Below are positions 1 through 36,650 of a DNA stretch of 36,650 bases, piece by piece. This stretch comes from Candidatus Methanoperedens sp. (GTDB taxonomy: Archaea; Halobacteriota; Methanosarcinia; Methanosarcinales; Methanoperedenaceae), in NCBI GenBank assembly GCA_026552955.1, contig JAPMTS010000053.1, positions 1 to 36,650 of the forward strand. The letters run 5' to 3'. Position 1 is the stretch's first letter, and the number at the start of each line of letters is the position of its first letter. Both the position numbers and the translations under genes were made by a program. Below the pieces are notes generated by a model that worked only from the letters and a program-made list of their open reading frames with translations, made no database searches and was not told where the DNA came from.

Positions 1-34
1 GGATTAGATTAGTTTCCATAAATTATATAATATT

Positions 35-508
35 TTATGTTTTAAAGTAAGAAATGAAATAATCACCCATTAAAGCATCGTAATATTGTTTGATCCTTAA
101 TAGTGATTTTACTCTTGCTGTCACTTCTATGATATCAATAGGTTTACTCAGAAAATCATCCGCTCCTGCTTCTAATGCTTTTATCCTGTCCTCTTTTTCA
201 TTAAGTGCGGTCACGAAAATGATCGGAATCGCCATTGTTTTTGGATTATCTTTGAGTATTTTACATACATCAAACCCGTTTTTTCCTGGCATCATTACAT
301 CAAGAAGGATCAGGTCAGGATTTGTTGTTTCTACTTTAAGGAGAGCCTCATCGCCATTATATGCTTTAATAACATCATAATCGCCTGATAAATATCCTTC
401 AAAGATCTCAACATTCATGGGTTCATCATCGACAACAAGTATTCTTGGTTTATTCATACTTTCCTTGATTTTCTCACTGTTATTATTATCATCAATCATA
501 TACGCCAT
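35..508 (-). CDS. single-domain response regulator (CheY-like receiver)
   Basis: A 157-residue protein that is one receiver domain (about residues 21-140) with no output domain. The acidic pair D27/D28, the phospho-acceptor D70 (LILLDVMMPG), T100 and K122 (LSKP) are all in place, so it should be phosphorylated normally. It starts one base after the stop of the upstream histidine kinase gene, which makes the kinase its likely phosphodonor and the two genes one operon. With no DNA-binding or enzymatic domain it probably acts by protein contact or as a phosphorelay intermediate. The start at 508 is the longest option; M4 or M18 are possible, and the first 19 residues are low in complexity. Family call is firm, output unknown. 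Confidence 0.93.
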   Translation of the reverse strand: MAYMIDDNNNSEKIKESMNKPRILVVDDEPMNVEIFEGYLSGDYDVIKAYNGDEALLKVETTNPDLILLDVMMPGKNGFDVCKILKDNPKTMAIPIIFVTALNEKEDRIKALEAGADDFLSKPIDIIEVTARVKSLLRIKQYYDALMGDYFISYFKT

Positions 509-509
509 A

Positions 510-2087
510 TTAAAACCCGACCTTCTTTTTTATTGTCAGTGGTAACTGAAATGTAAATGTTGTCCCTTCCCCGTATTTGCTCTGTACCCATATCCTGCCT
601 CCCTGCAATTCCACCAATTGCTTTGAGATGGCAAGGCCAAGACCTGTGCCGCCATATTTTCTGGAAGTGCCCGAATCGATCTGCTGAAATTTATTGAAAA
701 GTTTATCAATATCTTCTTTCTTAATGCCAATACCAGTGTCGTTTACAGAAAATTCTACCATTTCACCGTTTTTCCTGGTAGTTACGGTTATAATTCCTCC
801 GTTTGTCTTGCTGAATTTGACTGCGTTACTCAGAAGGTTAAAAAGTATCTGTTTGAATTTCTGTTTATCCGCTTCTATGGACCCAATTTCAGGATCAAAT
901 TCTTTTTTAATAACTACGTTATTTTTTGTTGCGGTGGTTCTTATGAGTTCCAGGGTATCGTTCATTAATGCTGATAAAGGCACGGTTTCATAGGTCATTT
1001 CGATTTTTCCAGCTTCTATCTTGCTTAAGTCAAGAATATCATTTATCAGGTCGAGAAGATGTTTACTGCTCTTGATAATATTATCAATATAATGTTCTTG
1101 TTTTTCATTTAATTCTCCCATCATTTTTTGCTTTAGCAGGTCAGAAAAGCCTATGATAGAATTAAGGGGTGTTCGAAGTTCATGGCTCATATTTGACAGG
1201 AATTCTGATTTGACCTGGTTTGAATGATCAGCATCTTCTTTTGCAGCTTTAAGCGATTCTTCGGCAATTATTAATTTTTTATATGGTAATTCAATATATG
1301 ATTGATGAAGGGCAAGATACACAAAATAGAAACCGGCACCCTTAAGTAAAATTCCCGGGAAGTCGAATGTATTTATAAAAAGATCACTAATAACTATTAT
1401 ATTGAATCCGTATATGAGATATATTATGTCTTGTTCCTCAGTTACCTTAAGTCTTTTTGAATACAAGTAACTTGCATATAAAGTAATTAATATGCTCGTA
1501 ATGACCAATGATATTCTTGCCCATGAGGGTTCGCCGTTTGAATAATACATTCTTGGATATTCATCCAACAGGAATCCCAGATATTGTGTCATCGTAAATG
1601 GTAATATAAATAGCAAGACCGCGCAAATTACAAGAATATATCTGTTTAACAGCCTGAGGGTATCCTTGAAAAGGTATGCGCTAATTAGAAACAATGGAGC
1701 TGTAATTACCTGTGCCACATCCCTGAAAATCGTTGCCTTCACAATGGAGTTGGGGGTAATAAAATCAGGCATGAAAGGATAAGAAAGTACATGAAACAGA
1801 TCTAATACCCCTATTATTAAAAAAGTAGCCCCCATAAAAAGGATATGGTCATTCTTATTCTGGCTGTAGGCGAACCATGTCATTGTGAAAATCGAAAGGG
1901 ATGCGAAAACAAGGAAAAGTTCTATTAAGAGATCAAGGGATCCGAACATAGCATGAGTGTAGGGAATTGTATCGATAAGATATCCTATAAAAATAACTAA
2001 TACAATTATTCCTATTAAACTCAAGACATGTTTCAGAGTTCCTTTCATTTTCAATTCCTGATTATTCTTATCGAATCCTAATTGCAA
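510..2087 (-). CDS. membrane sensor histidine kinase (MASE3 type)
   Basis: A 525-residue kinase. Residues about 20-265 hold seven or eight hydrophobic segments resembling the MASE3 sensor domain (for example [14 protein letters not shown]). A short linker (270-290) follows, then a HisKA dimerisation domain with phospho-accepting H302 in the motif [12 protein letters not shown]. The C-terminal HATPase_c domain has an N box ([12 protein letters not shown]), a G1 box (NDTGIGI) and a G2 box ([10 protein letters not shown]). It is therefore an intact, membrane-bound, autophosphorylating kinase. The ligand is not known. The receiver gene begins immediately downstream and is the expected partner. 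The divergent S6e gene lies about 265 bases away and is probably unrelated. Confidence 0.93.
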
Positions 2088-2260
2088 TATATTCTAATAA
2101 TCTTGATATCTGAATGATATTTTGAATCCACACTAACTTAAGTACAGTTGTGAGAAAAGTGTCACGCATAAGAAAATCATGGAGTATTCATTTTCACAGA
2201 CAAATACAGCTTCATTTCCCAAATTCCCGGGAAGTTTTAGTAAACTGCGTATGCAATACG

Positions 2261-2300
2261 TTTAAGTATATTAACTGTAAGTACAGTCAAGAATTGTACT
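2261..2300 (+). promoter_or_regulatory. rps6e promoter with inverted repeat at the start site
   Basis: TTTAAGTATA at 2261-2270 fits an archaeal TATA box and predicts a transcript start near 2291. An inverted repeat AGTACA (2280-2285) / TGTACT (2295-2300), with a 9-base spacer, spans that point, where archaeal repressors often bind. The nonamer AAGTACAGT occurs at 2279-2287 and again at 2140-2148. The S6e Shine-Dalgarno AGGAG is at 2337-2341. Confidence 0.5.
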
Positions 2301-2351
2301 ATTCCTAGTTTAGGGATAGATCATTATTATCAACACAGGAGAATATAAAGA

Positions 2352-2792
2352 ATGGCAGATTTCAGAGTAACTGTTTCAGACAGTAAGAGTAAATTGGCAT
2401 ACCAGGTAGCTGTAACAGGCCCGGCAGCTAACAAATTGATCGGAAAAAGTATCGGGGAAGTTGTGAGCGGCGATATTGCGGGAATGGCAGGATACACCCT
2501 CAAACTGACAGGCGGAACCGATAAGGACGGATTCGCTATGAGAGGGGATTTACCCGGATCCGCAAGACGAAAGATATTAGTTGCAGGCGGCGTTGGTTAT
2601 ATTCCAAAGGCAGAAGGTGTAAAGAGGCGAAAATCAATGAGAGGGCATGAGATCTCATCAGATATATCCCAGATCAATACTGTCATCGTAGAATATGGCG
2701 AAAAACCTATGACCGAAATCTTTGCTAAGAAAGAAGGCGAGGAAGGCAAGAAGGAAGAACGCAAGACTGAAAGACCAAAATCCAGAAGGTAA
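2352..2792 (+). CDS. rps6e: 30S ribosomal protein S6e
   Basis: A 146-residue small-subunit ribosomal protein of the archaeal/eukaryotic S6e family. The family core is present (KLTGGTDKDGFAMRGDLPGS at about residues 51-70, followed by a GGVGY segment and KRRKSMRG at about 95-102). The basic, glutamate-rich tail (from about 124) is lineage-variable. The ATG at 2352 is preceded by AGGAG with a 10-base spacer, which fixes the start. The gene stands alone between a TATA promoter and a strong hairpin with a T-run, so it looks monocistronic. No neighbouring translation genes are on this strand. Confidence 0.97.
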   Translation: MADFRVTVSDSKSKLAYQVAVTGPAANKLIGKSIGEVVSGDIAGMAGYTLKLTGGTDKDGFAMRGDLPGSARRKILVAGGVGYIPKAEGVKRRKSMRGHEISSDISQINTVIVEYGEKPMTEIFAKKEGEEGKKEERKTERPKSRR

Positions 2793-2798
2793 TCTCAA

Positions 2799-2846
2799 AG
2801 AATAGCGTTCAGGATATTTTGTTCAAACGCTATTCTGATTTTTTTT
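2799..2846 (+). terminator. hairpin plus T-run after rps6e
   Basis: A perfect 11-bp inverted repeat AGAATAGCGTT (2799-2809) / AACGCTATTCT (2826-2836) with a 16-base loop is followed within three bases by a run of eight T at 2839-2846. It starts seven bases after the S6e stop and has the form of a bacterial intrinsic terminator. Archaeal termination normally needs only the T-run, so the stem may instead protect the 3' end. Confidence 0.75.
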
Positions 2847-2975
2847 ATTTTTCCTTTTCCCCTTCCTCAGCACCTCCTCCCTATCATCCGGGTGAAAATT
2901 CATTACGTCTGATGCATCGGCAGCCCACGGAATAGTTAAATAGGATGACAGTCCTTGTAAATATTGGGAGTTATT

Positions 2976-3239
2976 ATGAAAGTCAGTGAAGTAATACAAG
3001 AATTTGTTCCCTGTGAAATATGCGGGAATAAAGATTTAGATAATTTTTATTTCTATGTTTTAATGAATAAGGATTCCCAATCATTTGTAAAATGTTGCGA
3101 ATGCGAAGAGGAATACTATTCCACAAAAGCCAGGAAAATGCTTTCACGGGCAAAAGAATCAAGGAACGCAGGAATAACCTTAAAGAATAGAAATAAAGAG
3201 TGCGTGCATCCCCTTATTAACGTCCTGGAACACTTATAA
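2976..3239 (+). CDS. small zinc-ribbon-like protein, unknown function
   Basis: An 87-residue protein with two cysteine pairs, CEIC near residue 13 and CCEC near residue 41, spaced as in a zinc ribbon. The remaining half is charged and lysine-rich. I do not recognise a specific family. A longer reading begins at a TTG (2964), but GGGAG at 2966-2970 sits five bases before the ATG at 2976 and decides for the shorter form. The sequence GTTAAATA at about 2935-2942 may be its TATA box. A binding role for nucleic acid or protein is only inferred from the cysteine pattern. Confidence 0.65.
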   Translation: MKVSEVIQEFVPCEICGNKDLDNFYFYVLMNKDSQSFVKCCECEEEYYSTKARKMLSRAKESRNAGITLKNRNKECVHPLINVLEHL

Positions 3240-3277
3240 CGAAAAAACTATGTATATTAGAAACCAATAGTACATTA

Positions 3278-3553
3278 ATGAGTGAAGATACAGAATACCT
3301 GAGAAGAATTTATCCAGAAAATTTTCCCTCTGCTACGTTAATAGGTTGGATAATATTCGTTTTGGTTTTTAGTCTTATTTTTCTGATCCCTTATTTTTAT
3401 GCAAGGTTTGTTGAACCAGTACTGGTTTCTTTTATTTGTGACAGGATGAAACCTTTTCTCATAGTCAGGCTACATTTGCAAAAAACGATCGGTTTTATTA
3501 ATCATATTCTCAATATCCGGATATTTAAACCCAGAAATGGAGAGCATTCCTGA
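3278..3553 (+). CDS. small membrane protein, unknown function
   Basis: A 91-residue protein with a strongly hydrophobic stretch at about residues 19-42 (LIGWIIFVLVFSLIFLIPYF), a second weaker hydrophobic region near 45-58, and a basic C-terminal tail. It follows the zinc-ribbon gene by 38 bases on the same strand and converges with gatE, from whose end it is separated by 13 bases. No family is recognised. No clear ribosome-binding site precedes the ATG, which lowers confidence. Confidence 0.5.
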   Translation: MSEDTEYLRRIYPENFPSATLIGWIIFVLVFSLIFLIPYFYARFVEPVLVSFICDRMKPFLIVRLHLQKTIGFINHILNIRIFKPRNGEHS

Positions 3554-3566
3554 AAATATTTGCAGA

Positions 3567-5450
3567 TCAGGCCAATTTCTGTGATATCTTTTCCTTCAGT
3601 AGCCTGTTGACCTCTTCTCCGCTCACTTTACCTCTGAAATCTTTCATGATCAAGCCCATCAATGGCCCTACGGCATTCAAACCCTTTCCTTTAACAAAAT
3701 CCATCCTTTCTTCAATGAGCTTATCGACAGCAATCTCCAGTTCCCCTTTTTCCACCCCGCCGATGCCAAGAGATTCTGCCGATCTATCCACACTCAGGCC
3801 AGGGTTTAATGCTATTGTTTTCAGGATATTGATTATTGCTTCGTTGGGGATCTTTCCTTCCGACTGGAGCTTGAAAAGCTGCATCAAGTGATCTTCGGTA
3901 ATTTTATTGACCATCACACCTTCTTTTTCAAGTTCATAAAGGATAGTTTCAAGAACACGCACAACCGAATTTGGATTTGCTCCAGGGACCTGCTGCATTA
4001 TCCTGTCAAAAATAATGGAGTTTACCGAGCGGGAGATCTGGTTTGCAAGTTCTTCATTAAGGTTGAATTGTTTTATGTATCTAGCTCTTCGCTCGCCGAT
4101 CAATTCAGGAAGCTTTATTCCCTGTATTCTCTCTTCTGTGATCACAACCGGTGGGACATCGGTCTCAGGATACATACGCGCAGCCCCGGGCAGGGGTCTC
4201 ATATACGCTGAATTCCCGTCAGGAAGCGCGCGTCTTGTTTCTTCAGGGATAAATTCCAGAGCTTCTTTTGCACGGATTATGACTGCTTCCATGGCGCCCT
4301 GTGATCTCTCTTTTGAATCTGCCACCATGACCACACAATCCGTTTCCAGGGCATTCACGGTTAACCTTAGCGCTTCTACTTCCTCTTTTGTAATGCCGTA
4401 ATTTGGCAATTCATCGGTATGGAATATTCCCCCTACACCGGATTTCTTGGCGCGGTCTGAAAACTCCGTACCCAGACGCCTTCCCGGCTGTATCTCTTTA
4501 CCGACATATCCGGAAAATCCTGTAAGATTCACGGCATACACTACACCGCCTTTAAGGGCTTTTTGAATTACCTTTGAGGTAGTATTCGCGAACACGGATG
4601 TAACGTCAATGATCTTATCCGAAACTGCAGCTTTCTGTTCATTGAGCTTATTCTTTATCTCTATAAGGGTTGCCTGTCTTGTGACTTCCCTCTCAACTAT
4701 GGTTTCGATAAGTGCAAGCTCCTGGACTCCTTTAATTTCAATCCTTGCACCCTGGGCTATTGAAATATTGACATCCTGCCGTATTGTGCCAAGGCCGCGC
4801 TTTACCTTTCCTGTGGAGCGCAATATCATCCCAATTTGCTGGGCAACTTCCTTTGCATGTGCCGGAGAGACTATATCGGGTGCAGTCCCTATCTCCACAA
4901 GCGGAATGCCAAGCCTGTCAAGAGAATAAATAACAGAATCTCCCTTATCTTCCACTTTCTGCGCAGCTTCTTCTTCCAGGCAGAGCACATCAATACCCAC
5001 CCGCCCTTCGCTTGAATCTATGTATCCATGGGTGGCGACAAGACCTGTCCTCTGGAAACCGGAAGTATTCGAGCCGTCTATCACGATTTTTCGCATGGTG
5101 TATAATTCATCCACGATCTTCATGTTCATCATGCGTGCTATGGTAAGTGCATCATCCACAGCCTCAGGATTTAATTCACGCGGAGGCTCCTCATCGTTCT
5201 CGACCAGGCATGTGGTATCGTATGCTTTGTAAATAAATTTCTTTATGAGCTTTATTTCTTCAAGCGCTGCTTTATCAACGATTCCCATTTCGCTTTGTGT
5301 AGGACGAAGGTATCTGAAAAATTCGAAATTTGATTCTTTTGTATCACGAAGAAGGGTAGGACAGCCGCAGAATAGTTTTTCTTTCGTGTCAAGCTGCTGG
5401 TGTATTTCAAGCCCGGACTTTAAACCGAGAGCCTTATAATCGTGATTCAT
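3567..5450 (-). CDS. gatE: glutamyl-tRNA(Gln) amidotransferase subunit E
   Basis: A 627-residue archaeal GatE. With GatD (not in this window) it converts Glu-tRNA(Gln) to Gln-tRNA(Gln), the route archaea use in place of a glutaminyl-tRNA synthetase. The N-terminal GatB/E catalytic motif GLKSGLEIHQQLDTKEKLFC is at about residues 8-27, conserved core segments such as LNPEAVDDAL and LVEIGTAPDI follow, then an inserted AspRS-like (GAD) region and a C-terminal YqeY-like tail (about 480-627). The open frame runs upstream to 5561, but the family begins MNHDYKALGL, so the ATG at 5450 is chosen; it gives the usual family length. It diverges from the DHH gene across an 89-base shared promoter region. 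Confidence 0.96.
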   Translation of the reverse strand: MNHDYKALGLKSGLEIHQQLDTKEKLFCGCPTLLRDTKESNFEFFRYLRPTQSEMGIVDKAALEEIKLIKKFIYKAYDTTCLVENDEEPPRELNPEAVDDALTIARMMNMKIVDELYTMRKIVIDGSNTSGFQRTGLVATHGYIDSSEGRVGIDVLCLEEEAAQKVEDKGDSVIYSLDRLGIPLVEIGTAPDIVSPAHAKEVAQQIGMILRSTGKVKRGLGTIRQDVNISIAQGARIEIKGVQELALIETIVEREVTRQATLIEIKNKLNEQKAAVSDKIIDVTSVFANTTSKVIQKALKGGVVYAVNLTGFSGYVGKEIQPGRRLGTEFSDRAKKSGVGGIFHTDELPNYGITKEEVEALRLTVNALETDCVVMVADSKERSQGAMEAVIIRAKEALEFIPEETRRALPDGNSAYMRPLPGAARMYPETDVPPVVITEERIQGIKLPELIGERRARYIKQFNLNEELANQISRSVNSIIFDRIMQQVPGANPNSVVRVLETILYELEKEGVMVNKITEDHLMQLFKLQSEGKIPNEAIINILKTIALNPGLSVDRSAESLGIGGVEKGELEIAVDKLIEERMDFVKGKGLNAVGPLMGLIMKDFRGKVSGEEVNRLLKEKISQKLA

Positions 5451-5504
5451 ACAGCTTCCTGATAGAATGCAATCTATAAAAAAATTGTTATCGGGATGTC
5501 CAAA

Positions 5505-5516
5505 GGTTATATAAAT
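5505..5516 (+). promoter_or_regulatory. TATA box for the DHH nuclease gene in the gatE divergent region
   Basis: GGTTATATAAAT ends about 24 bases before the ATG at 5540, which predicts a transcript that begins at or very near the start codon (leaderless). On the other strand a run reading TTTTTTTATAG at about 5473-5483 may serve gatE. The two promoters share 89 bases. Confidence 0.5.
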
Positions 5517-5539
5517 AATTGTAGCTACCTGAACTATGA

Positions 5540-6904
5540 ATGGCCCTCGTGAAAAAAGCAAAGGAATGTGCAGATCATATCAAGGATCATACCTCTGCTC
5601 TTGTGGTGTCGCATATCGATGCTGATGGCCTGACCGCTGCTGCGATAATGAAGAAAGCACTCAAACGCAGGGGGATGGATTCCCGGGTCATTTTTGTAAA
5701 ACAACTTGACCAAAAAAACCTCCAGGAAATAGCCGACCAGAATCCTGAACTCATAATTTTTACTGATCTTGGCAGCGGAATGCTGGATGCGATAAAATCG
5801 TTAAAGCTCAATGCGGTAATTGCAGACCATCACCAGCCCCAGGGCAGCTATGAATATCATCTTAATCCCCATATTTTCGGTTTTAACGGAGGAATTGAAG
5901 TTAGCGGCTCCGGGATGACATATTTTATCGCAAGGGAAATGGGCGATAATGGGGACCTGGCAGCGCTTGCTATCGTAGGTGCGGTGGGGGATCTTCAGCA
6001 TGCAAAGCACGGGCAATTAATAGGTTTGAACAGGACCATACTTGAAGAAGGAGTAAAGAACAAGGTTATAAAATATGAGAAGGACCTCATGTTATTCGGA
6101 AGGCAGACACGTCCTGTATTTAAGCTCCTGCAATATTCAACCGATATCTATTTTCCAGGCCTGACAGGAAGCGAAGAAGCAAGCATAGAATTCCTTAAAC
6201 AGATAGGAATAAGACAACAAGGAGAAAAATGGAGACGATGGATCGATCTTGAGCTTTCAGAAAAACAAAAGATCGTATCAGCCCTCATACAATTTGGCCT
6301 CACCCGCGGGATTCCTGGTTTTAAAGTGGAAAGACTCATTGGTGAGGTATATACATTATTATGCGAACGGGAAGGCACAGAGGTCAGGGACGCCTCGGAA
6401 TTTTCAACACTTCTTAATTCCACTGCCCGTTATGACCATGCGGATATCGGGCTTTCGGTATGCATGGGTGACAGGGGAAAGAGTTTCGATGAAGCATGCG
6501 TTCTCCTTAACGAACACAGGAAAAATCTTGTGGAAGGATTAAATTTCGTAAAAGAAAAAGGTATCACGGAATTGCACAACCTCCAATATTTCGATTCCGG
6601 CAGTAAAATACGAGAAACTATCGTGGGCATCGTAGCGGGAATGAGCGCGTCATTTGTCAATAACAGGAATCTTCCCATAATAGCTTTTGCAGATTCGCAA
6701 GACGGTGTTAAGGTCTCATCCCGTGGAAACCAGGACCTTCTCAGGAAAGGGCTCAACCTTGGCGCTGCAATAAGCCAGGCGGCAAAAGCAGTAGGGGGAA
6801 ATGGAGGCGGGCATGATATTGCCGCAGGGGCATTCATTCCGAGAGAATCAAAAAATGAATTCCTGAAAATTCTTGATATGAAAATAGGCTCACAGATAAA
6901 TTGA
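5540..6904 (+). CDS. archaeal RecJ-like DHH-family exonuclease
   Basis: A 454-residue DHH phosphoesterase of the archaeal RecJ / GINS-associated nuclease type, expected to degrade single-stranded DNA or RNA in replication and repair. Motif I HIDADG is at residues 25-30, motif II is D76 (FTDLGSG), motif III is DHH at 96-98, motif IV is D151 (GAVGDLQ), and the DHHA1 glycine motif (GGNGGGHDIAAG) is near residue 425. All metal ligands are present, so it should be active. The length fits the archaeal family and is shorter than bacterial RecJ. The short 5' distance from a TATA box suggests a leaderless message. Which archaeal RecJ paralogue it is cannot be decided here. Confidence 0.9.
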   Translation: MALVKKAKECADHIKDHTSALVVSHIDADGLTAAAIMKKALKRRGMDSRVIFVKQLDQKNLQEIADQNPELIIFTDLGSGMLDAIKSLKLNAVIADHHQPQGSYEYHLNPHIFGFNGGIEVSGSGMTYFIAREMGDNGDLAALAIVGAVGDLQHAKHGQLIGLNRTILEEGVKNKVIKYEKDLMLFGRQTRPVFKLLQYSTDIYFPGLTGSEEASIEFLKQIGIRQQGEKWRRWIDLELSEKQKIVSALIQFGLTRGIPGFKVERLIGEVYTLLCEREGTEVRDASEFSTLLNSTARYDHADIGLSVCMGDRGKSFDEACVLLNEHRKNLVEGLNFVKEKGITELHNLQYFDSGSKIRETIVGIVAGMSASFVNNRNLPIIAFADSQDGVKVSSRGNQDLLRKGLNLGAAISQAAKAVGGNGGGHDIAAGAFIPRESKNEFLKILDMKIGSQIN

Positions 6905-6940
6905 AAAGCAATTGTTATATATTTTGACCGGTCTTATAAT

Positions 6941-7807
6941 ATGATCATGAATATTAAGTTCTTAAATAATAAGATACTGATAATATCGTTGATCACGATC
7001 TCGGTTTTGATCGCAGGATGCGTCAATTACCAGATGGGTGGAGAGGACAGATCCCCGGTAACATCGGATATACAATATTCCCTGAATGGTGAAAAAGGCG
7101 TTTCCTTACAGGAAGAAAGCAAGACTGATGGAAAAACAATACCGGAAAGAAAAGTAATTTCAACGGCGTCCCTGACGATCGAAGTGGAAAGTGTCCAGGA
7201 CGCTATCAACAAAATAACCAACATAACACTGGAGAATGCTGGATTTATTTCAAGTTCCTCCATTAGAGATATTGGGGGGGATCGAAAAAGCGGGTCTCTT
7301 ACTGCAAGAGTACCTCAAAAGAATTTTTATTCAACAATTGAAAAAATAAGTGAGCTTGGGACTGAAAAGCACAGGCAGATTTCAGGACAGGATGTCACCG
7401 AAGAGTTCATTGATCTTGGGGCGCGGCTCGATATCCTTAAAAAACAGGAAATACGTCTTCAAGAGATACTGAAAATGGCAAATACCGTAAAGGACATTCT
7501 TGAAATCGAGCATGAACTGGAAAGAGTACGCGGCGAGATAGAACGTTTAACCGGCAGACTCAATTTCCTGAACCAGAGCGTTGAGATGTCAACTATCTCG
7601 GTAAATGTATTGGAACCCGCCCCTCTTACAGGTGAAGGGTGGGGGATTTCTCAGGCACTGAGAGATGCAGTAAGAGGATTTATTGAGAGTGTCAGGGGAA
7701 TTATCGTATTCACAGGATTTATCATACCGATATTGGTCTATCTGGGTGTCCTGGTTCTATTAGTGGTCGGTATCAAACGAAAAATTCTTCCGAAATTGAA
7801 GGGATGA
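6941..7807 (+). CDS. DUF4349 membrane-anchored lipoprotein
   Basis: A 288-residue DUF4349 protein. A lipobox (LIAGC, cysteine about residue 27) ends the N-terminal signal segment. The body begins with a beta-rich part containing STASLTIEVESVQDAI, followed by a heptad-rich coiled coil at about 170-220 (LERVRGEIERLTGRLNFL), and ends with a transmembrane helix (about 252-280) and a basic tail. The coiled coil flanked by two membrane anchors is characteristic of DUF4349. The role is unknown; an envelope or stress function has been proposed for the wider family. ATG codons lie at 6941 and 6947, and a TTATATATTTT element about 25 bases upstream suggests a leaderless start at either. Confidence 0.85.
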   Translation: MIMNIKFLNNKILIISLITISVLIAGCVNYQMGGEDRSPVTSDIQYSLNGEKGVSLQEESKTDGKTIPERKVISTASLTIEVESVQDAINKITNITLENAGFISSSSIRDIGGDRKSGSLTARVPQKNFYSTIEKISELGTEKHRQISGQDVTEEFIDLGARLDILKKQEIRLQEILKMANTVKDILEIEHELERVRGEIERLTGRLNFLNQSVEMSTISVNVLEPAPLTGEGWGISQALRDAVRGFIESVRGIIVFTGFIIPILVYLGVLVLLVVGIKRKILPKLKG

Positions 7808-7816
7808 ATTTTTCAT

Positions 7817-8779
7817 TTAGATTTTTTCATCTTTCAACAACCGGGCAGCAGCATAAGCCGGAAATACTTTTGATTTTTGGGTCCCATATTTTTCAGAGAT
7901 AAAGATTATCTCAAGACCAGATTCAGTTACTGCATTTCTTGCCACGAATTCTCCCAGGCCGCATGCCACGATCTTTTTAATACCATGCCTTTTGGATATT
8001 TCATGAATTGCAGCCCTGATATCACTGACCTGTGCATCCATAACCTGTCTTGCGATCGAAAAGACCTCGTCCTTTCTTATTTCACTCAAATCTGCGCAAA
8101 CCACGCGGGCAAGTCTTCTTTTTGCATCAATCAATGTTTTCCCGGCGCCATCCGGTGTGTCGCATGTATAATTCTCCTGTTCTATTAATCCAAGAACAAT
8201 GTACGCATCAGCGGTAATTGCAAATAGTTCAGAAGAAATCCGTGATTCCGTATTCCCGAATTTTACCCTTTTCAATATTGCCGCAATATTTGTCCGCAGC
8301 GCCCCTGAATACACAAGTTCTCCATTTTTTAGACGTTTGAAATCCGTTTTAGATGCAAGAGGTTTGCCATTTTTGATAGGAATTATATCCGTTGTTGTTG
8401 AACCGATATCAACGAATATGCAATCCCTGTATTCTTTTCCCAATAGAAGCGAAGAAGCCATCCAATTGGCTGCCGCAATGCTGCGCTTTTTCTCTTTTAT
8501 GAGGGTGCCGTCATTATCCAGAAAATAAGCATTTGTAAAGGCATTATTGACCGCATCAATGATATACGAAAGACCTGCATCCTTATCCGGAAAACAATCA
8601 GCCAGTTCTCCTGTTATGACCACCGCTACTTTATCAGGCTTCAGACGCTGTGCAATTTCAAGCAGCATCCCCGGCAGCTTTGTGTTCTTCCAGAGGGGGA
8701 TATAATGCAGTTCAACTATTTTACCATCATCAGAAGCTATTTTTGTGTTCGCTCCACCAATATCGATACCAAGGATCAT
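7817..8779 (-). CDS. mfnF: MfnF-like methanofuran synthase (hydantoinase/oxoprolinase fold)
   Basis: A 320-residue protein of the actin-like ATPase fold family annotated as H4MPT-linked C1 transfer pathway protein. Seen: phosphate-binding loop GIDIGGANTK at residues 4-13, the family signature ITGELADCF near residue 55, a second phosphate loop FVDIGSTTTDIIPI near 120, and ACGLGEFVARNA near the C-terminus. The Methanocaldococcus homologue MJ0840 (MfnF) joins the furan pyrophosphate to gamma-glutamyltyramine to make the methanofuran core, so this gene implies a methanofuran-using organism. It converges with the DUF4349 gene and no other methanofuran genes are nearby. The exact function rests on family resemblance. 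Confidence 0.8.
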   Translation of the reverse strand: MILGIDIGGANTKIASDDGKIVELHYIPLWKNTKLPGMLLEIAQRLKPDKVAVVITGELADCFPDKDAGLSYIIDAVNNAFTNAYFLDNDGTLIKEKKRSIAAANWMASSLLLGKEYRDCIFVDIGSTTTDIIPIKNGKPLASKTDFKRLKNGELVYSGALRTNIAAILKRVKFGNTESRISSELFAITADAYIVLGLIEQENYTCDTPDGAGKTLIDAKRRLARVVCADLSEIRKDEVFSIARQVMDAQVSDIRAAIHEISKRHGIKKIVACGLGEFVARNAVTESGLEIIFISEKYGTQKSKVFPAYAAARLLKDEKI

Positions 8780-8848
8780 TTGAGTATTGAGTGAATGTAA
8801 TTGTTAAAAAGGTTTATGGAAATTATTTCTGGAATTGATTTCAATTTT

Positions 8849-10114
8849 TCAAAATAATGCTTTTACTGTATTGACTCCGGTTTCAAGTGCCAATTTAAGT
8901 ATATCAAGCGGATTTGTTATTCCAAGATAATGAACCATAATTGGTATCGCCACAAAAGTCCCGGCCATACTGCCAAGATTTGCCATCAAGGCCACAAGAA
9001 GTATCCTGGATAACTTATTTTGCATTAATTCAGTAAAGGTTTCGGATTTCATTATTGTCTTGAAGTCCTCGGTGGTGGGAGGACGAAAATGTGCTTCTAC
9101 GAGTCCGGCTAACCATCCTATGGCCAGGAAGGGGTGCAAGAAACCGAACCATGCAAGACCAAAAGCGGTCAATGCTGAGACTGGATGTCCCCTGACAACA
9201 AGAACACCCAGACCTGAAAGTATTCCCTGGGCCAAAAAAAGGTATAGCATTGCAGTAAGAAGTTTCTCGGGGGGATATCCGCCGAAAACCAGAAGAACAA
9301 GCATTGCAAGGATCATTAATACAACGACAAAAAATATGGCTTTTAACCAATTAAAACCCTTTTTCGGGATCGTTGTGAGTTCTTCAATAGATGGGAGGGT
9401 TTCAGGGGCGTCCAGATATTTCTGCATTCCTTCCCTGTGTCCTGCACCCACCACTGCGACTACTTTGCCCTGCTTGGATAAATCGATAAGATTTTTTGCC
9501 ATAAAGGCATCCCTTTCATCGATCAGGACGAGTGCGGCGCTTGGAGCAAGCTTTCTCAATTCACCCACAAGCTGGGTTACAACGTCCTCATTAGTAACCG
9601 TTTCCATATCTATTTCCTGCGAACCGATACCAAGCGATGCCCCGATGAGGGAGCCAAAAAGCTTCAGTTTCTCAAAAAACGACATCTTATTCCAGAAACG
9701 TCCCAGTGTTAGCTGAATGTCCCTATCGATGAGCGCTATCCTTGCCCCCGACTTTTCAGCCTGCTCAATAGCTGCCATCATTTCAGCACCGGGTTTGACC
9801 CCTGTATCTGCACCTATTTTCTTCTGGACGTAAGCAAGAAGCCAGTGAAGCATGAAATAATAGAATTTACCACTGCCCAGGAGTTCTTTTACATTTACAT
9901 CCTTTACCTGTTCTTCACCTTTTAAAGCCTTGAACCTTGCACTGTCAAGTTCAACGGCCACGATGTCGGGTTTTTCCCTTTCTATCGTTTCATTTACTTC
10001 AGCAATGCTTTTTTCAGAAACATGAGCTGTTCCCACAATAATAATCCTTCCAGGGACTGCGGCAGGGTTCTGAATATTAAAATTACAACTGACCTTATAT
10101 ATTCCGTTATTCAT
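8849..10114 (-). CDS. TraB/PrgY-family membrane protein
   Basis: A 421-residue TraB family protein. The N-terminal half contains the GTAHVS motif (about 28-33), a conserved EL/D segment (VAVELDSARF) and GAGHREGM (near 225), the histidine and glutamate residues shared by TraB and Tiki/GumN-type putative metalloproteases. The C-terminal third (about 265-420) has four or more membrane helices. In enterococci TraB reduces pheromone activity; the archaeal role is unknown. The start at 10114 is chosen because the upstream M50 gene ends at 10116, leaving one base between them; the frame extends further only by overlapping that gene. The two are very likely cotranscribed and form a two-membrane-protease unit. 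Confidence 0.88.
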   Translation of the reverse strand: MNNGIYKVSCNFNIQNPAAVPGRIIIVGTAHVSEKSIAEVNETIEREKPDIVAVELDSARFKALKGEEQVKDVNVKELLGSGKFYYFMLHWLLAYVQKKIGADTGVKPGAEMMAAIEQAEKSGARIALIDRDIQLTLGRFWNKMSFFEKLKLFGSLIGASLGIGSQEIDMETVTNEDVVTQLVGELRKLAPSAALVLIDERDAFMAKNLIDLSKQGKVVAVVGAGHREGMQKYLDAPETLPSIEELTTIPKKGFNWLKAIFFVVVLMILAMLVLLVFGGYPPEKLLTAMLYLFLAQGILSGLGVLVVRGHPVSALTAFGLAWFGFLHPFLAIGWLAGLVEAHFRPPTTEDFKTIMKSETFTELMQNKLSRILLVALMANLGSMAGTFVAIPIMVHYLGITNPLDILKLALETGVNTVKALF

Positions 10115-10115
10115 G

Positions 10116-11210
10116 TTATTCCAGTAATTGTACAGACCTGAGAATGTCTGTTCTTGAAACAATACCTATCATCTTCTTATCCTCTATTATAATTATCCGT
10201 CCTATATTATTAGTGGTCATGAGTTTTAAAGCCCTTACAGCATCATCATCTTTTTCAAGAGTGATAATTTCTTTTGTCATTATATCGGAAATGGTGATGT
10301 TTTTTCGTTCTTCTTTATGGACTCTTTGGACATCCGTAAAAGTCACAATACCTTTTATTTCTGTCCCATCCACGACAGGATATCCCATATGTTTATACCT
10401 GAACATAAAATCCACAAGTTCTTCTATTGACATTCCGGAAGATACGGTCTTTACATCCTTTGACATTATATTATTGATCTTTACATTCTCAAGTGTGACG
10501 CTTACCTGTGTGGATTTTTCCTCTTCAGATGCTCCGATGTATATGAAAAATGCGATGAGCATGAACCAGAAACCTCCGGAGGTAACTGTTAAAAATCCGA
10601 AAATGCCCATAAATATTGAAAACATCTTGCCCACATATGCAGCTGTACGAGTTGCATTCAGGTAAGACATCCTGCCTGCAAGCACTGCCCTTAGCACTCT
10701 TCCGCCATCCATTGGAAATGCAGGGATCAAGTTGAATATGCAAAGAACAATATTAATATATCCCATCATTCCGACCATTCTCAGGTAAGGATTGCCAGGG
10801 TGTTGATCCCCATTAAGTATTCTGAAAAAAATGATGAGTATGGAACCTATTAAAAGACTAATGGCGGGTCCTGCCAATGCCATCTTGAACTCTATTTTCG
10901 GGTTTCTGGGGATATCTTCAAGCGAAGAAACCCCTCCAAAAAGAAAAAGTGTAATTCCCTGGATATTGGAACCGTGTTTCTTAGCAACGTAGGAATGACC
11001 CAGTTCATGTAGCAGGACGCATGCGAAAAGCAGGAGCGCTACGGATAGTCCCAGCGTGTATCGAAGCCTTAACGGTTCGATATCGCTGAAGCCAAAATCG
11101 GGCGGATTATTTCCGAAAATGTATCCGAATACCGGTATTATGAGCAGGAATGTTATGTGCAATTTAATCGGGATGCCCATTATTTTCCCTATCTGGATTG
11201 ATGAATTCAT
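10116..11210 (-). CDS. M50 site-2-type intramembrane metalloprotease with two CBS domains
   Basis: A 364-residue polytopic membrane protease. The zinc-binding motif HELGH is at residues 68-72 inside a membrane segment, and the second motif IPAFPMDGGRVLRA near residue 155 supplies the aspartate ligand. Six or so hydrophobic segments occupy residues 15-225. Two CBS domains follow (about 245-300, starting IMSKDVKTV, and 305-362, starting IMTKEIITL); these usually bind adenine nucleotides and regulate activity. The architecture matches archaeal S2P-CBS proteases. The gene leads a two-gene unit with the TraB-like protein and diverges from lonB across 165 bases. Confidence 0.93.
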   Translation of the reverse strand: MNSSIQIGKIMGIPIKLHITFLLIIPVFGYIFGNNPPDFGFSDIEPLRLRYTLGLSVALLLFACVLLHELGHSYVAKKHGSNIQGITLFLFGGVSSLEDIPRNPKIEFKMALAGPAISLLIGSILIIFFRILNGDQHPGNPYLRMVGMMGYINIVLCIFNLIPAFPMDGGRVLRAVLAGRMSYLNATRTAAYVGKMFSIFMGIFGFLTVTSGGFWFMLIAFFIYIGASEEEKSTQVSVTLENVKINNIMSKDVKTVSSGMSIEELVDFMFRYKHMGYPVVDGTEIKGIVTFTDVQRVHKEERKNITISDIMTKEIITLEKDDDAVRALKLMTTNNIGRIIIIEDKKMIGIVSRTDILRSVQLLE

Positions 11211-11375
11211 GAAGTCCTCAGGTCTTATGATAAAGCTTAATATAAGTAGAATCGTATAGACTTTTTGGATGTAGTGGCGAAAAAGATATAAAGGTATATT
11301 CTTATTATCATCATTTCTTAAATATACGATAATATTAAGCTGAATAAACTAATTACTTATAATATCAGGTAAAAT

Positions 11376-13289
11376 ATGGAAAATACTGAAAACGAAGTAA
11401 AATATCAAGAGCTTCTTGGCGGGTTAGAAATAACATCTACTAAAGACATTGAGGTTCCTAAAAAAATGATCGATCAGGTCATTGGCCAGGAACATGCCGT
11501 AGAAGTAGTACGAAAAGCTGCAAACCAGCGAAGGCACGTAATGATGCTTGGAACACCCGGCACAGGTAAATCTATGCTTGCAAAAGCAATGGCTGAATTA
11601 CTTCCTAAAGAAGAATTGCAGGATGTACTGGTATATAATAATCCGGATGATTCTAATAATCCAAAAATACGTATAGTACCGGCCGGAAAAGGTAAAGAGA
11701 TCACTGATGCGCACAAAGTGGAGGCACAAAAACGAACCACGGCGCGAAACATGTTCATTATGCTGCTGGTCCTTGGCATCGTAGGATATTCATTTTTTGT
11801 GGGTGAATATCTCATGGGCATCATAGCTGCGGTATTAATAGCAATGATGATGCGTCAGTTCATGCCAAAAGAAACAGCTTTGATCCCAAAACTTCTTGTT
11901 TCAAATAAGAGCAAGGAGATAGCTCCTTATATAGATGCCACAGGTGCGCATGCCGGCGCGCTTCTTGGTGATGTGCGCCATGATCCGTTCCAGTCAGGCG
12001 GACTTGAAACCCCTGCGCATGATCGTGTGGAGAGCGGCGCTATCCATAAAGCTCATAAAGGCGTGTTGTTCATCGACGAGATAAACACACTCAGGATCGA
12101 ATCACAGCAGAATCTTTTGACCGCACTTCAGGAAAAGGAATTTGCAATTACAGGACAATCCGAACGTTCCAGCGGTGCCATGGTCAAAACCGACCCCGTC
12201 CCGTGTGATTTCATAATGGTCGCAGCCGGGAACCTTGATGCTATCAAGGGTATGCACCCCGCACTTCGCTCCCGTGTCAAGGGTTATGGATACGAGGTAT
12301 ATATGAGCGATACCATCGAGGATACGCCCGATAACAGGCAAAAGCTTGTCAGGTTCGTTGCCCAGGAAGTCGCAAGAGATGGGAAGATCCCACATTTTGA
12401 TAAAGGCGCAGTTGAAGAGATTATACGCGAAGCACGCCGTCGTGCCGGAAGAAAAGGCCATCTCACCCTCAAACTCAGGGATCTTGGAGGTCTTGTCCGG
12501 GTCGCCGGGGATATCGCACATGGGGAAAATGCACCACTCACCACCGCCGCACATGTCTTGAAAGCAAAGAGCATAGCCCGTTCCGTTGAACAACAGCTTG
12601 CTTACCAGTATCTTGAGCGCAGGAAGGATTATAAGCTCTATATAAAGGAAGGCGCACAGGTGGGAAGAGTGAATGGTCTTGCCGTCATGGGTGAGGATTC
12701 AGGTATAGTGCTTCCCATAATAGCAGAGGTCACGCCTACCCAATCCACATCAGAAGGCCATATAATAGCTACAGGGATGCTGAAAAATATAGCAAGAGAA
12801 GCTGTTCAGAATGTATCAGCCCTGATCAAGAAGACCACAGGAAAGGATATATCAAAAATGGATGTCCATATCCAGTTCGTGGGTACGTATGAAGGAGTAG
12901 AAGGTGATTCAGCAAGTATTTCGATAGCTACTGCAGTACTCTCAGCGATACAGGGAATTCCGGTGGATCAGACCGTGGCAATGACAGGTTCACTTTCAGT
13001 TAGAGGCGATGTTTTGCCCGTTGGCGGTGTAACATATAAAATAGAGGCAGCGGCACTGGCAGGAATAAAAACAGTCCTGATCCCGAAATCAAATATGGGA
13101 GATGTGCTCATAGAAGATGAATATAAGGATTTAATAACAATAATCCCGGTATCCAATATTGAAGAGGTATTGGAGCACAGCCTTGTGGGAGGAGAAAAGG
13201 ATGGTCTTATAGCTACCCTGAAAAAATTCGCTTCAAGAACAAAATTCTCTATCCCTATCCCTGAAACAAAACCTATAAGCGTTGTGTGA
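11376..13289 (+). CDS. lonB: archaeal membrane-bound Lon protease
   Basis: A 637-residue ATP-dependent protease of the LonB type, the main membrane quality-control protease of euryarchaea. Walker A GTPGTGKS is at 59-66. A membrane insert of two helices is at about 124-162 between Walker A and Walker B (GVLFIDE, 229-235). The C-terminal Lon domain carries the catalytic dyad S512 (EGDSASISIA) and K555 (VTYKIEAAA). All key residues are intact. AGGT at about 11366-11369 precedes the ATG. tldD starts seven bases after the stop, so the two protease genes are an operon. Confidence 0.97.
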   Translation: MENTENEVKYQELLGGLEITSTKDIEVPKKMIDQVIGQEHAVEVVRKAANQRRHVMMLGTPGTGKSMLAKAMAELLPKEELQDVLVYNNPDDSNNPKIRIVPAGKGKEITDAHKVEAQKRTTARNMFIMLLVLGIVGYSFFVGEYLMGIIAAVLIAMMMRQFMPKETALIPKLLVSNKSKEIAPYIDATGAHAGALLGDVRHDPFQSGGLETPAHDRVESGAIHKAHKGVLFIDEINTLRIESQQNLLTALQEKEFAITGQSERSSGAMVKTDPVPCDFIMVAAGNLDAIKGMHPALRSRVKGYGYEVYMSDTIEDTPDNRQKLVRFVAQEVARDGKIPHFDKGAVEEIIREARRRAGRKGHLTLKLRDLGGLVRVAGDIAHGENAPLTTAAHVLKAKSIARSVEQQLAYQYLERRKDYKLYIKEGAQVGRVNGLAVMGEDSGIVLPIIAEVTPTQSTSEGHIIATGMLKNIAREAVQNVSALIKKTTGKDISKMDVHIQFVGTYEGVEGDSASISIATAVLSAIQGIPVDQTVAMTGSLSVRGDVLPVGGVTYKIEAAALAGIKTVLIPKSNMGDVLIEDEYKDLITIIPVSNIEEVLEHSLVGGEKDGLIATLKKFASRTKFSIPIPETKPISVV

Positions 13290-13296
13290 GAAATCC

Positions 13297-14625
13297 ATGG
13301 ATTTTTATGACACGCGTATTATAAAGAGTGTCAGCACATCTATTATCCTGGATAATGGAGAGATTCGCGAGATATCGAATAATTTTTCAAGCGGGGGAGC
13401 TGTAAGGGTTCTTGATACGGGTTCATGGGGATTCGTTTCCCTGGATGGCGTTCATGACAACCTTGATGCAGCTATTTCCTCAGCAGAAAAACTTGCCGAA
13501 TCTGTGAAAAACAAAAGCCCAAGAAACCCGATCCGTCTTGCTCCTATAAAAAAACCCAATCTTGAGAATCTTCCTGGAATAAAGGAAAAACCCCGGGATA
13601 TTCCTATAGAAGATAAAGTCAAATTACTTCTTGAAATTGAAAAAAATGCAAAAATGGACGGAATTCAAAGTACAAATGCCATGTATTCCGAGTCACTCAT
13701 AAATGTAAAATATTCAAGTTCAGAAGGGCTTGATTGCGAATATTCATTAACTCGCGTGGGTTTTGCCATAAGCGCAATAGCACAATCGGAAGGCATTTAC
13801 CAGATCGGAAGGGAAAGCAGGTTCGGAGTAATGGGATTTGAGCTCTTTAAGATGCATGATGCCTTTGAACTTGCACAAAATGCAGCTAAAACGGCTAAAG
13901 AACTACTATCGGCAAAAACGCCTAAAGCAGGAACATACCCCGTGATACTTGACCAGGAACTTGCGGGTGTTTTTATCCATGAAGCCGTTGGTCATGCAGT
14001 AGAAGCCGATCATGTTCTTGGAGGAAATTCTATTCTTTCTGGAAAGATAGGTGAACAAATAGCATCTCCTTTTATTACGGTTTATGACGACCCTTCACTT
14101 CATGAATACGGATATTATCCTTTTGACGATGAAGGCGCCCAATCAAAGAGAACCACATTGATAGAGAAGGGAGTCCTTACATCCTTTATCCATTCAAGGG
14201 AAACAGCAGGAAAGCTTGGCGGTGAATCCAGGAATTCACGCGCCCAGGGGTATGCCAGACCCGTGATCAGGATGAGCAATACCTTCATAGCTCCTGAAGG
14301 AATGAAATTTGATGAAATGCTCTCGGAATTAAAAGATGGGATATATCTTAAAGGCTCACGCGGCGGCCAGGTGAATACAGGTGAAGGAGTTTTCCAGTTC
14401 AATGCCGAGCGCGGGTTCATTGTCAGGGACGGGGAGCTTACAACATCACTTCGGGATGTTTCCCTCTCAGGAAATACTCTTGAAATATTGAATAATGTAT
14501 CTGCAGTTGGAAATGATCTTGAATTGAATTCAGGAAGATGCGGGAAAGCAGGACAGCTTGTGCCAGTAAGCGACGGAGCCCCGCATGTGCTTGTGAACAG
14601 GGCGATGGTTGGTGGAAGCGGGTGA
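13297..14625 (+). CDS. tldD: TldD/PmbA-family metalloprotease
   Basis: A 442-residue TldD. The metal-binding signature HEAVGH is at residues 229-234 and the family GSRGGQVNTGEGVFQF segment is near 355-370. In bacteria TldD works as a dimer with TldE (PmbA) to degrade unfolded or modified peptides, the motif-bearing subunit being TldD. No tldE follows in this window, which is unusual for the pair. The frame extends to a TTG at 13282, but the ATG at 13297, eight bases after a GTGAG element and just past the lonB stop, is the better start. The three bases TGA of the stop begin a 13-base word that recurs in inverted form at the tnpB remnant. Confidence 0.93.
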   Translation: MDFYDTRIIKSVSTSIILDNGEIREISNNFSSGGAVRVLDTGSWGFVSLDGVHDNLDAAISSAEKLAESVKNKSPRNPIRLAPIKKPNLENLPGIKEKPRDIPIEDKVKLLLEIEKNAKMDGIQSTNAMYSESLINVKYSSSEGLDCEYSLTRVGFAISAIAQSEGIYQIGRESRFGVMGFELFKMHDAFELAQNAAKTAKELLSAKTPKAGTYPVILDQELAGVFIHEAVGHAVEADHVLGGNSILSGKIGEQIASPFITVYDDPSLHEYGYYPFDDEGAQSKRTTLIEKGVLTSFIHSRETAGKLGGESRNSRAQGYARPVIRMSNTFIAPEGMKFDEMLSELKDGIYLKGSRGGQVNTGEGVFQFNAERGFIVRDGELTTSLRDVSLSGNTLEILNNVSAVGNDLELNSGRCGKAGQLVPVSDGAPHVLVNRAMVGGSG

Positions 14626-14677
14626 ACTACCACCAGTGATTTTTTTCTTCCATTTTTACCTCCTTCAATATTGTATA

Positions 14678-14929
14678 TTAAATTTTATAGCGATTATATA
14701 GTTCTTTTCTTACCGGGCAGATACATACATATGAATACCCAAAAGAGACTCTATAACCGCATAATTCATTACTTTCACATTTAATAAAATATATTTCATT
14801 TTCAATACAAAGTTCAACAGTACATAAAGGTGTTACACCAGATAAACAGGAAAAGTTTTTCCTGCATTTGGTAGTTTGTTGTATGATATCCTCTTCTATT
14901 TTGATATCCTCATCCACTTTGATATTCAT
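14678..14929 (-). CDS. cysteine-rich small protein, unknown function
   Basis: An 83-residue protein with eight cysteines (22, 28, 36, 41, 51, 57, 69, 71). The segments KNFSCLSG and VCICPVRKELY resemble a cysteine-rich family I associate with Methanosarcinales, but I know of no function for it. The cysteine number would suit one or two zinc or iron-sulfur sites. It lies alone on the minus strand between tldD and the lipid reductase gene. The ATG at 14929 has only a weak ribosome-binding site. Confidence 0.7.
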   Translation of the reverse strand: MNIKVDEDIKIEEDIIQQTTKCRKNFSCLSGVTPLCTVELCIENEIYFIKCESNELCGYRVSFGYSYVCICPVRKELYNRYKI

Positions 14930-15098
14930 TCTGATAAATCCCGTTTTTTAGAAATTGCCTTATCTGGAATATTCAATTATTCTAATACGCCCCCATAAAT
15001 TCAATGATTTATAAATTTTTTCCCGAACCTTACCCAAAATGACTATAAAAAAGAAGAAAGCATAAGCATTTTTAACCCTGACACCCTTACAGCGACAC

Positions 15099-16262
15099 AT
15101 GAACTATGACGTAGTAGTCATCGGCGCGGGTCCTGCGGGAGCAATAAGTGCAAAATATGCTGCCCAAAACGGGGCAAAAACCCTCCTGATAGAGGAACAT
15201 GCAAGTATTGGCTCACCAGTCCAGTGCACGGGTCTCATAAGTACAAAAGCCCTCAAGGAATGTGAACTGGGTGAAGGTAACTTTGTTCTTTCAAGAATAA
15301 AGGGTGCCTTCGTGTATGCTCCCAATGGTGAAGAAGCCCGTATCAGGGGAAAAGATATAAAAGCATATGTTATAGACAGGAAAATTTTTGACAGGGAGCT
15401 TGTCGAAAGGGCGGTTCATAATGGCGTGGATATTCTTATGAAAACCCGTTTCATTGGAATGGATAATGGAACAATATCTGTAATGTCAAATGGGGAGAAA
15501 AAAGAAATTCGTGGGAATATAATCATCGGAGCAGATGGCATACAGAGTTGTGTGGGGAGGGCTGCAGGACTTCCCAGATGTGAAAAGTTCATATCGGGTA
15601 TCCAGTTCGAAGCTCCTTATATCCCAAAAGACCCGGAATATGTGGAGATCTTTACCGGGAATGAAATAGCTCCCGGTTTTTTCGGCTGGGCTGTACCATT
15701 TTCAGGTATGGCGCGAATTGGCCTTGCCAGGAATCCGGGTCGATCTGCCCTGTATTACCTTGAAAGACTTTTACATCATCCTGTCATGGCTTCAAGATAC
15801 TATGGTTCACGCACGGAACATGTTGTGGGTGGCATTCCCATGGGGCCGCCACGAAAGACCGTCCAGGGCAATGTTATGCTTGTAGGGGATGCGGCAGGAC
15901 AGGTCAAGCCTACATCGGGAGGAGGAATCTATATGGGTGCGGTTTGTGCAAAACTTGCAGGTGAAATCGCATCAAGAGCATCCCGGAAAGAATGTGCTAC
16001 GGGAGAATATGAAAAAAAATGGCGCGCAGCTATTGGCAGGGAACTTGAGATGGGAATGAGGATCCATAAAAGCATAGGAAAACTGAGTGATGAAAACCTG
16101 AATGAATTCATTTCATTTGTTAATAAACCAGATATCAGGGAACTCATAACGGAGTACGGCGACATGGATCATCCCTCAGTCCTCATGCAAAAAATCTTGA
16201 AAACAGGAAATAAGATGCAACTCATAAAGTTCATGGGAGTTGCCTTCAAAACGCTATTTTAA
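15099..16262 (+). CDS. geranylgeranyl reductase family flavoprotein (archaeal lipid saturation)
   Basis: A 387-residue FAD-dependent reductase. The dinucleotide-binding motif GAGPAGAISA is at residues 9-18, the family CTGLIS segment is near residue 43, and a second flavin-binding motif (VGDAAGQVKPTSGGGI) is at about 265-280. Enzymes of this group reduce the double bonds of geranylgeranyl chains in digeranylgeranylglycerophospholipids to give saturated archaeol membrane lipids. The last hundred residues are the usual alpha-helical cap. Paralogues acting on quinones or other polyprenyl substrates exist, so substrate assignment is by family. Close to the upstream edge is only AT-rich sequence; no strong ribosome-binding site is visible. 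Confidence 0.88.
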   Translation: MNYDVVVIGAGPAGAISAKYAAQNGAKTLLIEEHASIGSPVQCTGLISTKALKECELGEGNFVLSRIKGAFVYAPNGEEARIRGKDIKAYVIDRKIFDRELVERAVHNGVDILMKTRFIGMDNGTISVMSNGEKKEIRGNIIIGADGIQSCVGRAAGLPRCEKFISGIQFEAPYIPKDPEYVEIFTGNEIAPGFFGWAVPFSGMARIGLARNPGRSALYYLERLLHHPVMASRYYGSRTEHVVGGIPMGPPRKTVQGNVMLVGDAAGQVKPTSGGGIYMGAVCAKLAGEIASRASRKECATGEYEKKWRAAIGRELEMGMRIHKSIGKLSDENLNEFISFVNKPDIRELITEYGDMDHPSVLMQKILKTGNKMQLIKFMGVAFKTLF

Positions 16263-16292
16263 CGAGATTTCATAGAAAGGAACGAAAAGGGT

Positions 16293-16305
16293 TAAGTATA
16301 TTTAT
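16293..16305 (+). promoter_or_regulatory. TATA box of the tRNA-Tyr gene
   Basis: TAAGTATATTTAT is centred about 25 bases upstream of the mature tRNA 5' end at 16323, the normal archaeal distance. Confidence 0.7.
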
Positions 16306-16322
16306 GCTTATTCAAGGGCAAT

Positions 16323-16432
16323 CCCGCCTTAACTCAGTGGCTAGAGTGCGCGGCTGTAGTATGGATAATGTGCAATGCACATAATAACGCGCAGGCACCG
16401 CGAAGTCCCCGGTTCGAGTCTGGGAGGCGGGA
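16323..16432 (+). tRNA. tRNA-Tyr (GUA) with a 37-base intron
   Basis: All arms fold: acceptor CCCGCCT/AGGCGGG with discriminator A, D stem ACTC/GAGT (16332-16335, 16344-16347), anticodon stem CGCGG/CCGCG (16349-16353, 16398-16402), and T stem CCCGG/CTGGG with loop TTCGAGT. The anticodon GTA is at 16356-16358. An intron at 16360-16396 interrupts the loop after position 37. Exon CTGT (16354-16357) pairs with intron GCAG (16391-16394), giving the 4-bp central helix, with 3-base bulges AGT and GCA, cut after the second base of each: the bulge-helix-bulge substrate of the archaeal splicing endonuclease. The intron interior has a 6-bp hairpin (ATGTGC/GCACAT). The spliced length is 73 and no CCA is encoded. 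Ten T follow at 16435-16444. Confidence 0.95.
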
Positions 16433-16434
16433 TG

Positions 16435-16444
16435 TTTTTTTTTT
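16435..16444 (+). terminator. T-run terminator after tRNA-Tyr
   Basis: Ten consecutive T begin three bases after the mature tRNA end, a standard archaeal terminator. Confidence 0.8.
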
Positions 16445-16564
16445 GAAATGCTTATTATTATGGCAATTATAAGCATAATTTTAATAATTTAACCGCAATT
16501 AATATATCTATACTGGATTCATACTAGCACCATCCAAGCATGAAAATTTGTAGGAGAATGCAAC

Positions 16565-16705
16565 ATGGAATTAACAGAAGTCAAATGCAGAAATTGCCGC
16601 AAAGAAATATACATACAGCATGACCATGTCAGGGAAAAGATGTTCTGTACATTGGGCTGTATGAATATATATGAAATACATCCTCAAAAAAGGGATATTA
16701 ATTGA
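16565..16705 (+). CDS. 46-residue zinc-finger microprotein
   Basis: A short gene read directly from the sequence. AGGAG at 16552-16556 lies eight bases before the ATG at 16565, a strong start. The protein begins MELTEVKCRNC and has cysteines at 8, 11, 28 and 32 (CRNC and CTLGC), a treble-clef or zinc-ribbon spacing. TATA-like AATATATCTATA precedes it, and T-rich sequence follows the stop. The Cys4 site suggests a structural zinc. The role is unknown. Confidence 0.7.
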   Translation: MELTEVKCRNCRKEIYIQHDHVREKMFCTLGCMNIYEIHPQKRDIN

Positions 16706-16839
16706 AAATCCTTTTTTCTTTTTTTAAACTATTGCGTTCAATATTATTTTTATATCATGAATATTATGTATTTGTATACAATTATAAAAAATCTTTATTA
16801 TTCAAACACCTGTATGGAAAATTATGGTAGACAATATTG

Positions 16840-17023
16840 TTTATATTTTATACTGTGGGGATACATTCTTGTCCTTCCTGCGGTCTTGTCATGCCAACGG
16901 ATCAAGTATCTGCACTACGAATCGAAAATAGCACAGTAGGAACTACCGGAATTAACGCCCGTCAAGGAATACTCGATAGAGATTATGCAGCGGGAAACCA
17001 CCCACTTTGGTGGTGGTAGTTCA
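16840..17023 (+). pseudogene. remnant of an IS200/IS605-type tnpB C-terminus and right end
   Basis: An open frame ending at 17019 encodes a fragment with CPSCGLVMPTDQVSALRI followed by TVGTTGINAR. The order (half of a zinc finger, a degraded equivalent of the DRDxNxA motif, then VGTTGINA) is that of the TnpB C-terminus. The N-terminal catalytic region is missing and the key aspartate motif reads PTDQ. The stop is embedded in CCACC-cacttt-GGTGG followed by TGGTAGTTCA (to 17023), a hairpin and tail typical of the right end of such elements. It is a dead fragment; no tnpA or left end is seen. Confidence 0.6.
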
Positions 17024-17134
17024 TAAGGCGCTTTTTTTCATCAAATCATGATCATTTTTCATCGGGCAATCAGGACACAACCGTCCACATCCTCTTTCTT
17101 CTTCTTTTTCAGTTTCGTTATTCTTATTGGGCAT
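17021..17134 (-). CDS. 37-residue cysteine-motif microprotein (tentative)
   Basis: An open frame with ATG at 17134 and AGGAGG about 11 bases upstream. The protein is acidic and charged in its first half and contains CGRLCPDCP (cysteines 16, 20, 23), which could bind a metal. Its stop lies in the TTCA that ends the tnpB remnant. The spacing of the ribosome-binding site is long and a TATA-like element overlaps it, so this is a tentative call. Confidence 0.45.
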   Translation of the reverse strand: MPNKNNETEKEEERGCGRLCPDCPMKNDHDLMKKSAL

Positions 17135-17269
17135 TCGCTTGTTCGCCTCCTGGCAATATTTATGATAGTAATAATAATTGTAAGAATATGAACTTTTCTA
17201 TAACATATGGTTATAATTTGGATTTAATTTTGGAAAATGCATTAATATATAAAATAACATTTTTGTATT

Positions 17270-17455
17270 ATGAAAAAGACGATCATTCTAACTCTTACAG
17301 CATCAATGTCATATTTTGTTATCTATATTATGTTAAAATTTTCCCTGCAAAATGCAATAATTGATTGGCAAAGTGCATTGTTGGGTGCTATAATGTTCGG
17401 TTTTTTTATATTTCTTGTCCATAGATTCTTTATCCGGACTGAACCAGCCCTTTGA
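17270..17455 (+). CDS. small two-helix membrane protein
   Basis: A 61-residue protein with two hydrophobic helices (about 4-25 and 35-53), ending in a short basic and acidic tail. The element AATATATAAAA at 17244-17254 lies just over 20 bases before the ATG, pointing to a leaderless message. No family is recognised. Confidence rests on the promoter position and the regular two-helix topology. Confidence 0.5.
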   Translation: MKKTIILTLTASMSYFVIYIMLKFSLQNAIIDWQSALLGAIMFGFFIFLVHRFFIRTEPAL

Positions 17456-17810
17456 TAAAAAAATAATTAACGTTCTTTTTTTTTTTGGTGGGCTTTAATG
17501 GATCATTTCTCTCAATCTGTCCATAAAACGATAGGTAAGAATCTCCTGCTTCTTTCGTCCTTTTCTTCCTTTGTGTCATTCATTCTTTCATTCTTCTTTC
17601 TTATTGTTTCATTCTTGTTCTGTGTCATGATTTTCTCCTGGTTTTCAGGCTGGATAAAGCGGGGTTGGGGGGTGTTTTCGGAATAAAGTGTCAAAAAAAT
17701 TACCTTCTCATACTTACAATGATTATTATGACATATATACATTTTTGATTGATAAAATGAACATAATGATGAAAAAATCTATTTAAATACCCAGCACAAT
17801 TATGCACACC

Positions 17811-18725
17811 ATGTTTCGTGTAACTTTTCTTGGTACCGGCGGAACGCTTCCCACGCCTGACCGGAATCCGTCGTCTATTTTCATAAACAGGGAAGGGGAT
17901 ATGATGTTATTCGATTGCGGTGAAGGCACACAACAGCAGATGATGCGTGCAAAGACCGGAATGAAGTTGGGCGCAATTTATATAACTCATTTCCATGCTG
18001 ATCATTTCCTTGGAATTCCAGGGCTCATACAAACCATGTCTTTTAACGGAAGAGAAGAACCCCTTGACATATACGGCCCGATATGGACAAAGCAATTCGT
18101 AGATCTCCTTGTCCAGCTCGGGTTTTTTAGGCTGGGTTTTGTTATAAATGCGCACGAATTGAAAAATGGTGATATTATTGACAAAGATGATTATTTCATC
18201 AAAGCAGTTGGGACCGACCATGGCATACCAAGCCTTGGTTATGTGCTTGAAGAGAAAAAACGTGTCGGAAGGTTCAACAGGGAAAAGGCAATAGAACTTG
18301 GCGTTCCTGTGGGCCGCCTTTTCTCAAGACTGCAAACAGGGGAGGCAATAACTATAAACGGAAAGACAATTCTGCCCTCACAGGTCATAGGCCAGAGCCG
18401 CCCGGGGAGGAAAATCGTATATTCCGGGGATACAAGACCCTGCGAGAACCTGGAAAAAGAAAGTGCGGGTGCTGACCTGTTAATTCATGACAGCACACTT
18501 GGAGAGGATTTGAAAGATTGGGCGCTTGAGACAAAACATTCTACTTCAAAAGAAGCAGCCCAGGTCGCAAAAAATTCAAAGGTGAAGCAATTGATACTTA
18601 CACATATCAGTTCAAGGTATAGCGAAAAAAGAGACATGCTGCTGCATGAGGCCAGAAATGTTTTTGAAAATGTGAAACTTGCAGAAGAAATGATGGAAAT
18701 CGAAATACAGCTTTCTGATAAATAG
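17811..18725 (+). CDS. rnz: ribonuclease Z (tRNA 3' endonuclease)
   Basis: A 304-residue metallo-beta-lactamase-fold RNase Z that removes 3' trailers from pre-tRNAs, needed here because the local tRNA has no encoded CCA. The zinc motif HFHADH is at residues 60-65, TDHGIPSLGY near 132 and the metal-binding SGDTRPCE near 206, with a final histidine in LTHISSRYS near 265. Length matches the short (RNase Z-S) class. ATGs at 17802 and 17811 are both possible; TTTAAATA at about 17783-17790 predicts a transcript start near 17811, so a leaderless start there is favoured. Confidence 0.95.
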   Translation: MFRVTFLGTGGTLPTPDRNPSSIFINREGDMMLFDCGEGTQQQMMRAKTGMKLGAIYITHFHADHFLGIPGLIQTMSFNGREEPLDIYGPIWTKQFVDLLVQLGFFRLGFVINAHELKNGDIIDKDDYFIKAVGTDHGIPSLGYVLEEKKRVGRFNREKAIELGVPVGRLFSRLQTGEAITINGKTILPSQVIGQSRPGRKIVYSGDTRPCENLEKESAGADLLIHDSTLGEDLKDWALETKHSTSKEAAQVAKNSKVKQLILTHISSRYSEKRDMLLHEARNVFENVKLAEEMMEIEIQLSDK

Positions 18726-18765
18726 AAATAAATACACGCATGTACATATTTCATAAGTGATAAGG

Positions 18766-19101
18766 TTGAACACAATAACATTATTAAGGCTGGATATCGA
18801 AAGAATAGGGCATATTCTTGAATTGGATGCGTATAAAATAAATGAAGCCAAAGCGATGGGGAAAAGCACGATGATCTCCCCTAAATTCTATAATAAGGGA
18901 GTTTACAGGGTACTGAATTCAAATACTGGTTCTCTTGATAGCATCGCAATTAACATTGACAAAATTGCTGCGGTAACATATGAAGGTCTTGTCAAGGAAC
19001 TTGGCAAGGATTGTGTGGATAAAAGCCTCTGGAAGGATGTACCTGAGGGTGAACCCATATTTTTCTATTCGCTAAAACTTGAGAATGAATTTGTAAAATA
19101 A
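18766..19101 (+). CDS. conserved-looking protein of unknown function
   Basis: A protein of about 111 residues (MNTITLLRLDIERIGHILEL at the N-terminus) without a recognised domain. It has mixed alpha/beta composition, no membrane segment and a charged C-terminus. There is no ATG at the front: GTG at 18757 and TTG at 18766 are the options. AAGTGAT at 18755-18761 resembles a Shine-Dalgarno five bases before the TTG, so the TTG is used here. It sits between rnz and an aminotransferase on the same strand with short gaps. Confidence 0.6.
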   Translation: MNTITLLRLDIERIGHILELDAYKINEAKAMGKSTMISPKFYNKGVYRVLNSNTGSLDSIAINIDKIAAVTYEGLVKELGKDCVDKSLWKDVPEGEPIFFYSLKLENEFVK

Positions 19102-19170
19102 CAACAATGCTGTATTTATTCTTTTTTAGAATAACTTAAATATTAAGAAATTAGTTTGAAGCCAAACGTT

Positions 19171-20313
19171 ATGACTGCTAAAAGACTGAAAAACATTACC
19201 GAGTCGGCAACGATTCGAATTTCAAATCTTGCGAATGAATTAAAGAACCAGGGGAAGGACATAATAAGTTTCAGTCTGGGAGAACCTGATTTTAACACTC
19301 CTGGACATATTGTGAGTGCTGCCAAGGCTTCCCTTGATCGGGGGGAAACCCATTACACACCTTCTCCCGGAATACCGGAATTAAGGCGGGCAATAGCAGA
19401 GAAATTAAAGACGGATAATAATATAGATACAAAAGCGGGAAATATCATCGTTACTCCGGGAGCCAAGCAGGCGATTTTTGAAGTAATGCTTTCTGTGCTC
19501 CAGGAAGGTGATGAAGCGGTAATTTTTGACCCTGCCTGGGTATCTTATGATCCATGCGTGAAACTTGCAGGAGCAAGGACTGTTTGGGCGCAAACAACAC
19601 GTGATAATGGTTTTACTCCCACAGGACCAGGAGAATTTATCACAAAAAGGACAAAGCTCATAGTAATAAACAGCCCATGCAATCCAACCGGGGGAGTTTA
19701 TGGCAAATCCATTATTAAGGAGATAGCCGACCTTGCTGTTGATAATAACATAATGGTATTATCCGATGAAATATACGAGAAGATAATTTATGATAAAGAA
19801 CACATCAGCATAGGATCACTGGATAATATGCAGGATCTCACAATAACTGTCAATGGTTTCTCAAAAGCATATGCAATGACAGGATGGCGCCTCGGTTATG
19901 TAAACGCGCCAAAGGAGGTTTACGAGCAAATGGTCAAACTTCATTCACATTCCGTAAGCCAGGCAACCTCCTTTGTCCAGTATGCAGGTATTGCGGCGCT
20001 GCAGGGCGACCAGGCATGTGTTAAAAATATGGTCCATGAATTCAGGGAACGAAGGGACCTGCTCATAAATGGATTGGAAAAACTGGGCATCAAATGTACA
20101 AGGCCGGATGGTGCATTCTATGCTTTTGCCGATGTAAGCAATTACGGGTCAGGGGAAAAAGTAGCAGAGATCCTGCTTAATAAAGCATTTGTTGCCACAA
20201 CACCAGGTTGCGCTTTCGGTGAAGCCGGAGTTGATTATATAAGGATTTCTTATGCGACGTCCCAGGAGCGCATTAAAGAGGCCCTAAAACGGATGGAATC
20301 GGTGTTGCAGTAA
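19171..20313 (+). CDS. class I pyridoxal-phosphate aminotransferase (aspartate type)
   Basis: A 380-residue fold-type I aminotransferase of the I-gamma aspartate/aromatic group. The N-terminal SLGEPDFNTP, the NPTG-type substrate loop (INSPCNPTGGVY, near 162), the cofactor aspartate in VLSDEIYEKI (near 193), the Schiff-base lysine in GFSKAYAMTGWRLGY (near 230) and the C-terminal arginine in YIRISYATS are all present. It most likely makes aspartate from oxaloacetate, but aromatic or other amino acids are possible. The open frame begins at a TTG (19156); the ATG at 19171, preceded by TTAAATA at about 19135-19142, is the better leaderless start. It converges with ribL. Confidence 0.93.
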   Translation: MTAKRLKNITESATIRISNLANELKNQGKDIISFSLGEPDFNTPGHIVSAAKASLDRGETHYTPSPGIPELRRAIAEKLKTDNNIDTKAGNIIVTPGAKQAIFEVMLSVLQEGDEAVIFDPAWVSYDPCVKLAGARTVWAQTTRDNGFTPTGPGEFITKRTKLIVINSPCNPTGGVYGKSIIKEIADLAVDNNIMVLSDEIYEKIIYDKEHISIGSLDNMQDLTITVNGFSKAYAMTGWRLGYVNAPKEVYEQMVKLHSHSVSQATSFVQYAGIAALQGDQACVKNMVHEFRERRDLLINGLEKLGIKCTRPDGAFYAFADVSNYGSGEKVAEILLNKAFVATTPGCAFGEAGVDYIRISYATSQERIKEALKRMESVLQ

Positions 20314-20360
20314 AGCGGCCAATTTTGATTTTTTCTTATTATCTTTTGGTATGGAACCGC

Positions 20361-20798
20361 TCAGTTTGATTTCACGTAGCGTTCAATGATTTTACGAATG
20401 ATGGCAGCGCTGCTGCATAGTTCGCACTGTTCGAATGACGGAATCCTGACTACTTTTGCATTTATACCATGGCCTTTTAATTCAGATTGAAGTTTTTTTT
20501 CATCGAAGAACTGGTTCTTTCCAAGAGCTATGATATCAGGTTTTATCAGGCAAAGAGGTTCAAATATATCTTCTTCACTCCCCAGTTGCGCTTTGTCCAC
20601 CACACTCAGCCCTTGTACCATAGCCAATCTTTGCGCTTCGGGTATTACCGGTTTTGGTTTGTGTTTTATCATCGATTCCCGCGCCACTATCACATAAAGC
20701 TCATCCCCAAGCGACTTTGCTTTTGAAAGATAGAGCAAGTGGCCGGGATGGAGAATATCAAAAGTACCGGTTGCAAGGACCCTTACCATAGGCATCAT
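20361..20798 (-). CDS. ribL: FAD synthetase (archaeal RibL)
   Basis: A nucleotidyltransferase of about 145 residues that transfers AMP from ATP to FMN. Seen: the cytidylyltransferase ATP motif TGTFDILHPGH, followed by LYLSKAKSLGDELYVIVARE, and the second motif region. Length matches the archaeal RibL of methanogens. The open frame extends 18 residues upstream, but the family starts close to MVRVLATGTFD; the ATG cluster at 20789, 20795 and 20798 gives the choices. The methyltransferase-like gene ends 31 bases upstream on the same strand, so the two may be cotranscribed. Confidence 0.93.
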   Translation of the reverse strand: MMPMVRVLATGTFDILHPGHLLYLSKAKSLGDELYVIVARESMIKHKPKPVIPEAQRLAMVQGLSVVDKAQLGSEEDIFEPLCLIKPDIIALGKNQFFDEKKLQSELKGHGINAKVVRIPSFEQCELCSSAAIIRKIIERYVKSN

Positions 20799-20829
20799 GA
20801 TTATTCTTAATATGTAAAAATGTTTGTAA

Positions 20830-21366
20830 TTAAATGTATATCGTACAGTCAATATCCAGAAACATTACACAGGCTTTCTTTTTTCCACCCCAGTTTTTTG
20901 AGTAATCAACATCAATAGTAACAGCGGGTAGATTCTTGACAGCGTTGACAAGATATTTATTCATTTCCAGGTTGCACGAGGGAAGGCAAATTATGTGTTG
21001 GCTCACCTGCTTTGATTCAAGCAGCAGTTCATAGAATGGATCCACCACCTGCCAGGCATAATCCCATTCCTTGCCCATGAACTCGCAGAACTCATCATAA
21101 TCACTTTTCTGGAAAGCATCCATGAGGGCTTCTTTTTCAAGAAGGGCAGTGAAGCACTGGATATATACATCCTGGAATGATTTTGGCTTGAAGGGAAGGT
21201 TGAAAGCATCGCAGCATACGATCTGGAGACCTTGTTTTTTTGCCTGTCGGCACAGGCTCATTTTTATATCTATACCTACGAAGAGATCCCATTCCGTACC
21301 CTTTTTTTCGTATAGGTTTGAATGGCCTCCACAACTTATTTCGAGGATCGAATTTTGCATTATCAT
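20830..21366 (-). CDS. methyltransferase-like protein, unknown substrate
   Basis: A 178-residue protein with class I (Rossmann-like) methyltransferase traits: a glycine motif ILEISCGGHSNLYEK at the N-terminus, an acidic residue after strand 2 (FVGIDIK), and CDAFNLPFKPKSF, which resembles the substrate-adenine region. The chain is short and the last third lacks the usual final strands, so it may be a truncated or divergent member. It is upstream of ribL on the same strand. Start at 21366 (MIMQ) or 21360 (MQNS). No close match is recognised. Confidence 0.6.
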   Translation of the reverse strand: MIMQNSILEISCGGHSNLYEKKGTEWDLFVGIDIKMSLCRQAKKQGLQIVCCDAFNLPFKPKSFQDVYIQCFTALLEKEALMDAFQKSDYDEFCEFMGKEWDYAWQVVDPFYELLLESKQVSQHIICLPSCNLEMNKYLVNAVKNLPAVTIDVDYSKNWGGKKKACVMFLDIDCTIYI

Positions 21367-21551
21367 GTTAATCTATCTACCTGTTTAATTGTTGCCTTCA
21401 CAGACGTATGAAATTCGTGACAGCCCCATAACTTTTTATCCTTTGCATTTTTTCAGGTCCGGAGGCGGGATTAAATGGATGCCTAATTTTCTGCCGTTAG
21501 GGTGTGCTGTCATGTGGAATCAAATATAACAAATTTTCAATTTATCCGGAT

Positions 21552-21842
21552 TTACAAACCAGCCTGCTCTTTACCAGAACCTTTCGTGCAGTAATATATC
21601 CATCTAAGACCCATTTTTTCGGTAACAGGACATGCCGGACATACACAGCCTTTCTCTTTTTTAATAATTCCGCTTTTTCCTGTTGCACAGAATAATAATG
21701 TAGTCTCGCCTGTCCCTTTATAGCTTGGACATTTCCCGCACATGCAAATTTTTGTGAGTTCCGCCATTTTGGCTTTCATCTCATCAGGAAACATTTTACC
21801 CATTGTTTCCATGGTTTTTTCAAAAGTATTGTCTTTTGGCAT
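21552..21842 (-). CDS. DUF2769 cysteine-rich protein
   Basis: A 96-residue protein of the DUF2769 type. A helical N-terminus (about 1-32) is followed by CMCGKCPSY, a middle FCATGKS segment and CVCPACPV, six cysteines grouped as in the family. Those groups could hold an iron-sulfur cluster or zinc. GGGGTAAG lies upstream of the ATG at 21842. DUF2769 proteins are common in methanogens and have no assigned role. Confidence 0.85.
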   Translation of the reverse strand: MPKDNTFEKTMETMGKMFPDEMKAKMAELTKICMCGKCPSYKGTGETTLLFCATGKSGIIKKEKGCVCPACPVTEKMGLRWIYYCTKGSGKEQAGL

Positions 21843-21910
21843 ATTTCTTACCCCATATTTTTATTCCTTTATTGTATAAATAATGATTTTTCATACATCA
21901 ATGCATTTTA

Positions 21911-23050
21911 TCAATAACCGCTTGTTTGTTGAATTATTGAAATCTGATTTTCAGGAGAATATATGTTTGATCCATCAACTATCGCATGAGCTTTAAAATA
22001 TAAAGTCCCGCTTGAAGGAATATTTATCCCTGCGTTATATTCCTTCGGCGTCTTGCCTGTCTGAACTACTGTTGATTCAGGATAATCCGATATATTTGCG
22101 CCGCCAGTCTTATATCCCCATATGATTGCAGTATTGCTGATCTCACCTGCAGTTCCTCCGGTTACTTCCCATTTAATGGTTATGACCGTATCGCCATGGG
22201 CGCTTTGCGGGAAGGATATCACTTTAATAGCCAGCGACGACGAAGCATTTTGCGTGGTGGTCGAAATTCCCTTTGCGGCAGGTTCCACAATAAACCAGGC
22301 ATCATTTACGCCCTGTCCATTTGTATCCCCGCGCGACGTATCATTAATATAATAATAGAGCGGCATTTTCTTATATGTTGTTTGTTTTGATCCTTCGCTA
22401 TTGGTAATAACCCCAAAATCCGAATTGTTCATTATGGACGGCGCCACGATATTTTCAGCATAGAACACAGGCCATGCCTTTAGACAGCCGCCTATGCAAT
22501 TACTTACATCGGGCTGATCTTTAGTAAAATTATAAAGAGTATTTCCTTTTGCATCCACAATGAATTTTACATTGTCTTTATCAGCAATGAAAGTCGTATA
22601 ATCCTTTCTTGCGATAAACCATATACCGTTCACTCCTTCTCCTTTAATGTCGCCAGGGTTCATATCGCTTGAAAAATAGTATAACGGCCATCCTTTATAG
22701 GTAGTTTGTTTTGTCCCATCAGTCCTCATTATTGTACCAAAATCCGAGGAGTTAAGTCCTGAAGATACTGATATTTTTTCCCTGTAAAAAACAGGCCATA
22801 TTTTCAGGCATGCATCTATACATTTGCTGTCACCTTTTACATCCTTCGTGAATAAATAGAGAGTTTTACTTTTATCATCAACCATATAATTTTCAGTTGA
22901 TAGTTTAACGGCCGGCTGTTCAACTGAAGTCTGTCCTTCCGGTTTCTTCACAGGTGTTTGATTTCCTGTTTGCTGCTGCTCAATACAGCCGCCGAGTAAG
23001 AAAATAATCAATATTCCGATTAAAGAAAGAAATAAAAAATTCCTTTTCAT
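21911..23050 (-). CDS. surface lipoprotein with two YxFxxD-type repeats and an Ig-like domain
   Basis: A 379-residue exported lipoprotein. The lipobox cysteine is C22 (LLGGC), followed by a Gln/Pro-rich linker. Two tandem repeats of about 95 residues (about 54-148 and 156-252) each carry a (L/N)FTKD motif, a Cys-x3-Cys pair before a WPVF segment, a TTYKxxPLYY segment and a GVN-WF end, as in the COG4315 lipoprotein family. A C-terminal beta-sandwich-like part follows (about 265-375). GGAGG precedes the ATG at 23050 with an eight-base spacer. The function of COG4315 is unknown; the cysteine pairs could form disulfides outside the cell. Confidence 0.85.
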
Positions 23051-23147
23051 TCAAATTCCTCCCAATTAATCAGTATAGAAACTAGTTAATAAATTCTTTG
23101 CTCAAGATCCGATACACGCAGAAATGAAAAAATAATTTGAACTATGG

Positions 23148-24011
23148 TCATTTTCCTTTTCCAGGCGGAGTATGCGGCATATACGGCGTTGGAATAAATT
23201 CCACAGAGGGCCGACGCATACCTGACTGCTGATAAAGTTCCATCAATTCATACACCTCCATCGGCATCGGGAAATCAACCGGCAGACCCATCTCCTTTGC
23301 CTGCTCAAAATCGATGGGATAATCATGCGTCCAGCGCCCTTCGCTGAGCATCTTTGCCAGTTGGGCCGCTTTTTCAGGTGAATTATGTTCAAGAAGAAGT
23401 GAATAAACGGTCTCATATACCTGGTTAATGGCCTTTCTTGCTACATCGCCAAGTATGAGTGTCTGGTCATCCCTGTTAGGATTTGGCTGCTCAAGGGCTT
23501 TAAGTATGGAAACCGCAGGATAGTATCCCTGTGTTCCCCCGAGCTGCGGGTCCACCGGGCCAAGGACAGCGTTGGGATCCATAACGATCTCATCAGCTGC
23601 CATTGCGATCAGCGAACCTCCGGACATTGCATAATGAGGGATGAAAACAGTAACATTACCTTTATGGCGCTTGAGGGCGCAGGCTATCTGTTCAGCAGCC
23701 AGCACAAGTCCTCCTGGTGTATGAAGCACAAGGTCTATTTGCATCTCAGGCGGTGTCATACGTATAGCTCGAAGTATTGCTTCCGAATCCTCAATATCTA
23801 TGTACCTGGCAAAAGGAAAACCAAAGAAACTCATTACCTCCTGCCTGTGTATCATGCTGATCACACGGCTGTTGCGTTTTGTTTCAATAGAACGCATTAT
23901 TACCTGGCGCTTAATAAGCAGCATCCGCTTTTGCAACAGAGGAATAAAGAAGGAAATCAGTACAAGTACCCAGAGAATGTCCGTGATATTCATAGTATCA
24001 AGAAATGCCAT
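23148..24011 (-). CDS. SDH-type ClpP-class membrane serine protease (DUF114)
   Basis: A 287-residue protein. A transmembrane helix (about 10-28) is followed by a crotonase/ClpP-like domain with HTPGGLVLAAEQIACAL near 97 and the probable nucleophile S130 in YAMSGGSLIAMAADEI, then a DP segment (IVMDPNAVLGPVDP). This is the serine-dehydrogenase-proteinase type (SDH/DUF114) group, expected to cleave membrane or secreted proteins. The open frame continues to 24281, but it would overlap the upstream gene; the ATG at 24011, four bases past that gene's stop and behind GGTGA, gives the family's usual start. It forms a pair with the upstream membrane protein, much as SppA-like proteases pair with membrane partners. 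Confidence 0.87.
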   Translation of the reverse strand: MAFLDTMNITDILWVLVLISFFIPLLQKRMLLIKRQVIMRSIETKRNSRVISMIHRQEVMSFFGFPFARYIDIEDSEAILRAIRMTPPEMQIDLVLHTPGGLVLAAEQIACALKRHKGNVTVFIPHYAMSGGSLIAMAADEIVMDPNAVLGPVDPQLGGTQGYYPAVSILKALEQPNPNRDDQTLILGDVARKAINQVYETVYSLLLEHNSPEKAAQLAKMLSEGRWTHDYPIDFEQAKEMGLPVDFPMPMEVYELMELYQQSGMRRPSVEFIPTPYMPHTPPGKGK

Positions 24012-24015
24012 ATGT

Positions 24016-24471
24016 TCACCATTCTTTTTGCTTCGGCATAGGCGGAACGACCCCCGGCTCAGTTTCTTCGATGAACTCTTGTTCCTCCCACATATCGTAT
24101 GCGATCGCGATCGCAGCGGCCTGCGTGATGATCGCAAACGAGTTGAAGACATGGAAGAAAAGGATAATCCCGTAAATTGAGACATTATTGAATGGGATGA
24201 TCTGCGTTCTTCCCACATCAAAAAAGACAAGGACCCCGAAGATAGTAACAATAATGGAGATATTGAAACTTGCCTGGGCAATGCGCTTCACGCGCCCTGC
24301 AATGCGTGTATTTCGAAGCGTCGAGAAGTTGTAAAACGTAATGCCTATGATGGCTGCGCCCAGGATCACGTGAAGATAAATAAGTATTGTCGAGCCTCCC
24401 GGCGTCATCGCAAGAAGGAATTCAATGAGTGCGATCCAGACCATGGCGTACAGGGACATCCACAGTTTCAT
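24016..24471 (-). CDS. four-helix membrane protein next to the SDH protease
   Basis: A 151-residue integral membrane protein with about four hydrophobic helices (8-28, 30-50, 68-85, 100-128) and an acidic, proline-rich C-terminus (EETEPGVVPPMPK). GAGGTGG precedes its ATG at 24471. Its stop is four bases before the protease start, so the two are translationally linked and may act together. It lacks the NfeD sequence signature that often accompanies such proteases. No family is recognised. Confidence 0.7.
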   Translation of the reverse strand: MKLWMSLYAMVWIALIEFLLAMTPGGSTILIYLHVILGAAIIGITFYNFSTLRNTRIAGRVKRIAQASFNISIIVTIFGVLVFFDVGRTQIIPFNNVSIYGIILFFHVFNSFAIITQAAAIAIAYDMWEEQEFIEETEPGVVPPMPKQKEW

Positions 24472-24848
24472 ACCGTTCCACCTCTCTTATTCATGTTATG
24501 AAAACTATTAACAGTGTTAATATCTCCATTCATAAGGCATTACTATCCTTATTGGGTGTAACCCTACACCCTATCTTGTCTATTTTTCCTTACGGAGAAC
24601 CTTTCAAGAATGCTTATTTATCGCCCTTGACAGATTAACGTCTATTTAGTTGCGATTTTCTCTTTCATTACAGCAGTCGTTTATTACATTTTGGGACAAT
24701 TTATGATTGGTTTAAACCTAAATAAACGTTATTACCCCATTTTTTGTGGAATTTCAATTCCTGTCAATCTAAATTTTTGGTCCTGAAATTCTGATTGAAT
24801 ATCAGAGATAACGGTGTAGGCTATTTAATTTCAATATGGTTATATTTT
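24472..24848. other. intergenic region, no gene seen
   Basis: About 377 AT-rich bases with no convincing open frame. The only structure I see is a 7-bp inverted repeat GGGTGTA (24554-24560) / TACACCC (24565-24571) about 80 bases upstream of the four-helix membrane gene. Confidence 0.6.
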
Positions 24849-25037
24849 TTATGAGGCAGTCTTTTGCCTATCAGACTTTTGAACGATGAAATAAACGCAC
24901 CCCATCAGACCTATTAATGCAGAAAGTGTGAGCAATAAGAGGGATGAATTTTTATAGAATTCAATTGCGATACTTGTTCCTATTGACATGGCTATTGGCA
25001 TTGAAAAACTTAATAGGGTAAAACTTTTGGAAACCAT
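24849..25037 (-). CDS. small two-helix membrane protein under an operator-rich promoter
   Basis: A 62-residue protein starting MVSKSFTLLSF with two hydrophobic helices (about 8-25 and 33-53) and a charged tail. The frame extends to 25058, but AGGTGA at 25043-25048 places the start at the ATG at 25037. A TATA element on this strand (about 25104-25113) predicts a transcript start near 25082. Two related palindromes flank that TATA, so expression is likely controlled tightly. No family is recognised. Confidence 0.6.
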   Translation of the reverse strand: MVSKSFTLLSFSMPIAMSIGTSIAIEFYKNSSLLLLTLSALIGLMGCVYFIVQKSDRQKTAS

Positions 25038-25067
25038 TTTATTCACCTTTTTTACCATAATTTATTA

Positions 25068-25082
25068 GTGCAAAATTTGCAC
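25068..25082 (-). promoter_or_regulatory. perfect 15-bp palindromic operator at the start site
   Basis: GTGCAAAATTTGCAC is a perfect palindrome around a central A. It covers the predicted transcript start of the two-helix membrane protein gene, a typical archaeal repressor position. Confidence 0.55.
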
Positions 25083-25117
25083 ATAACTATGATTGGTATA
25101 TGAAGTATATAAGTATT

Positions 25118-25132
25118 TCGCAATATTTGCAC
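25118..25132 (-). promoter_or_regulatory. second operator-like site upstream of the TATA box
   Basis: TCGCAATATTTGCAC matches the 25068-25082 palindrome at 12 of 15 positions and lies five bases upstream of the TATA element, with 50 bp between site centres. A close relative occurs upstream of the winged-helix gene (30377-30389). Confidence 0.5.
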
Positions 25133-25201
25133 AATAGGCATGTTTTCCATGATCATGATTCGTCAAAAAGTCTTTATATCATTCAATCAAAAGATTAGAA
25201 T

Positions 25202-25265
25202 AGCCTTTGCAGAAAGGGGATACTACCACCCCCTTCCATACCACATGTTTTTTTCTGCAAAGGCT
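25202..25265. other. long hairpin element downstream of pstB
   Basis: A perfect 14-bp inverted repeat AGCCTTTGCAGAAA (25202-25215) / TTTCTGCAAAGGCT (25252-25265) encloses 36 bases, which contain a GGGG/CCCC mini-stem around ATACTACCA. It lies 39 bases after the pstB stop. There is no T-run directly after it on either strand, so it is not a plain terminator. It could be a small RNA, a 3'-end stabiliser or a miniature mobile element. Confidence 0.5.
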
Positions 25266-25304
25266 TTGATTCAGATTCTGATAATTAAATGACTTTTCCC
25301 AGGC

Positions 25305-26294
25305 CTACTTTTGTATAACTATCTCCCAATCCTTCTTATTGATCTGTTTCACGATCAATACTTTATGTCCGTCTGCTTCCATTCCTCTTGGCACTTCGGT
25401 AACCGCCAGGGGATCATCCACGATTATCTTCAGGATCTTCCCATCCTCCAGATTATGTAATGCCTGTTTAGCATATACAAAATTATAGGGGCACATTTTT
25501 CCTTTGAGATTTTCTTCCGAATCAATTTTCAAATCAGGTGAGAAAATCCCGTTTATATATGCCCGTGTCCTCTCTTCCTTCGGATTCTCAAATACTTCGT
25601 TTGCAAGGCCGTGTTCAACAAGCTCTCCAAGGTACAGATGAATAACATAGTCGGCAAGCCTCATAGCCTGGTGGATATTGTGGGTAACTATCACTATAGT
25701 ATAATCTTTCTTGAGTTTCAGGAGCTGCTGCTCGATATGCTGTGAAGAGACAGGGTCAAGTGCGGATGTAGGCTCATCGCACAGGATAATTTCAGGTTCA
25801 ACTGCAAGCCCTCTTGCCAGACACAGTCTTTGCTGTTGTCCCAGGGATAATTGCGAGGCTGGAGAGTTTAATCTGCCTTTGACTTCCTCCCATAGACCAA
25901 CCAGTTTCAGGTATTTCTCGACAATAGCATCAAGATCGGATTTTTTCTTTGTTCCATGGATTTTTGGCCCATATGCAATATTTTCATAGATCGACATAGG
26001 AAGCGGAATAGGTTTCTGGGCAAGCAATCCCATTTTTTTCCTGATGTTCACGATATCTGTTTTCCTGGCAAAGATATCTTCATTGTCTATCAGGATCTTT
26101 CCTGAATAGGTAACTCCATCTGTAAGATCAATAAGCCTGTTCATGCATTTAAGCAAAGTAGATTTACCGCACCCGGATGGGCCGATAATAGCAGTGATCT
26201 GTTTTTTTTGGATTTTAACAGATATGTTCTTTAATGCATGGTTCCCGTTGTAATATGCATTCACATTATCAATTTCAATATGGATTTCTGACAT
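25305..26294 (-). CDS. pstB: PstB phosphate-type ABC transporter ATPase with a C-terminal TusA-like domain
   Basis: A 329-residue ATPase. Residues 1-255 are a standard PstB: Walker A GPSGCGKST (38-46), Q-loop AQKPIPLPMSIYENIAYG (92-109), signature LSLGQQQR (149-156; the second position is usually G), Walker B ILCDEPTSALD (170-180) and H-loop H205. PstB normally ends there, but here residues 266-329 add a second domain: C268 in MCPYN, an ALHNLEDGKILKI stretch, DDPLAVTEVPR and ADGHKVL, the TusA/SirA pattern with its conserved cysteine. The second proline of the classic CPxP motif is asparagine. AGGTG overlapping the pstA stop places the start at 26294. The ATPase should energise uptake; the extra domain suggests sulfur handling or thiol-based regulation (inference). 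Confidence 0.93.
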   Translation of the reverse strand: MSEIHIEIDNVNAYYNGNHALKNISVKIQKKQITAIIGPSGCGKSTLLKCMNRLIDLTDGVTYSGKILIDNEDIFARKTDIVNIRKKMGLLAQKPIPLPMSIYENIAYGPKIHGTKKKSDLDAIVEKYLKLVGLWEEVKGRLNSPASQLSLGQQQRLCLARGLAVEPEIILCDEPTSALDPVSSQHIEQQLLKLKKDYTIVIVTHNIHQAMRLADYVIHLYLGELVEHGLANEVFENPKEERTRAYINGIFSPDLKIDSEENLKGKMCPYNFVYAKQALHNLEDGKILKIIVDDPLAVTEVPRGMEADGHKVLIVKQINKKDWEIVIQK

Positions 26295-26303
26295 TTCATG
26301 CAC

Positions 26304-27155
26304 CTATTTTATGATATATTTATTATATTTTCTTGAAAGAAGTCTGGTTGTTATGCTGATAGCTAAAATTACCATCAGGAGTATTACTGCTGATGCGTAT
26401 GCTTTCTGCTGAACCTGCGGAAGAGGTGAACTTAACTGGAAAAAGATCGCAAGGGGAAGGGACGCTGTGGCATCAAAAAGAGAAGTGGGTATCCTATCTG
26501 TATATCCTGCTGTGAACAGTATGGAAGCTGCGTCCCCTATCCCTCTTCCGAAAGCTATCAATACACCGGTCAGAAGGCCGGGAAGTGCCTGTTTTGAAAC
26601 AACGCTCAAAGTTGTCTCAAGCCTGGTTGCCCCGAGTGAGTAGGATACTTCTTTAAGTTCCTGTGGGACGGTTTTTATGACCTCTTCCATTGCCCGCGTC
26701 ATTATAGGGAGTTCAAGCAATGCAAGTACGATTATTCCTGCAAGCAGGGATGCCCTCATATGAAAAAACATCAATACCGTGAACCCGAAAGCTCCATATA
26801 CAATAGAGGGTGTGCCCCAGAGAATATCAAGGCAGAGACGGGTGAGGTTTGAAAGTCGCGTACCTCCGGAATATTCTTTCTGGAGATAGAACGCAATACC
26901 TATGCTCAGGAAAAATGCTAGCACAGTTCCGCCTATTGCCAGATACGCTGAGCCTATGATTGCATTCAGGATGCCTCCTCCTTTCCCTAGGTAATAACCC
27001 CCTTGTGCTGTCTTTGTGAGCATATCAATATTAAGAGCAGGCAAACCTTTCAAGAGTATTGTTCCAATCACACCAAGGAGGCTGCCCATTACGATCACAA
27101 GCGATAATATCATCAATATCTTAAAAATTGACTCTTCAACCCTGCGCAGCTCCAT
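26304..27155 (-). CDS. pstA: PstA phosphate-type ABC transporter permease
   Basis: A 283-residue permease with about six membrane helices and the binding-protein-dependent transport EAA-type loop (PQELKEVSYSLGATRLET, near 165-182), where the ATPase docks. GRGIGDAASILFTAGY follows, the PstA counterpart of the conserved GEA region. It starts directly at the end of pstC and ends next to the pstB ribosome-binding site, so the genes are translationally coupled. The order pstS-pstC-pstA-pstB is standard. Confidence 0.93.
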   Translation of the reverse strand: MELRRVEESIFKILMILSLVIVMGSLLGVIGTILLKGLPALNIDMLTKTAQGGYYLGKGGGILNAIIGSAYLAIGGTVLAFFLSIGIAFYLQKEYSGGTRLSNLTRLCLDILWGTPSIVYGAFGFTVLMFFHMRASLLAGIIVLALLELPIMTRAMEEVIKTVPQELKEVSYSLGATRLETTLSVVSKQALPGLLTGVLIAFGRGIGDAASILFTAGYTDRIPTSLFDATASLPLAIFFQLSSPLPQVQQKAYASAVILLMVILAISITTRLLSRKYNKYIIK

Positions 27156-28049
27156 TTAAATAACACCCTTTTCTATTTTAATAAGTACCATCCTTGCAAG
27201 AATATTGAATATTAGTACCACGATAAGGAGCATAAGAGCTGCAAGCAGTATCGCTGAATCATATAAGGGGATAGACATCATCTCGCCAAAAGTATTTGCA
27301 ATGAGGGCAGGCAATGGATATGCGGGATCAAAAACAGATGCTGGTACTTTTGGTACATTCCCCACGACCATGAGCACGGCCATGGTCTCACCGAACGCTC
27401 TTGAAAACCCTAGAACTATCGCCGCAAATATCCCTGGTCTGGCTTTTCTTAATACCACATGTTTTATTGTCTGCCTTTTTGTGGCCCCAAGGGACAGGGA
27501 AACCTCCCTCATGTCCTGGGTAACACTCCTTAAGACCTCACCTGTGACTGAGATTATTATTGGAAAAACCATAATGGAAAGAACGATCCCTCCTGCAAGG
27601 ACACCGTATCCTCCTATGGTTTCTACACCAAGGGCAGGAGCCAGGGTATTCTTAATAAAAGGCACCACTGCAAGCACACCCCACAGACCGTATACCACGG
27701 ACGGGATTCCTGCAAGCAGATCTATCAGCGGCTTTACAGCATTCCTCAGGCTGTTACCTGCATACTCTGAAAGATATATCGAACTTAGCAGGCTGATGGG
27801 CACTGCAATTATCGTTGCAAGCCCTGTTACCCACAATGTTCCCATGATAAATGGAAGGAACCCGAATTTTCCATCTGATGGCCCCCAGACGCTTGAGAAT
27901 AAGAGGTCAGATATTGGAACCAATGATAATATGGGACGTGCCCTGATGTAAAGACCAATGAGCATTGAAAAAAACAGCAAGCAGGCAAACACTGTTGCGG
28001 CAAGCATCAGCCTGCTTGAAATATTGTCCTTGAGCCTTCTTATATTCAT
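27156..28049 (-). CDS. pstC: PstC phosphate-type ABC transporter permease
   Basis: A 297-residue permease with six membrane helices. The docking loop (TQDMREVSLSLGATKRQT, near 178-195) and GFSRAFGETMAVLMVVGN near 220 are both canonical. It pairs with PstA to make the transmembrane pore. It follows pstS by about 65 bases and abuts pstA with no gap. Confidence 0.94.
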   Translation of the reverse strand: MNIRRLKDNISSRLMLAATVFACLLFFSMLIGLYIRARPILSLVPISDLLFSSVWGPSDGKFGFLPFIMGTLWVTGLATIIAVPISLLSSIYLSEYAGNSLRNAVKPLIDLLAGIPSVVYGLWGVLAVVPFIKNTLAPALGVETIGGYGVLAGGIVLSIMVFPIIISVTGEVLRSVTQDMREVSLSLGATKRQTIKHVVLRKARPGIFAAIVLGFSRAFGETMAVLMVVGNVPKVPASVFDPAYPLPALIANTFGEMMSIPLYDSAILLAALMLLIVVLIFNILARMVLIKIEKGVI

Positions 28050-28113
28050 ATTATTTCTGCGCTATCTTACAATCCAACGAAAATAAATGCTGCTTACACG
28101 ATTTTCTTTTCGT

Positions 28114-29109
28114 TCACTCTACTTTCTTCAATCCGTCCGTGATTATGTTTTTGGGAAGAACTACGTACCCCTGTTCAGGAATATACTTCTGCCCATCTGT
28201 AAGAGTCCATTTTATGAAATCATTCACAATACCTGTGGGCTTTCCATTAGTTACAAGATTAAGGTCTCTTGCAGGCGGAGAGGGGTATGTATTTATCCCT
28301 ATTGCCTCGACGATCTCGTCCATCGTACCATAGAAGCTTTCATTTTGATCGATTTTTCCATTCCCGTTCAGGTCAAGAGGTATTATTTCGATGCCCTCAA
28401 CAGGTTTCTTGGTATTTGCATCGTAAGCAAAGCCAATATTGTTATAACCGATCCCAAGATTGTCCTGTTTGACAGCCTCTGCAAGTCCGGAGTCACCATT
28501 TACGCCAACCCCCTTGATATTTTCTTGTTTGTATTTACCCAGATATAAAGCCCATGACTCTGCAGCACCAGCCGAATCCGAGCGCGTATATACATTTATT
28601 TTATCAGTGGCACCAGTTCCTGCTGCCTGTCCCCATGTTTTTATGGTTTCATTGATAAATATCTTCTCAAAGACCTCTCGCTTCAATCCATTCGCTTTGA
28701 TTTGGGCAAGTACCGGGTTGTTCTTATTTACTGTTGGTACTACAGCATCTTTTGTTATTGATATCCAGTATGCCTTTTTTTCCTCTTCAGCTGGTGTAAT
28801 TGCCCTGGAGACCATGCCAATATCCACAAGTCCTCCCAGGGTGTCTGTCATGCCTTTTCCTGCACCGCCTGCCTGGATATCAAATTTCACTTTTGGATAC
28901 AGCTTCTGATATTCTTCACCCCATTTTAGCATCATGGGATAGAGAGCAAAAGCGCCTGAAACACGTATTGTCCCTTCCGGTTCTTTCACTGCCGGGGTCT
29001 GCACGACGGGTGTAATCTGGTCCTCAGTTTTGGGGTTATCTACACATCCAGACAGCAATGCACCTATTAAAACTGTAATAAGAATAATAACAATAGATTT
29101 TTTGTTCAT
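28114..29109 (-). CDS. pstS: PstS-like substrate-binding lipoprotein with an EF-hand loop
   Basis: A 331-residue solute-binding lipoprotein (lipobox LLSGC, C22). The start ATG at 29109 is fixed by AGGTGG just upstream; the frame itself extends nine bases further to a GTG. The first ligand loop reads SGAFALYPMM (about 51-60) in place of the GSST form of classical PstS, followed by AGGAGKGMTDTLGGLVDIGMVSR. This is the variant I associate with Methanosarcina PstS homologues. Residues 246-257 form a complete 12-residue EF-hand loop (D246, N248, N250, I253, D254, E257), which should bind calcium. Phosphate is the expected ligand by operon context, but the altered loop and the TusA domain on its ATPase leave another oxyanion possible. 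Confidence 0.88.
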   Translation of the reverse strand: MNKKSIVIILITVLIGALLSGCVDNPKTEDQITPVVQTPAVKEPEGTIRVSGAFALYPMMLKWGEEYQKLYPKVKFDIQAGGAGKGMTDTLGGLVDIGMVSRAITPAEEEKKAYWISITKDAVVPTVNKNNPVLAQIKANGLKREVFEKIFINETIKTWGQAAGTGATDKINVYTRSDSAGAAESWALYLGKYKQENIKGVGVNGDSGLAEAVKQDNLGIGYNNIGFAYDANTKKPVEGIEIIPLDLNGNGKIDQNESFYGTMDEIVEAIGINTYPSPPARDLNLVTNGKPTGIVNDFIKWTLTDGQKYIPEQGYVVLPKNIITDGLKKVE

Positions 29110-29436
29110 TAATCCCACCTCGAATTTCTTAATATACTTTCCTGGTTTTTCAGGAAATCCCGGATTTGAATAAATTCCTCGCTATGTTCAATATATCTTT
29201 TCATTTTATTGCTGTTATCAATAACAGCAAAGACGATTCCTTCTTAAATTCATGTTTGATTCACCTGCTTATAAAATAAGCAGCTGCAAATAAGCAGGAA
29301 CATATAAGAATGCACAGAAACCGGCGATAATTGTTGCGATGATTACAGAAATGTAATGGTTACGGCAATATTTGCCACAATACTTACAAATGTCGAATAA
29401 AATTGTGAATCGCATGAGATGTGAAATCCCATGCGC
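29110..29436. promoter_or_regulatory. palindrome-rich leader and promoter region of pst
   Basis: No gene is visible in about 327 bases, but several inverted repeats are. TTTCCTG/CAGGAAA forms a stem at 29138-29157 in the leader. TTGCTGTTAT-CA-ATAACAGCAA is a perfect 22-bp palindrome at 29209-29230, just upstream of an AT-rich TATA candidate (29189-29199, minus strand). CCTGCTTAT (29264-29272) pairs with ATAAGCAGG (29290-29298), and ATAAGCAG repeats directly at 29276 and 29290. GGCAATATTTGCC at 29364-29376 is related to the operator sites at 25118 and 30377. Such a layout is expected for a regulated uptake operon. Confidence 0.55.
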
Positions 29437-29529
29437 TCACTTTGCCCCGAAGCCTCCCCGCAGGAAGCGCCGCAGATCTTCATCCTCGTCAGGATTGTCA
29501 TCTTTATTTCTTCCTTCTGTATAATTCAT
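29437..29529 (-). CDS. 30-residue acidic microprotein (tentative)
   Basis: An open frame with ATG at 29529 and GAGGT just upstream at the right distance. The product begins MNYTEGRNKDDNPDEDEDLR and ends RFLRGGFGAK: an acidic centre followed by a basic, glycine-rich tail. It is downstream of the zinc-ribbon microprotein on the same strand. There is no homology evidence. Confidence 0.45.
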   Translation of the reverse strand: MNYTEGRNKDDNPDEDEDLRRFLRGGFGAK

Positions 29530-29598
29530 ATTCTTACCTCAAAAAATAAGGAAAGGGGCGCCAATGGATAGGATAATTTAAAGCGCCCCATTTTCTGT

Positions 29599-29748
29599 TT
29601 ACCCATTCAATAGAACTTCGTCTATGGCAAAACCATTCCTGCCGCAGTCACCGCATGATGTCATGGCGATCCCTCTGATGAAATCTGCCATTGCTATCGA
29701 TATCTTCTGCTTGCAGTTCGGGCATTTGTACTGTCTGGTCGTTATCAT
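29599..29748 (-). CDS. 49-residue zinc-ribbon microprotein
   Basis: A short gene found by direct reading. It has cysteine pairs CPNC (residues 9-12) and CGDC (residues 32-35), a zinc-ribbon arrangement, and begins MITTRQYKCPNCKQKISIAM. Its ATG overlaps the stop of the upstream frameshifted gene (ATGA), a translational-coupling pattern, and GGTGG precedes it. The role is unknown; the fold could be a DNA- or RNA-binding ribbon. Confidence 0.65.
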   Translation of the reverse strand: MITTRQYKCPNCKQKISIAMADFIRGIAMTSCGDCGRNGFAIDEVLLNG

Positions 29749-29907
29749 ATAAGCCACCAGACATTATCGTGCATCCGAGCATTTTCCGGAATTTCACTTA
29801 ATACTTTTGCCGGATCACTTTCGTGTTCAGGATTGATCTCCTCCTTGGCTTTACTGTATTCTGTTCCGGGGACAAAGTAAATCCCTTCTATTTTCTTGTA
29901 GTGTCAT
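29745..29907 (-). pseudogene. small gene with an apparent one-base frameshift
   Basis: ATG at 29907 follows GGTGAT with good spacing, but the frame stops after 18 codons. The next frame is open for about 50 codons up to 29745, has no start codon of its own and looks coding (for example YFVPGTEYSKAKEEINPEHE). Removing one A from the run GAAAAT near 29890-29895 joins the two into a protein of 53 residues. Its TGA overlaps the ATG of the zinc-ribbon gene. A TATA element TATTTAAATA at about 29938-29947 predicts a transcript start near 29915. Either it is broken or one base is in error. Confidence 0.5.
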
Positions 29908-30031
29908 TTTATCACCACATCATAATGATTTTAATAGGTATTTAAATAGGGTAAATAAGCAAAATTGGATGAATTCATTCTGTTTTCAGAAAGACAATGG
30001 CAATAATTACCTGAAAAGAAGTCTCGAAAAA

Positions 30032-30322
30032 TCATTTTATATGATACAGGCACTGTCTAGCATCCTGGAAATATTCACGTTCTTCCAAAATATCTTCTTG
30101 TTTTAATCTATTTAAGGCATAGCGCACTGTTCTTGTTGGAAGACGGGCAACCTTTGTTATCTCTTTTTGTGTCAGTGGCCCATGGTTTCCAAGTATATTA
30201 AGAATAAGTTTCATCGAAGGTGAGAATCCTTCGATCTTAACAGAACTGTAATTTTCCAATCCTTTACCTGGAATGCCTGTATCCGTCAAATTTAACCCTT
30301 CTCCTGATAAAATATTCCTCAT
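30032..30322 (-). CDS. winged-helix transcription regulator
   Basis: A 96-residue protein with a MarR-like winged helix in residues 35-95: a first helix SMKLILNILGNHG, then PLTQKEITKVARLPTRTVRY (the HTH) and RLKQEDILEERE into the wing. The N-terminal 34 residues look disordered. GTGATC sits six bases before the ATG at 30322. A TATA element at about 30360-30371 and an operator-like site six bases upstream of it (30377-30389) suggest autoregulation. It is close to a set of small genes and could control them. Confidence 0.82.
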   Translation of the reverse strand: MRNILSGEGLNLTDTGIPGKGLENYSSVKIEGFSPSMKLILNILGNHGPLTQKEITKVARLPTRTVRYALNRLKQEDILEEREYFQDARQCLYHIK

Positions 30323-30376
30323 AGTTGATCACTGAAACCATTTTATGAAGAGCATCAACATAAGTTTAATCTATCA

Positions 30377-30389
30377 GGCAAATATTGTC
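30377..30389 (-). promoter_or_regulatory. operator-like palindrome upstream of the winged-helix gene
   Basis: GGCAAATATTGTC differs at one position from the reverse complement of 29364-29376 (GGCAAATATTGCC). It lies six bases before the TATA element of the winged-helix gene. A CGAAATA tail follows it; the same tail follows the 25118-25132 site on the other strand. Confidence 0.45.
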
Positions 30390-30485
30390 GAAATAATTCC
30401 GGTTCTGCTTAAGAGGTGACAAAACCTGCCTGTATATTCAAGGATATATATATCATCTTTTTATATAGAACGAGAGGTCAAAAAT

Positions 30486-30894
30486 ATGTTCAATCAAAGA
30501 AGGGATCGTTTTTGCCATCCATAACAAATGGAAAGGCGAAGTATCAGAAATAGATGAGAATACACAAGAAATACAAGGAGAATCGCCATATGAAAACTAT
30601 GCAAAGGAAAGGTTGGCAAGGCCGGAATTCCATCGAATAAGGATTGGGCTTGAAAGATTAAGGCGCTCGCTTTCGACAATAGCAGGAAGCTGGCAACGCA
30701 CAGGCAGGCAGCATACACAAACAGAACTTGGAAACATTCTTAGTCGCCAGCATGAGATCGAAAATGAAGCGGAAAATATCGAAGATATGTACCTGCGTGA
30801 ATATATCTACGAACAGCTCGATATAGCATCTTGCGCAAGACGATCTTTAGCGCAAGATGTGAGATGGGATATCCAGGCCAGTAAGAGGTACTAA
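30486..30894 (+). pseudogene. unknown gene with an apparent one-base frameshift near its start
   Basis: The ATG at 30486 has GAGGT (30473-30477) at good spacing and a TATA element at about 30457-30468, but its frame stops within 13 codons. The +1 frame is open for about 130 codons to 30894, reads as protein (KEGIVFAIHNKWKGEVSEID, later RARPEF-like basic helices) and has no ATG until well inside; TTG at 30613 is the first possible start. Removing one A from the AAA at 30495-30498 restores a 135-residue protein. It is mostly helical and charged, with no recognised domain. Either the gene is broken or one base is in error. Confidence 0.5.
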
Positions 30895-30902
30895 AGTATA
30901 TT

Positions 30903-31202
30903 ATGAATGATATGGATGTTTTTGTTAGGAAATCTGCCAATTACAGGATATGGGTAGATGAAACCGGGGTGGGGCGCATCCGTATCCTGAAAAGGATTAA
31001 CTTTAAGACCTTTGTGGCTATTTTTGAGGAGCTTCACGGTGAGATAAAAAAAAAGCTCGCCGGAAACCCTGGAAAAGTCCACATAGTTTGTTACATATCG
31101 AAATCTCTCTACGATGAAATGTCCGTCAATGCAAAAGAATTCCTGGAATTCTGCCAATCCTGCATGGGTATCACGTTCGAGCTATCTTTGATAGAAATGT
31201 GA
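30903..31202 (+). CDS. unknown 99-residue protein
   Basis: A 99-residue protein of mixed alpha/beta character starting MNDMDVFVRKSANYRIWVDE; ATG codons at 30903 and 30912 are both possible. It follows the frameshifted gene by eight bases on the same strand, so the two look like an operon. No domain is recognised; the strand-helix-strand pattern in the second half (VHIVCYISKSLY, then EFLEFCQSCMGITFELSLI) recalls STAS-like folds, but weakly. Confidence 0.6.
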   Translation: MNDMDVFVRKSANYRIWVDETGVGRIRILKRINFKTFVAIFEELHGEIKKKLAGNPGKVHIVCYISKSLYDEMSVNAKEFLEFCQSCMGITFELSLIEM

Positions 31203-31311
31203 GATGCAGAACAATTGAGACCTTTTTTTGTTGTTGGAATAATGGTGTCAACATCTGCCTCATTATCAAATAATATATATTATCGAGTATAATCTCTTCA
31301 TGGTGATCTAT

Positions 31312-31464
31312 ATGATTAAAAAAATATGGTGCGACCCCAGAATGAACAGATCATTGAGTCTTAAAATCGAAAACAAGGAACTCGAAAAAGATATCGAATT
31401 TGAAACGATTGTCAAATTCCTGAATGCTCAGAAAGCAGTAATGGATTATGCAGGTTTGAATTAG
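31312..31464 (+). CDS. 50-residue microprotein
   Basis: A short gene found by direct reading. GGTGAT (31302-31307) precedes the ATG at 31312, and AATATATATTAT at about 31272-31283 is a TATA candidate. The product begins MIKKIWCDPRMNRSLSLKIE and is helical and charged. No family is recognised. Confidence 0.5.
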   Translation: MIKKIWCDPRMNRSLSLKIENKELEKDIEFETIVKFLNAQKAVMDYAGLN

Positions 31465-31613
31465 CTTTTTGCCGCATTCATTCGGTTTTTTGAACAATCG
31501 AGGCAATTCCAGTCCATTTCTCTAAATTTATATGCTTATGTTTTCTCTTAATCGAGAACTTCCAAAATAGGAGTTCCGGAGCAAAAAATAATCCCCTGGA
31601 CTCTGGTGTAAAC

Positions 31614-31871
31614 ATGGCAGATGTTAATGCAAATAATGATATCAACAGTGAGCCAGATGATCGCCCATTCTTTTCAATGGCAGGATATTTCCTTATCGGT
31701 TTCGCTCTCCTTTTCATTTTGGCAGTACTCTCTGTTTACAGATCTCAGAACAAGATAGCGGATGTGGAGATCGGAAAAGGCTGGGGATTCGAGTATATGG
31801 TACGATGCCATCGTTTCGAGAAAAAGCATTATAAGTGTACATGCACATACATGGACAATAATGTCAACTAA
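31614..31871 (+). CDS. single-pass small membrane protein upstream of vapB (tentative)
   Basis: An 85-residue open frame with a polar N-terminus, one transmembrane helix (about 23-42, MAGYFLIGFALLFILAVLSV) and a cysteine-containing tail (CHRFEKKHYKCTC). Its end overlaps the first ten bases of vapB, and the vapB promoter lies within it, so the last part may not be translated usefully. No family is recognised. Confidence 0.4.
   Translation: MADVNANNDINSEPDDRPFFSMAGYFLIGFALLFILAVLSVYRSQNKIADVEIGKGWGFEYMVRCHRFEKKHYKCTCTYMDNNVN
31828..31835 (+). promoter_or_regulatory. vapBC TATA box
   Basis: ATTATAAG is centred about 29 bases before the vapB ATG at 31861, which suggests a leaderless vapBC transcript. 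Confidence 0.45.
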
Positions 31872-32082
31872 AACCATTACGATCACGCTGGAAGCCTATA
31901 AGAGACTGCGCTCAAAAAAAGCATCCAATGAAAGCTTTACCGATATTATATTAAAACTTACCAGAAAAAAGGATACGCTTGCCTATATTCGTTCCATGAA
32001 ACCAAGTATCGAACTCGCGGATAATATCGAAAAAGCAATGCGCAAGACAAGGAAAGAAAAACTAAGGGAAATTCAATTATAA
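31861..32082 (+). CDS. vapB: VapB-type antitoxin (DUF217)
   Basis: A 73-residue antitoxin. The N-terminus STKTITITLEAYKRLRSKKA and the following SFTDIILKL match the DUF217/COG1753 group that accompanies VapC toxins in archaea. The N-terminal part should bind DNA and the basic C-terminus the toxin. Its stop overlaps the vapC start by one base (TAATG), a typical coupled module. Confidence 0.88.
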   Translation: MSTKTITITLEAYKRLRSKKASNESFTDIILKLTRKKDTLAYIRSMKPSIELADNIEKAMRKTRKEKLREIQL

Positions 32083-32477
32083 TGACCTGCCTTGATACCG
32101 ATTTCATAATAGACCTGCTGCGCCGGAAACCTGCTGCTGAAACAAAATTGGAAAGTCTCACAGCAGATGGGGATAGATTGACTACAACGCCGCTTAACGC
32201 ATCTGAACTCTACAAGGGTGCATATAACTCATCCAAACCAATGGAAGAAGCAAAGAGAGTCAGACATTTGCTTGAAACTCTTGATATCCTGGAATTTTCA
32301 ATTGCAGCAAGCGAAACATTTGGAAAGCTTTCAATTGATCTTAAGAAAAAAGGAAATGATATAGGGGATTTTGATCTCCTGATAGCAAGTATCGCTCTTA
32401 CCCATGGGGAACCGCTTCTCACAAAAAATGCAAAACACTTTTCAAAGGTTCCGGGACTTGCTGTAGAGAATTATTGA
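32082..32477 (+). CDS. vapC: VapC PIN-domain toxin ribonuclease
   Basis: A 131-residue PIN-domain RNase. The acidic metal ligands are visible: D5 (CLDTDFIIDLL), E in NASELYKGA near residue 42, and the C-terminal D in IGDFDLLIASIAL near 98-101, followed by LLTKNAKHF, the fold's last strand. VapC toxins cleave tRNA or rRNA when freed from VapB. The whole catalytic set is intact, so the module should be functional. Confidence 0.93.
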   Translation: MTCLDTDFIIDLLRRKPAAETKLESLTADGDRLTTTPLNASELYKGAYNSSKPMEEAKRVRHLLETLDILEFSIAASETFGKLSIDLKKKGNDIGDFDLLIASIALTHGEPLLTKNAKHFSKVPGLAVENY

Positions 32478-32584
32478 GAGAGTAACGACCTCGGATTGAA
32501 AATACGAAATGTATCGCCTTTGCCTCAATCCTTCCATTTCTGCAACCATTCTTACAACTTTCGCCTTTTTGTCTGCATATATAA

Positions 32585-35120
<2,536 letters not shown>

Positions 35121-35445
35121 TTTTTATCACCTTTATGATACTATCAGGCTGTATAATGATAAATATATCTTTAACTTCGAATTGAATTGGAGTTATAGGT
35201 TAGAACTATTAATCCAATCCGTGTGAATCCGTTTGTTCCCTGTCATCTACGTTCGATTCAAACTAATCTCAAAGACATGCCCTATAACGCAAAAATGAGG
35301 CTTGTATATGACAACTAATATGAAACACAACTCAATTCTGGGTGGCTTAATTAAGAAATAAGAGCGTCTGCAATTTCTTCTCCCTTTGAACCCATTTCTG
35401 TAAGAATCACAATATTAAAGAGTATTAAAAGACGTTAGTATTTAC
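35121..35445. other. intergenic region between divergent genes
   Basis: About 325 AT-rich bases with no open frame. It should hold the promoters of the beta-propeller gene and of pyrF; TATTAAA at 35423-35429 and AATATTAAAG at 35411-35420 are TATA candidates for a leaderless pyrF. I see no other structure. Confidence 0.5.
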
Positions 35446-36099
35446 ATGATTCGCAGAAATACTCAATTGATCCTGGCTCTTGATGTTACTGACAGGAAGA
35501 ACGCTGTCAGGATATCAAAGGAAACCGCTGATCATGTAGATGCAATTAAGATCGGGTATCCGCTTGTGCTGGGCGCAGGATCGGGGATCATCAATGATAT
35601 CTGCAAATTAGCGCCTGTCATTGCAGATTTTAAGGTCGCGGACATCCCGAATACGGACCGTCTTATATGCAGCCAGACCTTTGAGGCGGGGGCAAGTGCA
35701 GTCATAGTTCATGGATTTACAGGGCGGGACAGCGTTTCTGAATGTGTCAAAACAGCGAAAGATTTTCAGGGGGATATATTTGTGGTCACGGAAATGAGCC
35801 ATCCCGGCGCGGTGGAGTTCATGCAGCCCAAAGCCCTTGAACTTGCATCCATTGCGGTAGAATGCAAAGCTTCCGGAGTGGTTGCGCCTGCAACACGCCC
35901 TGACAGAGTAAGACAGATAAGGAGTGTTGTTGGAGATCTTACCATCATTTCACCAGGTGTTGGCGCGCAGGGCGGCAGCGCCGCAGATACGATACGCGCA
36001 GGTGCAGATCATGTTATCGTGGGAAGGAGCATATACGGATCAAAGACTCCCCGGATAGAGGCTGAAAAGATAGTAAAAGAGATAGAAAATTGCCGATGA
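35446..36099 (+). CDS. pyrF: orotidine 5'-phosphate decarboxylase
   Basis: A 217-residue OMP decarboxylase that makes UMP in the last step of pyrimidine synthesis. The catalytic set is complete: D13 (LALDVTD), K35 (AIKIGYP), and D61, K63, D66 in [11 protein letters not shown], the DxKxxDI motif. The TIM-barrel phosphate loop (GVGAQGGSA near 173-181 and VGRSIYGS near 194-201) is also present. The ATG at 35446 is close behind a TATA element, so the message is probably leaderless. The stop codon lies inside the C box of the following guide RNA. Confidence 0.96.
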
Positions 36100-36148
36100 T
36101 GAGAAAAACCAGAGCTGAATTGTGATGAGCCCTATGAGTACTGAGGCA
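36091..36148 (+). ncRNA. C/D-box guide sRNA overlapping the pyrF stop
   Basis: All four boxes are present at archaeal spacing: C ATGATGA (36096-36102), a 12-base guide (36103-36114), D' CTGA (36115-36118), a 3-base spacer, C' GTGATGA (36122-36128), a 12-base guide (36129-36140), and D CTGA (36141-36144). TGCC (36091-36094) and GGCA (36145-36148) form the terminal stem. The RNA should direct 2'-O-methylation of two targets: a G in CUCUGGUUUUUC and a C in UACUCAUAGGGC, counted five bases from each D/D' box. The 5' side overlaps the last codons and stop of pyrF. Confidence 0.85.
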
Positions 36149-36164
36149 TTTTGATTGAAAGCCT

Positions 36165-36205
36165 CATATATAAAGAAAGTCATATAATGACTTTGTAAAT
36201 ATATG
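36165..36205. other. nested hairpin downstream of the guide RNA
   Basis: Outer arms CATATAT (36165-36171) / ATATATG (36199-36205) and inner arms AAAGTCAT (36176-36183) / ATGACTTT (36187-36194), with a 4x4 internal loop and a 3-base apical loop. It may end or protect the pyrF-sRNA transcript. Confidence 0.4.
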
Positions 36206-36307
36206 AAGTTCCACCAATGAACGTAAGCCGGGCAACTTATAATGCCTCCTTCATGACAGAGTCGCAGCTGTGCGCCTATCACGGCTGGTTGCAATGAAGA
36301 TTACCAC

Positions 36308-36520
36308 TGAAAATTGACCCACTTTTCCCATCGAAAATTGACCCACCTAAATTACTAAAATACTCCTGATTAATTGAAGGAGGTTTTGAGGTGTGATCTC
36401 AATGGAAGATTGGATAACAATAAGAAACATGAAGAAACGAAATCCCGGAATGGGAACAAGGAAAATTGCAAAAAAAACTCAATGGACGGTTCATTATAAA
36501 AATATAATAAAATTAAATTT
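36308..36520 (+). mobile_element. decayed left end of an IS21-family element with a truncated istA
   Basis: Two direct copies of GAAAATTGACCCAC (36309-36322 and 36333-36346, 24-base period) match the repeated transposase-binding sites at IS21 ends. The element probably begins with TG at 36308. Behind GAGGTG (36389-36394) the ATG at 36402 opens a frame reading MEDWITIRNMKKRNPGMGTR, like the IstA helix-turn-helix N-terminus, but the similarity fades after about 25 residues and a stop is reached at 36585-36587. No istB or right end is in the window. The rest, to 36650, is AT-rich and without recognisable genes. Confidence 0.65.
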
Positions 36521-36650
36521 CTTTTCATTACTTTTTCCCCATATCGAATTCAATTCTTCAAATTTTGCATTTATTCTGACTTTTTAAAACCCATCTTTGA
36601 GAACTCAATTTTTAAAAAAAATCACTAGCTATATCATCATTTTTTGAAAT

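Follow-up and report, generated by a model that had tools for sequence, protein, structure and literature searches.

Two palindromes that enclose the TATA box of a small Methanoperedens gene, at positions 25068-25132 of the window (the whole stretch of 36,650 nucleotides that was analysed), are probably the paired operator of one dimeric DNA-binding regulator, most likely a repressor, that would control a small regulon in this genus. The pair itself is real and lies far above chance. An earlier note had placed this promoter, together with those of pst and of a winged-helix gene, under a single regulator. The part of that proposal concerning the two palindromes has stood, as they look like one paired operator round a TATA box that recurs at other promoters, whereas these other promoters are not those of pst or of the winged-helix gene.

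The proposed operator pair and the gene it precedes

The four sites listed in the earlier note (A to D in what follows) are all located where it had put them, the centres of A and B being 50 bp apart, and the decoy GCAATATTTGTC that it had reported in mfnF is indeed present at 8283. On the minus strand, in the direction of the gene served, the order of the elements is TT-GTGCAAATATTGC-GAAATA-CTTATATAC-22 nt-GTGCAAATTTTGCAC, followed by a gene of 62 codons. Operator 1 (site B, GTGCAAATATTGC(GA), 25118..25132, minus; the checked coordinates 25118-25132 read TCGCAATATTTGCAC on the plus strand and GTGCAAATATTGCGA on the minus strand) stands directly 5' of the putative BRE, GAAATA (25114..25119, minus), and this in turn precedes the TATA box CTTATATAC (25105..25113, minus), an order that would agree with the known layout of archaeal promoters. 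The CGAAATA at site B sits between operator and TATA box, which is the place of a BRE, and GAAATA is the probable BRE from which this flank derives. Transcription is predicted to start about 25 nt below the centre of the TATA box, in the region 25081..25085 (minus). Operator 2 (site A, GTGCAAATTTTGCAC, minus; GTGCAAAATTTGCAC at 25068-25082), a perfect dyad, lies at this predicted start, 50 bp below operator 1. In general form the layout thus reads GTGCA-N5-TGC, 6 nt, TATA, and then, 50 bp on from the first element, GTGCAA-N3-TTGCAC.

A 12/12 match to GTGCAAN3TTGCAC was obtained in none of 300 dinucleotide shuffles of the window, and the same holds for the pair. The window has four matches of 10/12 or better against a shuffle mean of 1.36, and GCAAN3TTGC occurs four times against a mean of 0.89, a count of four being reached in 2 of the 300 shuffles. 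In the 2,480,714 bases (2.48 Mb) of the genome, the perfect GTGCAAN3TTGCAC is found at two places only, site A and C54:5933, each with a partner 50 bp upstream. The looser GTGCAAN3TTGC yields 20 strand matches in this genome, corresponding to 18 distinct places. The earlier note had proposed that a motif as frequent inside genes as in promoters would be a chance occurrence. For the single motif in its own genome this objection holds, because 12 of the 18 places are within ORFs of at least 100 aa; the spaced pair, however, is promoter-specific, as four of the six places outside such ORFs are the two pairs. Among 31 genomes of the genus we counted 25 single perfect palindromes. Fifteen are inside ORFs of 100 aa or longer, a further one belongs to a degraded RhuM-like remnant, and the position of the other nine is promoter-like. 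Several genes or gene remnants that look RhuM-like by eye (L258, L259, L269, L271 and L272) contain TATGTGCAAAATTTGCACATA or a near copy; this dyad belongs to coding sequence or its remnant and inflates the genome counts of the motif.

The gene served (24849..25037, minus) encodes a 62-aa protein that starts with MVSK, as do the relatives recovered, and is preceded by AAGGTGA; a longer ORF gives a 69-aa reading from 25058. Judged by its hydrophobic sequence the 62-aa product is a putative membrane protein, with no Pfam match above the cut-off and no NCBIfam match. The family was found in 33 of the 119 genomes searched, and at no fewer than seven loci its gene follows that of a large membrane protein, the one tested being T2SSF (ArlJ/pilus platform type). 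In the window genome the same promoter also precedes a truncated version of the gene (C54:5883-5947), and the relative G019 (FeB_1) carries this copy at the same place, with the same neighbours and the same early stop. Both palindromes are kept in the window, C54 and G019 promoters, and the letters between the TATA box and the second palindrome vary. The truncated copy (L036:5960-6076, and L080 in G019) comprises some 30 codons behind an intact operator pair, with the same stop in two species, and may represent either a decayed gene or a gene for a short peptide. The other copies of the small gene that were read (C5 in the window genome, and some in relatives) have different upstream repeats, TGTGA-like by eye, and the search for the pair in 298 genomes gave no match at these copies. 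At 17 loci (L049-L061, L069, L070, L078 and L079) the small gene and a gene of about 345 aa that starts with MS(V/I)RKNISLE are divergently oriented, with TGTGA-type repeats, by eye, between the two; the one ~345-aa gene tested had no Pfam match.

Recurrence and conservation of the 50-bp pair

A search for the pair in 298 related genomes, in which the gap could take any length from 25 to 55 nt, gave matches in 10 of them; with the reversed control, G176 was the sole genome to score (7 per strand). Five genomes of the genus have an exact 50-bp step, at six places in all (two in G000, one each in G002, G003, G018 and G019); the other five genomes show five other spacings, and one of them, G015, belongs to the same genus. 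In a scan of a collection of 84,980 species, with the gap free at 27-47, 52 stretches were recovered, which fall into 18 classes by spacing. A 50-bp step is seen in five stretches, four from the genus Methanoperedens and one a Methanomicrobium pair without a TATA box between its halves, and none of the remaining 47 stretches is titled Methanoperedens. The 53-bp and 42-bp classes, with seven and six stretches, are larger and consist of other organisms throughout, so that what matters is the link of the 50-bp spacing to the genus rather than how many stretches the class contains.

A pattern of operator 1 plus TATA returned 33 rows (32 places) in 23 of 149 genomes, versus three for the reversed control. 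Eight of these rows are regulon promoters with an identical 27-nt layout, three of them new relative to the search for the pair. The inspection covered 11 rows, namely these eight plus L277, L283 and L288; some of the other 22 have the same 27-nt spacing (e.g. in G026, G097, G102 and G081), and the regulon therefore counts at least nine promoters. The window promoter belongs to it as well and escapes the pattern because its TATA box starts with C. The nine promoters are found in five genomes, before the window gene, two truncated homologues, three DUF5371 genes (G002, G003 and G018; proteins of 88-97 aa), one receiver-domain gene (PF00072; G002) and two copies of a gene for a short FWKQGGI protein (G000 and G003), for which no Pfam match was obtained. 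In a gap-free alignment of the nine, operator 1 and the TATA box are at fixed offsets and operator 1 is always preceded by TT. The second site follows at +50 in eight promoters and at +51 in one. It scores 12/12 in six of them and 10/12 in three (those of the receiver-domain gene and the two short-protein genes), and the promoter with the 51-bp step is one of these three.

The conservation is concentrated on the operators. In the six exact pairs the pairwise identity is 1.00 at the operator positions, all 22 specified ones (10/10 and 12/12) being invariant, compared to 0.59 in the spacer, 0.44 in the N3 of operator 2, 0.64 in the BRE and 0.86 in the TATA box. A dyad symmetry under selection, as seen in the 22 invariant positions versus the spacer, and a fixed position relative to BRE and TATA, as seen in the nine promoters, are both properties of an archaeal repressor operator. 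The six pairs do not represent six independent origins, because they fall into two promoter lineages, and since AT-rich letters are common to the spacers, part of the likeness may be plain common descent. One could go further and propose that the promoter cassette was copied recently, the likeness being the result of duplication and the palindromes having no function. Indeed, over some 200 bp that include the start of the gene, identity to the window is 81% for the C54 copy and 85% for the G019 copy, and the DUF5371 units have different neighbours in G002/G018 and in G003. Nevertheless, the same layout stands before unrelated genes, and invariant operators combined with a drifting spacer and N3 fit the prediction of an operator pair and not of plain copying, which leaves the latter very improbable. 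An origin from a mobile element was rejected: although 32 stretches in a collection of viral contigs match a loose form of the pair (by match count alone), the strict pair-plus-TATA pattern has no match in that collection.

Sites C and D and the candidate regulators

Site C (GGCAATATTTGCC, 29364..29376, no strand assigned), upstream of pst, is outside the regulon. Of 20 orthologous regions upstream of pst (21 rows less G016, which was dropped as not homologous there), 3 retain its dyad GGCAA-N3-TTGCC, a result by which C is ruled out as a third operator. In the same comparison TTGCCGCAA, which is inside a longer block upstream of pst, is kept in 16 of the 20 regions, the window being an exception with TTGCCGTAA. 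As a separate observation, conservation within the genus is unusually high over the approximately 260 nt upstream of pstS (29119-29376, minus), which include a block TTTTGCCGCAATnATTCnGTTTTTGTAATCA a long way upstream of the TATA box, and PstB (25305-26303, minus) carries a C-terminal TusA (sulfurtransferase) domain at residues 265-332.

Site D (GGCAAATATTGTC, 30377..30389, no strand assigned) is the form taken in the window by another conserved element, GACAATAATTGCC, of the winged-helix promoter. Nine of the 12 orthologous promoters fetched were compared (L308, L314 and L316 were excluded, as their starts or upstream regions are not comparable). The element GACAATAATTGCC is exact in six of the nine, the window differing by one base, and GTGCA-N5-TGC is present in none of them, so that D cannot be regarded as the same operator. 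The CGAAATA flank that was thought to join B and D does not do so: it is kept in 3 of the 9 orthologous promoters, and at D it is on the far side from the TATA box of the gene, unlike at B, where it takes the place of the BRE. The GTGCA/TGCAC arms are absent from both C and D, and what is common to all four sites is, by eye, CAA-N3-TTG.

It is this common core, together with the MarR-type HTH (Pfam HTH_24/MarR_2) of the winged-helix protein (30032..30322, minus), that would favour the proposal of the earlier note that this protein binds A to D and controls all these promoters. The distribution of the protein and the conserved form of site D nevertheless led us to reject it as common regulator. 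A close match (at least 68% identity) was found in 3 of the 5 genus genomes with the pair versus 8 of the 26 without it (P = 0.23), and is missing in the pair carriers G002 (93% complete) and G018 (84% complete). A close match to the protein is thus not found wherever the operator is, its own promoter has the operator sequence in none of the nine orthologues, D is a different element and the dyad of C is not conserved; a role in binding all four sites is exceedingly unlikely.

A leader common to several genes was also observed. It consists of ATG plus AAGAAGGRATCGTYTTTGC and occurs in the window at 29227-29245 (minus) and 30497-30515 (plus), and also in L308, L306, L307, L309-L311, L315 and others of L325-L347. 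It precedes three unrelated kinds of gene, namely a short ORF before pstS, an ORF of about 130 aa next to the winged-helix gene, and a paralogue of the latter. Twenty-five distinct cases, chosen because they have the ATG, were compared: the frame of this ATG ends after 10-17 codons and is followed by an open +1 frame of 36-134 codons, which begins with GIVFA in 24 cases and with GIDFA in one. In the two window cases no start codon was seen by eye before GIVFA in the +1 frame, and the arrangement would point to an unusual start or to programmed +1 frameshifting.

The long-form DUF5371 protein is a possible though doubtful candidate for the regulator, which would then repress its own gene via the pair in three genomes and the window gene via the same sites. 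DUF5371 genes stand behind 3 of the 9 promoters, and the long form is present in all 5 genus genomes with the pair versus 4 of the 26 without it (P = 0.00074, ignoring phylogeny). Moreover, the C-terminal part has, as read from sequence, the strand-helix-helix look of ribbon-helix-helix repressors, and one of 10 members weakly matches the Pfam family PSK_trans_fac ('Rv0623-like transcription factor'; E 0.057). Presence wherever the operator is found is however not accompanied by autoregulation in all members: GTGCA-N5-TGC occurs at 3 of the 10 long-form genes compared, and those of the window genome, at C5:214078-214356, and of G019 have no such site of their own. In addition, 25 of the 34 upstream regions compared for short DUF5371 genes have ATnATnATnAT close to the start, against a mean of 0.9 in shuffles, and the VHVQS strand is nearly the same despite this different repeat, an indication that the family binds a different target. 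A single-sequence AlphaFold2 model showed helices only (pLDDT 65, pTM 0.25), and a comparison with PDB sequences gave no significant match. Because the long genes of the window genome and G019 lack the site and the short genes carry another repeat, the DUF5371 family may recognise something different and DUF5371 may be no more than a target. The ATnATnATnAT of the short genes (L126-L168 and other loci) is a probable operator of their own. In the viral contigs 48 stretches match a DUF5371 peptide pattern, none of them confirmed, and no mention of DUF5371 was found in the literature searched, in which subscription papers are sparsely covered.

Proposed mechanism and relation to known archaeal systems

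The sites themselves, their fixed geometry, the four kinds of gene that they precede and the selective conservation of the dyads suggest that one dimeric regulator would bind both palindromes. Its putative regulon comprises short genes in five Methanoperedens genomes; their products are a membrane-type protein of small size, DUF5371 proteins, a receiver domain that stands alone and an uncharacterised short protein. With operator 1 next to the BRE and operator 2 over the predicted start, simultaneous occupancy would most simply repress, the entry of TFB/TBP and the placement of the polymerase both being blocked. The step of 50 bp is slightly less than five helical turns, so that contact between the two dimers across a bent core would be possible, and such contact might strengthen the repression. 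A role of operator 2 as hairpin at the 5' end of the mRNA was set aside, because operator 1 has the same letters and, being upstream of the TATA box, would not be transcribed from it.

Dyad operators that overlap the start or the TATA box are known from the archaeal repressors MDR1, NrpR and the Lrp-type proteins, although their sequences and spacing differ from those of the Methanoperedens pair. As a rule, archaeal repressors block TFB/TBP or the polymerase from sites over the promoter or the start, whereas activators typically bind upstream of the BRE, according to the accessible part of the source (PMC5512572). By this rule operator 1 might be read as the site of an activator and operator 2 as an autonomous down-regulator, the net effect depending on occupancy. 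In the accessible text on EarA and the Methanococcus fla operon, the EarA sites are likewise immediately upstream of the BRE; there are, however, four of them, each of 6 bp and all upstream, whereas in Methanoperedens dyads are present on both sides of the core (PMC5512572). A further parallel with the fla operon is that elsewhere members of the window-gene family follow a gene of T2SSF type, as judged from the one tested at the loci mentioned above. Nevertheless, an activator at operator 1 is unlikely, as the same sequence at a fixed spacing would be more natural for one cooperative repressor.

Cooperative repression from more than one site does have counterparts among archaeal viruses. The small dimeric RHH regulators SvtR, AvtR, F55 and E73 are described, in the accessible part of the source, as binding multiple sites cooperatively and have been proposed to hinder the use of BRE and TATA; SvtR and AvtR were proposed to oligomerise along the DNA from distal sites, whereas the Methanoperedens pair consists of two fixed sites (PMC5569661). 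The nearest described case that we found concerns the early promoters of rudiviruses and their relatives (Aca8 and other regulators), where, as far as the accessible text goes, a conserved sequence round BRE and TATA is common to otherwise unrelated small genes, and where some versions have inverted repeats overlapping the BRE that were taken as repressor sites (PMC11065993). The likeness lies in a regulatory sequence at the BRE/TATA of unrelated small genes. In contrast to the viral case, the Methanoperedens promoters are on chromosomes or chromosome-like contigs and have a pair of separate dyads that lie clear of the BRE, with a fixed step of 50 bp. It is conceivable, though we regard it as improbable, that the pair defines a new regulon and a new class of archaeal repressor, in which the 50-bp pair travels between chromosomal sites as a single-gene promoter cassette and changes the small gene that it drives (membrane-type, DUF5371 or receiver), with a logic like that of the shared early promoters of archaeal viruses.

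No paper that combines Methanoperedens with promoters, the TATA box and transcriptional regulators was found, in a search with sparse coverage of subscription papers, and it seems that few studies have addressed gene regulation in anaerobic methane oxidisers. With nine natural variants, this defined operator provides a bait for finding the regulator, and the pair would offer a clean case of two operators that enclose the archaeal pre-initiation complex.
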